Assembly: GCA_029907475.1 (NCBI GenBank)
Contig: JARYLU010000001.1
Coordinates: 124,001-188,000 of the forward strand
DNA from: Bacillota bacterium
GTDB lineage: Bacteria; Bacillota; DSM-12270; Thermacetogeniales; Thermacetogeniaceae
DNA length: 64,000 nucleotides
Direction of reading: 5' to 3'
Every line of letters starts with the position of its first letter. The stretch's first letter is position 1. Below are positions 1 to 64,000 of the stretch, piece after piece. Under the pieces are notes generated by a model that saw nothing but the letters and a program-made list of their open reading frames with translations, made no database searches and was not told the DNA's origin. The position numbers were made by a program, and so were the translations under genes.

Positions 1-2
1 AA

Positions 3-617
3 TTAAGGCAGGAAATTTGCTGCTTAATATCGAAACACCGACCCGAGAAAGCAGGGCAGATCGAAAAAATTAATGGATACCTCAGCGATTATCCCCATAT
101 TTATAAGGATTTTCTTCAAAAGGAGCAGGCCTTACCTATCCCGCAAGGAATGTTATCAGAAGAAAACGAACTCCTGAATTTCGTTGTTTACCAGACCATG
201 CGGCCTTTTCTACAAAAATTCGCTTCTCAAACTCATTCTTTCATACAAGCCGACAGGTGGTTGCGGGATTACTGTCCTGTTTGTGGCGAAAAACCTACCT
301 TCTCTTACCTGCGACGGGAGGATGGAAAGCGGGTTCTGGTATGTCCCCTTTGTGCTACTGAGTGGAATTATCGCTACCTTGTTTGTACCTGGTGCGGTAA
401 TCAGGAGCATCAAAGTCTAAAATTTTTTGAAGTAATTGATGTGACAGGTTATGAGGTGTATGTGTGCGAAAAGTGCCGGGGTTATTTAAAGACTTTTAAT
501 GAGAAGAAAGGAACGAATCATGATGATTGGCTCCTGGAGGATATTAAAACTTTAATGCTGGATATGATCGCTTTTCGAGAAGGATTTACGCGTCCCGGGG
601 GGAAAATACTTCAATAG
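3..617 (+). CDS. fdhE: FdhE-like formate dehydrogenase accessory protein (5' end outside window)
   Basis: The reading frame is open to the left edge, so only the C-terminal 204 residues are present; FdhE proteins are usually near 300 residues. Four CxxC-type pairs are visible (CPVCGEKP, CPLCATEW, CTWCGNQE, CEKCRGYL), the rubredoxin-like zinc/iron-binding pattern of FdhE. FdhE helps mature or export formate dehydrogenase by acting on its sulfurated molybdenum/tungsten cofactor site. A formate dehydrogenase may lie just upstream; formate is the first intermediate of the methyl branch of the acetyl-CoA pathway encoded at 11-26 kb. The assignment rests on the cysteine pattern and length; the true start is not visible. 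Confidence 0.8.
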   Translation, partial: LRQEICCLISKHRPEKAGQIEKINGYLSDYPHIYKDFLQKEQALPIPQGMLSEENELLNFVVYQTMRPFLQKFASQTHSFIQADRWLRDYCPVCGEKPTFSYLRREDGKRVLVCPLCATEWNYRYLVCTWCGNQEHQSLKFFEVIDVTGYEVYVCEKCRGYLKTFNEKKGTNHDDWLLEDIKTLMLDMIAFREGFTRPGGKILQ

Positions 618-660
618 TAGTTTTACAACCGGGAGAGACTCCCGAGAGCGAGGCGCATTT

Positions 661-1308
661 ATGGAACAGGTGAACCTCTATCCCGTTTGCTTGAAGTTAG
701 AGGGGCAAAGGTGCCTGGTGGTTGGGGGGGGCAAGGTTGCCCAGCGAAAAGTAGGGGGATTAAAAGAGTGTGGGGCGTTGATATTTTTAGTAAGCCCCGA
801 AATAACCCCGAAACTGGCCCAGGCTGCCGGCAGGGGGGAGTTTCAATACTTCCGCCGCGGTTTTGAGGCGTGTGATCTTGAGGGAATGCGCGTGGTAATC
901 GCTGCTACCGATAACAAGGCATTAAATGAACAAATTGCAAGGATGTGTGAGGAACGGGGTATTCTTGTTAATGTTGCGGATAACCCGGCTTTAAGCACTT
1001 TTTTTGTGCCTGCGCATTTTCACCGGGGCCCCCTTTGTATTAGCGTTTCTACAGGGGGGAGGAGCCCTCTCCTGGCGCGCCGCATCCGGGAATTTTTACA
1101 GTCTGAAATCGGTCCTGAGTTTGGCGATCTCGCTCTTCTCCTGGGTACGTTGAGAGAACGAACGCAAACAAGCATTCCCGACCAATTTCGGCGTCAGAAA
1201 ATTTTTGAAAAAATTTTAACAGAAGACTTCGTTCGGTTGCTAAAAACAGGCAATAAAGACTTGTTAAAGGAGCAGGTGGAGGCATGTTTGTCGTTGCCGT
1301 TGGAATGA
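661..1308 (+). CDS. Precorrin-2 dehydrogenase / sirohydrochlorin ferrochelatase (Met8/CysG N-terminal type)
   Basis: Product of 215 residues. The N-terminal Rossmann segment carries VVGGGKVAQRKV, the NAD-binding motif of the Met8/CysG-N/SirC family, and the middle has NVADNPALSTFFVPA followed by ISVSTGGRSPLLARRIRE, both typical of this family. It oxidises precorrin-2 to sirohydrochlorin and may insert iron to give siroheme. It is the first gene of the tetrapyrrole operon; its end overlaps the hemA start by 25 bases, pointing to coupled translation. The start ATG has only a weak purine tract upstream. Together with hemA, hemC and hemB it could feed siroheme and cobalamin, the latter needed by the corrinoid protein AcsCD. 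Confidence 0.88.
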   Translation: MEQVNLYPVCLKLEGQRCLVVGGGKVAQRKVGGLKECGALIFLVSPEITPKLAQAAGRGEFQYFRRGFEACDLEGMRVVIAATDNKALNEQIARMCEERGILVNVADNPALSTFFVPAHFHRGPLCISVSTGGRSPLLARRIREFLQSEIGPEFGDLALLLGTLRERTQTSIPDQFRRQKIFEKILTEDFVRLLKTGNKDLLKEQVEACLSLPLE

Positions 1309-2606
1309 ATCACCGGACAGCCCCTGTAGAAGTGCGAGAAAAATTTGCTTTTGGAAAAACAGGTCTGATTTCGGTACTGCGCGAAGTTAAGGAATTACCC
1401 CCGGTACAAGGCTGTGTAGTTCTTTCTACCTGTAATCGCACAGAAATTTATGCTGCTGTAACCCAAGTACAAGAGGGGCAAAAAATTCTGGAGGACTATC
1501 TTCAAAGCAAGGCCCAGCTGCCCGAGCAGGATGGAGCCAAGTATTTCCAAAACTGGACCTGTTACGAGGCCATCAGTCACTTGTTCCGCGTTGCAGCAGG
1601 TCTTGATTCGATGATTCTCGGCGAAACAGAAATTCTGGGGCAGGTCCGCGGGGCCTACGAACTGGCTTGCCGGTTAAAGGTCGGGAATAACGTTATTAAC
1701 ACTCTCTTTCAGGAAGCGATTAAAATTGGAAAACGTGTTCGTACCGTCACCGGAATTGATCAACACCCTGCTTCGGTTAGTTACGCTGCGGTGGAATTGG
1801 TCAAGCAAACGTTTGGTAATTTGGGAGGATGTACCGTACTCATTATCGGCGCAGGAGAAATGGGTGAACTTACATTAAAGCACCTGGTGGCGCAGGGAGT
1901 CAGTACCATCCTGGTTTCGAACCGCTCTTATGATCGGGCGGAAGCCCTGGCACGGTTGTACGGCGGGGAAGCGATCCGGTACGACCTGCTTTTCTCCCAA
2001 CTGGAGCGGACAGATATTGTCATTAGTTGTACAGCGGCACCCCATTTTGTGATTTCCGGCGCCCAAGTTCACCAGGCTGTAGCAGCAAAAAAAGGACGCC
2101 CCCTTTTTTTGCTTGATATTGCTGTCCCCCGGGATATAGAACCCACAGCAGGACAAATTCCAGGTGTAATTCTTTATGACATCGATGACCTTGAACATGT
2201 CGTGCTTGAATATATGGAGGAACGTAAGAAGGCTGCGGTAGTGGCGGAAAAAATGATTAGCGAGGCTGTGACTGAGTTTCTCAAGTGGCTCAGCACGTTA
2301 TCGGTAGTTCCAACAATTAGAGTTCTTCAGGAAAAGGGAGAAGAGATCAAAGAGGCGGAGTTGAGGCGGTATTTAAGACGTTTAGGAAAGCTGGACCCGC
2401 GTTCCGAAAAAATAATCCGGGGTTTGGCAAACTCTATAATAAATAAACTCCTGCATACACCAATTATCCGCTTAAAAGAATATGCCTGCAAACACGAGGG
2501 TCATTTATACAGCCAAATCTTAGAAAATTTATTTGACTTGAAAGTACAAAGCGGGGATTCCGAAGTGTTCCCATCGGAAGTTCGAAGCTGCGAGGGATCA
2601 AGGTGA
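1284..2606 (+). CDS. hemA: Glutamyl-tRNA reductase
   Basis: Product of 440 residues, normal for the family. Visible motifs: AVGMNHRTAPVEVRE at the N-terminus, the catalytic cysteine in LSTCNRTEIYA, GLDSMILGETEILGQV, and the NADPH-binding GAGEMGELTLKHL followed by SNRSYDRA. The C-terminal dimerisation region ends in helical sequence. It reduces glutamate on tRNA-Glu to glutamate-1-semialdehyde, the committed step of the C5 route to 5-aminolevulinate. The ATG lies within the preceding gene, preceded by AAGGAGCAGGTGGAGG, a good ribosome site. The aminomutase hemL, which makes the next step, is not in this window. Confidence 0.97.
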   Translation: MFVVAVGMNHRTAPVEVREKFAFGKTGLISVLREVKELPPVQGCVVLSTCNRTEIYAAVTQVQEGQKILEDYLQSKAQLPEQDGAKYFQNWTCYEAISHLFRVAAGLDSMILGETEILGQVRGAYELACRLKVGNNVINTLFQEAIKIGKRVRTVTGIDQHPASVSYAAVELVKQTFGNLGGCTVLIIGAGEMGELTLKHLVAQGVSTILVSNRSYDRAEALARLYGGEAIRYDLLFSQLERTDIVISCTAAPHFVISGAQVHQAVAAKKGRPLFLLDIAVPRDIEPTAGQIPGVILYDIDDLEHVVLEYMEERKKAAVVAEKMISEAVTEFLKWLSTLSVVPTIRVLQEKGEEIKEAELRRYLRRLGKLDPRSEKIIRGLANSIINKLLHTPIIRLKEYACKHEGHLYSQILENLFDLKVQSGDSEVFPSEVRSCEGSR

Positions 2607-3523
2607 GGCAGAAGCTGCGGGTAGGGACGCGGGGAAGCTTCCTGGCAAGGCGGCAAACAGCCTGGGTGACCGCAAAAATTAAAGAACAACACCCTCATTT
2701 GGATATTGAGCAGGTCCTTATTTCGACAAGGGGAGATTTGACTACCGAACCCCTCCCCCGGGTTGGAGAGAAGGGGCTGTTCACGCGAGAATTGGAACGG
2801 GCACTTGTAAATGAGGAGATAGATTTTGCCGTTCACAGCCTGAAAGACCTCCCTGTTGAATTGTTGCCGGGTCTTACCATAGGCGCAGTCCCCCGTCGTG
2901 CAAATCCCCTCGATGCGCTGGTTACAAGAGAGATATCCGATCTCACGCGTTTACCTTGGGGAGCCAGGGTGGGAACAAGCAGCCTGCGCCGGGCTGCCCA
3001 ACTTCGATATCTTCGTCCCGATATAATCGTGATGGATCTCAGAGGAAATCTTGATACAAGGCTCCGCAAGTTAGAACGGGGTTTTGTAGATGCCCTTATT
3101 TTGGCGGCTGCAGGTCTGGAAAGAATCGGGTGGGAAGCTCAAAATATTATCTCAATCACCCCCGAAATCTGCCTTCCTGCCCCCGGCCAGGGAGCGCTCG
3201 CTGTTGAGATCAGAGAAGATGATCAGTACATGAAGGAAATCTGCCTGAATTCTCTGGAAGATACCTCAACCCGGCAGGCAGTAACCGCGGAACGCGCGTT
3301 TCTGAATGCCTTAGGGGGGGGATGTCAAATTCCTGTAGGGGCGCTGGCTTTAGTCCAGGAAGACTGTCTTTGGCTGCGGGGAATCGTTCTTCAGCAGGAT
3401 GGAAAAAGAATGCTACGCGGCGAGATTCGTGGGATTCCGGAAGAGCCCTTTTCGGTTGGCAATGCTCTCGCGCAGAGTCTGCTAGAAAAAGGTGCCCACG
3501 AAATTTTAGCAGGTGGATTATAA
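2603..3523 (+). CDS. hemC: Hydroxymethylbilane synthase (porphobilinogen deaminase)
   Basis: Product of 306 residues. Starts at a GTG that overlaps the hemA stop by 4 bases. Signature motifs: GTRGSFLARRQT, FAVHSLKDLP, GTSSLRRAAQLR, DLRGNLDTRLRKL, APGQGALAVEIR, and the dipyrromethane cofactor cysteine in NALGGGCQIPVGA. It polymerises four porphobilinogens into hydroxymethylbilane. In most Clostridia the next gene would be hemD, alone or fused to a uroporphyrinogen methyltransferase; here hemB follows after 50 bases, so uroporphyrinogen-III synthase must be encoded elsewhere. Confidence 0.97.
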   Translation: MRQKLRVGTRGSFLARRQTAWVTAKIKEQHPHLDIEQVLISTRGDLTTEPLPRVGEKGLFTRELERALVNEEIDFAVHSLKDLPVELLPGLTIGAVPRRANPLDALVTREISDLTRLPWGARVGTSSLRRAAQLRYLRPDIIVMDLRGNLDTRLRKLERGFVDALILAAAGLERIGWEAQNIISITPEICLPAPGQGALAVEIREDDQYMKEICLNSLEDTSTRQAVTAERAFLNALGGGCQIPVGALALVQEDCLWLRGIVLQQDGKRMLRGEIRGIPEEPFSVGNALAQSLLEKGAHEILAGGL

Positions 3524-3573
3524 AAGGTTCAGCCTACCGCGTTTTTTGATTAACGAGGGGAGGAAGAATTTCG

Positions 3574-4551
3574 GTGTACTATCCTCAGTTGCGCTTACGC
3601 CGGCTGCGTGAAAGCCCGGCTTTACGAGAACTGGTACAAGAGACGAGGCTTACTATACAGGACTTAATTTATCCTCTTTTTGTTCGGCCGGGGAAGGAAC
3701 GCAAGGATCCAATCCTGTCTCTGCCCGGTGTTTTTCGCTTTTCCCCTGATTTACTTTTACAAGAGGTGGCAGCAGCACGCGAACTTGGAATTCTAGCTGT
3801 CCTGCTTTTTGGTTTCGCGGAGGTTAAGGATGAAGCAGGGACCGGGGGTTATGACGAACAGGGGGTGGTTCAGGAAGCGGTTCGGTTGTTAAAAATACAT
3901 TACCCAGAGCTTACTGTAATTACCGATGTTTGCCTGTGCGGTTATACAAGCCACGGCCATTGCGGAGTCGTTAGGGATCAGAAAATTGCTAATGACGAAA
4001 CACTGCCTCTGTTGGCTCAAGTTGCACTTTCTCATGCCCGTGCCGGGGCTGATATCGTGGCACCTTCGGATATGATGGATGGGCGGGTCAAAGCAATTCG
4101 CGAAAAATTAGACTATCATGGCTTTTCTCACGTTCTGATCCTCTCCTATGCAGCCAAGTTTGCATCATCTTTTTACGGGCCCTTCAGGGAAGCGGCTGGT
4201 TCTGCGCCGGCTTTCGGGGACCGGCGTTCTTATCAAATGAACCCGGCAAACCGGAGAGAGGCTTTGCAGGAAGTTTTGTTGGATTTAGCCGAGGGAGCGG
4301 ACATGGTCATGGTAAAACCGGCTTTGGCCTATCTCGATATTCTCCGGGAGGTCCGCGAGCGTGTTCTGTGCCCTCTTGTTGCTTACAACGTAAGTGGGGA
4401 ATATTCCTTAATCAAGGCTGCAGCGGCCCAGGGGTGGATTGATGAAAAAAGTGCGGTGCTTGAGATTCTCACGGGAATCAAGCGAGCGGGTGCGGATTTA
4501 ATTATCACTTATTATGCTAAAGATGTGGCCCGCTGGTTGCGCGAGGGATAA
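3574..4551 (+). CDS. hemB: Delta-aminolevulinic acid dehydratase (porphobilinogen synthase)
   Basis: Product of 325 residues, standard length. GTG start at 3574 preceded by GGGGAGGAAG. The metal-binding region [14 protein letters not shown] has the three cysteines of zinc-type enzymes; the two Schiff-base lysines are in [15 protein letters not shown] and [11 protein letters not shown]; the family signature around [16 protein letters not shown] is intact. It condenses two 5-aminolevulinates into porphobilinogen. It precedes cheR by only 7 bases, so the two are likely translated from the same message. Confidence 0.97.
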
Positions 4552-4558
4552 GTGGTGC

Positions 4559-5329
4559 ATGGATTTCGAAGTTTTTATTAGAAAAATTGGAAAATTTACC
4601 GGAATTGATTTAACAAATTATAAACGTCCCCAGATGGAACGTCGCATTAATTCTTTAATGCGGGCGCAGGGATTCGATAATTATCTTGAATATCTTGCTG
4701 CACTAGAAAAAAATCCTGTTCAGTTAGAAAAGTTTTTAAACCACCTGACAATCAATGTTTCCGAATTTTATCGTAACCCTCCCCAGTGGGAGATTTTTAA
4801 AACTCGTATTCTGCCGGAACTGTTAAAAACTAACCCCCGGCTTAAGACCTGGAGCGCCGGTTGCGCCACCGGAGAAGAACCTTATACACTAGCGATAATC
4901 TTACGCGAACATGTGAGTGCTCCCCTCCCCCGGATTTTGGCCACAGATATTGATGAAAAGGCCCTCGCGAAGGCGAAAGCCGGTGTCTATCAGGAAAAAT
5001 CAATTTCTAATATTCCCAAAGCTCAATTGGTTCAGTATTTTTCCCGAGTTGGAGAAACTTATCAGATTAAGGATGAAATTAAAAAACTGGTTAATTTTCA
5101 GCGCCATGACCTCCTCAAAGATCCCTTTGATACTTTTTTTGATTTAATTCTGTGTCGAAATGTAGTCATTTACTTTACCGAGGATGCAAAAGAACTTCTC
5201 TATAAGCGTTTTCGAGATGCTCTACGGCCAGGAGGTGTTCTTTTTACCGGTAGTACGGAACAAATTTTTCAGGCCTCCCAACTGGGACTGGAGGCCATGG
5301 CATCATTTTTCTACAGGAGGGTATCTTAG
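4559..5329 (+). CDS. cheR: CheR-type protein-glutamate methyltransferase
   Basis: Product of 256 residues with the two parts of CheR: a short helical N-terminal domain (about 1-75) and a SAM-dependent methyltransferase domain. Motif I is WSAGCATGEEPYTLA, followed by ATDIDEKALAKAKAG and DLILCRNVVIYFT, then LRPGGVLFTGSTE. It methylates glutamates of chemoreceptors. The ATG at 4559 has GAGGGA 8-13 bases upstream and is preferred over a longer reading that would lie inside hemB. No receptor or other chemotaxis gene is in the window, and its position at the end of a tetrapyrrole operon is unusual. Confidence 0.93.
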   Translation: MDFEVFIRKIGKFTGIDLTNYKRPQMERRINSLMRAQGFDNYLEYLAALEKNPVQLEKFLNHLTINVSEFYRNPPQWEIFKTRILPELLKTNPRLKTWSAGCATGEEPYTLAIILREHVSAPLPRILATDIDEKALAKAKAGVYQEKSISNIPKAQLVQYFSRVGETYQIKDEIKKLVNFQRHDLLKDPFDTFFDLILCRNVVIYFTEDAKELLYKRFRDALRPGGVLFTGSTEQIFQASQLGLEAMASFFYRRVS

Positions 5330-5332
5330 TTA

Positions 5333-5803
5333 TCATATTTTTTCTTGAACGAGGTATGCCTTTGTTTTCTTGATTCCGAATTCCAGGGCGTGGTTATGAC
5401 TGTCCATAAATAGGTCGATTTTCTGGCCCTTAATCGCACCTCCGGTATCCTCCGCAATAAAAGTGCCAATTCCTTCTAAGTGAACAATGCTTCCTAAAGG
5501 AATGAACTGGGGATCAACAGCTATGGTTCGGTTTGCCTGGGCGCGGATACCACTGCTTGTAATTCCGTCACTTTTTCCGCAGCAAAGGGAACACGGACAA
5601 TAGGCCGTAACCTCGACAAAAATCGGCTTGCCTGAACGGCAGTTATCCTGATTAACAAGCCAGGCATATGTTGCCGGCTGTACTTGAATGTCATCTTTTT
5701 GATCTGTTTTATGCAGCGGGTTTGCAAATGCTGCCTGAAAAAGCGCTCAGGAGAAGAAAGCCAAGGTAAATGTTAAAGTCAAAAGAATTTTTCTTAACTT
5801 CAT
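5333..5803 (-). pseudogene. Secreted 3D-domain (YocH/YabE C-terminal type) protein interrupted by an in-frame TGA
   Basis: Reading the minus strand from an ATG at 5803, preceded by a strong AGGAGG site, gives a 156-codon frame with a TGA at codon 19 (5747-5749), inside the hydrophobic part of what would be the signal peptide. After the TGA the frame continues without a break into a secreted mature part with a cysteine-rich TAYCPCSLCCGKSDGITSSG segment and a complete 3D domain whose three aspartates are in IAVDPQF, AEDTGG and DLFMDS. The family acts on cell-wall peptidoglycan, probably as a lytic transglycosylase-like domain. No alternative ATG, GTG or TTG lies between the TGA and the domain. 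It is either a recent nonsense mutation or a recoded/read-through codon. Confidence 0.75.
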
Positions 5804-5928
5804 TAATTTAAAATCCTCCTCCTAGAAAATCTCTATTCTAGTATGGACGAATAATAAAAAAATTATTAATGTAATAATTAGGGAACTACTCCAATTTTTG
5901 GATTATTACCTATTGATAGGTGAGGGTG

Positions 5929-8094
5929 ATGGGTACAGAACCAAAAACCGTTTTTGCCCTGGATACCGGTACCAGGTCGGTCGTGGGACTAGTGTTGGAA
6001 ATTGGCCTTGAATGTTCCAGGGTAATTGCTATCGCCAGGGAAGAACACCAGGGAAGAGCGATGCTGGATGGACAAATTCATGATGTCAACCGGGTAGCCG
6101 ACGTTGTAATCAGGGTAAAACAACAACTTGAAAAAAAATTAGGTTCTTCCCTGCGAAGAGTCGCTGTTGCCGCTGCTGGTAGGGCCCTCATCACAAAGAG
6201 GGAAAAGTTCGAGCACAGTATTTCGCCGTGGGATGAGATTAGAGAGGAAGAGGTACGGAGATTAGAACTGGAGGCTATTCGTGTTGCCGAGCAGTCTTTG
6301 GCTCAGAGTAAAGAAGGAAAAGATAAATATTATTGCGTAGGCTATAGTGTGGTAGGATACTTTTTGGATGGCGAAGTAATTGGCAATCCCGCCGGCCAAA
6401 GGGGAAAACTGCTGGGAATTGATTTAATTGCAACCTTCTTGCCTCAAGTGGTCGTCGATTCTTTGATCGCTGTTTTAGAACGGGCCGGTTTAGAAATAGA
6501 AATCCTGACACTAGAGCCTATTGCAGCCCTGGAATACATCATTCCTCCCACGATGCGCCAGTTGAATCTTGTCCTGGTTGATATTGGGGCCGGCACCTCT
6601 GATATTGCAATTACTGCGGGAGGGAGTGTCACTGCTTTTGCGATGGTTCCGCTTGCTGGGGACGAGGTAACAGAGAAATTGTGCGGTTTATATCTATTAG
6701 ATTTCATGGTTGGAGAAAAGGTAAAACGTAAATTAAGAGAAAAAGAGATTATTACATTCAAAGATATTTTGGGAGTTCAGCATAAGGTTTCCAGCAAGGA
6801 AATTATTGCTTCTTTGAGGGAAACAATTCAGGAAATAGCCCGCCACATCGGCGAAACAATCCTTGAATTGAATCAAGGCCCTCCCCAGGCTGTGCTCTGT
6901 ATCGGAGGGGGGAGTTTAACACCTTGTTTAACGGAGGAATTGGCACTCAGTTTAAGCCTTCCCAAGCAGCGGGTGGCGGTTCGGGGTTCGGAGGGAGTAT
7001 CCAGGCTAGAAGGGTTAACCCGTAATCTGGCAGGCCCTGAAGGAGTAACCCCTTTAGGGATTGCGATAATGGCGGCGCGCCCGCAGGCGCTCAGTCTAAG
7101 CCAGGTTCAAGTGAATGGAAAGAGCGTGAGGTTCTTCCGGGGAGAAAATGCCAATGTGGGTGATGCTCTCCTGGCTGCAGGAATAGGTTTCACAGAATTA
7201 GTCGGACAACCCGGCCTTCCTTTAACGGTTGAAGTTAACGGAAAAATCAGTGTGATTAAAGGAAAAATGGGGCAGCCGGCAGAAATTTTTTTAAATGGAG
7301 TCCCGGCCAGCCTTGATACCGCCCTGACTCCCGATGCGATTATTGAAGTAGGGGAAGCGAAACCAGGGCCGGATGCAACTGCACTGGTTAAAGATGTCTT
7401 GCCCCCTGAGTTACCGACCATTAAGATTTTTTATAACGGGCTTCCTAAAATATTGGGGCCTTTGGTTTTCGTTAATGGTGAACCAGCAACACCAGAAACT
7501 CCCCTTGAAGACCATGCCCGGGTGAGTTGGCGTGCAGTGAGAACGGTATCGGATGCCTTGTCCGGATTAGGTTTTTCCGAATCCCAATTATTACCAAGAA
7601 TTCTGAAATTTACTTTAAACGGCAAACCAAAGGAAATAAGTTATTTTTCTTTTAAAATATATCGAAACCATGAGCTTGCCAAACTTGAAGATGAAATTCT
7701 TGATGGCGATGAACTTGTTTACGACTCTTCTCCCCTCTCATACCAAATTAAACATTTATTGATGCAGGAGAGGGTACATGAGTTTCCCCAAAAGGAGATA
7801 AAAGTATTTGTTAATGGCGAGTGTATTACCTTAACCTTAGGCGTAAGACGCATTTTGAAAAACGGAACTGAGGTTAATCTCGAGGAAGAAGTCAGGGACG
7901 GGGATGACATCAGAGTAGTTCGCGAAACGGTGGAGAACCCGATTTTAGCTGATATTTTTAAATATATTTCTTTCGAGGAAAAACCGTCTCAGGCTGCGGC
8001 GCGACTTGTCATGCTTATCAACGGGCAGGAAGCACAGTTCACGACCCCCTTAAAGCATGGTGATAAAATTCGGATTTACTGGAAAGATGAATGA
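5929..8094 (+). CDS. FtsA/actin-fold ATPase with C-terminal beta-grasp-like repeats
   Basis: Product of 721 residues, nearly twice the length of FtsA (about 400-420). The first roughly 370 residues are FtsA/PilM-like: phosphate 1 motif FALDTGTRSVVGLVLE, a connecting segment, phosphate 2 motif LVDIGAGTSDIAI, and adenosine motif LCIGGGSLTPCL. The remainder contains several units of the pattern VNGxxxxL...L.DGDxIxV (for example near IKVFVNGECITL, GDDIRVV and MLINGQEAQF...GDKIRIYW), resembling small beta-grasp (ThiS-like) folds. A GTG nine bases upstream is possible, but the ATG at 5929 sits five bases after AGGTGA. The role is unknown; a membrane- or polymer-associated cell-morphology function is an inference from the fold. 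Confidence 0.75.
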   Translation: MGTEPKTVFALDTGTRSVVGLVLEIGLECSRVIAIAREEHQGRAMLDGQIHDVNRVADVVIRVKQQLEKKLGSSLRRVAVAAAGRALITKREKFEHSISPWDEIREEEVRRLELEAIRVAEQSLAQSKEGKDKYYCVGYSVVGYFLDGEVIGNPAGQRGKLLGIDLIATFLPQVVVDSLIAVLERAGLEIEILTLEPIAALEYIIPPTMRQLNLVLVDIGAGTSDIAITAGGSVTAFAMVPLAGDEVTEKLCGLYLLDFMVGEKVKRKLREKEIITFKDILGVQHKVSSKEIIASLRETIQEIARHIGETILELNQGPPQAVLCIGGGSLTPCLTEELALSLSLPKQRVAVRGSEGVSRLEGLTRNLAGPEGVTPLGIAIMAARPQALSLSQVQVNGKSVRFFRGENANVGDALLAAGIGFTELVGQPGLPLTVEVNGKISVIKGKMGQPAEIFLNGVPASLDTALTPDAIIEVGEAKPGPDATALVKDVLPPELPTIKIFYNGLPKILGPLVFVNGEPATPETPLEDHARVSWRAVRTVSDALSGLGFSESQLLPRILKFTLNGKPKEISYFSFKIYRNHELAKLEDEILDGDELVYDSSPLSYQIKHLLMQERVHEFPQKEIKVFVNGECITLTLGVRRILKNGTEVNLEEEVRDGDDIRVVRETVENPILADIFKYISFEEKPSQAAARLVMLINGQEAQFTTPLKHGDKIRIYWKDE

Positions 8095-8245
8095 AAGGCA
8101 ATCCGCGCCCGGTCTGTGATTTTTTCAACCGGAAACATTGGTCGCACTATACAGCAGTAGCCGCCGTCGACGGGAAGGTTGACTCCGTTGCCAAAAGAAG
8201 AAGGGTTTTTACAAGGAAGAGGGCGGTCCTGTGGCGGGAGTTGAA

Positions 8246-8279
8246 AAGGCCTCCAGGTTATCAGAGAGGCCTTGATTTT
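8246..8279. terminator. Probable bidirectional terminator
   Basis: Inverted repeat AAGGCCTC (8246-8253) and GAGGCCTT (8266-8273). On the minus strand the stem is followed by TTTT, suiting termination of tRNA-Leu; on the plus strand it is followed by GATTTT, after the FtsA-like gene. Confidence 0.5.
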
Positions 8280-8281
8280 CC

Positions 8282-8369
8282 TGGTGCGGCTGAGAGGATT
8301 TGAACCTCCACGGGAGTAATTCCCACTAGATCCTGAGTCTAGCGCGTCTGCCAGTTCCGCCACAGCCGC
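8282..8369 (-). tRNA. tRNA-Leu (anticodon CAG)
   Basis: A full class II cloverleaf can be read on the minus strand: acceptor GCGGCTG pairs with CAGCCGC, the anticodon stem CTAGA/TCTAG encloses loop CTCAGGA giving anticodon CAG, there is a variable arm of leucine type, a T-arm with GGTTCAAATCC, discriminator A and an encoded CCA. Confidence 0.96.
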
Positions 8370-8446
8370 TTATTCAATTTTTGATAAATGACCATCTTTA
8401 CACTAACACGTTTTGCTCTTAATGTCAAGGCGGCGTGCGATCTGCT

Positions 8447-8475
8447 TTGGTATTTGAAGGACGAAATGCTATAAT
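8447..8475 (+). promoter_or_regulatory. Sigma-A-type promoter upstream of degV
   Basis: TTGGTA at 8447 and TATAAT at 8470 with a 17-base spacer. It lies about 40 bases before the degV start and just downstream (in plus-strand terms) of the divergently transcribed tRNA-Leu. Confidence 0.6.
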
Positions 8476-8516
8476 TTAAACTGACCTGGAACTATTAATT
8501 ATTGAAGGGGTGGATT

Positions 8517-9407
8517 ATGATTCACATTGGGATTGTTACAGATAGTACCGCGTATCTAACGCCCGACCAAAGAGAGCGGTTACCAGTTGAAATAGTTTCT
8601 TTGAGTGTGAACTTTGGGGATGAAAGCTTCAAGGAAGGGGAAGTTTATAGCAATAAGGAGTTTTATGAAAAACTGCGACAGGCTTCTTTTCTTCCCACCA
8701 CTTCCCAACCCTCGGTGGGAGATTTTTTAAAGGTTTATGAAAAATTAGCCGGTCAGTTTAAAAGCATTATTTCAATTCATATCTCAGGTGGAATCAGTGG
8801 AACGGTCCAGGCAGCACGTGCTGCTGCTCAGATGCTCCCCCATCTAGATATAACTGTCGTAGACTCAATGGCAACCGCAATCGGGCTCTATTTTATTGTA
8901 GAAGCGGCAGTTCAAGCTGCACGGCAGGGTTTGGCGCGGGACGAGGTTCTTCGGATTGTTAATCATGTAATGGATCAGATGACCCTTCTCTTTTTTCCTG
9001 ATACCCTGGAATACTTGCGGAGAGGCGGGAGAATTGGAGGGGCGGCCGCATTAATCGGAACTGTACTCCAAGTCAAACCGGTTCTCTATTTTAATAAACA
9101 AAAAAACGGAATCATCGATGTTTATGAAAAAGTAAGGACGAAAGAAAGAGCAATTAAAAGGCTCCTTGGCGAACTGGAGAAAGCTTATAAAGTTAATCCG
9201 GAACTGAGAGCAGGGATTGTACACGTGGGAGCCCCGGAAGAGGGAAAAAATCTTTGTAACCGCGTTCAGTCTTTGTACCCCGGGCTTCCCCTCGAACTCT
9301 GCGAGGTCGGTCCGGTGATTGGGGCACACGTGGGACCTGGCACGTTAGGTATTTGCTTTTATCCCCTCATACCTGAATTACAAGATCTCGTTTCTTCTAA
9401 GGAGTGA
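8517..9407 (+). CDS. DegV family fatty-acid-binding protein
   Basis: Product of 296 residues. Recognised by the N-terminal IGIVTDSTAYLTPDQ, the conserved FLPTTSQPSVGDF and ISIHISGGISGTVQAA segments, DSMATAIGLY, and LEYLRRGGRIGGAAAL. DegV proteins bind a fatty acid between two alpha/beta domains and act as FakB-type partners of fatty acid kinase, presenting acyl phosphate for phospholipid synthesis. The kinase FakA is not in the window. ATG 8517 was chosen because AAGGGG lies six bases upstream; the frame is open to a TTG 15 bases earlier. It overlaps the next gene by 4 bases. Confidence 0.92.
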   Translation: MIHIGIVTDSTAYLTPDQRERLPVEIVSLSVNFGDESFKEGEVYSNKEFYEKLRQASFLPTTSQPSVGDFLKVYEKLAGQFKSIISIHISGGISGTVQAARAAAQMLPHLDITVVDSMATAIGLYFIVEAAVQAARQGLARDEVLRIVNHVMDQMTLLFFPDTLEYLRRGGRIGGAAALIGTVLQVKPVLYFNKQKNGIIDVYEKVRTKERAIKRLLGELEKAYKVNPELRAGIVHVGAPEEGKNLCNRVQSLYPGLPLELCEVGPVIGAHVGPGTLGICFYPLIPELQDLVSSKE

Positions 9408-11098
9408 TTGCCACGGCAAGGAGAACGAGGGGCATCCTGTATCATTACCGCCACTGGCGCAGGTATCAAGAAATTCTCAACGTTTTGGTGAAATACGGTT
9501 TCAGCTATGTTATTGATACTTTGAATCTTCCCGGGTTGCCTCTTTACCGCCGTTTAAAAAAGCGTTTCCTCGCCCGGGAGGGAGAACTCGAAACTGTCCC
9601 CGGGCGAATCGTTAAAGCAATCCAGGAACTCGGCCCCACCTTTGTAAAACTTGGGCAGCTGCTTAGTACACGCGCGGATCTAATTCCGGAGCCCTTTTTA
9701 AAGGAGTTTATAAAACTACAAGACCGGGTTACGCCGATCCCGTTTCATGAAGTGGAAGCCTTATTCCTCAAAGAACACCAAAAGCCGGTTAGTGAGATTT
9801 TCAGGCTCTTCGAACCTGAACCCGTTGCTTCGGCATCCATTGGACAGGCCCACAGAGCTGTTTTTTTGGATGGCCGTGAAGTTGTCGTGAAGATCCAAAG
9901 GCCTGGCATCGACCGGATCATCGGAGTAGATTTAGAAATCTTACTTGAAATTGGCAGCATCATAGAACAGAGAACTGCTATTGGTGAAGTCTATAAAATA
10001 GGCGAAATTTTAGATGAGTTCAGCATCTCTTTAAGAGAAGAGCTTGATTTTACCTTAGAAGGTCGTAATGCTGAAGTACTCCGGGAGAATCTATCCGATG
10101 ACCCCCGCGTCTACATCCCGAAGGTATATTGGGAATACACGACGCGCCGCATTTTAATTATGGAATATGTACAAGGGCAAAAAATTACCACTCCCGCTGA
10201 GTTGCAGGCTGCTGGTTACGATCCGTTGTACCTGGCTCGCACCCTCGCAGATACGATGATCAGGCAGATCTATGTGGATGGTTTCTTTCACAGCGATCCC
10301 CACCCGGGAAACCTGGCAGTTTTGCCCGGGAATCGGATTGTTTTTATGGATTTCGGTCAGGTTGGACGGATGGATGAGGAACTCCGTGAGAAGGCCGCGG
10401 ATTTAGTTCTCGCCCTGGTCCGGCACGATCTTGACGGAATCATTAAAAGTTTACTCCGGATCGGCATCTTGCGCGGACAGCCCAATCTTTCAAGGTTAAA
10501 GCACGATCTTAGCAGACTTGAACGAAAGTATTACGGCCTTCCCTTTCGTGAAATCCACGTTGGAACATCTGTCCGGGAACTCATGGAGCTTGCCTGGCGC
10601 TACCAGATTCAGGTTCCTTCTGATTTTGTGATGGCAGCAAAGGCACTGGTGACGCTAGAAGGAGTAATCCGGGAACTGGCTCCGGAAATGAGCCTTGTAG
10701 AAATTGCAGAACCTTTTGCATGGCGTGTTTCTTGGCGCCGGTATGACCCCCGCCGGCTGCAACGCCGTTTTTGGCAGCGCCTGGCGGAAACAAGTGGCAG
10801 TGTTACGCGGTTGCCTGGGTTGGCGGAAGAAGCCGCCCGCAAAATCATCCACGGCCAGGTTTCTTTTGAGATCCAACACCGGGAGTTTCCGCTTGCGGTT
10901 GGGCATCTCCAGAGGGCTGTAAACCGTCTTGCTTTAAGTATTATCCTGGCAAGCCTTCTCATTGCCGGCTCCCTTCTAACACGCTTGGACTCTTACTCCT
11001 TCCTGGTACGTTTCCATCTTTCTGAATTGGTTTTGGGTTTAGCTTTCATTGCCTCCTTTTTCCTCATCGCTTTTCTCCTGTTTTTTTCCCGCTCTTAG
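9404..11098 (+). CDS. ABC1/UbiB family atypical protein kinase-like protein
   Basis: Product of 564 residues. Family motifs: FVKLGQLLSTRADLIP (KxGQ motif), the alanine-rich nucleotide loop ASASIGQAHRA, the catalytic lysine in VVVKIQRPGI, FFHSDPHPGN and DFGQVGRMD. Two predicted transmembrane helices lie at the C-terminus (about 510-560), as in UbiB/Coq8. The family is an ATPase that supports quinone or other isoprenoid-lipid metabolism; the substrate here is not evident. The start is the GTG overlapping the degV stop (GTGA), with AAGGAG directly before it, so spacing is tight and an ATT at 9407 cannot be excluded. Confidence 0.92.
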   Translation: MIATARRTRGILYHYRHWRRYQEILNVLVKYGFSYVIDTLNLPGLPLYRRLKKRFLAREGELETVPGRIVKAIQELGPTFVKLGQLLSTRADLIPEPFLKEFIKLQDRVTPIPFHEVEALFLKEHQKPVSEIFRLFEPEPVASASIGQAHRAVFLDGREVVVKIQRPGIDRIIGVDLEILLEIGSIIEQRTAIGEVYKIGEILDEFSISLREELDFTLEGRNAEVLRENLSDDPRVYIPKVYWEYTTRRILIMEYVQGQKITTPAELQAAGYDPLYLARTLADTMIRQIYVDGFFHSDPHPGNLAVLPGNRIVFMDFGQVGRMDEELREKAADLVLALVRHDLDGIIKSLLRIGILRGQPNLSRLKHDLSRLERKYYGLPFREIHVGTSVRELMELAWRYQIQVPSDFVMAAKALVTLEGVIRELAPEMSLVEIAEPFAWRVSWRRYDPRRLQRRFWQRLAETSGSVTRLPGLAEEAARKIIHGQVSFEIQHREFPLAVGHLQRAVNRLALSIILASLLIAGSLLTRLDSYSFLVRFHLSELVLGLAFIASFFLIAFLLFFSRS

Positions 11099-11493
11099 CC
11101 CTCCCCTCCAGGATAAAGTCCCCGTGATTCTCAAATATTTTTTATTATCCAGAAGCAGGAGATTTTCGCTTTGTGTAGAATTGAACATTTAACAACGAGA
11201 AGGATATTTCAACTGGTAAAAGAAGGATTTCGGGATTAAAAATTAGTATATAGATTATAAATTAGTTAAACTTTTCGTTATTAAAAGTGGGTTGTTGAAG
11301 GAGGATTTAATAAAAATTTGTAGAACTAAATTACTTAAAGTTGCCCGTAAAATTCGCGCGGTATGCTGGGAGTTTTCGGAAACGTGGCATAAGGGAGGGA
11401 ATCTCTGAGTAGAAATCAAAGGGTAAGTAAAAAGTGAGCAACTTACAGATGGGTGGCGGGTTACCTCATACTTTAAGTCAAAGGAGTGTTGGT
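11099..11493 (+). other. Leader region of the Wood-Ljungdahl gene cluster, no gene seen
   Basis: 395 bases without a convincing coding frame. It is AT-rich from about 11200 to 11330 and contains an isolated AAGGAGG at 11298-11304 that is followed only by a two-codon frame. The promoter for the downstream acs operon should be here, but no -35/-10 pair stands out and no known riboswitch was recognised. Confidence 0.5.
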
Positions 11494-12276
11494 GTGAAAA
11501 TCGCAATTACCGGGAAGGGTGGAGTAGGAAAAACCACTCTTGCTGCTGGACTGGCAAAACTTTTCGACCAGCGAGGTTACCAGGTGTATGCAGTTGACGC
11601 CGACCCCGATATCAGTCTTGGTACTACGCTTGGAGTACCAGAGGAACAGCTTGCTGCTCAACCGCCGCTGATAGAGATGAAGCAGTTAATCGCGGAGCGG
11701 ACGGGAGCAGGTGGTCTTGTATATATTCTAAATCCGCAGGTTGATGATATCCTCGATAAATACGCAATTGATCTCGGCCGGATCAAGTTACTCCGCATGG
11801 GGGCTGTCAAACAGGCGAGTACCGCCTGTTACTGTCCCGAAAATGCCTTCCTTCATGCCGTGGTAAACTCTCTCCTCCTCGGGAAACACGAAGTTGTCAT
11901 TTTAGATATGGGCGCCGGGATAGAACATTTAACACGTGGTACGGCGCGGGGTGTCGATCTCATGCTTATTGTTACGGAGCCGACGAAGGTAAGTGTGGAT
12001 ACGGCGCGTGTCATTCAAAAGCTGGCAGAAGAAATGGGTGTACCCAGAATTAAAGTAATCGGCAACAAGGTCCGTTCAGCCAGAGAAAAAGAATTTCTCT
12101 CTGAACAATTTACCGGAGAAGAAATGTTGGGATACATAGAGTTTGACGACGAACTTTGGGAAAAAGCAATGCTGGAGGACCCCCGGGGGTTGCGAGAGGT
12201 TTTATTAAAATCTGCAAGCAAGGTTTTCGACGAAATTTTAAGAGAGGTAGGTGAGGCGGCGGGCGCAAGCAGTTAA
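11494..12276 (+). CDS. cooC: CooC-type nickel-insertion ATPase for CODH/ACS
   Basis: Product of 260 residues of the MinD/SIMIBI class. The deviant P-loop is ITGKGGVGKTTLAAGL, followed by VYAVDADPDISLG, and the CxC metal-binding motif characteristic of CooC is in STACYCPENAF. CooC loads nickel into the C-cluster of carbon monoxide dehydrogenase. GTG 11494 is the chosen start, with AAGGAG seven bases upstream; the frame is open for 20 more codons but that extension has no homologous look. It opens the acs cluster and lies 121 bases before acsA, the enzyme it matures. Confidence 0.92.
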   Translation: MKIAITGKGGVGKTTLAAGLAKLFDQRGYQVYAVDADPDISLGTTLGVPEEQLAAQPPLIEMKQLIAERTGAGGLVYILNPQVDDILDKYAIDLGRIKLLRMGAVKQASTACYCPENAFLHAVVNSLLLGKHEVVILDMGAGIEHLTRGTARGVDLMLIVTEPTKVSVDTARVIQKLAEEMGVPRIKVIGNKVRSAREKEFLSEQFTGEEMLGYIEFDDELWEKAMLEDPRGLREVLLKSASKVFDEILREVGEAAGASS

Positions 12277-12397
12277 GAGTGTTCGCCCCCGGAGCTCAGG
12301 GTAAGCAGGACGGGAAGGGAGCAGAGCGAGGGAGTCCCGGCTCGGGGAAAGAACCTGTGGTTCGTTTTAAATTTTTATTAAAAGGGAGGTTAAAAGT

Positions 12398-14434
12398 ATG
12401 CCGAGATTCAGTGATACTTCTCTTCAGAATTCTAAGCCATCGGTAGATCGTAAAAACAGAATCAAAGATCCTAAAAACATCAAGCGTACTATCGATCCGG
12501 CTGCCCTGGAAATGCTCGATTTTACCAAGGAAAATAACATTATTACGGCATTTGACCGCTGGTCTGCCCAGCAGCCCCAGTGCGCCTTTGGTTACCAGGG
12601 AATTTGCTGCCGGATCTGTTTCGCAGGCCCCTGCCGGATTAAGGCCGAAGAGGGACCTGGAAGCATGGGTATTTGCGGGGCCAAGGATTACACGATTGTT
12701 GCTCGTAACGCCATCCGGATGATGGCCGGTGGATGCTCCGCCCACTCCGACCACGGCCGGGAAGTTGCGAATGTCCTGCTCCACATGGCCGAGGGGCATG
12801 CACCTGACTACAAGGTAACAGATCCCGATAAACTGCGCGGCGTGGCCCAGCGCTTGGGACTTAGTGTTGACGGGAAGTCGGATCTGGAACTTGCCAAGGA
12901 AGTGGCAGAGGTAGCCTTAGAAGATTTCGGAAAGCAGGATGATACACCGTGCGCCTTCCTGTGGTCTACCATTTGCGATGGTCGTAAAAATAAATATCAA
13001 GAATGCGATGTTATTCCTACCTCAATCGACCGCTCAGTTGTAGAGGTGCTCCACAGGACCCACGTTGGGGTTGACGCCGACCCGGTCAACCTGATTTTCG
13101 GCGGTATCAAGTGCTCCCTGGCAGACTATACAGGGATGCACCTCTCTACCGACCTGTCCGACATTCTTTTTGGAACCCCGAAGCCGGTGATGAGCGAGGC
13201 CAACCTGGGCGTGATTGACCCGGACAAAGTCAACATTATCGTCCACGGCCACAACCCGATCCTGAGCCAGATGGTTGTCGACACGGCAAAGACCATGGAA
13301 GAGGATGCGAAGGCCGCCGGGGCCAAGGGAATCCAGATTTCCGGAATCTGCTGCACGGGAAACGAAGTGTTAATGCGTGCGGGAGTTCCCATCGCCACCA
13401 GCTACATGGCCCAGGAGCTTGCCATCGCAACAGGCGCAATCGATGTGATGGTTGTTGACGTCCAGTGTATCATGCCGGCGGTGCGAAATGTCGCAGAATG
13501 CTTCAACACGAAGATTGTTACAACCCTTCCGATCTCCAAGATCCCCGGTTCTTATCACTTCGCTTTTGATGAAGCACGGGCAGCGGAAAGTGCAAGAAAT
13601 GTTATTAATCTTGCCATTGAGACATTTAAGGTCCGGAAGGAGAGCGGAAGAGCGGTTAAAGTTCCGCAGTTTAAGAACAAGTTAATGGCCGGTTTCAGCC
13701 TCGAAGCGTTGATGGACCTCTTTGCTGCGATTAATCCGGATAACCCGGTTAGCGTCCTTACTGATGCCATTCTTAATGGAGAGATTGCAGGGGTCTGTCT
13801 GCTGGCAGGCTGCAATAACCTGGAAGCGGTTTATGAGAAGAGTCATACAGACATCATTAAGGGATTGGCCCAGAACAATGTCTTCCTGGTCGGGACAGGC
13901 TGCGTGATGCAGGCCGCTGCAAAGCACGGATTGTGTACGTATGAGGCAGTTGAACAATACGCAGGCCCGGGCCTGAAGGCATTCCTCGACCGGCTCTATG
14001 AAGCCAACAAGGATAAGCTCCCCGAGAAGTTGCCGCTGGCCTTCCACATGGGTTCGTGCGTTGACAACACCCGGGCGGCTGACCTGTGGACGGCGATGGC
14101 CAACGAACTGGGAGTCGACGTGCCTAAGGTTCCATTTGTTGCCAGCGCACCTGAAGCCATGAGTGAAAAGGCGGTTTCCATTGGCACCTGGGTGGTGGCG
14201 CACGGAATTCCGACCCACGTCGGTACGATGCCACCGCTGGAAGGGAGCAGCCTGGTCTGGAGCGTTGTCACCTGCATCGCTCACGACGTCTACGGCGGTT
14301 ACTTCATCCTCGAAACCGACCCCGAGGTAGCCGTCGAGAAACTGGTAGCTGCTCTCGAGTACCGTTCCTGGAAACTCGGGATTCACAAGAAGGCTGCGGA
14401 GCAGTACGAGACGGATCTCTGCCAGGCCTTTTAG
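12398..14434 (+). CDS. acsA: Carbon monoxide dehydrogenase catalytic subunit (CODH/ACS alpha-type, CooS/AcsA)
   Basis: Product of 678 residues, as expected for AcsA. The N-terminal cysteine set for the B and D clusters is visible in YQGICCRICFAGPCRI and MGICGAKDYTIVARN; C-cluster region residues occur in ISGICCTGNEVLMRAG, LLAGCNNLEAVYE, GTGCVMQAAAKHG and FHMGSCVDNTRAADL. It reduces CO2 to CO (or oxidises CO) on a nickel-iron-sulfur cluster and passes CO through a tunnel to AcsB. Start ATG with AAAGGGAGG upstream. Codon use is richer in C at third positions than in most neighbours, as in highly expressed genes. Confidence 0.98.
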   Translation: MPRFSDTSLQNSKPSVDRKNRIKDPKNIKRTIDPAALEMLDFTKENNIITAFDRWSAQQPQCAFGYQGICCRICFAGPCRIKAEEGPGSMGICGAKDYTIVARNAIRMMAGGCSAHSDHGREVANVLLHMAEGHAPDYKVTDPDKLRGVAQRLGLSVDGKSDLELAKEVAEVALEDFGKQDDTPCAFLWSTICDGRKNKYQECDVIPTSIDRSVVEVLHRTHVGVDADPVNLIFGGIKCSLADYTGMHLSTDLSDILFGTPKPVMSEANLGVIDPDKVNIIVHGHNPILSQMVVDTAKTMEEDAKAAGAKGIQISGICCTGNEVLMRAGVPIATSYMAQELAIATGAIDVMVVDVQCIMPAVRNVAECFNTKIVTTLPISKIPGSYHFAFDEARAAESARNVINLAIETFKVRKESGRAVKVPQFKNKLMAGFSLEALMDLFAAINPDNPVSVLTDAILNGEIAGVCLLAGCNNLEAVYEKSHTDIIKGLAQNNVFLVGTGCVMQAAAKHGLCTYEAVEQYAGPGLKAFLDRLYEANKDKLPEKLPLAFHMGSCVDNTRAADLWTAMANELGVDVPKVPFVASAPEAMSEKAVSIGTWVVAHGIPTHVGTMPPLEGSSLVWSVVTCIAHDVYGGYFILETDPEVAVEKLVAALEYRSWKLGIHKKAAEQYETDLCQAF

Positions 14435-14462
14435 GACGAATTAGAGGAAAGGGGGAAAAAGC

Positions 14463-16679
14463 ATGTCTACTGCATGGCGCGTAGAAAGAGAAAAATTTGA
14501 AGATATTTACGCGGGTTCTATCGAGCCGGGGAAAGAACCGAAAAAACTGTTCAGGCAGGCTTACGAGGGAACCATCGTTGCGCTTAGCTATGCTGAAATC
14601 TTACTCAATAAAGCGATTAAAGAATTTGGTCCCGATCATCCGGTGGCCTATCCCGAAACCGCTTACTTCGTGCCTGCGATTAGGGCGCTGAGCGGCGAGG
14701 AAATTACGAAGCTCGGCGATATGGTATCCATTTTGAACGCGAAGCGGGACCAGGTTCATCCTGAAATCAGCCTTGAGAACGCGATGCTCTGGGGCGAGTC
14801 GGTAATATATGCAGCGGAAATTATCGAAGCCGTAAGATGGGCCACGGGCCGGAGAGAATTTCTTCCCAAGCCCTGGACCGGGTTTATTCCGGATACCTAC
14901 GTCCGAAAGTGGGGGATTAAGCACGTTGACTGGACAATTCCGGGCGAGGTCGTGATTTGCGGCCGCTTCCGGACCTCAGACGATGCGTTCAGGATTGTCA
15001 ACAAACTTGTCCAGAAAGGCTTTATGCTCTTCCTGGTTGATGAAGTGATCGAGCAGTTGTTGGAAAAGGGGTACAAGTTTGATATTGACGCCTGGCCGGT
15101 TTATCCGCTGGGGAACTTCACACAGGTAATCCACGCCGTCAACTACGCCTTCCGCGCTTCGTTGATGTTCCCGGGTATCCCGCCAGGAGACAAGTTTATG
15201 CACCGGAACTACCAGCGTGACCGGATTTTAGTTTACTGCTTGCTTCCTGGTGAACGGGACATTGTTAAGGTTGCTGCCTCTTTTGCGGCAATTTACATGG
15301 GCTTCCCGGTGATCGTGGACCAGCCTCTCGAGGAGGACGAGATCTGGAAAGACTGGTACTTCTCGGTGCCTGATTACGACGAAGCAATCCAGATCGGGAT
15401 CGAGGTCCGCGGCATCAAAATTACGGCAATTGAAATTGATATTCCGATTACCCACGGTCCCGCCTTCGAGGGTGAGAGTATCCGCCGTGCCGATATGTTT
15501 GTCGAGTTCGGTGGTGGCTACTCCGCAGCATTTGAGTTGGTGAAAATGGCAGATGCCGATCATGTAACAGACGGCAAGATCGAAGTCATCGGACCGGATG
15601 TTGATCAAATGGAAGAAGGAAAGGCTTACCCGCTGGGCATCTATATCGAAGTTTACGGGCGTAAGTTCCAGGAGGACTTCGAACCGGTATTAGAGCGCCG
15701 GATTCACTACTTCATGAACTACGGTGAAGGTGTCTGGCATATGGGACAGCGAGATCAGAACTGGATGCGGATCAGCAAAGGGGCACACGAAAAAGGCTTT
15801 ACATTGCAGGATTTAGGCAAACTGTTCTACGGCTACTTTAAGAAGGAATATGCTGCAATTGTAGACAGGCTTCAAATTACGCTTATTACCGACCAGGCCG
15901 AGGTTGAAAAGCGCATTGGCGAAGCCCGTGAGAAGTTCCAGGCCCGTGATGACCGCCTGAAGAACCTGCGGGACGACGCGGTAGATGTCTTCTATACCTG
16001 TACCCTCTGTCAGTCCTTCGCTCCAACGCACATTTGCTTCGTCTCCGCTGAGCGGACCGGTCTCTGCGGTGCGGTGAGCTGGCTGGATGCTAAGGCCACT
16101 TACGAGATTGACCCGACCGGTGTCTGCCAGCCTGTCTCGATTACGCAGGAATACGTCATTGACCCGGTTAAGGGTGAGTGGTCTACAATTAACGAAACCG
16201 CTGCTGCCCGGACCCAGGGCAAGACAACTTCGGTCTGTATGTATACCATGATGGACCGCCCGATGACCACGTGCGGTTGCTGTGAGTGTATCCTGGCCCT
16301 TGTCCCTGAATGCAACGGGATGATGGTTACAACCCGTGAGCACAAGGGAATGACTCCTGTGGGGATGACCTTCTCCACCCTTGCCGGAATGGTCGGCGGT
16401 GGCAACCAAACACCGGGCTTTGCCGGGGTTGGAAGGCTTTACCTGATAAGCCGGAAGTTCCTCCCTGCCGACGGCGGGGTTGGAAGACTTATTTGGATGC
16501 CCAAAGAATTGAAAGAACAACTGCGCGAACAACTTAATGAACGCGGCAAGGAAGAAGGTTTCGGGGATAATTTTGCCGACATGATTGCTGACGAAACTGT
16601 AGGAGTTACACCCGATGAGATTATGCCCTACCTGCAGGAAAAAGGCCACCCCGCACTTTCGATGGATCCCTTAATGTAA
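14463..16679 (+). CDS. acsB: Acetyl-CoA synthase, CODH/ACS beta subunit
   Basis: Product of 738 residues. The A-cluster cysteines are in YTCTLCQSFAPTHICF, ERTGLCGAVSW and TCGCCECILALVPECNG; the downstream GMTPVGMTFSTLAGMVGGG and TPGFAGVGRLYL are typical of this subunit. It joins CO, the methyl group from the corrinoid protein and CoA to give acetyl-CoA. It follows acsA by 28 bases with AAAGGGGGAAAAAGC as ribosome site. The bacterial-type N-terminal domain that contacts the CODH subunit is present. Confidence 0.98.
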   Translation: MSTAWRVEREKFEDIYAGSIEPGKEPKKLFRQAYEGTIVALSYAEILLNKAIKEFGPDHPVAYPETAYFVPAIRALSGEEITKLGDMVSILNAKRDQVHPEISLENAMLWGESVIYAAEIIEAVRWATGRREFLPKPWTGFIPDTYVRKWGIKHVDWTIPGEVVICGRFRTSDDAFRIVNKLVQKGFMLFLVDEVIEQLLEKGYKFDIDAWPVYPLGNFTQVIHAVNYAFRASLMFPGIPPGDKFMHRNYQRDRILVYCLLPGERDIVKVAASFAAIYMGFPVIVDQPLEEDEIWKDWYFSVPDYDEAIQIGIEVRGIKITAIEIDIPITHGPAFEGESIRRADMFVEFGGGYSAAFELVKMADADHVTDGKIEVIGPDVDQMEEGKAYPLGIYIEVYGRKFQEDFEPVLERRIHYFMNYGEGVWHMGQRDQNWMRISKGAHEKGFTLQDLGKLFYGYFKKEYAAIVDRLQITLITDQAEVEKRIGEAREKFQARDDRLKNLRDDAVDVFYTCTLCQSFAPTHICFVSAERTGLCGAVSWLDAKATYEIDPTGVCQPVSITQEYVIDPVKGEWSTINETAAARTQGKTTSVCMYTMMDRPMTTCGCCECILALVPECNGMMVTTREHKGMTPVGMTFSTLAGMVGGGNQTPGFAGVGRLYLISRKFLPADGGVGRLIWMPKELKEQLREQLNERGKEEGFGDNFADMIADETVGVTPDEIMPYLQEKGHPALSMDPLM

Positions 16680-16702
16680 CAAGACGAGAACCCGGTCCCA
16701 AG

Positions 16703-16735
16703 GGCCACCGGTCGAATCTGAGCCGACCGGTGGCC
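16703..16735 (+). other. Strong intercistronic hairpin between acsB and acsC
   Basis: GGCCACCGGTCG (16703-16714) is perfectly complementary to CGACCGGTGGCC (16724-16735) with a nine-base loop. No T-run follows, so it is more like an mRNA-stabilising or partial attenuation element than a complete terminator. Confidence 0.7.
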
Positions 16736-16790
16736 TCTTCGGGTCGGGGTTGAAAAAACCATAAAATGGAAAAAGAAAGGAGAAGTGACA

Positions 16791-18131
16791 ATGGGTTTAA
16801 CAGGACTTGAAATTTTCAAGCAGCTACCTAAGACGAACTGCGGAGAGTGTGGCGTACCCACGTGTCTTGCTTTTGCAATGGCCTTAGCATCAGGTAAAGC
16901 CACCTTGAGCCAGTGTCCCTATGTCTCCGATGCCGCGCGTGAAGCATTAGAGTCGGCAACTGCTCCACCGATTAAGCTCGTTAAAGTAGGAGCGGGGGAC
17001 AATGTCTTAGAAATTGGTGACGAGCAGGTAATTTTCCGTCATGACAAGACTTTCTATCATCCGACTGGTATTTTTATTGAGGTTGCCGATACGTTAAGTG
17101 CGGACGAGTTGGCAGCGAAGGTAGATGAAGTTAACGGCCTGGTAGTTGAGCGCGTTGGAGAACAATACGTAATTGATGGTTTTGCGATTAAGAATGCTTC
17201 CGGTAATGCCGATGCCTTCAAAAAGGCAGTTGAAGCTGTTGCAAGTAAAACAAACAAGGTTCTTGCCCTTCTTTCCGAGGACGCTGCAGCTATGGAAGCC
17301 GCGGCAGGTGCAGTATCAGACCGGAAACCCTTGCTTTATGCGGCCACTGCCGATAACTACGAAAAAATGGTCGAGGTAGCCAAGAAAGTAGGGGCTCCGC
17401 TGGCTGTTCGGGGCAATGACCTGAATAGTCTCGCGGAATTAGTCGATAAAGTAGTGGCACTTGGCTACAAGGAGCTCGTATTAGACTCCGGTGAACGTCA
17501 AACCTCGAAGGTGTTAGCTGATTTAACTCAAATCCGGCGCCTTTCCATCAAGAAGCGTTTCCGGACCTTTGGATATCCCACAATTGCCTTTACTACTGAG
17601 GAAGATCCGGGCATGGAAGCTCTCGAGGCCCAGGTTTTTGTTTCGAAATTTGCCAGCATCGTTGTCATGAAGAATGTTTCCGAGGAAGCTTTACTTTCGC
17701 TGTTAACCTGGCGGAGAAACATCTATACCGACCCGCAGAAACCCATTGCGGTGCAGCCGGGAGTTTATGCAATTGGTGACGCTACACCTGATTCGCCGGT
17801 ATACATTACGACCAACTTCTCATTGACGTACTACACAGTTGCGACAGAAGTCGAATCCACGAGGTTGCCAAGCTACCTTATTGCATTTGATACCGATGGC
17901 TTGTCTGTGTTGACAGCCTGGGCGGGCGGTAAGTTTGTTGGTGAAACAATTGGCGAGTGGCTGAAAACTTCGGAGCTTAACGAGAAGGTCAACCAGAAGA
18001 AGATCATTATTCCGGGTGGTGTCGCTGCAATTAAAGGAAAGATTGAGGAGCTTTCCGGTTGGGAAGTTATTGTAGGGCCGCGTGATGCTTCCGGAATCAG
18101 TTCTTTTGCAAAACTCCGCTTGGGTGCCTAG
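16791..18131 (+). CDS. acsC: Corrinoid iron-sulfur protein large subunit (CODH/ACS gamma)
   Basis: Product of 446 residues. The N-terminal [4Fe-4S] motif KTNCGECGVPTCLAFA...LSQCPYVSD is intact, followed by a TIM-barrel region and a C-terminal cobalamin-binding domain ending in GPRDASGISSF. With AcsD it carries the methyl group on cobalt between the methyltransferase AcsE and acetyl-CoA synthase. ATG 16791 is preferred over the GTG six bases upstream because AAAGGAG is then eight bases away. Confidence 0.97.
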   Translation: MGLTGLEIFKQLPKTNCGECGVPTCLAFAMALASGKATLSQCPYVSDAAREALESATAPPIKLVKVGAGDNVLEIGDEQVIFRHDKTFYHPTGIFIEVADTLSADELAAKVDEVNGLVVERVGEQYVIDGFAIKNASGNADAFKKAVEAVASKTNKVLALLSEDAAAMEAAAGAVSDRKPLLYAATADNYEKMVEVAKKVGAPLAVRGNDLNSLAELVDKVVALGYKELVLDSGERQTSKVLADLTQIRRLSIKKRFRTFGYPTIAFTTEEDPGMEALEAQVFVSKFASIVVMKNVSEEALLSLLTWRRNIYTDPQKPIAVQPGVYAIGDATPDSPVYITTNFSLTYYTVATEVESTRLPSYLIAFDTDGLSVLTAWAGGKFVGETIGEWLKTSELNEKVNQKKIIIPGGVAAIKGKIEELSGWEVIVGPRDASGISSFAKLRLGA

Positions 18132-18205
18132 TCTCAACTGAGGCCCCCAGGAATCTCCGTTGCCTGAACAAGACGTAGCCAAGGAAACAGAAAGGTGGGG
18201 CTAAC

Positions 18206-18949
18206 ATGGCGAAACACATTGCACTTGCGGGTAAGGGAGGAACGGGCAAGACCACAATCGCATCCCTCGTTGTAAGGTACTTAATTGAAAACAAAAAGGG
18301 TGCAGTTCTGGCTGTAGATGCCGATCCCAACTCCAATTTAAACGAGGCATTAGGCGTTGAAGTGAAAAATTCGATCTCCAACATTCTGGTTGATATCAAG
18401 AAAAGTAACGTTCCTACCGGTATGACGAAAGACGTATACCTCGAATTGAAGTTACATCAAGCTTTAACTGAAACAAAATACTTTGACCTGCTGGTAATGG
18501 GAGGACCTCAGGGGCCCGGGTGTTATTGCTATCCGACGGAGTTGCTGAAACGACATATTGACGTTTTAGATAAAAACTATGCATACATGGTGATTGACAA
18601 CGAAGCGGGAATGGAGCACATCAGTCGGGAAACCATCGAAAATATAGATATTATGCTGGTAATTTCCGATGCCACAGCAAAAGGTGTTCGCACGGCAGGC
18701 AGGATCTATGAACTTGCAAAATCCTTAAAGATTCAAATTAGCGATGCATACCTTATTGTTACGAAAATCGAAGATTCAAGTTCGCTTCAAAGGGAAATTG
18801 AACAGACAGGACTTAAGTTCTTGGGAGCGGTTCCCTTTGATCCTCTTGTTGCTGAATATGATCTCAAAGGGAAGCCTATCATGGAACTGCCGGAAGATAG
18901 TCCTGCAGTTCGTGCAACCCGGGAAATGTTTGAAAAACTATCACTTTAG
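18206..18949 (+). CDS. acsF: AcsF/CooC-like ATPase (second nickel-maturation ATPase)
   Basis: Product of 247 residues, a second CooC-family ATPase in the same cluster. P-loop ALAGKGGTGKTTIAS, then LAVDADPNSNLNEALG; a CxC motif is in GPGCYCYPTELL, and VIDNEAGMEHISRETI replaces the more common aspartate-rich Walker B. Homologues at this place in acs clusters are called AcsF and are linked to nickel insertion into the A-cluster of acetyl-CoA synthase; whether it serves AcsB or AcsA here is inference. ATG start with GAAAGGTGGGG upstream; acsD follows after 17 bases. Confidence 0.9.
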   Translation: MAKHIALAGKGGTGKTTIASLVVRYLIENKKGAVLAVDADPNSNLNEALGVEVKNSISNILVDIKKSNVPTGMTKDVYLELKLHQALTETKYFDLLVMGGPQGPGCYCYPTELLKRHIDVLDKNYAYMVIDNEAGMEHISRETIENIDIMLVISDATAKGVRTAGRIYELAKSLKIQISDAYLIVTKIEDSSSLQREIEQTGLKFLGAVPFDPLVAEYDLKGKPIMELPEDSPAVRATREMFEKLSL

Positions 18950-18966
18950 ACAAGAAAGGAGAGTAA

Positions 18967-19944
18967 ATGATGCCGGTTGAGATTTTAAAAGAAAAATTTA
19001 CTGGTAAAGTTCAGGAAGTAGTGCTCGGCGCAACAAAAGAAGAGGGCGGTACCAGGGCTTATACGGTGAAATTGGGCGGAAGCTCGACCCTGCCTTTCCT
19101 TCAGTTCGAAGGCGATATTCCTAACCGTCCTGTAATTGCGCTTGAGGTTTGGGATATCAAGCCAGATTGGCCTGAGTGTTTTGTGCCTTACTACGGCGAT
19201 GTCTGGGAAGACCCGGTTGCCTGGGCGAAAAAGGCTGAGGAATACGGGGCCGACGTTATTTATCTCCGCCTTCAGGGCGCAGATCCGGAATTGGAAAATT
19301 CAAGGACCGCAGATGACTGCGCAAAAATTGTAAAGGCGGTTTTAGAGAATACGGGTGCCCCCCTGATGGTAGAAGGTCCCGGATTCCCGGATAAGGATAA
19401 TGAAGTCCTGCAGGCGGTGGCGGAAACGGCTGCAGGGGAAAACATCGCTCTTGGTGTTGCCGAAAAGGATAACTACAGGTCAATCGCTGCTGCCTGCATG
19501 ATGGGCAAGCACTGTATCGTGGGGCGTTCACCGGTTGATATCAACATTTTAAAACAGTTAAACATTATGATTACAGAAATGGGTGTTTCACCTGAAAAGA
19601 TCATCAATGACCCCTTAACAGGCGGTTTGGGATATGGGATTGAATACTCCTACTCGATTATGGAACGGGCACGCTGGGGGGCCCTGATTGGGGATAAAAT
19701 GATGGCATTCCCGGTTGTTTGTTTAGCTGGCCCCGAGGCATGGCGGCCGAAAGAGCCCAATGCTCCTAATGAAGAGGCCGGTCGCGGTTGGGGCGACCAA
19801 AAGGTGCGGGGAATCATGTGGGAGGCTATGACGGCTGCTGCTTTGCTGCAAGCCGGTGGAGACCTTGTACTTATGCGGCACCCAGAAGCAGTAAAATTAG
19901 TGAAGAAACAGCTTGAAGATCTCATGGTCCCGAACACCTACTAA
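18967..19944 (+). CDS. acsD: Corrinoid iron-sulfur protein small subunit (CODH/ACS delta)
   Basis: Product of 325 residues. Recognised by the opening VEILKEKFTGKVQEV, LEVWDIKPDWPE, DVIYLRLQGADPE, and the late segments NDPLTGGLGYGIEYSYSIMER and GWGDQKVRGIMWEA, all typical of CdhD/AcsD. It forms the TIM-barrel partner of AcsC in the corrinoid iron-sulfur protein. Two adjacent ATG codons (18967 and 18970) follow GGAGAG; either can be the start. Confidence 0.97.
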   Translation: MMPVEILKEKFTGKVQEVVLGATKEEGGTRAYTVKLGGSSTLPFLQFEGDIPNRPVIALEVWDIKPDWPECFVPYYGDVWEDPVAWAKKAEEYGADVIYLRLQGADPELENSRTADDCAKIVKAVLENTGAPLMVEGPGFPDKDNEVLQAVAETAAGENIALGVAEKDNYRSIAAACMMGKHCIVGRSPVDINILKQLNIMITEMGVSPEKIINDPLTGGLGYGIEYSYSIMERARWGALIGDKMMAFPVVCLAGPEAWRPKEPNAPNEEAGRGWGDQKVRGIMWEAMTAAALLQAGGDLVLMRHPEAVKLVKKQLEDLMVPNTY

Positions 19945-19992
19945 TGAGGAAAGAGTGGAAAGGCTTAAAATTTTGCTTTAATAAAATTTTAA

Positions 19993-20799
<807 letters not shown>

Positions 20800-20827
20800 A
20801 GATAAGAGACCGCGTAAGGGGTTCCAT

Positions 20828-20870
20828 GTAAGGTCCCGCTTCAACTTGCGACGGTAAGGCGGGACCTTAC
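20828..20870 (+). other. Intercistronic hairpin after acsE
   Basis: GTAAGGTCCCGC (20828-20839) pairs perfectly with GCGGGACCTTAC (20859-20870) across a 19-base loop; a run of six T follows ten bases later (20880-20885). It could be an attenuator that lowers expression of the hdrA/met genes relative to acs genes. Confidence 0.55.
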
Positions 20871-20947
20871 TAAACCCTATTTTTTAAGGTTAAGTTTTTA
20901 TGGGGAGTGGTTTCAAAGTTCGTCTTTCTTTAATAGGGGGAAACTCA

Positions 20948-22936
20948 ATGAGTAAAAAAAGTAAACACATTCGCGTCGGAATCTACCTTTGTGATTGCGA
21001 TGGAAGAATTTCCGAAAAAATTGACCTGAATAAAGTCAAAACTGTAATCCAAAGTGAAGCTGATTTCGAATATATCAGGGTCACTAATGTTCTTTGCGGG
21101 AAGGTGGAACAGGAAAGACTTGCTCAAGAAATAGATAAGTATTCATTAAATCGTCTTTTAATTGCGGGTTGTACGGATCCTTTTATTACGCGGCAATTTT
21201 TACAAGTAGCGGAAGAGAACGGTCTCATCCGTTACTATGTTGATTTTGTTGACCTCTCTGCGGTTGGCGAAGGAAAACATGATGCTACGGAGGCTGCGAT
21301 TTTGGCGATAAATAATGTGCTTGCAAACATGCAACTCCGGGGTGATATTGGGCTGGAAGAACTTCAGGTTCTCCCTGAGGTTCTGGTTGTTGGGTGCGGA
21401 AACGATGGAGCAACTGCTGCGTTAGCAATTGCTCAAAACCAGCCGGTCGTCATGATTGACCAAGAATTTGAAACCAGCGGGGTTGCACTTGTTAGTGGGA
21501 ACCCAAAAATTACTGTAAAAACAGGAGCCAAACTAGTTGGACTGGAAGGCTTCCCCGGCAACTTTACCGTACGGATTTTGGAAAACGGGAAAATTTCGAA
21601 GCAAAATTTTGGAGCAATTGTACTTGCATTAGATGCCCAGCCTGTCTTTGACAAAAACAAGTACGGCGGGGTTGCGCCAGGTGAGAAGATTCTTTTGTTG
21701 TCCCAGTTTACTAATGCAAAGAAGGATTACTTGGGCCAAAAAATTACTTTCATTTTAGGGAAAGCAGATCTTGATTCTCTCCTTTCGTACGCAGCTGTTT
21801 TAAAAGAAGCTATTAGTCTTAAAGAAAAAGGTGCAGCAGACGTTACTGTCTTTTACGATGACATGAAGGTATCAGCGGATTACCTTGAACAGTACTACGA
21901 AAAAGCCCGCGCCGTAGGGGTTAATTTCTTAAAATACGGCGGTGATTTAGAAATTTATACGACAGTTGTCGCTGCAACGGTACAGTATCGCGAACCTTTC
22001 CTGCCACAGGGTTTTCCGGTAAAAGTAACTTCTGATTATCTGGTACTCGCGGAAGATTACGTTCCTGCTCCGGTCACCCAGGAATTGGCTGAGACGTTAG
22101 AGGTCAGGTTGGGTCCTGGAGGATTCTTCCAGGATGACAATGTTCACTTCCTTCCAATTAAGTCAAACCGTGAGGGGATTTATTTCGTAGGAAGCTGCCA
22201 CGGTCCCATTCATGGAATTGACCTTGCAAGGGAAGTAGAGGCTGTCGCCGCTGAAGTAAGCCGTTTCGCTCATGGTACCTTAAAGGTACCCGCCTTGCAA
22301 CCTCGCGTGGAAGCAGAAAAATGCGCGGTTTGTCTTACTTGCTACCGCACTTGTCCTCATAAAGCCATCGAAATCGTTCACGACGAAAGTTTGAACAATA
22401 TGTATTATTCAGCGGCGAGAATGCACCCCCTCGCATGCCGTCGCTGTGGTACATGTGCGGCAGAATGCCCGGGCAAGGCTATTCAGTTGCCTTTTTATTC
22501 AGACCAGGAAATCTTACTTGAAGTCACAAAGCCCCCTAAACTAATAGCTTATGCATGCGAGAATTCGGGAGCGTTAGCCGCTGAGTTTGCTCAACAATTG
22601 GAATCTCAGGTACAAAACGATTTACAGATTGTTCGTGTACCCTGTTCAGGTAAGATTGATGTAATTTACATACTTAAAGCCCTGGAACGGGGTGCTGATG
22701 GTGTGATCCTACTGGTCTGTCACCGGGATAACTGCAAGTATGTATGGGGTAACGAAAGGGCAGAAAAACGTAAAGAACAAGTCCGGAAGTTGCTGAATGA
22801 TATCGGGCTTGAAGGAGATCGGGTTGAAATTGTGCATGTCGCTGCTAATCAGGGAAACCAGTTTAACACTGCAGTGAAGGCGATGGCGGAGAAGGTTCGC
22901 CAATTTGGAACAAACCCGGGGAAGGTGGTAAAGTAA
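20948..22936 (+). CDS. HdrA-like iron-sulfur protein fused to an MvhD-type domain
   Basis: Product of 662 residues. Domain order: HdrA N-terminal region (IRVGIYLCDCDGRISEKID, VLCGKVEQ); a Rossmann-like region at about 150-440 in which the usual FAD motif GGGxxG reads VVGCGNDGATAALA and lacks the normal glycines; two [4Fe-4S] motifs CAVCLTCYRTCP and CRRCGTCAAECP; and a C-terminal MvhD/FlpD domain with RVPCSGKIDV and LLVCHRDNCKYVWGN. Such proteins pass electrons between hydrogenase- or NADH-linked partners and heterodisulfide-reductase-like units. Gene order with metV and metF points to electron supply for methylene-THF reductase. ATG 20948 has AGGGGGA seven bases upstream. It abuts metV with no gap. 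Confidence 0.88.
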   Translation: MSKKSKHIRVGIYLCDCDGRISEKIDLNKVKTVIQSEADFEYIRVTNVLCGKVEQERLAQEIDKYSLNRLLIAGCTDPFITRQFLQVAEENGLIRYYVDFVDLSAVGEGKHDATEAAILAINNVLANMQLRGDIGLEELQVLPEVLVVGCGNDGATAALAIAQNQPVVMIDQEFETSGVALVSGNPKITVKTGAKLVGLEGFPGNFTVRILENGKISKQNFGAIVLALDAQPVFDKNKYGGVAPGEKILLLSQFTNAKKDYLGQKITFILGKADLDSLLSYAAVLKEAISLKEKGAADVTVFYDDMKVSADYLEQYYEKARAVGVNFLKYGGDLEIYTTVVAATVQYREPFLPQGFPVKVTSDYLVLAEDYVPAPVTQELAETLEVRLGPGGFFQDDNVHFLPIKSNREGIYFVGSCHGPIHGIDLAREVEAVAAEVSRFAHGTLKVPALQPRVEAEKCAVCLTCYRTCPHKAIEIVHDESLNNMYYSAARMHPLACRRCGTCAAECPGKAIQLPFYSDQEILLEVTKPPKLIAYACENSGALAAEFAQQLESQVQNDLQIVRVPCSGKIDVIYILKALERGADGVILLVCHRDNCKYVWGNERAEKRKEQVRKLLNDIGLEGDRVEIVHVAANQGNQFNTAVKAMAEKVRQFGTNPGKVVK

Positions 22937-23608
22937 ATGATCGTTGCTGAAAGAAAACCAGTTGAGAAGATTCTTGAGATGATCGCGCCCTATAAGAAGG
23001 TTTTAGTGGCAGGGTGCCTGGGGTGCGTAACGGTGTGCCTGACGGGCGGCGAAAAAGAGGTTGGCATTCTGGCTTCTCAGATCCGGATGGCACGCAGCAA
23101 AGAAGGCAACCCGATCGAGGTAATCGAACAGACTGTGGAACGCCAGTGCGATGCCGAATACAATGCCAAATTCCTGGAAAATGTTGAAAAAGTCGAAGCC
23201 ATTGTCTCTCTAGCCTGTGGCATTGGTATTCAGTACCTGGGCGAGAAGTATCCCTCGACCCCGATCTTCCCCGGTGTCAATACCCTGATGCTGGGCGCCA
23301 ACATCGATGTCGGCAAGTGGGAGGAGCGGTGCTTCGCCTGCGGCGACTGCGTCCTTGATAAGACAGGCGGTATTTGCCCCATCGCCCGTTGCTCCAAGAG
23401 TCTGTTGAACGGACCCTGCGGCGGTTCCCAGTACGGGAAGTGCGAGGTCTCCAAGGATGTACCCTGTGCCTGGCAACTGATCTATGACCGGTTGACAGCT
23501 ATCGGCCAGGTGGACAAGTTGAGGGAAATCATCCCGGCGAAGAACTGGCTGCGCGCCAAGGGCCCGAGAACTTATGTAAGGGAGGATCTGACCCTTGACA
23601 GAAGCTAA
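22937..23608 (+). CDS. metV: MetV, zinc/iron-sulfur partner subunit of methylenetetrahydrofolate reductase
   Basis: Product of 223 residues. It matches the MTHFR C-terminal (MetV) family: LVAGCLGCVTVCLTGG near residue 30, LACGIGIQYLGEKYP, and the cysteine-rich segments CFACGDCVLDKTGGICP and LLNGPCGGSQYGKCE. In Moorella-type acetogens MetV forms a core complex with MetF. The ATG follows the hdrA-like stop directly, with GGGAAGGTGG as ribosome site, and the end overlaps metF by 14 bases, so the two are translationally coupled. Base composition rises sharply here compared with the preceding gene. Confidence 0.93.
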   Translation: MIVAERKPVEKILEMIAPYKKVLVAGCLGCVTVCLTGGEKEVGILASQIRMARSKEGNPIEVIEQTVERQCDAEYNAKFLENVEKVEAIVSLACGIGIQYLGEKYPSTPIFPGVNTLMLGANIDVGKWEERCFACGDCVLDKTGGICPIARCSKSLLNGPCGGSQYGKCEVSKDVPCAWQLIYDRLTAIGQVDKLREIIPAKNWLRAKGPRTYVREDLTLDRS

Positions 23609-24638
23609 CAGCAAACCCGAAGGCAACTTGAAATCAGGCAGCGCATTAGAAAGAACCTATGCATCAGGCCAATTTGTCGTCACCGGCGAGATCGGCCCAC
23701 CCAAGGAATCGAGCTTCCATCACATCGAGATGTACGGTCAGGGGATGATGGGGCGGGTCGACGCCGTCAACTTCACCGACAACCAGACCGCCGTCACCCG
23801 GCTCTCCAGTTGGGCGGCATCCATCAAGCTAATTCAGATGGGCATGGAGCCGAACCTGCAGGTTGTGTGCAGGGACCGCAACCGCCTGGCCATCCAGAGC
23901 GACCTGCTGGGCGCCTATGCACTCGGGGTACGCAACGTGCTCTGCCTGTCCGGCGACCACCAGATGTTTGGCAACCACCCCGGCTGCAAGGGCGTCTACG
24001 ACGTTGACTCCATCCAGTTGATCGGGATAGTGAAGAGGCTTCGGGATGAGGGGCGTTTCGAGTGCGGCGAGGAGTGCAAGCACAACCCCAGGTTCTTCAT
24101 CGGCTGCGCCGCGAACCCCTTCGGCGATCCCTTCGAGTTCCGGGTGGTGCGCCTGGAGAAGAAGATCGAGGCCGGCGCCGATTTTGTACAGACCCAGTGC
24201 ATCCTGGACATGGAACGCTTCGAGCGGTTCATGGAGCTGGTCCGGGCGCGCGGCCTGCACAAGCGAATCTATATCAGCCCCGGGCTGATGCCGGTCAAGT
24301 CCCCGAAGATGGCCCGATACATGCAGACGGGCGTGCCCGGGATGATGGTATCGGAAGAGTTCTGCCAATTCTTAGAGAAGGCGGAAAATGGGAAGATCGC
24401 GGCCCTGGATCTGACGGTGAATTATCTCAAGCATGTCCAAAAGATCGAGGGAGTGGCGGGTGCGCACATCATGGCCGTGGCGTGGGAGGAAGTGGTGCCC
24501 TTGATCTTGGCGAAAGCTGGCGTCCTTCCCAGGCCCTTCGCGGCTTTCAAGGACACCCCCGGGGCTATCACCGATGAACTCAAGGCTTTATGGAAAAAGT
24601 CAGGCGTTGAGAATTATGCTCCGGAGCTGCTGACATAG
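23595..24638 (+). CDS. metF: 5,10-Methylenetetrahydrofolate reductase
   Basis: Product of 347 residues, with a TIM-barrel FAD-binding pattern: VTGEIGPPKESS near the N-terminus, VDAVNFTDNQTA, NVLCLSGDH, GCAANPFGDP, KIEAGADFVQTQ and YISPGLMPVKS. It reduces methylene-THF to methyl-THF, the methyl donor for AcsE. TTG start at 23595 preceded by GGGAGG. This gene and metV are clearly richer in G+C than both flanking hdr-like genes: for example 41 of 60 bases at 23881-23940 against 25 of 60 at 21481-21540. That may reflect strong expression bias or a foreign origin of the metVF pair. Confidence 0.95.
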   Translation: MTEANSKPEGNLKSGSALERTYASGQFVVTGEIGPPKESSFHHIEMYGQGMMGRVDAVNFTDNQTAVTRLSSWAASIKLIQMGMEPNLQVVCRDRNRLAIQSDLLGAYALGVRNVLCLSGDHQMFGNHPGCKGVYDVDSIQLIGIVKRLRDEGRFECGEECKHNPRFFIGCAANPFGDPFEFRVVRLEKKIEAGADFVQTQCILDMERFERFMELVRARGLHKRIYISPGLMPVKSPKMARYMQTGVPGMMVSEEFCQFLEKAENGKIAALDLTVNYLKHVQKIEGVAGAHIMAVAWEEVVPLILAKAGVLPRPFAAFKDTPGAITDELKALWKKSGVENYAPELLT

Positions 24639-24668
24639 CAGAAGTGACCTGAATTGGAGGGGTATAAT

Positions 24669-25709
24669 TTGGAAAGAGAAAAAGTACTTGTAATTGGTGG
24701 CGGCACTGCGGGAATGACGAGTGCCCTTGAGTTAGCCGAGCGAGGGGTAGAAGTTTTTCTAATCGAAAAAGAAAAAGAAATTGGCGGAAAAGCAGCGGAT
24801 TACTGCTGTAAAGCTACTGAAAAGTGCAACCGTTGTGCCGCTTGTTTGGTCCTGCAGCAGAAAGATAAAGTTTCACAGGAACCTCTGGTTCATGTCCTGA
24901 CCAGCGCCCGGGTGACGGAGGTAAAAAGAAACGGAAAGGGCTTTAAAGCTGCAGTTACCCGGGGGGAAGACGTTCTTGCGCTAGAGGCACAGGCTGTTAT
25001 TGTAGCAACTGGTTTTGATCCCTATGATTTAAAGAGAAGAAGTGAGTTTGCTTATGGGCTGGAGGGCAATGTTATCTCAGGGTTGGAACTGGAGAAAGCT
25101 TTAAAAGAAAAGGGAAGTTTTGCTGCAGCCTTCGGTTCCGGAATCAAAAAAATCGGGTTTATTCAATGTGTGGGAAGCCGGGATCTCTCGATAGGTAATG
25201 GCTACTGTTCGAGGGTTTGCTGTATGTATGCGGCCAAACTTGCTAAAATAATTCGGAATGAATTGCCTGAAGTCGAGATTGATATTTTCTATATGGACTT
25301 TCAGAGCTTTGGGAAAGGCTTCAGTATTTTTAATCAAGAGCTTAGAGAAACTGATAAAGTTAGATTCATCAGAGCCATTCCTTCAAAGATTTACGGTTTT
25401 CCCTATGACCGCCTGACGGTCCGTTATACCGATTCTATGGTTGGGAAGCCCTGCGAAGATAAGTACGATTTAATCGTGCTCTCTCTTGCCATCACTCCCT
25501 CTGAAAGCAGCCAGCAACTTGCACAGCAACTGGGACTCAACCTGGATAATTACGGATTTATGGCAGGATGCTCAGATGAAGAAACAGTTGTTACAAATCA
25601 ACCAGGTGTTTTCCTGGCGGGTGTCTGTCAGGGACCCAAAGATATTCCCCAGACAATCGGACACGCCAGGGCCGCGGCGGGAATGGTATTCCAGTATCTT
25701 GGCAGCTAA
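24669..25709 (+). CDS. HdrA-like FAD-dependent iron-sulfur oxidoreductase
   Basis: Product of 346 residues. The FAD motif VIGGGTAGMTSALELAERG is canonical and is followed by EKEIGGKAADYCC and a cysteine cluster ATEKCNRCAACLV at the place where HdrA has its TNDCSMC-type cluster. Later segments IQCVGSRD, GYCSRVCCMYAAKLA and FLAGVCQGPKDIPQTIGHA are also HdrA signatures. It lacks the N-terminal domain and ferredoxin modules of full HdrA, which are present instead in the fusion protein at 20948. The two may therefore form one split HdrA. TTG 24669 is the preferred start, with GGAGGGG six bases before it. A terminator follows. Confidence 0.88.
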   Translation: MEREKVLVIGGGTAGMTSALELAERGVEVFLIEKEKEIGGKAADYCCKATEKCNRCAACLVLQQKDKVSQEPLVHVLTSARVTEVKRNGKGFKAAVTRGEDVLALEAQAVIVATGFDPYDLKRRSEFAYGLEGNVISGLELEKALKEKGSFAAAFGSGIKKIGFIQCVGSRDLSIGNGYCSRVCCMYAAKLAKIIRNELPEVEIDIFYMDFQSFGKGFSIFNQELRETDKVRFIRAIPSKIYGFPYDRLTVRYTDSMVGKPCEDKYDLIVLSLAITPSESSQQLAQQLGLNLDNYGFMAGCSDEETVVTNQPGVFLAGVCQGPKDIPQTIGHARAAAGMVFQYLGS

Positions 25710-25769
25710 TTTGAGAAGACAATTAAAGTTTTCGTTTAGACGAAACAGGAAGGTTAATCGGTGCTTTGC

Positions 25770-25801
25770 TACCCCGGTTTGAGCCGGGGTATTCTTTTTT
25801 T
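25770..25801 (+). terminator. Rho-independent terminator ending the acs/met cluster
   Basis: Stem TACCCCGG (25770-25777) with CCGGGGTA (25784-25791), six-base loop, followed by TTC and seven T. Confidence 0.92.
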
Positions 25802-25850
25802 GAAATTAGGTATAACATCATCACCCGGGGAATAAAAATCTAACGAGATC

Positions 25851-26507
25851 ATGCGCAGGCAGGTGAAAGAAATGCCTCTCTCCGAGGAAAAAGTAATTGG
25901 AGAACAAATTTTAACGAAAATCGATCAGCTTATCGAATTAATCATTGCGGCAGGTATGCAGAACAAAAAGGACCGCCAGGAACTATTTAAGCAAGGGTGT
26001 CTCATGATGCGTGAACTCCTAAGCTTGCTGGAGCAGCTTCTCGGCCCCCGGGAAGACTATTTACGTACAGCAGTAAAAGAGTTAGTTATGCAGAGGCTTC
26101 CGGATCAAAGAGTACTTAACGGGTTTGCTGACTTTTACGATCTTCTGGAAGAAATATACCGAAAGGCGCGTCCAATAAAGTATTCCCCTCCGGATTATCA
26201 GGAAAAGACTATCCGTTTACCTGAAATAGGTTCCGGGAACAGCTTAGAGCAGGCCTTAATATTTCTCTTCCCGCGCGATAAAATTCAAAAAAATTATTGG
26301 TATAAAGGAATGAATTTCCAATACTTTCTTCCTTCCTTGAAATTTGCGGTTGAAGACATTGCTTGGAATAAAGCTTTCAATCGCGCCCGGAAAGAATTTT
26401 TTTGTCGCAAGCATGGTATTCGGTTTCTTGTTTTAGATTCCACAAAAGCGGCCAATTACCGTGAGGTTGCCCGCATTATAAAAAGGCAGGTTTCCATTCC
26501 GGATTAA
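25851..26507 (+). CDS. Hypothetical protein with a possible degenerate endonuclease-fold C-terminus
   Basis: Product of 218 residues from ATG 25851; an ATG at 25872 with AGGTGA upstream is as likely. The first 110 residues look helical (LTKIDQLIELIIAAG, MMRELLSLLEQLLG). The last 70 residues resemble the layout of PD-(D/E)XK proteins of the DUF559/Vsr kind: YFLPSLKFAVED, then RARKEFFCRKHGIRFLVLD and a closing helix. The first catalytic aspartate of that fold is not visible, so activity is doubtful. No clear family is recognised. It stands alone between a terminator and the T-box unit. Confidence 0.65.
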   Translation: MRRQVKEMPLSEEKVIGEQILTKIDQLIELIIAAGMQNKKDRQELFKQGCLMMRELLSLLEQLLGPREDYLRTAVKELVMQRLPDQRVLNGFADFYDLLEEIYRKARPIKYSPPDYQEKTIRLPEIGSGNSLEQALIFLFPRDKIQKNYWYKGMNFQYFLPSLKFAVEDIAWNKAFNRARKEFFCRKHGIRFLVLDSTKAANYREVARIIKRQVSIPD

Positions 26508-26620
26508 CCAGTTCCATGAAGATCCCTGCCTGCTCCGTCCCAAAGGGCCCTACGGCGGCTGTAACCGCCGGTAATATCAAGCAGGAAAGCTAATCTTCAG
26601 CCTTCAAAACTCATTCCCTC

Positions 26621-26680
26621 CGGTAAGATTTATCCGTGAGTGAGCCATTTCCCTTTAAGTAAGATTTAACTGTGGGTGAT
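26621..26680. repeat. Dispersed repeat, copy A (possible insertion-sequence end scar)
   Basis: A stretch with GTAAGATTT twice, separated by TGAGTGAGCCATTTCCC. It aligns over about 60 bases with copy B at 55808-55870, with a shared core GTGAGCCATTTCCC. Both copies end just upstream of a strong promoter. The repeated TAAGATTT units and lack of a nearby transposase gene suggest the end of a lost insertion element. Confidence 0.6.
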
Positions 26681-26689
26681 CACGCACTA

Positions 26690-26718
26690 TTGACAAAACT
26701 GGATTTCAATGTTAGAAT
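26690..26718 (+). promoter_or_regulatory. Sigma-A-type promoter of the T-box unit
   Basis: TTGACA at 26690, 17-base spacer, TAGAAT at 26713. Transcription would begin about 20 bases before the T-box leader. Confidence 0.85.
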
Positions 26719-26739
26719 CAGGTTCAAATAACTTAATCC

Positions 26740-26986
26740 AGAGTTAAAGCCTGTGAAGGGGAAGAGTAGGTGGATAATCCATCTTGAAGCGAGCCAGTGA
26801 GGGTGAAAGACTGGCAGGTGGGACACCGAAGGCCGCCCTGGAGGTGCCTGCCGAAGGGTAATTTTTCTTATGTAGGTACGGACGGTTCCCCCCGATAAAG
26901 GGGATTAGAGTTGAACCTTAAAGGTTAACTTGGGTGGTACCGCGGGAGTAAAACCTCGTCCCTTGGGGACGGGGTTATTTTTTTAC
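26740..26986 (+). promoter_or_regulatory. T-box leader, probable alanine (GCC) or glycine (GGC) specifier
   Basis: The T-box motif TGGGTGGTACCGCGG is at 26931-26945, preceded by a stem I with the typical GAAGGGGAAGAGTAGG opening and an AGCGAGCC...GACTGGC arm. The specifier region reads CCGAAGGCCGCCCTGGAG at 26826-26843. Aligned with the usual GAA-n-XXX layout this gives GCC at 26832-26834 (alanine); GGC one base earlier would be glycine. The terminator is CCTCGTCCC paired with GGGACGGGG, followed by seven T (26952-26984). It should raise expression of the aminotransferase gene when the matching tRNA is uncharged. Confidence 0.9.
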
Positions 26987-27029
26987 TAAAAATTTGTTCC
27001 GTGATTTCTGGGGAGTGAGGGGGAGCAAA

Positions 27030-28241
27030 ATGCAAAACGCGGAGAGAAGGTCCGGAGAAAATTTAAGCGATTTTGTTTCCGAAACCTTGCGGGGGTTGCC
27101 CCGTTCGGGAATTCGGAGATTCTTCGATTTAATTGCTGAAACCGATGGGGTTATTTCCCTGGGTGTGGGTGAACCTGATTACATTACTCCTGATCCAATT
27201 CGAGAGGCATGTATCGAAGCTTTACAAAAGGGAATCACGAAATATACTTCTAACTGTGGCATGTCTGAATTGCGAGACGAAATAGCTTCGTATTTAAAAG
27301 CGAGGTTTAATCTCAGTTACAGTCGCGAGGAGATTTTGGTTACCGTAGGAGTAAGCGAAGGAGTTGATCTTGCGCTCCGTACCTTGATTAATCCTGGAGA
27401 TGAAATTCTCATTGGGGAGCCCTGCTATGTTTCTTACGCTCCCTGTACCTCTTTAGCCGGAGGAAAACCGGTTCTGGTTCCCACAAGAGCTGAAGATCAA
27501 TTCCGGTTGCGCAAAAAGGATCTTGTGGCGCGAATTACCGATAAAAGTAAGGCAATTTTGCTCTCCTATCCTAATAATCCAACAGGAGCAATTATGGAGC
27601 GCGGGGACCTTGAAGAGATCGCCCAAATTGCACAAAATTATAACCTGTTGGTCATATCGGATGAAGTTTATGCAGAATTAACTTACGAAACCCAGCATGT
27701 TTCAGTTGCTGCAATTCCCGGGATGATTGAGCGTACCATCTTGCTTAATGGTTTTTCTAAGGCTTTTGCAATGACAGGGTGGAGGCTTGGCTTTGCTGCA
27801 GGCCCTGGAGTTATTATTGATGCGATGTTAAAGATTCACCAGTATACCATGCTTTGCGCTTCTTCTCTTAGCCAGTGGGCTGCGCTTACTGCCCTCCAGG
27901 ATGGTTTCCCATTTGTTGCCGAAATGGTTAGTGAGTATGACAAGCGTCGTAAGCTGATTGTCAGCGGGCTACGACAAATTGGACTTCCTTGTTTTGAACC
28001 AAAAGGCGCCTTTTACGTATTTCCATGTATCCAGCATACAGGAATGACTTCAGATGAATTTTGCGAACTTCTCCTGAAAGAAGAAAAGGTTGCTGTAGTC
28101 CCCGGTAATGCTTTTGGGCCAAGCGGAGAGGGATTTATTAGATGTTGTTACGCCGCTTCTCAGGCTGAAATTGAAGAGGCACTTGAAAGAATTGACAGGT
28201 TTTTAAGACGCCACCAGTTGCCCCGCGCCGCTACTCTGTAA
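27030..28241 (+). CDS. Class I/II pyridoxal-phosphate aminotransferase under T-box control
   Basis: Product of 403 residues, fold type I. Seen: SLGVGEPDYITPDPIREA, ILVTVGVSEGVDLALRTL, SYPNNPTGAIM, ISDEVYAEL, the PLP lysine in LNGFSKAFAMTGWRLGFAAG, and PKGAFYVFP. It belongs to the aspartate/aromatic/PatA-like group; the substrate cannot be read from sequence. The T-box upstream, if alanine-specific, would fit an alanine-forming transaminase. ATG 27030 follows AGGGGGAG; earlier GTG/TTG codons in frame overlap the terminator region and are less likely. Confidence 0.9.
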   Translation: MQNAERRSGENLSDFVSETLRGLPRSGIRRFFDLIAETDGVISLGVGEPDYITPDPIREACIEALQKGITKYTSNCGMSELRDEIASYLKARFNLSYSREEILVTVGVSEGVDLALRTLINPGDEILIGEPCYVSYAPCTSLAGGKPVLVPTRAEDQFRLRKKDLVARITDKSKAILLSYPNNPTGAIMERGDLEEIAQIAQNYNLLVISDEVYAELTYETQHVSVAAIPGMIERTILLNGFSKAFAMTGWRLGFAAGPGVIIDAMLKIHQYTMLCASSLSQWAALTALQDGFPFVAEMVSEYDKRRKLIVSGLRQIGLPCFEPKGAFYVFPCIQHTGMTSDEFCELLLKEEKVAVVPGNAFGPSGEGFIRCCYAASQAEIEEALERIDRFLRRHQLPRAATL

Positions 28242-28268
28242 AGTCTATTATGTGGGTACCTCTTTTCT

Positions 28269-28300
28269 GAGAGAGAGAGCATCTCTCTCTAAATTTTTTT
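28269..28300 (+). terminator. Terminator after the aminotransferase gene
   Basis: GAGAGAGAG pairs with CTCTCTCT across a short loop and is followed by AAATTTTTTT. The stop codon of the convergent minus-strand gene lies inside it. Confidence 0.75.
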
Positions 28301-29122
28301 GAATAGAGAGACTTTTGCTTCCTGGTAACTGACTGCAAGGAGTCGCCTCATAAAGGGGTGCCTGGTCCAGGGGATGATTTCACCAAGTGAAATGTAAATA
28401 GCAAATGCTTGCTTTGCATTGCGGATAAGAGGAAATGTCCTTGTAAAATGGAAAAGCTCGTTCAGAATTTGTTTTTTGCGGGGCGCGCTCAGTAATTTCT
28501 CCAGACTGGCTTCGTTTTCTTGAGTTAGTCTGTAAGATTGAAGTGAATTCAAAAAACAGGATAATTCATCTGTTGTAAAGTAAATCGATGAAAATTGCGG
28601 CAGTTCTGCTAAAAGGTCAGCCTTTTCCAGGTAAAAAGGGAGATTGGCGATCACCTCGTCCTTGGAGAAAGGAAGGGACTCATAAATGGGAGGGTCCGGG
28701 TGTATTTGCTGGATTGCCTTATGTACCTGTTTTCGGGCCGGGTAAGGTGTTTCTGCATCGTTAAGGGCTAGTAGGAGAATTTCCCTGCAGAGGTAGCGTA
28801 TTTCCCGTAAAATCAGGAGAGAAGGATTCTCCAACTCATTTAATTGCTGGAATTTTTTTAAATGCTTGATATACACTATAATGCCAGGGTAGAGGCATGA
28901 AACGTGGCTTTGCAGAAAAGAACGAAGGCTCGAGAAATTCGACAGTGTGGGGTGCTTTAAATAAAGGGCGAAAAAAAGCGTATCAAAAGTATCTTTAGGG
29001 CTTTCCTTTAAAAATTTCTGAAACCGTGCTCGTAAAAAAGGGTAGCAAGAGTTATTTAACTGCCAGGAAGAGATTAATTCTGAGAGAAGGGTACCTGGAT
29101 AAGAAGGCGGAGTTCGTTCCAT
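28289..29122 (-). CDS. Hypothetical protein, mostly helical
   Basis: Product of 277 residues on the minus strand, no recognised family. The sequence has many leucines and few glycines (LLSELISSWQLNNS, LRSFLQSHVSCLYPG, LREIRYLCREILLLAL) and is probably all-helical and soluble; no signal peptide, membrane span or known motif is visible. It converges with the aminotransferase gene and is divergent from dnaD. Upstream of the start there is only a weak ribosome site (AAGTGAGG), so the exact start is uncertain. Its uninterrupted length on the minus strand, with no competing frame, supports it as real. Confidence 0.7.
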   Translation of the reverse strand: MERTPPSYPGTLLSELISSWQLNNSCYPFLRARFQKFLKESPKDTFDTLFFALYLKHPTLSNFSSLRSFLQSHVSCLYPGIIVYIKHLKKFQQLNELENPSLLILREIRYLCREILLLALNDAETPYPARKQVHKAIQQIHPDPPIYESLPFSKDEVIANLPFYLEKADLLAELPQFSSIYFTTDELSCFLNSLQSYRLTQENEASLEKLLSAPRKKQILNELFHFTRTFPLIRNAKQAFAIYISLGEIIPWTRHPFMRRLLAVSYQEAKVSLFKKI

Positions 29123-29279
29123 ATTTTTTTAAGTACCTCACTTTTCTAATTATAGTGCTCTGAATTCGTTTTTTTATAAGTGTTGAAAAAAGATCATTTT
29201 AAGCCTGGCAGGTTTTTAAAAAGTCCTGGATAATTTAATAATATAATGATTGTTAGTGGAGGAAAGGGATGGTTATCTT

Positions 29280-30035
29280 ATGGATGGTTCCGGATTTCAT
29301 ATCCCGGCACTTTTCAGCAAAGACTTCTTCACAGCAGGTTTTACTTTGGTACCTAATCTTCTTTTAAAATATAGCTCAAAAATTAACCTGGAGAGCCTGG
29401 ATCTCCTGGTTCTCCTTGCATTTTTTTATTTTCAGCAACTGGGTAAGGAACCTTTAACTTCTGAAGAGTTTGCGCAGCTCTTAAATCTCCCGGAAAAACA
29501 AATTCAAGTGACCCTCGAGGCAATGATTGCACGCGGTTTAATTAGAATTTCGGAAAATGGCTACGATCCCTCCGGGCTTTTTGAGAAAATTGCTGACCTC
29601 TGGGCCGAAGAAAAGGTTCAAGCACTTCAGGAAGCACGCAGAGAAACAGCAACGGCTGCACAGGTAAAAACCGCCGAGCGGAGTCAAACCCCTTTACTTG
29701 GTAATTTGTTTCGGATTTTTGAACAGGAATTTGGACGACCTCTAACCCCGATGGAATGCACACATATTCTTCGCTGGTATAAGGATGAGGGATATTCAGA
29801 AGATTTAATTTTAGAGGCTTTGAAAAGAGCAGTTTTGAGGGGTATTTTTAATTTAAACTACATAGACCGGATTCTTTCCCACTGGGCTAGAAATAATCTA
29901 AAGACAACCCAAGAGATCAACCAATACGAAGAAAAATTTTTCACCCAGCGGCAGTTACGAAAAGGGAAGTTCAACCTTGAAGGAACAAAAAGCGAAGATA
30001 AAGAAGAAAAATATAAAGATCTGTATTTAACGTAA
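29280..30035 (+). CDS. dnaD: DnaD-domain replication protein
   Basis: Product of 251 residues. N-terminal winged-helix part with FTLVPNLLLKYSSKINLESLDLLV-like pattern and LLNLPEKQIQ...MIARGLIRI; C-terminal DnaD/DnaB2 domain with FEQEFGRPLTPMECTHI, WYKDEGYSEDLILEALK and NYIDRILSHWARN. DnaD-type proteins help load the replicative helicase in Firmicutes. Its partner, a DnaI/DnaC-like loader, follows after 14 bases. ATG 29280 was chosen by homology-like start of the domain; GGAGGAAAGG lies 12 bases upstream, slightly far. Confidence 0.9.
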   Translation: MDGSGFHIPALFSKDFFTAGFTLVPNLLLKYSSKINLESLDLLVLLAFFYFQQLGKEPLTSEEFAQLLNLPEKQIQVTLEAMIARGLIRISENGYDPSGLFEKIADLWAEEKVQALQEARRETATAAQVKTAERSQTPLLGNLFRIFEQEFGRPLTPMECTHILRWYKDEGYSEDLILEALKRAVLRGIFNLNYIDRILSHWARNNLKTTQEINQYEEKFFTQRQLRKGKFNLEGTKSEDKEEKYKDLYLT

Positions 30036-30049
30036 TTGGTGGGGAGAAC

Positions 30050-30859
30050 ATGAAGCAGATCGAAGATTTAATCCAGAGGTTAATCAGGCTCAAGGAAGAG
30101 AAACGATCCGTTGTTGAACCGGTTAAATCCTCAGAATTACCGAGGTGTACAATCTGCCAGGACCGCGGCGTCGTCCTTAACGGAGATGTCGCTAAAATTT
30201 GTCTTTGCATGAGACAATCCTATCTGGAACATCGCTACAGATTTGCAAATGTCACACCTGAAATTCGAGATTGTAGTTTTGAGGGTTTTCGGCTTGATTA
30301 TTACGAAGGAGTTCACCGGGAAATGGCGGCAAAGGCCTTGCAGGGTGCACGCCAGTTTGTTACTGAGTATCTTCAAAATTTTCATATTCCGGGAATCTTA
30401 TTTACGGGAGACGTGGGGGCAGGAAAAACGTACCTGGCCGGTGCAATCACCAATTTTCTGTTGCAATACAAGATTCAGGTCTTTTTTCTCGTTGTTCCCG
30501 ATTTCCTTGATGAACTGCGGGCGACATACCATAAAGGAATCTCCGGGGAGGGATCAGATTTAGACGATGTTTCTCTACTGAGAAGTGTACGTCAGGTGGA
30601 TGTCTTAATTCTGGACGACTTAGGAGTACATAATTATACGCCCTGGACGTGTAATAAGTTGTATTCCCTACTTAATTTCCGGCTGAATTTTCGTCTTCCG
30701 GTTATTATTACAACAAATTTAACATTGGGGCAACTTGAGGAATTTCTTGGGGAGCGGACAACTTCAAGAATCGTCCAAATGTGCCGTATTTACCGGCTTT
30801 CAGTAAGCAAGGATATTCGACATTTGAAAAACAGGAACGGCTCTCAGATAGGTAAATAA
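30050..30859 (+). CDS. dnaI: DnaC/DnaI-like helicase loader ATPase
   Basis: Product of 269 residues. An N-terminal zinc-binding segment has CTICQDRG...KICLCM; the AAA+ domain has Walker A FTGDVGAGKTYLAGA, Walker B VLILDDLG and sensor I IITTNLTLGQL, with an arginine finger candidate in ERTTSRIVQMC. It loads DNA helicase at origins and at stalled forks. Start ATG after GGTGGGGAGA. The pairing with dnaD matches the primosome gene pairs of many Clostridia. Confidence 0.92.
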   Translation: MKQIEDLIQRLIRLKEEKRSVVEPVKSSELPRCTICQDRGVVLNGDVAKICLCMRQSYLEHRYRFANVTPEIRDCSFEGFRLDYYEGVHREMAAKALQGARQFVTEYLQNFHIPGILFTGDVGAGKTYLAGAITNFLLQYKIQVFFLVVPDFLDELRATYHKGISGEGSDLDDVSLLRSVRQVDVLILDDLGVHNYTPWTCNKLYSLLNFRLNFRLPVIITTNLTLGQLEEFLGERTTSRIVQMCRIYRLSVSKDIRHLKNRNGSQIGK

Positions 30860-30902
30860 TCCACAAAAAAAGTTCTTTTTGAAGGAAGGAGTTGCTTTCA
30901 CG

Positions 30903-31736
30903 GTGACATTCTGGCTTATAGAAGACCATACCCCGGGATATAGCGTAAAATGGCGTATTCACAAAACGATTTATACGGAGCAGACTGCTTACCAGCACCT
31001 TGCAATTATCGATACTGTTGAATTCGGACGGGCTTTAGTTTTAGACGGGATTATCCAGACAACCGTTTCAGATGAGTTTATTTATCATGAAATGATTGCT
31101 CATGTACCTATGTTCACCCATCCAAATCCGCGCCAGGTTCTGATTGTGGGTGGGGGTGACGGAGGGACCGCCCGTGAGGTTTTAAAACATCCAACTGTCG
31201 AGAAAGTTGATCTGGTAGAAATTGACGAACGGGTGGTAGCTGTTTGCCGGACCTATTTACCAGAAACAGCCTGTGCTTTTGCAGATGCAAGAGTTAATGT
31301 GATTATTGAGAACGGTCTGGATTATGTAGGTAAACAAAAAGGGAAATATGATGTCTTAATTGTAGATTCGTCGGATCCGGTGGGGCCGGCGACAGAGCTT
31401 TTTAGGAAGGAGTTCTATGATAGCGTCTTCCGTTCCCTTAAAGATGATGGTTTGTTTGTGGCACAAACCGATTCACCTTTTTTCAGTCAGAAAATTTTTC
31501 AAAGAATTAATCGGGATATCAGGTCGATTTTTCCGCGGGTAAATGTCTATTTAGCCTGTGTCCCCAGTTATATCAGCGGGTACTGGAGTTTTACCCTTGG
31601 CTCCAAATTCTACCATCCCCTGCAGGACTACCGTGTCAATAATTTAATTAAAACCAGATATTATACTCCGGAGTTACATAAGGCTTGTTTTGTTTTGCCC
31701 CGGTTTATCCAGGAGCTTGTAGAAGGGAAAGAATAA
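30903..31736 (+). CDS. speE: Spermidine synthase
   Basis: Product of 277 residues from GTG 30903, with GGAAGGAG eleven bases upstream. Aminopropyltransferase motifs: LVLDGIIQTTVSDEFIYHE, LIVGGGDGGTAREVLKH, VDLVEIDERVV, VLIVDSSDPVGPA, FVAQTDSPF and YISGYWSFTLGS. It transfers an aminopropyl group from decarboxylated SAM to putrescine. No speD or putrescine-forming gene is nearby. It may be the first gene of the following cluster or a single gene; 168 bases separate it from the symporter. Confidence 0.95.
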   Translation: MTFWLIEDHTPGYSVKWRIHKTIYTEQTAYQHLAIIDTVEFGRALVLDGIIQTTVSDEFIYHEMIAHVPMFTHPNPRQVLIVGGGDGGTAREVLKHPTVEKVDLVEIDERVVAVCRTYLPETACAFADARVNVIIENGLDYVGKQKGKYDVLIVDSSDPVGPATELFRKEFYDSVFRSLKDDGLFVAQTDSPFFSQKIFQRINRDIRSIFPRVNVYLACVPSYISGYWSFTLGSKFYHPLQDYRVNNLIKTRYYTPELHKACFVLPRFIQELVEGKE

Positions 31737-31904
31737 GAAAAAAGGATTTTTAACGAATTTGTAGAATAAAGTACTGTTTCAGTTAGCCCGCTGTTTTACC
31801 AGGGAGATGAGAGAAGAGGAAACAATCAAAGGTTATCTGAAAACGAAAACTGAAATAAACTGGAAAAAGATTTTTAATTTGAAGAACGGAAGGATGGTAG
31901 TATC

Positions 31905-33410
31905 ATGAAATGGATAGCTGTTATTATTTACGTCCTCATCATTCTTTGTTTAAGTTTAATTACAGTAAAAAAGGTGCGCACGGTAGAAGATTTTTTTCTT
32001 GGAAATCGTTCTATTGGTTCGTGGGCTTCCGCTTTTGCGTATGGAACAACTTATTTTTCTGCAGTAGTTTTTATTGGATATGCAGGTAAAGTAGGGTGGG
32101 GTTTTGGTTTCTCTTCTTTATGGATAGCAGTGGGTAACGCGATCATTGGAGGCTACTTGGCCTGGCGTCTGCTGGCGCGTCGAACACGAGAGTTGACCGC
32201 GAGATTAAAGGCATTAACAATGCCCGAATTTTTAGCAGTTCGTTTTGACAGTCCCTCGCTCCAGTATTTTGCAGCAGCACTTATCTTTATTTTTTTAATT
32301 CCCTACTCGGCTTCGGTCTACATGGGTTTAAGTTATTTGATTGAAAATATTTTTGGGATTCCATTTACGCTAGCCCTTTTAGTGATGGCCTTACTTACTG
32401 CTTTCTACCTTGTGATGGGAGGATATTTTGCGGTTGCTTTAGTAGATTTATTTCAAGGTTCAATTATGGCGTTGGGTGCGATTTTTTTAATCTTTTTTGT
32501 GACAAAGAGCCCTCATGTAGGAGGCTTGTTTACGGGATTACAGCGCTTAGCAGAGATCAATCCCGGTTTCACGGAATTGGTGGGCCCCCCTGGATTGTTA
32601 CCACTGTTTGCGCTAGTTTTCCTTACAAGCTTCGGGTGCTGGGGGTTGCCTCAAATGGTTCAGAAATTTTACTCGGTTAAGAATGAAGCCGCGATTCGGA
32701 GGGCACAGGTGATTACCACTACTTTTGCCCTTCTGATTGCTGGTGCTGCTTATTATACAGGAGCGTGGAGCCGGTTATTTTTTTCAACAGAACCCCTTTG
32801 GCAGGGAAGGCCGAACCCTGATTTAATTATTCCCCAAATGCTTCAAGCCATTCTTCCAGAATGGGTTGGTGCTTTAATTTTACTCCTTGTTTTATCTGCC
32901 TCAATGTCTACTTTATCCTCTCTTGTTTTGGTTTCAAGTTCCGCTCTTGTAGTTGACATTTTTAAGCCACTCTTCCCTAACTGGAAAGAAAAGTACTTTG
33001 TCGGGTTAATGCGTGTCTTGTGTATTGTTTTTATTACTTTAAGTTTGTATTTGGCCGTAACTCCCACGATTATTCTTGTACTGATGGCCCTTTCCTGGGG
33101 CACGTTGGCTGGTGCTTTCCTTGGCCCTTATTTATACGGTCTTTACTGGCGTAAAGCAACCAAGGCTGCAGCGTGGGCAGGTTTAATTATAGGCTTGGTT
33201 ACTTCTTTGGGTTTAGCTTTTTATTTTAAATTGGATGCACTTTGGGTTCCTGTCAGTGGCTCCCTGGCGATGTTGCTGCCTTTAGGAATCATTCCTTTGG
33301 TGAGTTTCTTTACAAAGGCTTTCCCGGAGAGTCACTTGGAGAAGATTTTTGGGGAAGGAGAGTTTGCCAAAGAAAGTGAAGCTGAGAAAGGACTGAGTTT
33401 TTCCTCATGA
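31905..33410 (+). CDS. Sodium:solute symporter family (SSS) transporter
   Basis: Product of 501 residues with about 13 hydrophobic segments. The N-terminus has VRTVEDFFLGNRSIGSWAS and FAYGTTYFSAVVFIGYAG, and the middle has GCWGLPQMVQKFYSVK, all typical of the PutP/PanF branch of SSS carriers. It should couple solute uptake to a sodium gradient. Its stop codon overlaps the start of the PaaK gene (ATGA) and IorAB follows, which makes an aryl acid or aromatic amino-acid-derived substrate plausible, but the substrate is inference from context only. Confidence 0.9.
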   Translation: MKWIAVIIYVLIILCLSLITVKKVRTVEDFFLGNRSIGSWASAFAYGTTYFSAVVFIGYAGKVGWGFGFSSLWIAVGNAIIGGYLAWRLLARRTRELTARLKALTMPEFLAVRFDSPSLQYFAAALIFIFLIPYSASVYMGLSYLIENIFGIPFTLALLVMALLTAFYLVMGGYFAVALVDLFQGSIMALGAIFLIFFVTKSPHVGGLFTGLQRLAEINPGFTELVGPPGLLPLFALVFLTSFGCWGLPQMVQKFYSVKNEAAIRRAQVITTTFALLIAGAAYYTGAWSRLFFSTEPLWQGRPNPDLIIPQMLQAILPEWVGALILLLVLSASMSTLSSLVLVSSSALVVDIFKPLFPNWKEKYFVGLMRVLCIVFITLSLYLAVTPTIILVLMALSWGTLAGAFLGPYLYGLYWRKATKAAAWAGLIIGLVTSLGLAFYFKLDALWVPVSGSLAMLLPLGIIPLVSFFTKAFPESHLEKIFGEGEFAKESEAEKGLSFSS

Positions 33411-34708
33411 TTTGGTCGCCGCAAGATGAATGTATTTCTCGTGAAGCTTTAGCCGAATATCAGTTGGCCCGGCTGAAAGAAACCATCACTAATGTTTACG
33501 AGGCCAAGGGATTTTACTATAAAAGGTTTCGGGATCTAGGGTTTGAGCCCGGTGACTTGAAAACCGTTGAGGATCTCCGCCGTTTCCCTTTTACAACCAA
33601 AGAAGATCTTGCCCAGGCTTATCCTTATGGTTTCTTTATTCGTCCCTTGAAGGAAATTGTAAGAATCCACGGGTCCTCGGGGACAAAGGGCAAACCGACT
33701 GTTGTGGGGTACACACGCCGCGACCTGGAAATCTGGGCCGATCTGGTTGCCCGTGTTGTTACTCAGGCAGGAGTGGAAGAAAACGACGTTGCTCAGATTT
33801 GCTTTGGGTATGGGTTATTTACTGGCGCCTTCGGGCTTCATTACGGCCTGGAAAAAGTAGGGGCAACAGTTATTCCTACTTCAGCGGGGGCAACGGAGCG
33901 GCAGTTGATGTTAATGCAGGATTTCGAGACAACTGCTTTAATAAGCACTCCTTCTTACGCCCTCCACCTGGCTGAGGTAGGGGAAGAGATGGGAATTGAT
34001 TTTAAATCCCTGAAGCTTCGTGTGGGGCTTTTTGGCGCTGAGGGTTGGACCGAAGAAATGCGAAAACAATTGGAGGAGAAGTTGTTTTTAAAGGCTACCG
34101 ATAATTACGGGTTGAGTGAGGTAATGGGTCCCGGGGTGGCCGGAGAGTGTTTGGAAACATCGGGCATGCATGTGGCCGAGGACCATTTTCTCATTGAAAT
34201 CATTGATCCCGAGACGGGGGAAAATTTACCGGCGGGGAAGAAAGGCGAAATTGTCATTACCACGTTAACCCGTGAGGCCATGCCCTTGATACGCTACCGA
34301 ACAAAAGATATCTCTTCTATAACCGAAGAGCCTTGCCCTTGTGGACGTACAACTGCAAGGATCTCAAAGATCAGCGGAAGAACCGATGATATGTTGATTA
34401 TCCGGGGGGTTAATGTTTTCCCTTCCCAGATCGAAAGCGTCCTCATGGAAATCGATGGTCTTGCTCCTCACTATCAAATCGTGATCAAAAAAAGGGGATA
34501 TCTCGACGAACTGGAAGTATTGGTAGAAGTCTCTCCGGCCCTTTTTACCGACCGGTACCGTGACCTTGAAGTCTGGGAACGGAAAATTGAGCGCAAGCTG
34601 TATAACGTTTTAAGTCTTACGGCAAAGGTTCGTTTGGTCGAACCTAAAACAATAGAGCGAAGCGCAGGAAAAGCGAAGCGTGTAGTCGATTTAAGGGATC
34701 AAAACTAG
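33407..34708 (+). CDS. paaK: Phenylacetate--CoA ligase family (PaaK) protein
   Basis: Product of 433 residues, normal for PaaK. AMP-binding features: RIHGSSGTKGKPTVVGYT (P-loop-like), PTSAGATERQL, LFGAEGWTEEMR, DNYGLSEVMGPGVA, MPLIRYRTKDISSI, and the C-terminal SGRTDDMLIIRGVNVFPSQIE. It activates an aryl acid such as phenylacetate or indoleacetate with ATP and CoA. In anaerobes PaaK next to IorAB can run in the ATP-conserving or activating direction during aromatic amino acid metabolism. Start overlaps the symporter stop by four bases. Confidence 0.93.
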   Translation: MIWSPQDECISREALAEYQLARLKETITNVYEAKGFYYKRFRDLGFEPGDLKTVEDLRRFPFTTKEDLAQAYPYGFFIRPLKEIVRIHGSSGTKGKPTVVGYTRRDLEIWADLVARVVTQAGVEENDVAQICFGYGLFTGAFGLHYGLEKVGATVIPTSAGATERQLMLMQDFETTALISTPSYALHLAEVGEEMGIDFKSLKLRVGLFGAEGWTEEMRKQLEEKLFLKATDNYGLSEVMGPGVAGECLETSGMHVAEDHFLIEIIDPETGENLPAGKKGEIVITTLTREAMPLIRYRTKDISSITEEPCPCGRTTARISKISGRTDDMLIIRGVNVFPSQIESVLMEIDGLAPHYQIVIKKRGYLDELEVLVEVSPALFTDRYRDLEVWERKIERKLYNVLSLTAKVRLVEPKTIERSAGKAKRVVDLRDQN

Positions 34709-34727
34709 GTATTTGAGGGGAGCATTC

Positions 34728-36479
34728 ATGCGGGTAATTTTTTCTGGAAACGAAGCTGTTGCAAGGGGTGCTTTTGAGGCTGGTGTTACTGTTGCAACCG
34801 GGTACCCCGGGACACCAAGTACAGAAATTCTAGAAAATTTTATAAGCTACCCAGGTGTCTACGGAGAATGGGCACCAAATGAGAAAGTTGCTTTGGAAGT
34901 TGGCTTCGGGGCCTCAATGGCAGGAGCACGGGTATTGGTTACAATGAAGCATGTAGGTCTTAATGTCGCTGCAGATCCCCTTTTAACCTTGAGTTACGTA
35001 GGAGTGAATGGAGGTCTTGTCATTGTAACGGCAGATGACCCGGGGATGCACAGCTCTCAAAATGAGCAGGATAACCGTTTTTACGCGCGTTTCGCGAAGA
35101 TTCCCTTAATTGAACCGAGCGATAGTCAGGAAGCCAAAGACTTTTTAAAAGAGGCCTTTTTAATTAGTGAAAAGTATGATACACCTGTTCTTTACCGCCT
35201 GACTACACGGGTTGCCCATACGCGGTCTCCCGTCTCACTGGGCGAAAGGGAGGAAGCAGTGCCCTTACGAGAGTTCAAAAGAAATATTCCGAAATATGTC
35301 ATGCTTCCGGCAAATGCTCGTAAGCGGCACCAGGAAGTTGAAGCGCGCAGAGAACAACTGGCCACATATGCAGAAAGTTCGCCTTTAAACAAGATCATTT
35401 CAGGGGACCAAGAGACCGGAATTATTGCAAGCGGGATTGCCTACCACTACGCGCGGGAGGTTCTAGGAGATAACGCTTCATATCTGAAACTAGGAATTAC
35501 ATACCCTCTCCCTCTTGAATTATTAAAAAAATTCGTCCAAAAGGTAAAACGCCTGTTTGTTATAGAAGAACTGGAGCCCTTTTTAGAAGAGCAGTTAAAA
35601 GTAGCGGGATTTTCAGTAGTTGGGAAAGAGGTTTTTCCCAGGACTGGGGAACTGAATCCCGAACTGGTCGGGCGTGGCGTAATGGGAAATTCTCCTTTTG
35701 AAATATACTTTAGACCACCTGGTTCCCTTCCCCTGCGACCACCCTTAATGTGTCCAGGCTGCCCTCACCGCGGAGTTTTTTACGTCTTACGTAAACTTCG
35801 CGCGATCGTTACAGGTGATATTGGATGTTACACTTTAGGGGCAATGCCTCCTTTTGAAGCAATGGATGCTTGCCTCTGTATGGGAGCAAGTGTCGGTGCC
35901 AGTTTAGGGATGGAAAAGGCCCGGGGAAAAGATTTTGCGCGTAAAGTTGTGGCTGTAATTGGGGACTCTACTTTTATTCATTCCGGGCTTACAGGACTGA
36001 TAGACCTTGTTTATAATCAAGGTACAGGTACCGTAGTTATTCTGGATAACCGGACAACTGCCATGACAGGTCACCAGGACCATCCCGCAACAGGCTTTAC
36101 TTTGAAAAAGGTGGCAACAAAAAAATTTAATTTTGCTGAAGTTGCCCGGGCTTTGGGTGTAGAGCATGTCTTTGAAGTTGACCCCTATGATTTGAAATCT
36201 TTGGAAGAGGTCTTGCGAAGTGAATTAGCAAGAGAGGAACTTTCGGTTGTAATCGCCAGCCGTCCGTGCATTCTCATCAGTCGCGAACAACAATTTCAAA
36301 CAATAGCAGCAAACCCCCAAAAGTGTCAGGGGTGCAAGAAATGCCTCCAGCTTGGGTGTCCGGCTCTCTCTTTTGCAGGAGATTATCCCGTGATTGACGA
36401 AAACATTTGTCAGAACTGCACTTTATGTTTCCAACTCTGCCCTCAGGGGGCAATTAAAGTGGGGAAAGAGGATGAGTAA
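34728..36479 (+). CDS. iorA: Indolepyruvate ferredoxin oxidoreductase alpha subunit
   Basis: Product of 583 residues. N-terminal pyruvate-ferredoxin-oxidoreductase domain starts FSGNEAVARGAFEAGV and has ATGYPGTPSTEI; the thiamine diphosphate site is GDIGCYTLGAMPP...VVAVIGDSTFIHSG...VILDNRTTAMTGHQ; two [4Fe-4S] motifs close the protein, CQGCKKCLQLGCPA and CQNCTLCFQLCPQG. It oxidatively decarboxylates aryl pyruvates to aryl-acetyl-CoA with ferredoxin as acceptor. ATG 34728 follows GAGGGGAG; it overlaps iorB by eight bases. Confidence 0.96.
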   Translation: MRVIFSGNEAVARGAFEAGVTVATGYPGTPSTEILENFISYPGVYGEWAPNEKVALEVGFGASMAGARVLVTMKHVGLNVAADPLLTLSYVGVNGGLVIVTADDPGMHSSQNEQDNRFYARFAKIPLIEPSDSQEAKDFLKEAFLISEKYDTPVLYRLTTRVAHTRSPVSLGEREEAVPLREFKRNIPKYVMLPANARKRHQEVEARREQLATYAESSPLNKIISGDQETGIIASGIAYHYAREVLGDNASYLKLGITYPLPLELLKKFVQKVKRLFVIEELEPFLEEQLKVAGFSVVGKEVFPRTGELNPELVGRGVMGNSPFEIYFRPPGSLPLRPPLMCPGCPHRGVFYVLRKLRAIVTGDIGCYTLGAMPPFEAMDACLCMGASVGASLGMEKARGKDFARKVVAVIGDSTFIHSGLTGLIDLVYNQGTGTVVILDNRTTAMTGHQDHPATGFTLKKVATKKFNFAEVARALGVEHVFEVDPYDLKSLEEVLRSELAREELSVVIASRPCILISREQQFQTIAANPQKCQGCKKCLQLGCPALSFAGDYPVIDENICQNCTLCFQLCPQGAIKVGKEDE

Positions 36480-37077
36480 GGTTACCAGTATTCTTTTGGC
36501 TGGAGTCGGGGGACAGGGGATTGTCCTGGCTTCCCGAGTTCTTGCGGAAGTTGCCCTGAAAACAGGGAATGAAGTGAAGGTTTCGGAAATTCACGGGATG
36601 GCACAGCGGGGCGGTTCTGTTGTTACTCATTTGAGATTCGGAAAACAGGTTTTTTCGCCACTGATTAGTCCAGGTCAGGCCGACTTTTTGGTTGGATTTG
36701 AAAAGTTAGAAGCGATCCGCTTGCTGCCTTACCTGAAACAAAGTGGCTATTTAATTGTAAATGACCAGGAAATATTTCCTCTTCCCGTCCTGTTAGGAAA
36801 AGCTTCTTATCCGGATGATATTATTTTTTATCTGCGGAAACAGACAAGTCGGGTACATTATGTTGCTGCCCTGGAAAAGGCGCAAAAATTAGGGAGTCCT
36901 CAGGTGGTCAATATGATTTTATTAGGAGTTTTAGCACAGTACTTGGGAATTTCCCCGGATTGCTGGGAAGAGGTAATTACGAAATCTGTCCGCTCTGAAT
37001 TTATGGAGCTTAATAGAAAGGCTTTTCGGGAGGGCTTAACCTTACTTAACCGTTACCCTCTTGAAAATGCACTATGA
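36472..37077 (+). CDS. iorB: Indolepyruvate ferredoxin oxidoreductase beta subunit
   Basis: Product of 201 residues of the POR gamma-type family. It opens with SILLAGVGGQGIVLASRVLA and has VKVSEIHGMAQRGGSVVTHLR and ADFLVGFEKLEA, diagnostic for IorB. It completes the IorAB complex. ATG 36472 lies inside the end of iorA with GGGGAAAGAGG upstream, and the overlap implies coupled synthesis of the two subunits. Confidence 0.95.
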   Translation: MSKVTSILLAGVGGQGIVLASRVLAEVALKTGNEVKVSEIHGMAQRGGSVVTHLRFGKQVFSPLISPGQADFLVGFEKLEAIRLLPYLKQSGYLIVNDQEIFPLPVLLGKASYPDDIIFYLRKQTSRVHYVAALEKAQKLGSPQVVNMILLGVLAQYLGISPDCWEEVITKSVRSEFMELNRKAFREGLTLLNRYPLENAL

Positions 37078-37112
37078 GCTAAATTTAAAAGAAAACTCGA
37101 GGAGGAAGAAAT

Positions 37113-38222
37113 TTGCGTAAGGTTGAGGATTTAGGGCGCCGCGCCATCTTTAATTTAAATCCTTACGTTCCCGGTAAACCCGTTGAAGAAGTAGAACGTG
37201 AACTCGGAATATCAGGAGTCATTAAGCTGGCATCTAACGAAAATCCTTTAGGTCCCTCCCCCCTTGCTTTAGAGGCACTCCAGAGGGCAATCGCGCGTGT
37301 AAATTTTTACCCCGACAGCAATTGCTTTTACTTGAAGAGAGTACTGGCCGCTCACCTCGGCTGCCGGGAAGAGAATTTAATCATCGGAAACGGCTCTGAC
37401 GAACTCTTAAAATTGATTGCGGAAACATTTCTAGAACGCGAAGACGAGGTTATCTTCGCGCATCCCTCTTTTTCAGAATATGAGTTTGCAAGTAAAATCA
37501 TGGAAGCAAACTGTATTTCCGTTCCCGTTAAAGAGGATTTGACTCATGATTTAGAAGCCATGGCAAAAAAGATCGGGCCTCGGACAAAACTGATCTTTAT
37601 CTGCAATCCTAATAATCCGACGGGGACAATTGTCACGCAAGAGGAACTCCAGGCCTTTTTCGCCGGGATTTCCCCTGATATTTTAATTATCGTGGATGAG
37701 GCATATCATGAATATGTAACTGATCCTCTTTATCCCAATTCCCTGCAGTTTGTTGAAGAGGGTAGAAATGTCATTATTTTAAGAACCTTTTCTAAAATAT
37801 ACGGGTTGGCGGGTTTAAGGATCGGATACGGGATTTCCCGTCCGGAAATTATCGCTTTAATCAACCGCGTCAGGGAGCCCTTTAACGTCAATCTTTTAGC
37901 CCAAGAAGCGGCCAGGGCGGGCCTAGAAGATAAAGATCATCTGAAGCGAAGCAGAGATATGGTGCTTGAGGGAAAGGAGTATCTTTATAAAGCATTTCAG
38001 AAAATGGGTTTAAAGTATGTTCCTACGCACGCTAATTTTGTTTTTGTTAATGTTTTTCGAGATTCAAGAGAAGTTTTTCCCGCTTTACTGCGGGAAGGAG
38101 TAATTGTCCGGACAGGTGATATCTTCGGCTATCCTACGTATATCAGGGTTACAATAGGTACTCCGCAGGAGAATGAACGTTTTATTGCGGGCCTGGAAAG
38201 AGTACTAAATTCAAGGAGATGA
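37113..38222 (+). CDS. hisC: Histidinol-phosphate aminotransferase family (HisC)
   Basis: Product of 369 residues from TTG 37113 with GAGGAGGAAG seven bases upstream. Motifs: IKLASNENPLGPSP, NLIIGNGSDELLKLI, ICNPNNPTGTIV, IIVDEAYHEYV, the PLP lysine in LRTFSKIYGLAGLRIGYG, and a final IRVTIGTPQENERF. HisC enzymes act in histidine synthesis and often also on aromatic amino acids, which would supply the aryl pyruvates used by IorAB. No other his gene is in the window, so the aromatic role is a reasonable inference. Overlaps the sirtuin gene region by its stop. Confidence 0.92.
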   Translation: MRKVEDLGRRAIFNLNPYVPGKPVEEVERELGISGVIKLASNENPLGPSPLALEALQRAIARVNFYPDSNCFYLKRVLAAHLGCREENLIIGNGSDELLKLIAETFLEREDEVIFAHPSFSEYEFASKIMEANCISVPVKEDLTHDLEAMAKKIGPRTKLIFICNPNNPTGTIVTQEELQAFFAGISPDILIIVDEAYHEYVTDPLYPNSLQFVEEGRNVIILRTFSKIYGLAGLRIGYGISRPEIIALINRVREPFNVNLLAQEAARAGLEDKDHLKRSRDMVLEGKEYLYKAFQKMGLKYVPTHANFVFVNVFRDSREVFPALLREGVIVRTGDIFGYPTYIRVTIGTPQENERFIAGLERVLNSRR

Positions 38223-38227
38223 CTCCA

Positions 38228-38986
38228 ATGGAGGGAAGCTACGCAGATAAAATCAGGCAACTGCTTAGCCTTCTCCTTTCCGCGAGGTACCCAATGGCTT
38301 TGACGGGTGCCGGCATTAGTACCGAAAGCGGGATCCCCGATTTTCGCAGTCCTGGGACAGGTCTTTGGGAAAGAATTGACCCCGTAAGGGAACTTTCAAG
38401 GGATGCTCTTGAGTCTAACCCTGCCCGTTTCTACGAAGTCGGATTACCCCGATTTGTACAAATTCTCCAGGCAGAACCTAATCCCGCCCATTGGATTTTA
38501 GCAAAATTAGAAGCAAAAGGTTTTTTACGTGGAATTATCACCCAGAATATCGACGGTCTTCACGTGAAAGCGGGCTCTAAAAACGTTTTTGAAGTACATG
38601 GCCATCTTCGCACTTGTTATTGTTTGAAGTGCGGAGCAGAGGATACCTTTGATTTTCTGGTAAATTCAGTACAAAAAGGAATCAATCCCCCTTTATGTCG
38701 ATCTTGTAAGGGCGGGGTATTACGCCCTGAGGTTGTTCTTTTTCACGACCCCATGCCACGCGCCTTTTATGCTGCTGTTGAAGCGTTGGATAATTGTGAT
38801 TTCCTAATTGTAGCAGGCAGTAGTCTCCAGGTTTACCCGGTTGCTTATTTACCCGGTAGGGTCAAAAACCTGGCAGTTATTAACTTGATGCCCACACCCT
38901 TGGATCATAAGGCGAAGGTGATCATTAGAGAAAGGGCGGGTAAGGTATTTACTGACATCTGGGAGATTTTAGATAAGAAAGGATAA
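38228..38986 (+). CDS. cobB: NAD-dependent protein deacylase, sirtuin (Sir2/CobB)
   Basis: Product of 252 residues. Sirtuin motifs: ALTGAGISTESGIPDFRS, TQNIDGLHVKAG, the catalytic histidine in FEVHGHLR, four zinc cysteines in CYCLKCGAED and LCRSCKGG, RPEVVLFHDPMP, and AGSSLQVYPVA. Bacterial sirtuins often reactivate acyl-CoA synthetases by deacetylation; here PaaK is the nearby candidate target (inference). An ATG at 38219 directly abuts AAGGAG, so ATG 38228, nine bases after it, is preferred. Confidence 0.93.
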   Translation: MEGSYADKIRQLLSLLLSARYPMALTGAGISTESGIPDFRSPGTGLWERIDPVRELSRDALESNPARFYEVGLPRFVQILQAEPNPAHWILAKLEAKGFLRGIITQNIDGLHVKAGSKNVFEVHGHLRTCYCLKCGAEDTFDFLVNSVQKGINPPLCRSCKGGVLRPEVVLFHDPMPRAFYAAVEALDNCDFLIVAGSSLQVYPVAYLPGRVKNLAVINLMPTPLDHKAKVIIRERAGKVFTDIWEILDKKG

Positions 38987-39015
38987 CAGCGGTTTTCAAG
39001 GGGGGAGGGTGTTCA

Positions 39016-39186
39016 TTGGAGGTTCGCTGTTCTCTGTGTGGAAAAAAGGAGTCAATTACCGAGGTTCATAAAGATTTTGAGCGAATTATTAAGAATCCTA
39101 AGTCTGTTTATTTTTGTCAGATGTGTCTTGCGAGAGTGCAATATGATGCCCTGGAGTATAACAAACCTAAAAAACCAATCGGGTAA
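39016..39186 (+). CDS. YlaI-like (DUF2197) small zinc-finger protein
   Basis: A 56-residue protein from TTG 39016 with GGGGGAGGG six bases upstream. It has two CxxC pairs, VRCSLCGKKESI and YFCQMCLARVQYDAL, in the arrangement of Bacillus YlaI (DUF2197). Function is not known. A terminator follows 16 bases after the stop. The ribosome site, the zinc-finger layout and the terminator together support it although it is short. Confidence 0.82.
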   Translation: MEVRCSLCGKKESITEVHKDFERIIKNPKSVYFCQMCLARVQYDALEYNKPKKPIG

Positions 39187-39202
39187 AAAGAGCGATTTTT
39201 TA

Positions 39203-39238
39203 AAATTCAGGGTGAAAATCCCCTGAATTTGTTTTTTT
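39203..39238 (+). terminator. Rho-independent terminator after the YlaI-like gene
   Basis: AAATTCAGGG (39203-39212) with CCCTGAATTT (39221-39230), eight-base loop, then G and seven T. Confidence 0.9.
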
Positions 39239-39362
39239 AAAAATCCCCCTCTTATAGGATAACGACAATTATTGCCAGATTTTCCGAAGGAATCCAGTTG
39301 TCTTATATCGAATGTTTTACTCCCGATTAGATTTTTCAATCCAAAAGAGGGGGTTTTAAACA

Positions 39363-40274
39363 ATGGCTAAAGCTAAGAATAATAAAAAAATTTTAGATGC
39401 CTTTAACGAATACGAATACGAACACGAACAGGAAAAGGAAGAAGATCTTTTCTGGGAACTTGAGAAGGAGCGTCTTTCAGACGAGAATGAACTTCAAAAA
39501 GTGAAGTTATTAAAAGAAAAACTTCGCAAAGTAGAGGAGGAACTTGCAGAAAAAAGCCGCTTGATTAATAACCAGCGAAAGCAGTTGGAAGAATCTTTAC
39601 GTGCCCTGGAAGAAAGGGAAAAGAAGTCTCACGAACTTGAAATTTTATTAAAAACCATGGAAGCAAATCTTCATCAAATGGAAAGCGAAAGGCGACAATA
39701 CTTGGGGAAGATCGAGGAACACGGAAGAGAGGTAGCGGGTCTTCAGGATAAATGTATCCAGTATGAAGAAGACCTTAAAAATTTGACCGGGCAATTGAGG
39801 GCCAGAACTCAGGAAAATATTCTGCTCAACAAAGAAAATAAAGATCTTCAAAGAGTTAACAACCAGTTGCGTGAAACTGTTGCTCTTTCTGAAGAAAAAA
39901 TCCGGAGTCTTGAGCAGGAGTTATCACAATTAGGGCCGGCTAAAGCCGAGTTAGAAAAAAAATTTAACCGTGCCCTGGACAGTTTACGAAACGAGGTAAA
40001 AGCAAAACACCAGGAAATTTTACGTTTGAATAAGGAGGTTGCAGACCTTAAAAAAGCACATCAAGATATCCAGCGAATTAATGATAATCTGGAGTTAGAA
40101 CTTGATATGTTAAACACGACGAATGTTTCGCTCCAGAAAAAGATCGAAAAATTAATTCTGCAAAACAGTATTCTAGAGAAAAAACTCCAAAATCGCCTGG
40201 TGCGTTTCGTTTTAGGACTTTGTGCCCTTTTTGGCTGGAACCCTGAACGAAAAGTGAAGAGTCTGGGTGTTTAA
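39363..40274 (+). CDS. Long coiled-coil protein of unknown function
   Basis: Product of 303 residues. From about residue 25 to 275 the sequence is a nearly continuous heptad-type coiled coil rich in Glu, Lys, Leu and Gln (VKLLKEKLRKVEEELAEK, RVNNQLRETVALSEEKI, LNKEVADLKKAHQDIQ). The last 25 residues hold a short hydrophobic stretch RFVLGLCALFGW that could touch a membrane or partner. No enzymatic motif is visible. The ATG follows GAGGGGG. It is flanked by a terminator on the left and the GH13 gene on the right, so context does not define its role. Confidence 0.75.
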   Translation: MAKAKNNKKILDAFNEYEYEHEQEKEEDLFWELEKERLSDENELQKVKLLKEKLRKVEEELAEKSRLINNQRKQLEESLRALEEREKKSHELEILLKTMEANLHQMESERRQYLGKIEEHGREVAGLQDKCIQYEEDLKNLTGQLRARTQENILLNKENKDLQRVNNQLRETVALSEEKIRSLEQELSQLGPAKAELEKKFNRALDSLRNEVKAKHQEILRLNKEVADLKKAHQDIQRINDNLELELDMLNTTNVSLQKKIEKLILQNSILEKKLQNRLVRFVLGLCALFGWNPERKVKSLGV

Positions 40275-40359
40275 AAAAATTATAGCAGGACTCGTAAACG
40301 ATGCTCATCACGCAAAAATGAGGCATTTAGGATTTTAAGGGAAGATGAGGGGAACGGCT

Positions 40360-41838
40360 ATGATCTCCGGCTACCGGCCACTTACAGTTCCTTCGTGGGT
40401 GGAAAAAGCTGTTTTTTATCAAATTTTTCCCGAGCGTTTTGCAAACGGCGATCCTACCAACGATCCACCGGGGGTTTTAGCATGGGGTGAAGAACCGGGA
40501 GAAACAACATTTTTTGGTGGCGATCTCCAGGGAATTATCGAGCACCTTGATTATTTAGGTGATTTGGGAATTACGGCCCTTTATTTAAACCCGATTTTTG
40601 CTTCTGTTTCCCCTCATAAATACGATACGTGCGATTATTACCAGATCGATTCTCATTTTGGAGACGAGAGAGTTTTTAAGAGATTGGTGGGGCTATTGCA
40701 TGACCGAAAAATCAAAATCATCCTTGACGGCGTCTTTAATCATGTAGGGGACGAATTCTGGGCCTTCCAGGATGTAATTAAAAGGGGCACGGCTTCTCCT
40801 TATGTAGAATGGTTTCACATATATAGCTTTCCTGTTCGGAGGTCACCTCGACCTACTTATGCGGCCTGGTGGGGATTTCCTGATTTACCGAAACTAAATA
40901 CGGACAATCCTGTGGTCCAACGCTATCTTTTTAATGCTGTTTCTTTTTGGATGAAGGAATTTCAGATCGATGGTTGGCGCCTGGATGTTCCTAACGAGGT
41001 GAGCCACACTTTCTGGCGGAAATTCCGGGAAATCGTCAAGCAAATTAACCCCGAAGCTTTTATCCTGGGCGAGATATGGACTATAGGTACTCCCTGGCTC
41101 CAAGGAGATCAATTTGATTCTATTACCCACTACCAGTTCCGGGATGTGGTTTTAAACTTTTTCGCCCGAAAGCGCATTGATGCCGGTGAGTTTCATGCAC
41201 AGCTTTTAGGCTTTCAGAAGACTTACCCTCCTAAGGTTCAAAGAGGGTTAATCAACTTATTGGGGAGTCATGATACGGAGCGGATTGCTACAATTTTTCT
41301 CCGCGCCGCTGGAGGAGACATTTCCTCTTCAAAAGTTGTTTCCTTTTCGGGTTACCTTCGTATGAAAGCAGCTCTTTTATTCCAGTTCACCTATCCCGGG
41401 GTCCCTTTAATCTATTACGGGGATGAAATCGGAATGTTGGGAGAGGAGGGGCCTGCATGCCGCCGTCCCATGATTTGGGAAAAGGAGAAACATAACCAGG
41501 AGCTATTTGCGTATTATAAGGATTTAATTAAATTGCGAAATACTTATTTCGCACTTCAACACGGTAATTTTTTACCTCTTTGTTATCACAGGAAAAAAAA
41601 TTTTTACGTTTTTGCGAGACAAAGAGAAGAAGAAAATGAAGAAGTAATCATTGTGTTAAATAATAATGATTGGAAACAAACGATCAGCTTTCCGGTTCAC
41701 AGATTACGGGCTCCGGAGAGAAAGCTTTGGAAAGACTTTTTCTCCGGGGAAATTTTTACTGTCCAGAATGGGAAAGTTATTGTTGAAAATGTTGATGGCA
41801 ATTCCGGCTTAGCTCTCGTGCCAATAAAATCAAGTTAA
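40360..41838 (+). CDS. GH13 alpha-amylase-family glycosidase (neopullulanase/cyclomaltodextrinase-like)
   Basis: Product of 492 residues. Catalytic barrel motifs: AVFYQIFPERFANGD, DGVFNHVG, nucleophile aspartate in DGWRLDVPNEV, acid/base glutamate in FILGEIW, and LLGSHDTERI. The N-terminal CBM34 domain of typical neopullulanases is missing, and no signal peptide is present, so it likely acts on intracellular alpha-glucans or maltodextrins. ATG 40360 follows GAGGGGA by six bases; an ATG 15 bases upstream has no spacing to its purine run. Confidence 0.92.
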   Translation: MISGYRPLTVPSWVEKAVFYQIFPERFANGDPTNDPPGVLAWGEEPGETTFFGGDLQGIIEHLDYLGDLGITALYLNPIFASVSPHKYDTCDYYQIDSHFGDERVFKRLVGLLHDRKIKIILDGVFNHVGDEFWAFQDVIKRGTASPYVEWFHIYSFPVRRSPRPTYAAWWGFPDLPKLNTDNPVVQRYLFNAVSFWMKEFQIDGWRLDVPNEVSHTFWRKFREIVKQINPEAFILGEIWTIGTPWLQGDQFDSITHYQFRDVVLNFFARKRIDAGEFHAQLLGFQKTYPPKVQRGLINLLGSHDTERIATIFLRAAGGDISSSKVVSFSGYLRMKAALLFQFTYPGVPLIYYGDEIGMLGEEGPACRRPMIWEKEKHNQELFAYYKDLIKLRNTYFALQHGNFLPLCYHRKKNFYVFARQREEENEEVIIVLNNNDWKQTISFPVHRLRAPERKLWKDFFSGEIFTVQNGKVIVENVDGNSGLALVPIKSS

Positions 41839-41926
41839 CAGTTACCATAATTTATGTTATTGTTACCAAAACTAAATACAGAAAACAACTACGAAAGGGA
41901 AAAGTAGCCAGGCTTCCTTGAAAGCA

Positions 41927-41960
41927 GTTAACCTCCGTCCCTTGCCGGACGGGGGTTAAC
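41927..41960 (+). terminator. Hairpin between the GH13 gene and the aroF remnant
   Basis: GTTAACCTCCGTCC (41927-41940) pairs with GGACGGGGGTTAAC (41947-41960), one G-T pair, six-base loop. It is followed by TTATTTAT, a poor T-run; likely terminator. Confidence 0.6.
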
Positions 41961-41993
41961 TTATTTATGGCAAAACTGAAAAAATGGACGTAG

Positions 41994-42134
41994 GTAAAAG
42001 GTTTACTTATTGAGGTCCATCCCCGGCCTGAGGAAGCTAAAAGCGATGGCATGCAATCTTTAATCCCTGAGAATTTTAAAATGTTAATGGGGGATCTTAA
42101 AGATATGGCTTCTGTCTTGAGGCGTCGTCTTTGA
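41994..42134 (+). pseudogene. aroF: C-terminal remnant of a DAHP synthase gene
   Basis: A 46-codon stretch reads LLIEVHPRPEEAKSDG, then QSLIPENFKMLMGDLK and ends in ASVLRRRL plus TGA. This is the characteristic C-terminal end of 3-deoxy-7-phosphoheptulonate synthase (AroF/AroG type-I beta group), with the conserved EVHP and SDG...QSL elements. A TAG codon stands directly before it and no upstream part of the enzyme is visible in any frame between the GH13 gene and this point. It is therefore a decayed or truncated copy left by a deletion or rearrangement. Confidence 0.8.
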
Positions 42135-42180
42135 TTAATTAAAGTTCCAAGCTATAATTTTAATGTAAGAAATAAAAAAA

Positions 42181-42255
42181 TGGCGCGCCCGGCAGGAATC
42201 GAACCTGCGCACCTGGCTCCGGAGGCCAGCGCTCTATCCCCTGAGCTACGGGCGC
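42181..42255 (-). tRNA. tRNA-Arg (anticodon CCG)
   Basis: Minus-strand cloverleaf: acceptor GCGCCCG with CGGGCGC, anticodon stem CTGGC/GCCAG around loop CTCCGGA giving CCG, T-arm GGTTCGATTCC, discriminator G and encoded CCA. Confidence 0.97.
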
Positions 42256-42339
42256 GTTCCTCAAATTCTATTACTATTTTAATCAGCGCGCAAAGAATTG
42301 TCAAACTTAATGATAAGCCATGGAGGAGGGACCGATGGA

Positions 42340-42744
42340 GTGAAAACGATTTCCCTGCAAACTAGCCGTCAGGTTGAATTTATTGATATTACCGGCCTGA
42401 TCAGGAAAGAAGTGCAGGCTGCAAACTGTCAAGAAGGAATCTGCTTTCTTTATGTCCCACACACCACGGCAGGGCTAATGATCAATGAAAAAGCGGATCC
42501 GGATGTTATTCGAGATATTGACCAAATCCTCGAAAAAATCATTCCTTTAAAGGGCAACTACTTTCACAAAGAAGGGAACGCCCATGCCCATATTAAAGCG
42601 AGCGTACTAGGATGCACTGCGTTTATTTTTATAAAGGACGGTAAACCAGTTTTGGGAACATGGCAGGGAGTCTTTTTCTGTGAATTTGACGGGCCGCGCC
42701 GGCGGTCTATATATTTAAAGATAATGCAGGAAATCGGACCTTGA
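42340..42744 (+). CDS. YjbQ family protein (UPF0047)
   Basis: Product of 134 residues from GTG 42340, with GGAGGAGGG nine bases upstream. Family features: QVEFIDITGLIRKEV, FLYVPHTTAGLMINE, NAHAHIKASVLG and GTWQGVFFCEFDGPR. Proteins of this family have been reported with weak thiamine-phosphate synthase activity; the physiological role is not settled. The downstream DUF3786 gene begins 47 bases after its stop. Confidence 0.92.
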   Translation: MKTISLQTSRQVEFIDITGLIRKEVQAANCQEGICFLYVPHTTAGLMINEKADPDVIRDIDQILEKIIPLKGNYFHKEGNAHAHIKASVLGCTAFIFIKDGKPVLGTWQGVFFCEFDGPRRRSIYLKIMQEIGP

Positions 42745-42791
42745 TTGGCGAATTCCAATGCCAAAGAAACCAAACCTGGAGGGTTATAAGA

Positions 42792-43439
42792 GTGGAACAA
42801 CTTAAAGAAACTCTAAATAAGAGTTATATGAATTGGGATGTAACTTTGGAATTAGCTCGAAAAGAACTTAGTAAAATAAAACCAGGAGAGGCTGCCTGGC
42901 GGGCCGGAGTTAAATACGACGAAGTTAAAAAAGAATTTATTGTTCCATTTTTAAATGAGGAATATCATATAAAATATCCAACCGGAGATGTTTATCACCC
43001 TCAAGGTAGGGAAATACCTGTAGTGAACCGGATTTTGACTCTCCATTATTTAAATTCAGCCAAAGGGGTCCCTATCAAACACAAGTGGATTTCTTTTAAA
43101 GAACTTCCCTCGGGTCAGATCTATATCGATCCCTTTTACAATCGCGCCGTTCGTCCTTTGATTAAGCTTTTTGGACAGGAGCCGGAGGCATTGCTGAAAG
43201 CAGGCCTGGCCCTGGGTGGTAAAAGGGAAAATTTGGGAGACAGCAGTGTTACAATATCTGTCTTTCCGATGGTGCCCATAACCTACGTAATCTGGCGAGG
43301 TGATGAGGAGTTCCCACCTTCTGGTAATATTCTTTTTGATGCTTCTGCCCCCAATTATCTTCCCCTTGAAGATTACGCAATAATTGCAGGCATGGTTGTT
43401 TATGAGTTGCGGAAGAAAGCAGATCAATTAACAGAGTAA
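42792..43439 (+). CDS. DUF3786 domain protein
   Basis: Product of 215 residues from GTG 42792 with GGAGGG seven bases upstream. It matches the DUF3786 pattern seen in anaerobes: an N-terminal part with ARKELSKIKPGEAAWRAGV, and a C-terminal part with SVTISVFPMVPITYVIWRGDEEFPP and ILFDASAPNYLPLEDYAII. The function of the family is unknown; it is frequent in anaerobic bacteria and archaea that carry corrinoid enzymes. A TTG 51 bases upstream keeps the frame open but overlaps yjbQ and has no ribosome site. Confidence 0.85.
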   Translation: MEQLKETLNKSYMNWDVTLELARKELSKIKPGEAAWRAGVKYDEVKKEFIVPFLNEEYHIKYPTGDVYHPQGREIPVVNRILTLHYLNSAKGVPIKHKWISFKELPSGQIYIDPFYNRAVRPLIKLFGQEPEALLKAGLALGGKRENLGDSSVTISVFPMVPITYVIWRGDEEFPPSGNILFDASAPNYLPLEDYAIIAGMVVYELRKKADQLTE

Positions 43440-43588
43440 CAGAGGGCTCAACTTAATTTTTTGGACATGAAATCATTCTTTAATACATATATATATTTAA
43501 GGAGGTCAAGTTAGCCTCTTGTTCTGCACCTTTTTCGACCCCGGGGAATATAATGGGGAAGAAAAAGTACCTAGTGAGGTGGTAATCT

Positions 43589-43654
43589 TTGAGGGTTTAT
43601 TTTATTAAATTACCACGCTTCCTACGGGATCTATTAAAAAAGGTAGTCAAGTAA
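43589..43654 (+). CDS. spoVM: SpoVM-like spore morphogenetic micro-protein
   Basis: A 21-residue frame, start TTG 43589, with GAGGTGG seven bases upstream and a terminator that begins at the stop codon. The sequence begins RVYFIKLPRFLRDLLKK and matches the start of SpoVM (pattern [KR]xYxIKLP[KR]FL), including the proline at position 9 known to be important for shallow insertion into the curved forespore membrane. SpoVM is normally 26 residues and helps anchor the spore coat to the outer forespore membrane. The C-terminal part is shorter than usual. Assignment is by motif and gene architecture. Confidence 0.75.
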   Translation: MRVYFIKLPRFLRDLLKKVVK

Positions 43655-43683
43655 AAAGCGGCCTTTTTTCAGGCTGCTTTTTA
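43653..43683 (+). terminator. Rho-independent terminator of the spoVM-like gene
   Basis: AAAAAGCGGCC (43653-43663) pairs with GGCTGCTTTTT (43672-43682), with an eight-base loop; the T-run is part of the stem's end. Confidence 0.88.
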
Positions 43684-43749
43684 AATTAGGCATAATTAAA
43701 GCTCACCGCGCATTAACTTACCATAGAATTCTTTAAAGGGTAGATAAAC

Positions 43750-44562
43750 ATGAGAAAAAACTCTTTGAAAAAGACTTTTATGGTACTCATTATCGTGGTT
43801 GGGCTCAGCCTAGGCGTATGTACCTTACCGGGGGTATTTCAGAAAAACAATTTATCCCCACCTGTTTCGAGAACCTTTGCTTCTCCGGAAAATCCTTTCG
43901 AAGTAATTGATAGTTTTTACCGGGCTTTTTCCGAGAATGATTGGGATTATGTACAGGCCCTCACTACGCCGGCCTTTTTTCGCTATTTGAACGAGAGTGG
44001 TCTGGTCTCTCGTTGGCAAATTATAAAAAAACAAGATCCCTCCATTCAATACGTCATGTTTCTTGTTTTAGATTCCAGAATCGACCCTCTAAAAGGAGAA
44101 GCCTGGGCCTTGGGCCGCGTTAGTTGGAAGTCAGCTCGGCGGCCTCTTCCGGATTATACTGAAACGGTGTTTTTGCGGTTGATCAATGGAAGTTGGAAAA
44201 TTGTCCAAATTCGTGTTCATTCTTCGGCCGAGATTGTAGGGAACTTTTATCAGGCAATTCAGAACGCGGATTGGCAGCTTTTCCGCGCCCTGTTAACGGA
44301 TCGTTACTGGAACCGGTTAGAGGCCACCGGTGTAATCTCTGCTTTAATTAAGGAACGTGGCCAGATTAACAACGAGGTGTATGTGGTATTTCTTGTCACG
44401 AACTTTGCAGAATCCGATTCTCGTGCCTGGGTAGAAGGGGACGTCATTTGGCGCCCCCTAAGCAAATGGCAAAAAGAGGTTAATGTAAAAATATTTTTAG
44501 TCCGGGAACCATCTGGTTGGAAGATAGATGACATCCGGGGTCATTGGGAACAAGCCAAGTAG
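43750..44562 (+). CDS. Exported protein with two tandem NTF2-like domains
   Basis: Product of 270 residues. An N-terminal signal or anchor helix (MVLIIVVGLSLGVC) is followed by two related halves: PFEVIDSFYRAFSENDWDYV...FFRYLNESGLVSRW and AEIVGNFYQAIQNADWQLF...YWNRLEATGVISAL, each ending in a beta-strand segment with NGSWKIVQI or PSGWKIDDI. This layout suggests duplication of an NTF2/SnoaL-like cone fold. No catalytic residues can be named and no family assigned with certainty. It may be a lipoprotein-like surface protein (C24 lies near the end of the helix, but no clean lipobox). The gene follows spoVM and converges with the next one. Confidence 0.8.
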   Translation: MRKNSLKKTFMVLIIVVGLSLGVCTLPGVFQKNNLSPPVSRTFASPENPFEVIDSFYRAFSENDWDYVQALTTPAFFRYLNESGLVSRWQIIKKQDPSIQYVMFLVLDSRIDPLKGEAWALGRVSWKSARRPLPDYTETVFLRLINGSWKIVQIRVHSSAEIVGNFYQAIQNADWQLFRALLTDRYWNRLEATGVISALIKERGQINNEVYVVFLVTNFAESDSRAWVEGDVIWRPLSKWQKEVNVKIFLVREPSGWKIDDIRGHWEQAK

Positions 44563-44567
44563 TAAGG

Positions 44568-44960
44568 CTAATCAGTTAGTGCAATCCCGATAATTCCGCC
44601 GGTTGCTGATACTATTAACGTGTAGACCGCTTTTAAAGCAAGGTTCACTAAAGAAAAAGAAGCGGGAGCGATTAACAACACAAGAAGCGTGAAAAAAAGA
44701 AAATAAAATATGCCCACCGTGGCTCCGCATAAAAGACCTTTTCCGCCAGCCCTTTTTGCCGCTAACAATCCCCCTCCAAAGGCGCCAATTAAATAGAGGG
44801 TAGTCCCGGCAGGTTGTAGGTAAGTTTCAGAAAGTGCAGTAAAATAAAAAATCAATGTTAGAAAAATGGTGCTGATGAGTCCAAAGCCGACTGCGACTAG
44901 AATACCAAAGCAGACGGGATTTCCGGCATATTTAGAAATTATATTCTTTTCCTCTGACAT
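44568..44960 (-). CDS. TIGR04086 (YrzE-like) small membrane protein
   Basis: Product of 130 residues with four hydrophobic segments: FGILVAVGFGLISTIFLTL, TTLYLIGAFGGGLLAA, GLLCGATVGIFYFLFF and a final ALKAVYTLIVSATGGIIG. The glycine-rich GAFGGGLLAAKRAGGKGLLCG core is typical of the TIGR04086/YrzE family of Firmicutes, function unknown. ATG 44960 (minus strand) has GGAGGAGG upstream; the frame is open to another ATG 30 bases earlier without a ribosome site. It converges with the exported protein gene, with only five bases between the stop codons. Confidence 0.83.
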   Translation of the reverse strand: MSEEKNIISKYAGNPVCFGILVAVGFGLISTIFLTLIFYFTALSETYLQPAGTTLYLIGAFGGGLLAAKRAGGKGLLCGATVGIFYFLFFTLLVLLIAPASFSLVNLALKAVYTLIVSATGGIIGIALTD

Positions 44961-45167
44961 TTTATCCTCCTCCTCGGGAAATTTTTTCATTTCTAAAAAT
45001 ATTAGCGGAGTAAGTTTAATATGACATGCTCCGCAAAAATCCTCCTATCTGTAATCAGGTGTAACGTGGCACTTTTTACTTGCCCAAGAAAAGGAAAACA
45101 AGAAAATAAATTGAATAATAAATATATACGAATCGAATATCTAAAAAAGGTAAATTGGTGAAGAATT

Positions 45168-46097
45168 TTGAAACATAAAGTTTTGATTATTGATGACGAT
45201 CCTCTCGTAACTCAAATAATCAAAGATACCTTAGAAGCAGCTGGTTTTGATACCATTGTACTTCATGATCCTACCCGGGCATTGGTGGTAGCTCAAGCCC
45301 TGCGTCCTGACATTATTCTTGTTGATCGCGTGATGCCTAAAATGGACGGATGCGAGCTCTGTCGTCAGTTTCGAAGCAACCTGTTTACTTCCCACCTTCC
45401 AATTATCATGCTTACTTCCCGCTCTGATGTAGCAGATAGGATTACGGGTCTTGAAGCAGGTGCCGATGATTATCTCTGTAAACCATTTGAGCCCCTAGAG
45501 TTAGTTGCACGTTTTCGTGCCCACCTCCGGCGGATTCAGCATGAAAGAAATACTAATCCGTTAACTGGTCTGAGTGGAAATCCTGCGATAGAAAAAGAAA
45601 TTAAGGCTAGAATTGTGGCAAAAAGAAAATTTGCCGCGCTCTACCTTGATATTGATAATTTTAAAGCATATAATGATACATATGGTTTTTTGCAAGGGGA
45701 CGAAGTAATTAAATTTCTTGCTGAACTTCTTATTTCCGTATTTCAAAATGAAGGCAATCCCGATGATTTTTTGGGTCACGTTGGTGGAGATGATTTTATT
45801 GCCATAACTACACCTGAACATGTGGACGCAATTTGTAACCTTTTGATTCAGGGTTTTGATCGGGGCATTCAGAAATTCTACAGTAAAGAGGATTTGCAGC
45901 GAGGTTTCATTGTAACAGTAGACCGGAGGGGGAGGGAACAAGTTTTTCCCCTTTTAAGTCTCTCGATCGGTGTGGTATCTAACGAGTACCGTGCTATAGA
46001 TAACCACCGGTTGGTGGGAGAAATTGCTGCAGGACTTAAAAAATATGCGAAGACTTTTCCGGGTAGTATTTATGTGAAAGACCGCCAAAAAGGATAG
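45168..46097 (+). CDS. Response regulator with REC and degenerate GGDEF domain
   Basis: Product of 309 residues. Receiver domain about 1-120: acidic pocket LIIDDDP, phosphoacceptor aspartate in IILVDRVMPKMDGC, LTSRS and DDYLCKPFE (conserved lysine). The second domain has LDIDNFKAYNDTYGFLQGD and LSLSIGVV as in diguanylate cyclases, but the signature reads HVGGDDFIAI instead of GG[DE]EF, so cyclase activity is doubtful. TTG start with GGTGAAGA upstream. The fur gene follows 18 bases downstream, so both may be one transcript. No cognate histidine kinase is adjacent. Confidence 0.9.
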   Translation: MKHKVLIIDDDPLVTQIIKDTLEAAGFDTIVLHDPTRALVVAQALRPDIILVDRVMPKMDGCELCRQFRSNLFTSHLPIIMLTSRSDVADRITGLEAGADDYLCKPFEPLELVARFRAHLRRIQHERNTNPLTGLSGNPAIEKEIKARIVAKRKFAALYLDIDNFKAYNDTYGFLQGDEVIKFLAELLISVFQNEGNPDDFLGHVGGDDFIAITTPEHVDAICNLLIQGFDRGIQKFYSKEDLQRGFIVTVDRRGREQVFPLLSLSIGVVSNEYRAIDNHRLVGEIAAGLKKYAKTFPGSIYVKDRQKG

Positions 46098-46115
46098 TTT
46101 TTTGGAGGGATAGGA

Positions 46116-46556
46116 TTGCGACCGAGCTTCAATTCTCTCTGCGACAAATTACAACAAAAAGCTTATAAAATTACACCTCAGCGCCAAATTATTTTAAAGG
46201 CCTTTTTCGATCACGAGCAGAAGCATTTAAGCGCCGAGGAGGTCCACGGAATAGTAAAAGAAAAGCATCCGGAGATCGGCCTTGCCACTGTTTACCGAAC
46301 TTTAGAAATATTAGCAAGTTTAGATATTTTGCATAAGATCGAATTTGGAGATGGTTGTACGAGGTACGAATTTTCCGAGGCGGAAGTCCATCACCACCAC
46401 CATTTAATTTGTGTTAATTGCGGCAAGGTTATGGAATTTAACGATGATCTACTCGAAACGCTTGAAACCTGGGTTGCGAAAAAAACCAATTTTCTGGTGG
46501 TTGATCACCAGCTAAAATTCTACGGATATTGTGGAGATTGCCGGTTCCAAAAATAA
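46116..46556 (+). CDS. fur: Fur family metal-responsive repressor
   Basis: Product of 146 residues. Winged-helix part with ITPQRQIILKAFFDHE and IGLATVYRTLEILASL; metal-binding region FSEAEVHHHHHLICVNCGKV and a second CxxC, GYCGDCRF, for structural zinc. It could be Fur, Zur or PerR; the segment lacks a clear PerR-type aspartate signature that can be judged by eye. It would repress iron- or peroxide-linked genes, relevant to an iron-sulfur-rich metabolism. TTG start preceded by GGAGGGATAGGA. Confidence 0.92.
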   Translation: MRPSFNSLCDKLQQKAYKITPQRQIILKAFFDHEQKHLSAEEVHGIVKEKHPEIGLATVYRTLEILASLDILHKIEFGDGCTRYEFSEAEVHHHHHLICVNCGKVMEFNDDLLETLETWVAKKTNFLVVDHQLKFYGYCGDCRFQK

Positions 46557-46583
46557 AAACCGAAAATACCTAAATAAAGAAAG

Positions 46584-46614
46584 AACCCCGATGAGAGCGG
46601 GGTTGTTTTTTTTT
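46584..46614 (+). terminator. Rho-independent terminator after fur
   Basis: AACCCCG (46584-46590) with CGGGGTT (46598-46604), followed by G and nine T. Confidence 0.92.
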
Positions 46615-46746
46615 AGACAACGAAAAACAAAATCCAGGTGCTTTGACGAAGAAGGGCGGAATAAGATGGAAAAAATTAGCAGGAATTTAATTCTTAAGTC
46701 AGAATTATTTTTTTAAGATGCTGTTACAAAAAGGAGGGAAAAATCC

Positions 46747-47778
46747 TTGAATTTCAAAACCAAATGGGATCCACTGGGTAAAATTCAAAATTTGTTTAAA
46801 AACTCCCTACAGGTACGTAAATTAGATAATCAAAAATTAACCAATCAAGAAGGTGCAAGGGAAGAAATAAGAAAACTCTACTGGGTAGGAAATCTTGCGC
46901 TAGAGGTATCTCAAACCAATGTTTCACTATTGGATAAGGTACTTGAAAGTGGGGTGGATACTCCCGAGATCTGGAAGCTTAAAGGAGAAAGTTTAATGAA
47001 ACAGGAGCAATTTTTTGAGGCTAATTATTGTTTTGACCAGGTACTGCGGCTTGCACCAAATGACGCTGAAGCCTTAGATAGTAAAGGTTACTGTTTATAT
47101 AGATTGGGCTACTATGAGATTGCCCTTTCCTGTTTTATTCAAGCCCTGACATCACGCTCACGAGATGTAGCAATTTTAACAAATACAGGTATTTGTCTCT
47201 GTCATTTAGGCCGTTATAAGGAAGCGCTAACCTATTTTGAAAGGGCGTTGCGAAATGGTGGGTGTTCTCCTACCCTTTGGAATAACAAAGGTTTTTGTCT
47301 TTTTAAATTAGGACGTTATCAAGAAGCTTATGAAGCTTATAAAATAGCTTTAGATTATGGGGGGCATGAATTGGTTGATCTTTTGTGCAATGTTGCCGCG
47401 GCACTGGTCGGTATGGGTGCTTATAAGGAAGCCCTTTATTATTTCGATCGCGCGCTCCAAAAGGATTCAGAAGATCCCCTTCTCCTGAATAATGTTGCGC
47501 TTTGTCTGGAGGAGCAAGGCCGCTACGATCTTGCCCTGAAGTGTTACGAAAAGGCCCTCAGTTACGCCCCCGGTAATCTGACGTATTTATATAATAAAGG
47601 AGTGTGTCTAGTCAGGGTGAAATGCTGGGAAAAAGCTTTAAATTGCCTTGAAGAAGTGGTTAAATGCGATCCAAACCACTCTTCTGCCTGGGGTCAGTTA
47701 GGTGCTGTTTATTTGGCTCAGGGAAAAAGTGAAGAAGCTTTAGTTTGTTATAATAATGCCCTTGGGTTAATGAAATAA
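46747..47778 (+). CDS. Tetratricopeptide repeat protein
   Basis: Product of 343 residues from TTG 46747, with AAAGGAGGG upstream. About seven or eight TPR units of 34 residues are seen, with repeated G-Y/N-x8-A/G-x3-F-x2-A-L-x4-P patterns such as FEANYCFDQVLRLAPND, YKEALTYFERALRNGG, YKEALYYFDRALQKDSED and EEALVCYNNALGLMK. No signal peptide, so it is likely a cytoplasmic protein-binding scaffold. Cysteines are unusually frequent in the repeats (NTGICLCHLG, NKGFCLFKLG). Partner unknown. Confidence 0.92.
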   Translation: MNFKTKWDPLGKIQNLFKNSLQVRKLDNQKLTNQEGAREEIRKLYWVGNLALEVSQTNVSLLDKVLESGVDTPEIWKLKGESLMKQEQFFEANYCFDQVLRLAPNDAEALDSKGYCLYRLGYYEIALSCFIQALTSRSRDVAILTNTGICLCHLGRYKEALTYFERALRNGGCSPTLWNNKGFCLFKLGRYQEAYEAYKIALDYGGHELVDLLCNVAAALVGMGAYKEALYYFDRALQKDSEDPLLLNNVALCLEEQGRYDLALKCYEKALSYAPGNLTYLYNKGVCLVRVKCWEKALNCLEEVVKCDPNHSSAWGQLGAVYLAQGKSEEALVCYNNALGLMK

Positions 47779-47901
47779 ATATAACCCCCCAATCTCCTTT
47801 TTTCAGATACTTTTTAGCATATCTTTATTTTTTTTTAGAAAAGTGCTAAACTCAAAAAAGAGTCCGGAGGACAAGGGGAAACTTACGGGGGGATTATATC
47901 T

Positions 47902-48495
47902 ATGATATGTTGCGTTAATGACAGAAAAATGGATCGTGAGAAGATTATTCAGGGAGTGCGTCTCCTTTTAGAAGGAATTGGTGAGGACCCCAATCGGGAA
48001 GGGCTTCAGGGTACTCCGGAAAGGGTTGCTCGGATGTACGAAGAAATTTTTTGCGGGCTACAATACGATCCGAGAGAAGAGTTAAATGTCTTTTTTTCTG
48101 AAAATCATGATGAAATGGTTTTAGTTAAGGATATACCGCTATATTCGATTTGCGAACACCATTTTTTACCTTTTTATGGGAAAGCCCATGTTGCCTATAT
48201 TCCCCGTCAGGGAAGAATTACCGGCTTAAGCAAATTGGCACGAGTAGTTGAAGGTTTCGCTAAAAGACCTCAGCTTCAAGAAAGAATGACATCTCAAATT
48301 GCTGATACAATTATGGAGGCACTCAACCCGTTGGGAGTAATCGTTGTGGTTGAGGCAGAACATATGTGTATGACGATGCGGGGCATTAAAAAAGCCGGAT
48401 CAAAGACACTCACTTCAGCAGTGCGAGGTGTTTTTAAATCTAATGAAGCCACGAGAGCTGAGGCCTTTTCATTAATCAGGGGGAAGTCAGAGTAA
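47902..48495 (+). CDS. folE: GTP cyclohydrolase I
   Basis: Product of 197 residues. Motifs: [19 protein letters not shown], zinc ligands in [34 protein letters not shown], and [14 protein letters not shown] (third zinc ligand). It converts GTP to dihydroneopterin triphosphate, the first step of folate synthesis; tetrahydrofolate is the one-carbon carrier of the methyl branch. ATG 47902 has GGGGGG nine bases upstream; an ATG ten codons later is possible. Confidence 0.96.
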
Positions 48496-48517
48496 AAGAT
48501 AAGGATAAAAGTAGGGG

Positions 48518-48546
48518 AAAGGGCGCCCGAAGGGCGCTTTTTATTT
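48518..48546 (+). terminator. Rho-independent terminator after folE
   Basis: GGGCGCCC and GGGCGCT around a GAA loop, followed by TTTTTATTTT. Confidence 0.85.
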
Positions 48547-48590
48547 TACGCCATGGTTTTAATAGAAAAAATCAAAGGAGGTTGGAGATC

Positions 48591-48644
48591 TTGACGCGGA
48601 CCGGACATCTTCGAACTATTGCAGGAAAGAAGCTGGAGCGTTAA
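48591..48644 (+). CDS. Possible 17-residue peptide frame (uncertain)
   Basis: A very good ribosome site AAAGGAGG lies ten bases before a TTG that opens a short frame TRTGHLRTIAGKKLER and stop. No family is recognised. It may be a gene remnant or chance. It is the only thing seen between the folE terminator and surE. Confidence 0.25.
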   Translation: MTRTGHLRTIAGKKLER

Positions 48645-48683
48645 ACTATTTTTAAAAGATTTATTGATTTTTGGAGGTTATTA

Positions 48684-49448
48684 ATGAGAATTTTATTAAC
48701 AAATGATGATAGTATTTATGCCGAAGGCCTGGCCGCACTCTGGTCTGCCCTCAGAGAGATTGCAGATGTTACCGTAATTGCCCCGGATCGAGAAAGGAGT
48801 GCGTCCGGTCACGGGATTACCGTTGATCAACCCCTCCGGGCCGAACGGATCCCTTTTTTTGGTAGTTTTGCCTGGGCGGTTAACGGGACTCCTGTGGATT
48901 GCGTTAAACTCGGTGTGAATTGTCTTTTAAATGATAAACCGGATCTGGTTGTTGCCGGGATTAATCGAGGACCGAATCTGGGAATTGACGTTCTCTATTC
49001 AGGAACCGTATCGGGGGCGTTGGAGGGGATAATTTTAGGGATTCCTGCACTTGCGGTTTCGGTTACGGAATATATCAACCCGAACTACCAGGATGCCGCT
49101 TTTTTTATCAGGAGATTGGTCCCTAAGGTATTGAAAACCCAAATTTGTACCGGTACTCTACTTAATATCAATGTTCCTTCTCTGCCAGTACATGAAATTC
49201 GAGGTATTAAAATAACGAAATTAGGTGCAAGGAAATATCTTAATTCTTTTGAAGTACGTACCGACCCCCGGGGCCGCGCTTATTACTGGTTAGGCGGGGA
49301 CGTAGTGGACCTGGATGAGGATCCCAATACCGATGTTGCAGCGATTAAACAAAAAATGATTTCAATAACACCCATTCATGTTGATTTAACCAATTACCGG
49401 GCTCTCGAATTGTTGCAAGAACTATTTTTAGAATTTACGGGTGAATAG
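48684..49448 (+). CDS. surE: 5'/3'-Nucleotidase SurE
   Basis: Product of 254 residues. Signature: RILLTNDDSIYAEGL with the metal-binding aspartate pair, VIAPDRERSASGHGIT, VNGTPVDCVKLGV, VAGINRGPNLGIDVLYSGTVSGA and GIPALAVSV. The usual GNDG variant is replaced by NDDSIYAEG. SurE dephosphorylates nucleoside monophosphates in stationary phase. ATG follows GGAGGTTATTA. It is the first of three close genes, with a small membrane protein 3 bases later and rtcB after that. Confidence 0.95.
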   Translation: MRILLTNDDSIYAEGLAALWSALREIADVTVIAPDRERSASGHGITVDQPLRAERIPFFGSFAWAVNGTPVDCVKLGVNCLLNDKPDLVVAGINRGPNLGIDVLYSGTVSGALEGIILGIPALAVSVTEYINPNYQDAAFFIRRLVPKVLKTQICTGTLLNINVPSLPVHEIRGIKITKLGARKYLNSFEVRTDPRGRAYYWLGGDVVDLDEDPNTDVAAIKQKMISITPIHVDLTNYRALELLQELFLEFTGE

Positions 49449-49451
49449 ATA

Positions 49452-49697
49452 ATGTTCTTATTAAGAGTTTTTATTTTTACAGTAATCTTTTACCTTATTT
49501 TAAATTTTTCACAAATTAAAAAACGCCACCCTTTTCGAATACGTTCTTTAATCTTGCCATTTTCCTTAAGTATTGCTCTTACTCTTGTAGATTCCGTCCT
49601 GAGAGTTGCTTTTTATTACTCTTTTCTCCTTTTTCTTCTGGTTGTTGGCTTGAGTTACGGACTACTATCTTCCTTCACCAGGGATTCGGAAAAATAG
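49452..49697 (+). CDS. Small hydrophobic protein of unknown function
   Basis: Product of 81 residues with two or three membrane segments (LLRVFIFTVIFYLIL, LPFSLSIALTLVDSV, FYYSFLLFLLVVGLSYGLL). It starts three bases after surE with GGTGAATAGATA before the ATG, and lies in frame-tight order before rtcB. No known motif. Position and uninterrupted hydrophobic pattern support a real gene, though no homologue is recognised. Confidence 0.65.
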   Translation: MFLLRVFIFTVIFYLILNFSQIKKRHPFRIRSLILPFSLSIALTLVDSVLRVAFYYSFLLFLLVVGLSYGLLSSFTRDSEK

Positions 49698-49713
49698 GGA
49701 AAGGAAGGGAGCC

Positions 49714-51138
49714 ATGGAGTTAGTTTCGCTTGGAAAAAACCGGTATAAGTTGCCGCGCCAGGGCAAGATGCGGGTGGAGGGAATAGTTTATGTTAACAAA
49801 AACCTATACGAGCATCTTTTTCGGGATAATTCCTTAAAACAACTTGCTCAGGCAGCATCTTTACCTGGAGTGGTCAGAAGCGTGTTTGGAATGCCCGATA
49901 TTCATCAGGGTTTTGGGCTTCCAATTGGAGGGGTAATGGCAACAGCGGTACCTGATGGTGTAATATCAGCGGGAGCAGTTGGAATGGATATTAACTGCGG
50001 TGTTCGTTTGCTGCGGACTAATCTATCAATTGAAATGGTCAATCAGGAGCTTTTGTATACCTTAATTAAAAAAATCGAGGTATACGTTCCTACCGGGGTT
50101 GGAAAAAAGTCAAGAAGGGGGAGTTTTAACAAAGAGTTTTTTAAGAAAGTTCTCCATTTGGGAGTTCCGTTCCTGGTCCAAAATGATTATGGTTGGCCGG
50201 AAGATGCTCTGTATGTTGAAGAAAACGGCTGTTTACCGGGGGCTGAGATTAACGCGGTAAGCAGAGAAGCCTTGAGGAGAGGGTCTGAACAACTTGGTAC
50301 GCTTGGAGGAGGAAATCACTTTATTGAAATTCAGGTGGTTGATACAATATACGAGCCCCGGATTGCTTCCTTTTTCGGAATCGAAAACGATCAGATTCTT
50401 GTTATGATTCACACGGGCAGCCGGGGGTTTGGTCACCAGATCTGTACAGATTACACGAAGATTTTATACCGGGTTGCAAAAGAATATGGGATTGAGGTTC
50501 CCGAGCGGGGACTTGCATGTACACCAATTAATTCTCCCGAAGGTCAGGCTTATTATGCCGCAATGGCCTGTGCCGTTAATTTCGCTTTTTGTAACAGACA
50601 ACTAATTACCCATGATATTCGCCAGGCTTTCCAATGTGTTTTTCAGAAAACACCAGAAGAACTTGAAATGAAAATCATTTATGATGTCGCGCATAATATT
50701 GCAAAGTTTGAGGAGCATTCGGAGGGAAAGCTACTGATCCACCGGAAAGGAGCAACCAGAGCACTTCCGCCCGGTCATTTCGCCAACCCCGAAGTCTACC
50801 AAAAAACAGGTCACCCCGTCCTGGTACCGGGGAGTATGGGTACTGCTTCTTATGTACTTGTCGGTACACCTAAGGCTGCAGAACCCTTTTATTCTGTTAA
50901 TCATGGTGCCGGACGCCTCCTTTCGCGAACTGCTGCTGAAAAGGGAATTTCCGGGGAAAACTTTAAGGCGAGTATGCAAGGAATTGTATTTGATGAAAGG
51001 GCTTACCATTTGTTGCTTGATGAGGCTCCTGCTGCTTACAAGAATATTGATGATGTCGTTGAGACCCTTGCAGAAATTGATTTCGTTCTGAAAGTGGCGA
51101 GATTACGTCCCCTTGCTGTAATCAAAGGAAAAGATTAG
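49714..51138 (+). CDS. rtcB: RtcB family RNA ligase
   Basis: Product of 474 residues, standard length. Motifs: GMPDIHQGFGLPIGGV, AVGMDINCGVRLL (metal cysteine), GTLGGGNHFIEIQ, IHTGSRGFGHQI, YDVAHNIAKFEE, HRKGATRALPPGH, VPGSMGTASYVL and HGAGRLLSR, where the histidine is guanylylated. RtcB joins 2',3'-cyclic phosphate or 3'-phosphate RNA ends to 5'-OH ends using GTP and manganese, in RNA repair. No archease gene is adjacent. ATG follows AAAGGAAGGGAGCC. Confidence 0.96.
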   Translation: MELVSLGKNRYKLPRQGKMRVEGIVYVNKNLYEHLFRDNSLKQLAQAASLPGVVRSVFGMPDIHQGFGLPIGGVMATAVPDGVISAGAVGMDINCGVRLLRTNLSIEMVNQELLYTLIKKIEVYVPTGVGKKSRRGSFNKEFFKKVLHLGVPFLVQNDYGWPEDALYVEENGCLPGAEINAVSREALRRGSEQLGTLGGGNHFIEIQVVDTIYEPRIASFFGIENDQILVMIHTGSRGFGHQICTDYTKILYRVAKEYGIEVPERGLACTPINSPEGQAYYAAMACAVNFAFCNRQLITHDIRQAFQCVFQKTPEELEMKIIYDVAHNIAKFEEHSEGKLLIHRKGATRALPPGHFANPEVYQKTGHPVLVPGSMGTASYVLVGTPKAAEPFYSVNHGAGRLLSRTAAEKGISGENFKASMQGIVFDERAYHLLLDEAPAAYKNIDDVVETLAEIDFVLKVARLRPLAVIKGKD

Positions 51139-51183
51139 ACATCAATCACTTCCTGTTTTTAACGGAGAGATCTGGAGGTAAAA

Positions 51184-52068
51184 ATGAAGACAATCGACGA
51201 ACTGCGTGAGGGTTTTATCCGTGCAAAATATGTGATCAATGAAGAGGCTTTAAATATTATTTACCTTGCCTTAAGGCTGGAGAAGCCTCTTCTGGTCTGC
51301 GGTCCCACCGGTGTCGGGAAAACTGAACTGGCAAAGGTTTTGAGCAAGATCTTCGCTGCGAAATTCATTAGAGTCCAATGTCACGAGGGTTTAGATGAAA
51401 ACAAGGCTCTTTATGACTGGAATTTCCAGCGGCAGTTAGTAAAAATTCATCTCGCCGCAAAAAGTGGAGCAATTACCGAGGAGGACCTCTTCTCTTTTGC
51501 TAATATTCTCCAGCGTCCCCTTTTACAGGCGATTACTTCAGAGGAACCGGTTGTCCTTTTAGTTGATGAAATAGACCGGGCGGATCTTAATTTTGAAGCA
51601 TTTTTACTGGAAGTCCTCTCCGATTTCCAGATCTCCATCCCTGAAGTAGGTACGATTAAAGCGCGCCGGAAACCCATTGTGGTGATTACGAACAACGGGG
51701 AAAGAGAAATTTCCGAAGCTCTGCGGAGGCGCTGCGTCTTTTTATATCTTGATTTTCCTACCATTGAACAGGAGGCATCGATTATTAAGGCCCAGGCTCC
51801 TGAGATTCTGGAGGACCTGGGTGAGGATATCGCCCTGGGTGTTAACCGGTTGCTCCAACCGGACCACCACGCGAGTTCATATCCAACTTCTACCCTGGAT
51901 TGGGCAAGGGCACTACTATTACTAAATGCAGATCGCCTCCAAAAAGATTATGTTGAAAAAACTTTGACGTTACTGGCTAAAAGGAAAGAAAGCCTCGAAG
52001 CTTACCAGGATTTTCTGACAAAACACAGGCTTGAACTACCTTACTCTGAAAATAAGATTCATTTTTAG
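51184..52068 (+). CDS. MoxR-type AAA+ ATPase
   Basis: Product of 294 residues. Walker A VCGPTGVGKTELAKVL, Walker B VVLLVDEIDRADLNFEAFLLEVL, sensor 1 PIVVITNNGEREISEAL, arginine finger RRRCVFLYLDFP. MoxR ATPases act as chaperones for metalloenzyme assembly, normally with a VWA-domain protein encoded next door. None is seen here; the next gene is the NuoE-like subunit, 98 bases away. A role in assembly of that complex is possible but unproven. ATG follows GGAGGTAAAA. Confidence 0.88.
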   Translation: MKTIDELREGFIRAKYVINEEALNIIYLALRLEKPLLVCGPTGVGKTELAKVLSKIFAAKFIRVQCHEGLDENKALYDWNFQRQLVKIHLAAKSGAITEEDLFSFANILQRPLLQAITSEEPVVLLVDEIDRADLNFEAFLLEVLSDFQISIPEVGTIKARRKPIVVITNNGEREISEALRRRCVFLYLDFPTIEQEASIIKAQAPEILEDLGEDIALGVNRLLQPDHHASSYPTSTLDWARALLLLNADRLQKDYVEKTLTLLAKRKESLEAYQDFLTKHRLELPYSENKIHF

Positions 52069-52165
52069 AAGGAAAAAACATATAATTGGCGAACATATAT
52101 ATGATTCCTCGCGTCAAAAAATAGTTCTTTTTAGTTTTATAAATACGGGGAGAGGGGGCCTTAAG

Positions 52166-52702
52166 TTGGAACTGCAACCGGGAGAATTGGAAATTATTCA
52201 GGCTGAGGTGGAAACAGTTCTTCAGGGATACGGGTCGGAGCGTGAAAATCTGATTCCAATCCTCCAGGATGTTCAAAATAAACTGGGTTATCTTCCCAAA
52301 GAGGCTATGCAGCAGATCGCGGATGGTCTGAATATCCCGGAAATCGATGTTTACGGGGTTGGAACTTTTTATAACCAGTTTCGCTTAAACCCTCCAGGAA
52401 AACATCAAATCAAGGTTTGTATGGGTACGGCCTGCCATATGATGGGGGGGCACATCATCTTGGACTCCTTTGAACGGCGATTAAGTATTAAGGAGGGTGA
52501 AACGACGCCAGACCGCGAATTTAGTTTAGAGCGGGTAGCCTGCGTTGGGTGTTGCGCCCTGGCTCCTGTTGTTGTAGTTGATGAAAAGGTTGAAAGTAAA
52601 GTTTCACCGATCAGAGTAGATGGCATCATGCTGGCGTTTGAAATAGAGAAGCAAAAGAGCGAAGAAGAAAAAGGACAAGGGGAAGAAGGTAGAGAGCAGT
52701 GA
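52166..52702 (+). CDS. NuoE/HydC-like [2Fe-2S] thioredoxin-fold subunit
   Basis: Product of 178 residues from TTG 52166, with GAGGGGG seven bases upstream. It has the NuoE pattern: LIPILQDVQNKLGYLPKEAM, IDVYGVGTFYNQFRLNPPGKH, and the four [2Fe-2S] cysteines in KVCMGTACHMMGG and ERVACVGCCALAPVVVVD. The C-terminus has an unusual Glu/Lys/Gly-rich tail. It overlaps the NuoF-like gene by four bases. Such subunits carry electrons in NADH-linked hydrogenases, formate dehydrogenases and bifurcating enzymes. Confidence 0.94.
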   Translation: MELQPGELEIIQAEVETVLQGYGSERENLIPILQDVQNKLGYLPKEAMQQIADGLNIPEIDVYGVGTFYNQFRLNPPGKHQIKVCMGTACHMMGGHIILDSFERRLSIKEGETTPDREFSLERVACVGCCALAPVVVVDEKVESKVSPIRVDGIMLAFEIEKQKSEEEKGQGEEGREQ

Positions 52703-54633
52703 GTTCCTCCGGACTTGGAATAATGCAATCCTACCAGCAGATGCAAAAAGAAGCTTTACAGAAATTTGAGGCTTTGAGAGAAAAGCCGCTCGTCCTGGTT
52801 GGGACGGCAACCTGCGGAAGAGCTGCCGGTGCGCTAAATGTTTTAGCCGCTTTTCAGAACGAAATTAGCCGGAATCAACTTGACGCCCGGCTAAGAGAAG
52901 TAGGTTGCATGGGACATTGCTATGCAGAACCAATGGTTATCATTTATAAGCCGGGGTTCCCCCCTCTTTGCTATGGACCCGTTGATGAAGGAATGGCCAG
53001 TCGTTTGGTTGTGGATTTTCTCATTAACGACGACCCCTGCTTTGAGTTTGCCATCGCGGCCCTTGAGCCTAACGATTTTTTTCCGACCTTTTCCGATTAC
53101 CCGCGCGGTATCTATGAAAATAAAATCATTTTGGCAGACTGCGGTTTAATCGATCCAGAAGACATTGACCAGTACCTCGCACATGATGGTTACGAGGCTC
53201 TGGCACGAGTTTTAAATATGGATCCTGTTGCCGTAATCGAAGAGATCAAAAATTCTAAACTACGGGGACGGGGTGGTGCAGGCTTTCCTACCGGGATCAA
53301 ATGGGAAACGTGTAACAATGCTCCCGGTGCACCCAAATATGTTATCTGCAATGCCGACGAAGGAGACCCGGGTGCCTTCATGGATCGCGCTCTGCTGGAG
53401 TCAAACCCCCATCAAGTTTTAGAGGGTTTGGCCATTGCCGCCTATGCCATCGGAGCCTCGCAAGGTTACATCTATGTCCGGGCGGAATATCCCCTGGCGG
53501 TAGCGCGGGTCCAGACGGCCCTCAAACAAGCTCGTGAGAGAGGATTATTAGGGGAATCTATTTTAGGAGGCGACTTTAGTTTTGACATCAAAATTTTCCA
53601 GGGTTCTGGTGCTTTTGTCTGTGGCGAAGAAACTGCATTGATTGCCTCCATTGAAGGAAGCGCCGGCGTACCTAACAACCGCCCTCCTTACCCCGCCACC
53701 TCCGGACTGCGAGGGAAGCCTACCGTGATTAATAATGTTAAGACTCTATCTTATGTTCCCCATATTATCCGACAGGGAGCGGATTGGTTCAAGAGCATCG
53801 GCACGCCTAACAGCCCCGGGACTGCCGTTTTTGCACTTGCCGGAAAAGTGAGTAATACCGGTTTAGCAGAGGTTCCGATGGGTACTACAATAAGGCAACT
53901 GGTGTTTGACGTAGGGAACGGAATTAAAAATGACAAAAAGTTCAAAGCTGTCCAAATTGGCGGCCCTTCGGGTGGTTGTCTGCCCGAAAGTGCCCTGGAT
54001 ATTCCGATTGATTTCGATTCTCTGCAGCAAGCGGGCGCGATGATGGGATCGGGGGGACTAGTTGTTTTAGATGAAGATGACTGTATGGTAGAAATAGCCC
54101 GGTTTTTCTTGGATTTTACCCAAAAAGAATCGTGCGGGAAATGCACTTTTTGCCGTTTGGGGACGAAACAGATGTTGGATATTCTCACGGATATAACAAG
54201 GGGACAGGGGAAACAAGAGGATATCGAGCTTCTCTTAGAGTTGGCAGAAGACATCAAAGCCGGCTCGTTATGCGGTTTAGGTAAAACTGCTCCGAATCCC
54301 GTCTTAACCACAATTCGGTATTTCCGTGATGAATATGAAGCTCATATTCAAGAGGGGCGTTGCCCGGCCTTAATGTGCAAAGATTTAATTACGTATTATA
54401 TCGTGCCCGAGAAATGCAGCAAACTTTGTAATGTTTGTATTGGAAGCTGTCCGGTAGAGGCTATTTTTACGAGGCCCGATATGCTTAAAGCCATCTATCT
54501 AGATAAATGTGTGAAATGTAACAGTTGTATGGTAGCCTGTCCGCCTCAGTACCAGGCTGTTATCAAAATATCTCCACCTGTTGTGGAGGAGGGTGATAAA
54601 GCGGATGAGCAAGCTAGTGACAATAACCATTGA
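52699..54633 (+). CDS. NuoF/HydB-like NADH-binding flavoprotein subunit
   Basis: Product of 644 residues. Domain order: thioredoxin-like [2Fe-2S] domain (VLVGTATCGRAAGA, VGCMGHCYAEP, about 20-125); NuoF core with the FMN/NADH loops LRGRGGAGFPTGIKW, CNADEGDPGAFMDR and GAFVCGEETALIASIEG; [4Fe-4S] binding ESCGKCTFCRLGT; and a C-terminal two-cluster ferredoxin domain. The first ferredoxin motif reads CSKLCNVCIGSCP (CxxxC rather than CxxC), the second CVKCNSCMVACP. This is the architecture of HydB of electron-bifurcating hydrogenases and of similar NAD-linked formate dehydrogenases. GTG start overlaps the previous stop; ATG 52723 is an alternative. Confidence 0.94.
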   Translation: MSSSGLGIMQSYQQMQKEALQKFEALREKPLVLVGTATCGRAAGALNVLAAFQNEISRNQLDARLREVGCMGHCYAEPMVIIYKPGFPPLCYGPVDEGMASRLVVDFLINDDPCFEFAIAALEPNDFFPTFSDYPRGIYENKIILADCGLIDPEDIDQYLAHDGYEALARVLNMDPVAVIEEIKNSKLRGRGGAGFPTGIKWETCNNAPGAPKYVICNADEGDPGAFMDRALLESNPHQVLEGLAIAAYAIGASQGYIYVRAEYPLAVARVQTALKQARERGLLGESILGGDFSFDIKIFQGSGAFVCGEETALIASIEGSAGVPNNRPPYPATSGLRGKPTVINNVKTLSYVPHIIRQGADWFKSIGTPNSPGTAVFALAGKVSNTGLAEVPMGTTIRQLVFDVGNGIKNDKKFKAVQIGGPSGGCLPESALDIPIDFDSLQQAGAMMGSGGLVVLDEDDCMVEIARFFLDFTQKESCGKCTFCRLGTKQMLDILTDITRGQGKQEDIELLLELAEDIKAGSLCGLGKTAPNPVLTTIRYFRDEYEAHIQEGRCPALMCKDLITYYIVPEKCSKLCNVCIGSCPVEAIFTRPDMLKAIYLDKCVKCNSCMVACPPQYQAVIKISPPVVEEGDKADEQASDNNH

Positions 54634-55273
54634 CGATAAGGAATTGAAAGTTCCGGAAGGGGAGATCTTGCTGTGGGTAGCCCTGAATCAAGGGATATAT
54701 ATTCCCCATCTGTGCGGAATTAGAGAAGCAGAGCGACCTGCCGCGAGCTGCCGGCTTTGTTTTGTTGAAATTGAAGGGATACCCAATCCGGTTACAGCTT
54801 GTACTCAATCGGTGAGGGAGGGAATGAAGGTGAGAACACGTACACCCAGGGTCGACAGGCTGGTTCGAACGGCATTTGAGTTGCTTCTCTCAAATCATTC
54901 CTTGGGTTGCGCAAAATGCCCAAAAAATCGTAATTGCGAGTTGCAGAGGATTGCTAAGGAGCGGGGCTTGAAGCTTAAACTTACCCGTCTGAGACCGCTC
55001 CTCAAAGAAGTTTCGAAAGATGAGACCCCGGACGCTTTTATTTTCGATCCTAACAGATGTGTACTTTGTGGCCGGTGTGTTTGGGTAGATCACTTTCAGG
55101 TTAATGTGGGGGCGATCGGTTTTATCCGGCGGGGAATGGAACGCAAGGTTGCGACTTTTGGGGAACTTAAACTTGGGGAATCTCGTTGTACCCAGTGTGG
55201 CGAATGCGTAAAGGTTTGTCCGGTAGGGGCCCTCAGCTTTAAGGAACAAAATCAAGAGTGCAGGGGAGGTTAA
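54605..55273 (+). CDS. NuoG/HydA N-terminal-like iron-sulfur protein without catalytic domain
   Basis: Product of 222 residues. It opens with a [2Fe-2S] ferredoxin domain (IYIPHLCGIREAERPAASC, RLCFVEIEG, VTACTQ), then the His-Cys3 cluster region NHSLGCAKCPKNRNCELQ, then two further [4Fe-4S] motifs: CVLCGRCVWVD, in which the fourth cysteine is aspartate, and CTQCGECVKVCPVGA, which is complete. It ends where HydA H-cluster or FdhA molybdopterin domains would begin. It therefore serves as an electron-transfer subunit for a catalytic protein encoded elsewhere. ATG 54605 lies inside the NuoF-like gene (29-base overlap). Confidence 0.9.
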   Translation: MSKLVTITIDDKELKVPEGEILLWVALNQGIYIPHLCGIREAERPAASCRLCFVEIEGIPNPVTACTQSVREGMKVRTRTPRVDRLVRTAFELLLSNHSLGCAKCPKNRNCELQRIAKERGLKLKLTRLRPLLKEVSKDETPDAFIFDPNRCVLCGRCVWVDHFQVNVGAIGFIRRGMERKVATFGELKLGESRCTQCGECVKVCPVGALSFKEQNQECRGG

Positions 55274-55334
55274 GGAAAGGGAAGGGGGGCCGATTTTTCA
55301 GGTAAACCGTGTGAAACAGGATCCAAAACAAGGA

Positions 55335-55357
55335 GCCGGGGGTCAATTACCCCCGGC
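55335..55357. terminator. Hairpin between the NuoG-like gene and the SASP gene
   Basis: GCCGGGGGT (55335-55343) with ACCCCCGGC (55349-55357), five-base loop. On the minus strand TCCTTGTTTT follows, so it likely terminates the SASP transcript and possibly also the plus-strand operon. Confidence 0.65.
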
Positions 55358-55370
55358 GGGTGCATAGGTT

Positions 55371-55562
55371 TTACGAGCGGTATCGGTTCTCTGTCTGGAG
55401 ACTTCTTTCGGCCCGTTCAATGGCTAGTCTGACAAGCCCACCACAGTAGCGAGATGGGACGCCTCCCCACCCTTCACGCTGGACAATGTCGGCTACTCCC
55501 ATCTCTTTGGCCAGTTCCCACTTGAGTGCTTCAGACATTAAACCTCGATTTCTACGCCCCAT
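55371..55562 (-). CDS. sspA: Alpha/beta-type small acid-soluble spore protein
   Basis: Product of 63 residues on the minus strand. The two SASP signatures are present: LKWELAKEMGVADIVQREGWGG near the middle (seen here as LKWELAKEMGVAD and REGWGG) and CGGLVRLAIERAE at the end. The germination protease site is around the E-x-A-x-E-x-G segment. It binds and protects DNA in dormant spores. AAGGGGG precedes the ATG at the proper distance. It shows that the organism forms endospores or has forebears that did. Confidence 0.93.
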   Translation of the reverse strand: MGRRNRGLMSEALKWELAKEMGVADIVQREGWGGVPSRYCGGLVRLAIERAERSLQTENRYRS

Positions 55563-55661
55563 AAGAACCCCCTTTTTTATGCACCTATTATTATTCTTTA
55601 AGTCTTAGTAAGTTTTATACTAACTGTTTCTATATGTAGAGTTATATCATGTCAATAGATT

Positions 55662-55810
55662 TTACAGGTCCACTTCCAGCGCCCCAGGCCGTTCCTTATC
55701 CCAGGTCGCTTCCGACCGGGACTTCAGGTCGCAGCCTTGAAAGAGATTATTTCCTGACCTTACCAGCCTCCCTTGGGAGAATCCCGCCTGCAAGGATCCA
55801 GGAACTACAG
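55662..55810 (-). pseudogene. Possible remnant of an integrase-type transposase
   Basis: The minus-strand frame ending at 55662 contains LKSRSEATWDKERPGALEVDL, reminiscent of the W-x-D-x-RPG-x-x-E-x-D-L element at the first catalytic aspartate of rve-type DDE transposases. It stops right after this element and has nothing recognisable upstream before the repeat at 55808. It is at best a scar; the similarity is short and judged by eye. Confidence 0.3.
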
Positions 55811-55870
55811 TTAAGATTTTACCGAAAGTGAGCCATTTCCCGCTTAGTAAGATTTTAGCTGAGTGAGCGC
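55808..55870. repeat. Dispersed repeat, copy B (possible insertion-sequence end scar)
   Basis: TTAAGATTTTACC, AGTGAGCCATTTCCC and TTAGTAAGATTTTAG in order, aligning with copy A at 26621-26680 over about 60 bases with a few differences. It stands next to the putative transposase remnant and directly before the promoter at 55877. Confidence 0.6.
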
Positions 55871-55876
55871 GGGATT

Positions 55877-55905
55877 TTGACTTCAATAGTAATTTATAAT
55901 ATAAT
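55877..55905 (+). promoter_or_regulatory. Sigma-A-type promoter of the EF-G-like gene
   Basis: TTGACT at 55877, 17-base spacer, TATAAT at 55900 (an overlapping TATAAT lies five bases before it). It starts seven bases after repeat copy B; about 100 bases of leader separate it from the coding start. Confidence 0.8.
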
Positions 55906-56004
55906 ATTAACCAATGTAATGCTTAAATTCTTATTTTGTTTGAGAAAGCGTCCAAAGCGACGTATTTTCGCGTTTAGCCTAGATTTTGGAGGAGGGACCA
56001 TTAA

Positions 56005-58047
56005 TTGAAAGTCTATGAAACATTCCGTTTACGTAATTTAGCCGTAATAGGACATGGGGGCTCAGGAAAAACATCTCTTGTAGAAGCGATGCTTTTTAAC
56101 GCAGGTCATACAACTCGCCTCGGAAAAGTTGACGAGGGAACGGCGACAACCGACTTTTTTCCCGAAGAAATTAGACGAAAAATTTCTGTAAATACGGCTA
56201 CTGCTCCTTGCGAATGGAGAGATTGTAAAATTAACCTCCTGGATACTCCCGGTTATTCTGATTTTTTTGGTGAAGTAAAAGGGGCATTACGGATTGTTGA
56301 AAGCGTGTTAGTAGTACTCTGCGCTGTTTCGGGGGTTGAAGTTCAAACAGAAATCGGTTGGCAGGAAGCAAGCAAATCTAATCTGTCTAAAATTGCTTTT
56401 ATTAATAAAATGGACCGGGAAAATGCAAACTTTGTTCGCGTCATACAACAAATGAAAGATAGTTTTGGGGGCAATATTATCCCTGTCCAGTTACCAATTG
56501 GTTCCGAGGCGCAGTTCTCAGGTATTATCGATCTGCTGAGAATGAAGGCTTACTATTATAACTCCAAAGAGGGTACTTACCAGGAGCAACCGATTCCCGA
56601 TGATTTACTGTCTCAAGCTGAAGCCGGCCGGGAGGCGCTAACGGAGGCCGTTGCGGAGGCCGATGACGATCTCCTCATGAAATATTTAGATGGGGAACCA
56701 CTGACTGATGAAGAAATTTTCGAAGCACTCAAGAAAAGTTTTAAAACAAATAATGTTATTCCCGTATTATGCGGTTCTGCCGTGAACAATATTGGAGTTA
56801 GGCACCTGCTTGACTTTCTTGTAAATGTTATACCTTCTCCGGCTGATTTGGCAGAGGATAAGGTTTTAGATCAAGAACCCCTATCCGCTCTTGTTTTTAA
56901 AACCATGGCAGACCCTTATGTTGGTAAGTTAAGTTTTTTCCGCGTTTTTACCGGAACTTTAAAATCTGATAGTGCAGTTTTTAATGCCAACAAAGAAAAA
57001 GAAGAAAGAATCGGGCAACTTTTTGTCATGCGGGGGAAACAACAAGAATCGGTTTCAGAGGTGAAAGCAGGAGATCTTGCTGCTGTCTCGAAATTACAAG
57101 AAACGTCTACAGGAGATACACTCTGTCGTAAAGATAAAGTCGAGATTCTGCCTGGAATAGATTTTCCGTTGCCTACACTTTCGGTTGCAATTGAACCAAA
57201 AAGTAAAGGTGACGAGGATAAGCTCAGCAGTGCAATCGGAAGGTTGCTTGAAGAGGATCCAACTTTGCGGCTCACCAAAAATGTTGAAACAAAAGAAACT
57301 ATTCTTACCGGAATGGGAGAGACGCATTTAGATATTGTTCTTGAGCGCCTTCAACAGAAGTTTGGAGTAGAAATCAACTCGCGGGTACCACGGGTACCAT
57401 ACCGTGAGACAATTCGTGGAACCGTTCAGCAAGAAGGAAAATACAAGAAACAAACAGGTGGCCGCGGTCAATACGGGCATGTATTCTTGACTTTAGGACC
57501 TCTTCACGACCAAGCCTTTCTTTTTGAAGAAAAAATATTTGGGGGAGCTGTTCCAAGACAGTATATTCCTGCAGTAGAAAAAGGTATACGGGAAGCTTTG
57601 AACGAAGGTGTTTTGGCGGGTTATCCCGTAACAGGTGTTAAGGTCACGCTTTACGATGGATCTTTCCACCCGGTTGACTCTTCTGAAATGGCTTTCAAAA
57701 TCGCGGCCTCAATGGCCTTTAAAAAAGGTGCAGAAAAAGCAGATCCCGTTCTTTTAGAGCCGATCATGAATGTCGAAGTTACAGTTCCTGAACAATTTAT
57801 GGGAGATATTATCGGAGATCTCAACGGTAAGCGTGGCCGAATTTTGGGCATGGAACCCAAAGAGGATGGGGTTCAGGTAATTCGTGCCCAGGTTCCCCTG
57901 GCTGAGCTTTCGGACTATGCGATTGCTTTAAAATCCATTACCCAAGGGCGCGGTTCTTTTAAAATGGACTTTGCTCAATACGAAGAAGTTCCTGCCCGCC
58001 TTGCAGAAGAGATTATTGCAAAACGTAAAGCCGAACAAGAAAAATAG
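56005..58047 (+). CDS. fusA: Elongation factor G-like GTPase (EF-G2 type)
   Basis: Product of 680 residues with all EF-G domains. The P-loop is AVIGHGGSGKTSLVEAML instead of AHIDAGKTT of canonical EF-G, the switch II motif is LLDTPGYSDF, and the base-specificity motif is FINKMDRENAN. Domain IV has GGRGQYGHVF and the C-terminal domain has EPIMNVEVTVPEQFMGDIIGDLNGKRG. The P-loop variant places it in the EF-G2/EF-G-like group whose role (translocation, ribosome rescue or other) is less defined than that of EF-G. The main fusA is expected in the str operon elsewhere. TTG start with GGAGGAGGG upstream. Confidence 0.93.
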   Translation: MKVYETFRLRNLAVIGHGGSGKTSLVEAMLFNAGHTTRLGKVDEGTATTDFFPEEIRRKISVNTATAPCEWRDCKINLLDTPGYSDFFGEVKGALRIVESVLVVLCAVSGVEVQTEIGWQEASKSNLSKIAFINKMDRENANFVRVIQQMKDSFGGNIIPVQLPIGSEAQFSGIIDLLRMKAYYYNSKEGTYQEQPIPDDLLSQAEAGREALTEAVAEADDDLLMKYLDGEPLTDEEIFEALKKSFKTNNVIPVLCGSAVNNIGVRHLLDFLVNVIPSPADLAEDKVLDQEPLSALVFKTMADPYVGKLSFFRVFTGTLKSDSAVFNANKEKEERIGQLFVMRGKQQESVSEVKAGDLAAVSKLQETSTGDTLCRKDKVEILPGIDFPLPTLSVAIEPKSKGDEDKLSSAIGRLLEEDPTLRLTKNVETKETILTGMGETHLDIVLERLQQKFGVEINSRVPRVPYRETIRGTVQQEGKYKKQTGGRGQYGHVFLTLGPLHDQAFLFEEKIFGGAVPRQYIPAVEKGIREALNEGVLAGYPVTGVKVTLYDGSFHPVDSSEMAFKIAASMAFKKGAEKADPVLLEPIMNVEVTVPEQFMGDIIGDLNGKRGRILGMEPKEDGVQVIRAQVPLAELSDYAIALKSITQGRGSFKMDFAQYEEVPARLAEEIIAKRKAEQEK

Positions 58048-58070
58048 ATAAGTTATTTATCCTTTCTTTT

Positions 58071-58102
58071 AAGCTATAGTGAAGCCACTATGGCTTTTTT
58101 TG
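58071..58102 (+). terminator. Rho-independent terminator after the EF-G-like gene
   Basis: AGCTATAGTG and CACTATGGCT around a short loop, followed by seven T. Also near the end of convergent dinB. Confidence 0.8.
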
Positions 58103-58108
58103 TTTCCT

Positions 58109-59302
58109 TTAGTTTTCGCTTCGCAGATACTGAAAACATCCTCCTGTCAAAGAAACAGCTCGAAAAAGAGTTGTCCTCCCAAACCGGTTTCTTACCAGGT
58201 CGCATGCTTTTGCGAGCTTTTTTAGTTTTTCCTTTTCTCTGAACAGGTCTGGTTGCTCGATCCTTTGGGGAATAAGATTGGCAAGGGTTATTCCTGCAAG
58301 GCGGATTGGCCACGTGGCAGTCCAGTGTTTTTTTAGTAAGGCCGAAGCTACCTGGAAAATTTCTGGAGAAAGGTTAGTATATTCATCGAGTGTCTGCATT
58401 CGGGACAACCAGGAAAAGTTGGGGTCTTTCAAATTTAGAATAACAGTTTTTCCCAGATACCCTCTGGTTCTTGCGCGGTAGCTTACCAAGTCTGCCAGTT
58501 CTAAAAGAACCACTTTAATTTCATCTCCCCGGTAATCCCGAGGCAAAGTAATTTGCTGACCGATGCTTTTTACTTGATTAAAGCTATTAGGGTCAACAGG
58601 GCTTGAATCTATACCATTTGCACTTAACCATAAAATCTCTCCATTTAGTCCAAACTTGCGCTTGAGAATATTGGACGGAAATCTGGCCAAGTCTCCAATT
58701 GTATGGATATTGAGTTTGTGTAAATGCTGTTCATAGCGGGGTCCTACCCCAAAAAGCTCACGTATGGGGAGAGGCCACAGGAGAAAGGGGACATCCCGGT
58801 GATGAATTACCGTCAACCCATCGGGCTTTTCCAAATCAGCGGCCATTTTTGCCAGCAGTTTATTTGGCCCGATTCCGATACTGCAAGTTATATTTAGTTC
58901 TTGTCGGATTTGCTTTTTTAATTGTTGGGCGATAGCCACCGGGGAACCAAAAAGTTTCTGGCAACCTGTGACATCCAGAAAGGCCTCATCAATAGAAAAG
59001 GGTTCAATGAGAGGGGTAAAGTCCTGCATGATCCGCAAGATCTGGCTGGAAAAACGAGTGTAAAGGTGGTATTGAGGTTTGATAAAAAACCCCTTTGGGC
59101 ATAGCTGCCGTGCCTCCCATACTGTCATGCCTGTTTTTACACCCTTTCTTTTGGCTTCATAACTGGCCGATAAAACAATCCCATGGCGTTTTTTAGGGTC
59201 CCCCGAAATAATTACAGGTTTACCTCGTAAGTTGAAGTCAAGGGCCTGGTGTACGCTGGCAAAAAAAGAATTCATGTCTGCAAGCAGGATTACCCTTTCC
59301 AT
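58109..59302 (-). CDS. dinB: DNA polymerase IV (Y-family)
   Basis: Product of 397 residues on the minus strand. Y-family motifs: ILLADMNSFFASVHQ (metal aspartate), SASYEAKRKGVKTGM, PFSIDEAFLDVTG (catalytic aspartate and glutamate), CSIGIGPNKLLAKMA, and the helix-hairpin-helix region IRELFGVGPRYEQHL. The little-finger domain follows to the end. It performs error-prone translesion synthesis. The start ATG at 59302 has GGAGGAG seven bases upstream; the frame is open 35 codons further but that stretch covers the promoter and LexA box. Confidence 0.95.
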   Translation of the reverse strand: MERVILLADMNSFFASVHQALDFNLRGKPVIISGDPKKRHGIVLSASYEAKRKGVKTGMTVWEARQLCPKGFFIKPQYHLYTRFSSQILRIMQDFTPLIEPFSIDEAFLDVTGCQKLFGSPVAIAQQLKKQIRQELNITCSIGIGPNKLLAKMAADLEKPDGLTVIHHRDVPFLLWPLPIRELFGVGPRYEQHLHKLNIHTIGDLARFPSNILKRKFGLNGEILWLSANGIDSSPVDPNSFNQVKSIGQQITLPRDYRGDEIKVVLLELADLVSYRARTRGYLGKTVILNLKDPNFSWLSRMQTLDEYTNLSPEIFQVASALLKKHWTATWPIRLAGITLANLIPQRIEQPDLFREKEKLKKLAKACDLVRNRFGRTTLFRAVSLTGGCFQYLRSEN

Positions 59303-59336
59303 AGTATACTCCTCCGAACTGATGTTCTCTAAACCT

Positions 59337-59365
59337 ATCTTATTTCGAACATAAGTTTCTGTCAA
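59337..59365 (-). promoter_or_regulatory. dinB promoter with LexA (SOS) box in the spacer
   Basis: On the minus strand TTGACA (59365-59360), a 17-base spacer and TAAGAT (59342-59337). The spacer contains CGAACATAAGTTTC (plus strand 59346-59359), which fits the Gram-positive LexA consensus CGAACRNRYGTTYC at 13 of 14 positions. LexA bound here would block RNA polymerase, making dinB DNA-damage inducible. Confidence 0.85.
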
Positions 59366-59494
59366 CCCTATTTTTCTCAGCGCAAGGTCTATGCGAGAAT
59401 TCATCACTTCCCGGGTTGATCTCCGTTTGTAAGAAATCCAGGGTTAGAGCGTACATTTGATAGATGCCCTTTTGAGAGAAAGGAGGTGATCTGG

Positions 59495-60154
59495 TTGAGC
59501 AAGAGATTGTTTTTGCCTCTCATATTAACCCTGGCGTTGTTGCTGGTATTCTCTTCCGGAGGGTGGGCAACAGGGGTATCCTTTACAGATACACAGAATC
59601 ACTGGGCTGCCGCCTGGATCGAGTCTGTATCGGCTCAGGGGATTATGTACGGTTTGAGTAACGGACTGTTCGCACCGGATCTGGCGATGACTAGAGCTCA
59701 GTTCGCCGTCACCCTGCATAGGACTTTTAAGTTCGATTACGGAGATTTCAAGTTTATCAAGGCTCCTGTTGTCACAGACTATTTTGATGATGTCAAGCCT
59801 GACAGCTGGTATAGTGAAGCGGTTTTAATGTGCGCCATCAACAACATCTTCACAGTAAATGATCGGAAGTTCAAGCCGGACGAACCCATCACCCGCATTG
59901 AGGCTGCCCAGGCGATAGAGAAAAGTTTTCAGGCTAAAAAAATACAGGTGATCATGATCATGATCTGGCCCATTTACAAAGACATGTCCGAGACCGAAAC
60001 ATCTAAAGTTATTTTTGTCAGCAACACCGGCATCATGAAGGGATGGAACGGTTTTTTCCGGCCATACGACAAGCTGACCAGGGCCGAAGCTGCTGTTGCC
60101 CTGGATCGCACGGCAAAGATCATTCGGGAAAACGAAAAGAAAGCCGAAAAATAA
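59495..60154 (+). CDS. Secreted S-layer homology (SLH) domain protein
   Basis: Product of 219 residues from TTG 59495, preceded by a near-perfect AAAGGAGGTGAT. A signal peptide (LFLPLILTLALLLVFSSGGWA) is followed by three SLH repeats: FTDTQNHWAAAWIESVSAQG...MTRAQFAVTLHRTF, YFDDVKPDSWYSEAVLMC...ITRIEAAQAIEKSF and YKDMSETETSKVIFVSNTG...LTRAEAAVALDRT. SLH triplets bind pyruvylated secondary cell-wall polymers. No further domain is attached, so it may be a small surface-anchored protein or an adaptor. Confidence 0.9.
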   Translation: MSKRLFLPLILTLALLLVFSSGGWATGVSFTDTQNHWAAAWIESVSAQGIMYGLSNGLFAPDLAMTRAQFAVTLHRTFKFDYGDFKFIKAPVVTDYFDDVKPDSWYSEAVLMCAINNIFTVNDRKFKPDEPITRIEAAQAIEKSFQAKKIQVIMIMIWPIYKDMSETETSKVIFVSNTGIMKGWNGFFRPYDKLTRAEAAVALDRTAKIIRENEKKAEK

Positions 60155-60281
60155 GTTCAGTTGTTTATCCTTTGCTTAAAACCGTAATAAACGGCACTAT
60201 CTAAAATTTATCTACTGCTCTTGCTTCCTGATACAGCGCAAAGTGTACGTATAATAAAAAGTTGCTCCTCCGACACCAAGC

Positions 60282-60318
60282 AAATAAATAACGGGGTTGT
60301 TCACCCCGTTATTTATTT
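60282..60318. terminator. Long perfect hairpin after the SLH gene
   Basis: AAATAAATAACGGGG (60282-60296) is fully complementary to CCCCGTTATTTATTT (60304-60318), seven-base loop. T/A-rich on both flanks; works as a terminator in either direction. Confidence 0.85.
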
Positions 60319-60430
60319 ATCGATTATGGGTTAACATTTGCTCCGTAAAAACATATTTTGGAAGAAGAGGATAGATTACGCGACTTTTATGCTTATTTAC
60401 CTTGAATTAAAATGAAAGGAGGAAAAGCAA

Positions 60431-60541
60431 GTGTCTGAGGCTGAGGCAAGCGGGGTTGGGCCTCCATACGACATGAATTATTTCCCGGAGCCGTTGGATG
60501 CAATGTATCCGGATATATGTGGTCTATATCAAAACGATTGA
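60431..60541 (+). CDS. Possible small protein, 36 residues
   Basis: GTG start with AAAGGAGG nine bases upstream. The frame encodes a Pro/Tyr/Glu-rich peptide containing GPPYDMNYFPEPLDAMYPDI and a short end. No family is certain. If one reads the next frame from about 60510, a further open stretch YVVYIKTIDGAVKPRLYWIF to a stop at 60581 follows directly, so a longer protein may have been frame-shifted. The style (Tyr, Pro, Met, acidic) recalls small spore-coat-like proteins, which is speculation. Confidence 0.45.
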   Translation: MSEAEASGVGPPYDMNYFPEPLDAMYPDICGLYQND

Positions 60542-60586
60542 CGGAGCCGTGAAGCCCCGTCTTTACTGGATTTTCTCTTAAATTAT

Positions 60587-60662
60587 TGGCAGGGGAGACA
60601 GGACTCGAACCTGCAACCAACGGATTTGGAGTCCGCTACTCTGCCAATTGAGCTACTCCCCT
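60587..60662 (-). tRNA. tRNA-Trp (anticodon CCA)
   Basis: Minus-strand cloverleaf: acceptor AGGGGAG with CTCCCCT, anticodon stem GCGGA/TCCGT around CTCCAAA giving CCA, T-arm GGTTCGAGTCC, discriminator G and encoded CCA tail. Confidence 0.96.
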
Positions 60663-60791
60663 GCGCTTTTACCGTGTATAATTATAACGAAAAGAAAAAA
60701 AGTTGTCAAAGGTAATATGGGATTAATAAATGGTCATTTATTAGTTTTCAGGAAATAAAAAAAGTGTTAATGATAGAAGGGGAGCGTAGTG

Positions 60792-61745
60792 GTGGAAAAG
60801 AGACCCGAAAGGATAGCTGTTTTACTGGGAGGTTTTTCTTCTGAGCGGGATGTCTCCTTAAAAACAGGCAAACAGATTGCTCAAGCTCTGGCTGACAAAG
60901 GTTATCAGGTAAAGGAAATTGATCCCGCGTTCCAATTAGTAAAAAGCTTGCAGGAGTTTCAGCCCGATGTGGTCTTTATTGCTTTACATGGAAAATTTGG
61001 TGAGGATGGGACAATCCAGGGATTGCTAGAAATTCTCGGTTTCCCTTATACTGGTTCCGGTGTTTTAGCCAGCGCTCTCGCGATGAATAAGGTAATGACG
61101 AAAAAAATTCTTCTTTCTGAAGGAATAGAGACGGCACCCTTTCATGTTTTTAAAAAGGATGATTTAAAGCACAAGGATTTAGCTCAAATTGCGGGTGAAA
61201 TTATTGAACATCTTGAGTTTCCGGTTGTGGTAAAACCGGCCTGTCAAGGTTCAACGATTGGTGTTTCGGTTGTGAGAAACCTTAGAGAGTTTGAAGCCGC
61301 TGTTGCTTGTGCCTTCCAATACGACGAAGTCTCATTTGCCGAGCAGTTTATTGAAGGGGTGGAAGTTACAGCATCGGTTTTGGGGACCCTGAATCCCCAG
61401 GTCTTGCCGCTGATCGAAATTATTTCAGAAACAGGCTTTTATGATTACAGGGCGAAATATAGTGCAGGGTTGAGCCGCCATATCATCCCCGCCCGGATTC
61501 GTCCGGACGTGGCTAAAGAGGTGGAAGCAATTGCTGTCAGGACTTACCGCGCTCTTAATTGTCGCCATTTCGCCCGGATAGATTTTATAATCAGCAATGA
61601 CGGGGTTCCGTATGTTTTGGAAGTAAATACGATTCCGGGAATGACGCCAACAAGCCTTTTTCCTGACGCGGCTCAAGCTGCCGGGATTTCTTTTTCGGAT
61701 CTCGTTTCGCGCCTGGTTGAAGAAGCCTGGTCTTCAAAGAAGTAA
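60792..61745 (+). CDS. ddl: D-alanine--D-alanine ligase
   Basis: Product of 317 residues. ATP-grasp motifs: LLGGFSSERDVSLKTG, ALHGKFGEDGTIQGLLE, PYTGSGVLASALAMNK, VVVKPACQGSTIGVSVV, FIEGVEVTASVLG, and ARIDFIISNDGVPYVLEVN with NTIPGMTPTSLFP. It makes the D-Ala-D-Ala dipeptide for peptidoglycan. Two consecutive GTG codons (60789, 60792) are both possible; the second is seven bases after GGGGAG. The next gene begins 17 bases after its stop. Confidence 0.96.
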   Translation: MEKRPERIAVLLGGFSSERDVSLKTGKQIAQALADKGYQVKEIDPAFQLVKSLQEFQPDVVFIALHGKFGEDGTIQGLLEILGFPYTGSGVLASALAMNKVMTKKILLSEGIETAPFHVFKKDDLKHKDLAQIAGEIIEHLEFPVVVKPACQGSTIGVSVVRNLREFEAAVACAFQYDEVSFAEQFIEGVEVTASVLGTLNPQVLPLIEIISETGFYDYRAKYSAGLSRHIIPARIRPDVAKEVEAIAVRTYRALNCRHFARIDFIISNDGVPYVLEVNTIPGMTPTSLFPDAAQAAGISFSDLVSRLVEEAWSSKK

Positions 61746-61762
61746 AAAGAGCAAGGAGCTTC

Positions 61763-62773
61763 ATGGTGGAAAGGTTTCATCAGTGGTTACGCCTGGTTGT
61801 CGGAATCCTCATAATTATTTTAATAGGTATTCTTGGAATTAAGTTTTTCGAGGGGTACTCTTTTCTGGAGGCTCTGTGGTTTATTATTGTTTCCCTTACA
61901 ACAACCGGTTATGGAGATTACGTTCCTGTTACGACAGCAGGACGAGTCTTCATAATGGTCCTCCTCGTTATTGGAATAGGTTTCGTTCTTTACGCCTTTA
62001 GTAGTGGGGTAGGGATGATCGTTGAGGGGAAACTGGTGGACGTGTTTGGGGGGCGAGATATGCGTAAAAAAATTGCTAAGCTGGAAGGCCACATCTTAAT
62101 TTGCGGTGCAGGAAGGGTGGGGCGCCAGGTAATTCAGCGCTTAAAGAGAGAAGATGTTCCCTTCGTGGTTATTGAAAGCGAACCCAGTGTTATTCAGGAG
62201 CTCCGGGAGCAAGGTATGCTGGTTCTGGAAGGTGATGCCACCGCAGATCATACGCTGCTGGAGGCCGGGATTCAGAAGGCAAGAGGACTTATTGCGGCCC
62301 TTCCTTCTGATGCCGATAATGTGTTCGTTACTTTAACCGGTAAAGAGCTTAACCCCGAAATTGTGATCGTCGCCCGGGCCAACAAGGAAGAGGCGGAAAG
62401 CAAGCTCATCAGGGCGGGGGCCAATAAAGTAATCGTGCCCGAAGCAATTGGGGGCAGGCGGATGGCTGCTTCTATTCTGAGGCCGGCTACCGTTGAATTT
62501 GTAGAAACCATCATGCACGATCACGGAGCGGAAATAGAAATTGAAGAAATTGCAGTCTCAGACCAATCTCCTCTGATCGGAAAAACCCTGCGGGATTCTC
62601 GCATCAAGGAGCGGACGGGAGCGATGATTATTGCGATTATGCGAAAAGGAGAAATTGTCGGGGTTCCCCGGGCCGATGAAAAAATTAAAACCCATGATCT
62701 TTTAATAGTGATCGGGACACGGGGCCAGCTTACTCTATTAGAAAACTTAGCAGTCGGAACTGAAGAGGCGTAA
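61763..62773 (+). CDS. Potassium channel with RCK (TrkA-N and TrkA-C) domains
   Basis: Product of 336 residues. Two membrane helices flank a pore loop with the K+ selectivity filter SLTTTGYGDYVPVT; then a RCK domain with the NAD-binding loop HILICGAGRVGRQVIQRL and DATADHTLLEAGI, and a TrkA-C domain in the last 90 residues (SPLIGKTLRDSRIKER, MIIAIMRKGEIVGVP). Ligand-gated K+ channel of the MthK type. ATG follows CAAGGAGCTTC, 17 bases after ddl; the ATPase gene starts three bases after its stop, so the three may be co-transcribed. Confidence 0.93.
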   Translation: MVERFHQWLRLVVGILIIILIGILGIKFFEGYSFLEALWFIIVSLTTTGYGDYVPVTTAGRVFIMVLLVIGIGFVLYAFSSGVGMIVEGKLVDVFGGRDMRKKIAKLEGHILICGAGRVGRQVIQRLKREDVPFVVIESEPSVIQELREQGMLVLEGDATADHTLLEAGIQKARGLIAALPSDADNVFVTLTGKELNPEIVIVARANKEEAESKLIRAGANKVIVPEAIGGRRMAASILRPATVEFVETIMHDHGAEIEIEEIAVSDQSPLIGKTLRDSRIKERTGAMIIAIMRKGEIVGVPRADEKIKTHDLLIVIGTRGQLTLLENLAVGTEEA

Positions 62774-62776
62774 GAA

Positions 62777-64000
62777 GTGTTAAACAGCAGGATTCTCAAA
62801 GACAAGATTCATTTCATTGATGGAAAAGGTTACAAAGCCTATCAGGAAATTGAAGGAGAATACGATTTCGGAAAGTACCAGCTTTTTATCGATCACGTCC
62901 AGGGAGATCCTTTTGCTGCCCCTTCAAAGGTGAGGGTAAGGGTAAATCAAAAACTTGCCCGGTTTCCTTCGGCTTTGTATCAGACAAAAATCAGGCAAAT
63001 TGCTTTAACCGATTATTTGGCCAGGTGTTTTGCTCGGGCATGTGAGAAGTTTGGAGAAAGGTTACGAGGTACGGGGAATAGCGGGTTAATTGCAATAGAT
63101 CATGGAAAACAGGAGATTCTGGAACGAAGTGCTGTTGTGATTAACCAGGACTTTGTAGAGGCCCGTTTTATCTGCGGTCTTCCTGCAAGAGGCCGGACGA
63201 TTTTAGGCCGCTCTGCAGAAACTATCTTTTTTCAGGCGGTACCCCGGATTATAGAAGCCAGTCTTTTTTATAACGTGGTTAACCAAAAAGAATTGCACGA
63301 ATTTATTTTACTGGCGGAAGACCAGGAGGCAATCAGGTCTTCCCTTGATCAGCTTTCTCTTGTGGCTTTTATTGCTAATGGTTCTGTTCTGCCACGTCTC
63401 AGTGGAATTAGCGATGCCCCTCTCATGGGACCCTGCGTTGTTCCTTTTCAAAGTCCGAAAGATCTGGAAGTCACCTTTGAAGCCCCTAACCACGGAGTAA
63501 TTACAGGGATGGGGATACCGAAAGGTGTTACCTTGATAGTTGGAGGGGGGTACCACGGGAAATCAACTTTACTTCGTGCTATTGAGAAGGGGGTTTATAA
63601 CCACATTCCGGGGGATGGGAGGGAATGGGTAATTACAATTAAAGATGCAGTAAAAATTCGGGCTGAAGACGGGAGAAGGGTTGAAAAAGTAGATATTAGC
63701 CCTTTTATCAACAATCTCCCTTTTGGTCAGGATACCCGTTGTTTCTCCACAGAAAACGCAAGCGGGAGTACTTCACAGGCTGCCAACATTATAGAAGCCA
63801 TAGAAATGGGAGCCAGGCTCTTGCTGATCGATGAGGATACAAGTGCAACCAATTTTATGATTAGGGATGAACGGATGCAATCTCTTGTTTCGAAAGAAAA
63901 AGAGCCAATTACTCCTTTTCTAGATAAGGTGCGACTTTTGTTAAAAGACATGGGCGTCTCTACAATTTTGGTAGTAGGAGGTTCGGGTGATTATTTAGAT
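62777..64000 (+). CDS. ABC-class P-loop ATPase of PF09818 type (3' end outside window)
   Basis: GTG 62777 opens a frame that stays open to the right edge, 408 codons. Visible: N-terminal FIDGKGYKAYQEIEG and VRVRVNQKLARFP, Walker A LIVGGGYHGKSTLLRAI, a signature-like SGSTSQAANIIEAI, and Walker B LLLIDEDTSATNFM, then VSTILVVGGSGDYLD at the edge. This is the layout of the predicted ATPases of the ABC class (PF09818), soluble proteins of about 560-570 residues with unknown role. Roughly 150 residues are missing. Confidence 0.87.
   Translation, partial: MLNSRILKDKIHFIDGKGYKAYQEIEGEYDFGKYQLFIDHVQGDPFAAPSKVRVRVNQKLARFPSALYQTKIRQIALTDYLARCFARACEKFGERLRGTGNSGLIAIDHGKQEILERSAVVINQDFVEARFICGLPARGRTILGRSAETIFFQAVPRIIEASLFYNVVNQKELHEFILLAEDQEAIRSSLDQLSLVAFIANGSVLPRLSGISDAPLMGPCVVPFQSPKDLEVTFEAPNHGVITGMGIPKGVTLIVGGGYHGKSTLLRAIEKGVYNHIPGDGREWVITIKDAVKIRAEDGRRVEKVDISPFINNLPFGQDTRCFSTENASGSTSQAANIIEAIEMGARLLLIDEDTSATNFMIRDERMQSLVSKEKEPITPFLDKVRLLLKDMGVSTILVVGGSGDYLD

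What the first reader, a model, noticed from the sequence alone, without database searches (positions are those of the whole stretch)
20948..25709. Methylene-THF reductase module with HdrA-MvhD fusion and split HdrA but no HdrB/HdrC
Seen: gene order HdrA-like/MvhD fusion, metV, metF, then a second HdrA-like flavoprotein, with tight spacing. Known: in Moorella-type clusters metFV are linked with hdrABC and mvhD; other acetogens use RnfC2 or MetF alone. Inference: this is a different electron-input arrangement for the most debated step of acetogenic energy metabolism, in which no HdrB/HdrC is available locally and electrons enter via the MvhD domain or an unlinked partner. It could be a complex specific to syntrophic acetate oxidation running in reverse.
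Basis: partly seen in the sequence, partly recalled or inferred. Interest (0 to 1): 0.75.

Follow-up and report, generated by a model that had tools for sequence, protein, structure and literature searches.

The report
Split HdrA module on methylene-THF reductase
These four genes encode the enzyme that interconverts methyl- and methylene-tetrahydrofolate in an acetate-using bacterium, together with its electron-transfer subunits; the gene order is already published for close relatives, and the "missing" HdrB/HdrC genes lie 31 kb upstream among menaquinone and formate dehydrogenase genes, which points to the membrane quinone pool as the electron partner.

Summary
In detail: acsE, then HdrA-like/MvhD fusion (P1, 20948-22936), metV, metF and a short HdrA-like flavoprotein (P4, probable start 24669). 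The arrangement is not new. Keller 2019 (PMC6895022) reported it in Thermacetogenium phaeum, with hdrBC elsewhere beside menaquinone and formate dehydrogenase genes; PMC11201294 reports the same for Syntrophaceticus schinkii. Here hdrCB lie 31 kb upstream on the same contig and strand, between menaquinone genes and a Tat-type selenocysteine formate dehydrogenase. My additions: (1) in trees P1 groups with the second HdrA module, and P4 (less firmly) with the first, of the tandem HdrA of Moorella-type MTHFR clusters; they are not QmoB/QmoA. So this is a split type-IV MTHFR. (2) P4 keeps the flavin, Cys4 and E356/K409 bifurcation signatures; P1 has lost them. (3) In 19 genomes of seven families, split modules go with an hdrCB pair in or beside a menaquinone locus; 0 of 7 genomes with local hdrCB show this; four divergent split genomes are exceptions. 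The likeliest role is reversible electron transfer between methyl-THF/methylene-THF and menaquinone via unlinked HdrBC (inferred). Specificity to acetate oxidation is not supported. A covarying hairpin precedes P1.

The parts
20828..20870 (+). Perfect 12-bp hairpin GTAAGGTCCCGC...GCGGGACCTTAC between acsE and P1, single copy in the genome
   Evidence: covariation, 9 of 14 pairs with two-sided changes in 12 sequences; no Rfam match
20948..22936 (+). P1: HdrA-like/MvhD fusion (counterpart of the second HdrA module of tandem HdrA, plus MvhD)
20972..21349 (+). P1 N-terminal HdrA domain with four conserved Cys (16, 18, 51, 76)
21374..22276 (+). P1 degenerate TrxR domain: GxGxxG kept; GG loop (about 23-30 residues), E356 and Cys4 cluster ligands lost, K409 not conserved
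22307..22489 (+). P1 ferredoxin domain, two [4Fe-4S] motifs
22538..22924 (+). P1 C-terminal MvhD/FlpD domain with four Cys
22937..23608 (+). metV, Fe-S/zinc-type subunit of methylene-THF reductase
   Evidence: PF12225
23595..24638 (+). metF, methylene-THF reductase (TTG start behind AAGGGAGG)
   Evidence: PF02219
24669..25709 (+). P4: stand-alone HdrA flavoprotein core (counterpart of the first HdrA module), no inserted ferredoxin or GltD domain; extra motif C52-x5-C58-x2-C61-x2-C64
25770..25791 (+). Terminator-like hairpin after P4, followed by TTCTTTTTTT
   Evidence: such sites are no commoner here than in shuffles; weak evidence alone
12398..20799 (+). Upstream CODH/ACS genes acsA, acsB, acsC, cooC, acsD, acsE (context)
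1..617 (+). FdhE end of the periplasmic formate dehydrogenase locus that, with hdrCB and menaquinone genes, lies just upstream of the window

Best explanation
It is the methylene-THF reductase (MetVF) with the electron-transfer module of a type-IV (Hdr-type) MTHFR, in which the tandem HdrA known from Moorella and Sporomusa is divided over two genes. P4 carries the one intact flavin centre, with the E356/K409 residues of bifurcating HdrA. P1 carries the second HdrA half reduced to an Fe-S relay, fused to MvhD. I infer that MetVF exchanges electrons with P4/P1, which pass them on to the unlinked HdrC-HdrB pair and from there to menaquinone, reversibly. During acetate oxidation methyl-THF (-200 mV) would reduce menaquinone, and the periplasmic formate dehydrogenase would use menaquinol with the proton gradient. 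Shown: gene content, descent, motif retention and loss, and the location of hdrCB. Inferred: complex formation, direction, the quinone link and flavin loss from P1.
For: Tree of HdrA cores: P1 with the second module of tandem HdrA (99/96), P4 with the first (83/93, lesser support), Qmo separate. Intermediates occur: a fused P4-P1 ORF before metVF (L062, L072) and P1 + separate MvhD + metVF + P4 in other families. P4 keeps GxGxxG, Cys4, E356 and K409; P1 has lost E356, the Cys4 ligands and the FAD GG loop, and does not conserve K409. HdrB with both CX31-39CCX35-36CXXC-like motifs and HdrC with two [4Fe-4S] motifs sit with prenyl-, UbiD- and UbiX-like genes, tatC and a Tat/Sec formate dehydrogenase. 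A close HdrB was found in 19 of 20 family genomes, and hdrCB in or beside a menaquinone locus in 19 genomes of seven families with split modules against 0 of 7 with local hdrCB (Fisher p 1.6e-4 including four exceptions, not corrected for kinship). Published: MTHFR activity with BV/AQDS in washed T. phaeum membranes, with hdrBC expressed constitutively (PMC6895022); in S. ovata MetVF interacts with HdrA/HdrB and MvhD is mostly at the membrane (PMC9430772).
Against: No transmembrane segment in P1, P4, MetVF, HdrB or HdrC, so the quinone-reactive partner is unknown. Four genomes with divergent split modules (G035, G100, G352, G391) have no MK-linked hdrCB, and G034, G251 and G202 have no HdrB match at all. 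MK-linked HdrBs are not one clade. In S. [quoted passage not shown] In T. phaeum NADH activity was seen in one fraction.
Confidence: 0.6

Rival explanations
1. The four proteins work as a bifurcating or confurcating MTHFR without HdrBC: P4's flavin splits electrons between MetVF, a low-potential carrier and a partner bound to the MvhD domain.
For: P4 keeps E356 and K409, which PMC9430772 and PMC12054007 give as the bifurcation signature; some split-like modules occur in genomes without MK-linked hdrCB or without any HdrB match.
Against: P4 and P1 lack the inserted ferredoxin domain and the GltD (NADH) insert, so no obvious ferredoxin or NADH site; no bifurcation was seen in T. phaeum extracts (PMC6895022); methyl-THF to menaquinone is downhill and needs none.
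Confidence: 0.2
2. The MvhD domain takes or gives electrons to a soluble hydrogenase or formate dehydrogenase, and the quinone pool is not involved.
For: MvhD is the hydrogenase/FDH adaptor in methanogen Hdr complexes (general knowledge); T. phaeum has soluble hydrogenases and FDHs (PMC6895022).
Against: No such gene lies in the cluster; hdrCB lie with menaquinone genes in seven families; MTHFR activity is found in T. phaeum membranes.
Confidence: 0.12
3. P1/P4 are QmoB/QmoA, i.e. an APS-reductase-type quinone module recruited to MTHFR.
For: Same domain plan: QmoA is a short HdrA, QmoB is HdrA-MvhD, and Gram-positive qmoAB are often followed by hdrCB.
Against: QmoA+QmoB form their own clade (100/99), P1+QmoB as one clade is rejected (AU p 0.009), and there is no aprA in this genome.
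Confidence: 0.03
4. P1's MvhD-HdrA part is a remnant, and MetVF works alone with ferredoxin as in type-II MTHFR; P1/P4 are only co-transcribed.
For: MetVF alone is active with viologens and ferredoxin in several acetogens (PMC8760232); P1's flavin site is degenerate.
Against: P1's Fe-S and MvhD Cys are invariant across the family and the order is conserved, so it is under selection.
Confidence: 0.05

Closest known systems
Thermacetogenium phaeum acs-MTHFR cluster (Tph_c15080-15190; hdrBC Tph_c15470-15480)
   Same: Same gene order (acsE, 'F420-hydrogenase delta', metV, metF, hdrA, hypothetical protein) and the same remote hdrBC by menaquinone/FDH genes; proteins about 71-77% identical (PMC6895022). 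G070 is taken to be T. phaeum from its single 2,939,057-base contig (length recalled, not checked).
   Different: Another species. The published annotation does not say that the 'delta subunit' gene is an HdrA-MvhD fusion or that the two genes are halves of a tandem HdrA.
Syntrophaceticus schinkii MTHFR-hdrA with hdrBC about 30 genes upstream (PMC11201294)
   Same: Same layout, with heme and quinone genes between; L020 (strain Sp3) P1 70% identical.
   Different: S. schinkii MAG18 has a second hdrABC-mvhD cluster beside a formate dehydrogenase.
Moorella / Sporomusa type-IV MTHFR (hdrCBA-mvhD-metVF)
   Same: Same parts list; P1 and P4 group with the two modules of tandem HdrA from clusters of this plan.
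   Different: HdrA is one protein (1487 aa with GltD insert in Moorella, 942 aa in Sporomusa, PMC9430772), hdrCB are local and MvhD is separate.
QmoAB-HdrBC of Gram-positive sulfate reducers
   Same: Domain plan and HdrBC partner.
   Different: Separate clade, linked to aprA; P1 lacks the flavin and Cys4 signatures that QmoB keeps.

Membership tests
Type-IV (Hdr-type) MTHFR | metV and metF adjacent | tested here: met
   PF12225 and PF02219 in adjoining genes
Type-IV (Hdr-type) MTHFR | HdrA with two TrxR modules plus MvhD in the same cluster | tested here: met
   Present as P4 + P1, related by tree to modules 1 and 2, but split and with MvhD fused
Type-IV (Hdr-type) MTHFR | hdrC and hdrB in the same operon | tested here: not met
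   hdrCB lie 31 kb upstream; hence 'split variant', not a plain member
Type-IV (Hdr-type) MTHFR | Physical complex of MetVF with Hdr/MvhD | not testable with these tools
   Needs biochemistry
T. phaeum-type MTHFR cluster (Keller 2019) | acsE - HdrA/MvhD - metV - metF - hdrA order with hdrBC by menaquinone/FDH genes | tested here: met
Bifurcating HdrA | E356 and K409 near the flavin | tested here: met
   Met in P4; not met in P1, where E356 is lost and K409 is not conserved
Qmo complex | QmoA/QmoB descent and linkage to aprAB | tested here: not met
RnfC2-type (type III) MTHFR | rnfC2 gene next to metVF | tested here: not met
   No such gene in the cluster

The most novel reading that the evidence does not exclude
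Several Bacillota lineages share a distinct MTHFR class in which a tandem HdrA is split, its second flavin site is eroded and its HdrBC partner has moved into the menaquinone biosynthesis locus, so that MTHFR is hard-wired to the quinone pool as a one-flavin, non-NADH, non-ferredoxin respiratory module that works in both directions.
Probability: 0.35. Interest if true: 0.65.

Novelty: new member of a known kind. Interest (0 to 1): 0.4.

Why it matters
How acetogens and syntrophic acetate oxidisers couple the methyl-THF step to energy conservation is an open question. The repeated pairing of split HdrA-MetVF modules with hdrCB in menaquinone loci, across seven families, is independent genomic support for the quinone model proposed for T. 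phaeum. It also names the proteins to test (P4, P1, HdrB, HdrC) and the one flavin to look at.

Tried and rejected
Qmo hypothesis (P1/P4 as QmoB/QmoA): attractive by domain plan, rejected by tree and AU test. Common origin of MK-linked HdrB: not recovered, deep branches weak. AlphaFold model of P1 from eight close relatives: mean pLDDT 63, usable only to say that its best fold matches are HdrA structures; cofactor occupancy cannot be read from it. NapH-like Fer4_5 membrane proteins as quinone docking partner: none in the five family genomes searched. Plasmid origin: no match. Rfam: no match.
Full report
Check of the observation. The window holds a CODH/ACS cluster (acsA 12398 to acsE 20799) followed by P1 (HdrA-like/MvhD fusion), metV, metF and P4 (HdrA-like flavoprotein), all on the + strand and tightly spaced. 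Start codons with ribosome sites put P1 at 20948 and P4 most likely at TTG 24669. A terminator-like hairpin follows P4 (25770-25791); such sites are no commoner in this region than in shuffles, so this is weak evidence. No hdrB or hdrC lies in the cluster.

Surroundings in the genome. A search for the HdrB domain found hdrB in the same contig. Fetching that stretch showed hdrC-hdrB at C1:112542-113987, then polyprenyl synthase-like genes, UbiX-like, tatC, a formate dehydrogenase interrupted by an in-frame TGA (context QARI-TGA-HSP, with a Tat-type RRxFLK start), an Fe-S subunit and a cytochrome b561-type subunit. FdhE follows at the left end of the window (window 1-617). The pair is 31 kb upstream of P1, on the same strand. 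HdrB has both five-cysteine motifs and HdrC has two [4Fe-4S] motifs; none of P1, P4, MetV, MetF, HdrB or HdrC has a clear transmembrane segment. A second hdr locus (hdrC1B1A hdrC2B2, sHdr-like) lies on contig C24. The genome has no aprA.

Already described. Keller et al. 2019 (PMC6895022) describe the same order in Thermacetogenium phaeum, with hdrB and hdrC in a separate cluster next to a periplasmic formate dehydrogenase and quinone genes, MTHFR activity with artificial acceptors in soluble and membrane fractions, and a model in which HdrABC links MTHFR to menaquinone. PMC11201294 reports the same layout for Syntrophaceticus schinkii, with hdrBC about 30 genes upstream. PMC10689502 uses a similar model for another acetate oxidiser. 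The finding's arrangement is therefore known for this family; T. phaeum (G070, identified only by its 2,939,057-base contig) and relatives carry P1 at 62-87% identity.

What the two HdrA-like proteins are. In some 55 metV neighbourhoods from other genomes of the phylum and further loci, one type has acsE-hdrC-hdrB-HdrA(about 1490 aa)-MvhD-metV-metF; this HdrA has two TrxR modules and an insert which PMC9430772 names GltD in Moorella. P1 aligns over its full HdrA part (N-terminal domain, TrxR, ferredoxin) with the second module, and P4 best with the first. In a careful tree P1 groups with second modules (99/96) and P4 with first modules (83/93), while QmoA and QmoB from AprA-bearing genomes form their own clade (100/99); one clade of P1 with QmoB is rejected (AU p 0.009). 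Other arrangements exist: a P4-P1 fusion before metVF (L062, L072), and P1 plus separate MvhD plus metVF plus P4 (L061, L071, L089, L146-L152, L157). P1+P4+MvhD is thus a split type-IV module.

Cofactor signatures. By alignment to Methanothermococcus HdrA, P4 keeps the dinucleotide motif, the four clustered Cys, E356 and K409; K409 is Arg in one family member and in several relatives. P1 of this family lacks E356 and the Cys ligands, does not conserve K409, and lacks a stretch of about 23-30 residues containing the GG loop, though it keeps a GCGxxG motif. Loss of flavin from P1 is likely but not shown. P1 keeps four Cys in the N-terminal domain, eight ferredoxin Cys and four MvhD Cys, invariant in the family. 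P4 relatives share an extra motif C-x5-C-x2-C-x2-C absent from sHdrA. Neither protein has the inserted ferredoxin domain or GltD, so no ferredoxin or NADH site is evident.

HdrBC partner. A close HdrB (75-100% identical) occurs in 19 of 20 genomes of the family, and the loci examined are in menaquinone-type neighbourhoods. In six further families with split modules (f5, f12, f54, f75, f107, f124) an hdrCB pair also lies in or beside a locus with MqnA/D, UbiX, prenyl synthase or tatC genes; for f124 only a prenyl synthase adjoins, and in f107 no P4 was seen next to metF. Both loci were seen in 19 genomes. In seven genomes with local hdrCB, all strong HdrB matches are the local copy or HdrABC clusters of other types (one second local copy in G261 was judged by position). 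Two families (f75, f107) hold both module types. Exceptions: four genomes with divergent split modules (G035, G100, G352, G391) lack MK-linked hdrCB, and G034, G251 and G202, which have a P4-P1-metVF plus tandem HdrA arrangement, give no HdrB match. Fisher p is 1.6e-4, but genomes are not independent, and neighbourhoods were chosen by best hits. MK-linked HdrBs are not one clade, which fits either repeated recruitment or an unresolved tree.

Mechanism. Most likely MetVF exchanges electrons with P4/P1, and HdrCB hand them to or take them from menaquinone; methyl-THF (-200 mV) to menaquinone is downhill, and formate or hydrogen formation from menaquinol would be paid for by the proton gradient at the periplasmic dehydrogenase, as proposed by Keller et al. 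The reverse, acetogenic direction would need extra driving force, for which P4's bifurcation-type flavin is a candidate. Complex formation, direction and the quinone contact are inferences.

Side result. Between acsE and P1 lies a perfect hairpin (20828-20870) whose arms are found exactly once per genome in 10 of 20 family genomes, at this junction wherever P1 was placed next to it. T. phaeum and G143 have changed bases with pairing kept; in 12 sequences 9 of 14 pairs show two-sided changes, 0 of 500 shuffles as high. Loop length varies and no U-run follows directly, so an RNA processing, stability or attenuation element is likelier than a plain terminator or a fixed-spacing operator. Other families have different perfect hairpins at the same junction.

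Verdict. Observation confirmed; arrangement already known for the family; interpretation partly supported; the added value is the split-tandem-HdrA assignment and the cross-family link of split modules with menaquinone-locus hdrCB.

Noticed in passing
window 20828-20870: Single-copy hairpin between acsE and the HdrA-MvhD gene with strong compensatory covariation across the family; no Rfam family. Possibly sets the expression ratio of acs to met genes.
   Followed up: partly
window 25851-26507: 218-aa protein without Pfam or NCBIfam match, conserved downstream of the MTHFR module in both split and Moorella-type clusters (orf218).
   Followed up: no
L011 5312-9340 (contig C24 of the same genome): hdrC1-hdrB1-hdrA-hdrC2-hdrB2 cluster resembling the sulfur-oxidation sHdr plan, next to CoA-transferase genes.
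   Followed up: no
L010 3308-6352: Formate dehydrogenase large subunit split by an in-frame TGA in a QARI-U-HSP context, probably selenocysteine, with a Tat-type start.
   Followed up: partly
P4 Cys 52-64, window 24807-24845: Extra conserved Cys motif C-x5-C-x2-C-x2-C specific to the P4 clade, possibly a further Fe-S site near the flavin.
   Followed up: partly
L047, L092, L095: Genomes with a P4-P1-metVF module followed by HdrC, tandem HdrA and MvhD genes, and no HdrB match in the whole genome.
   Followed up: no
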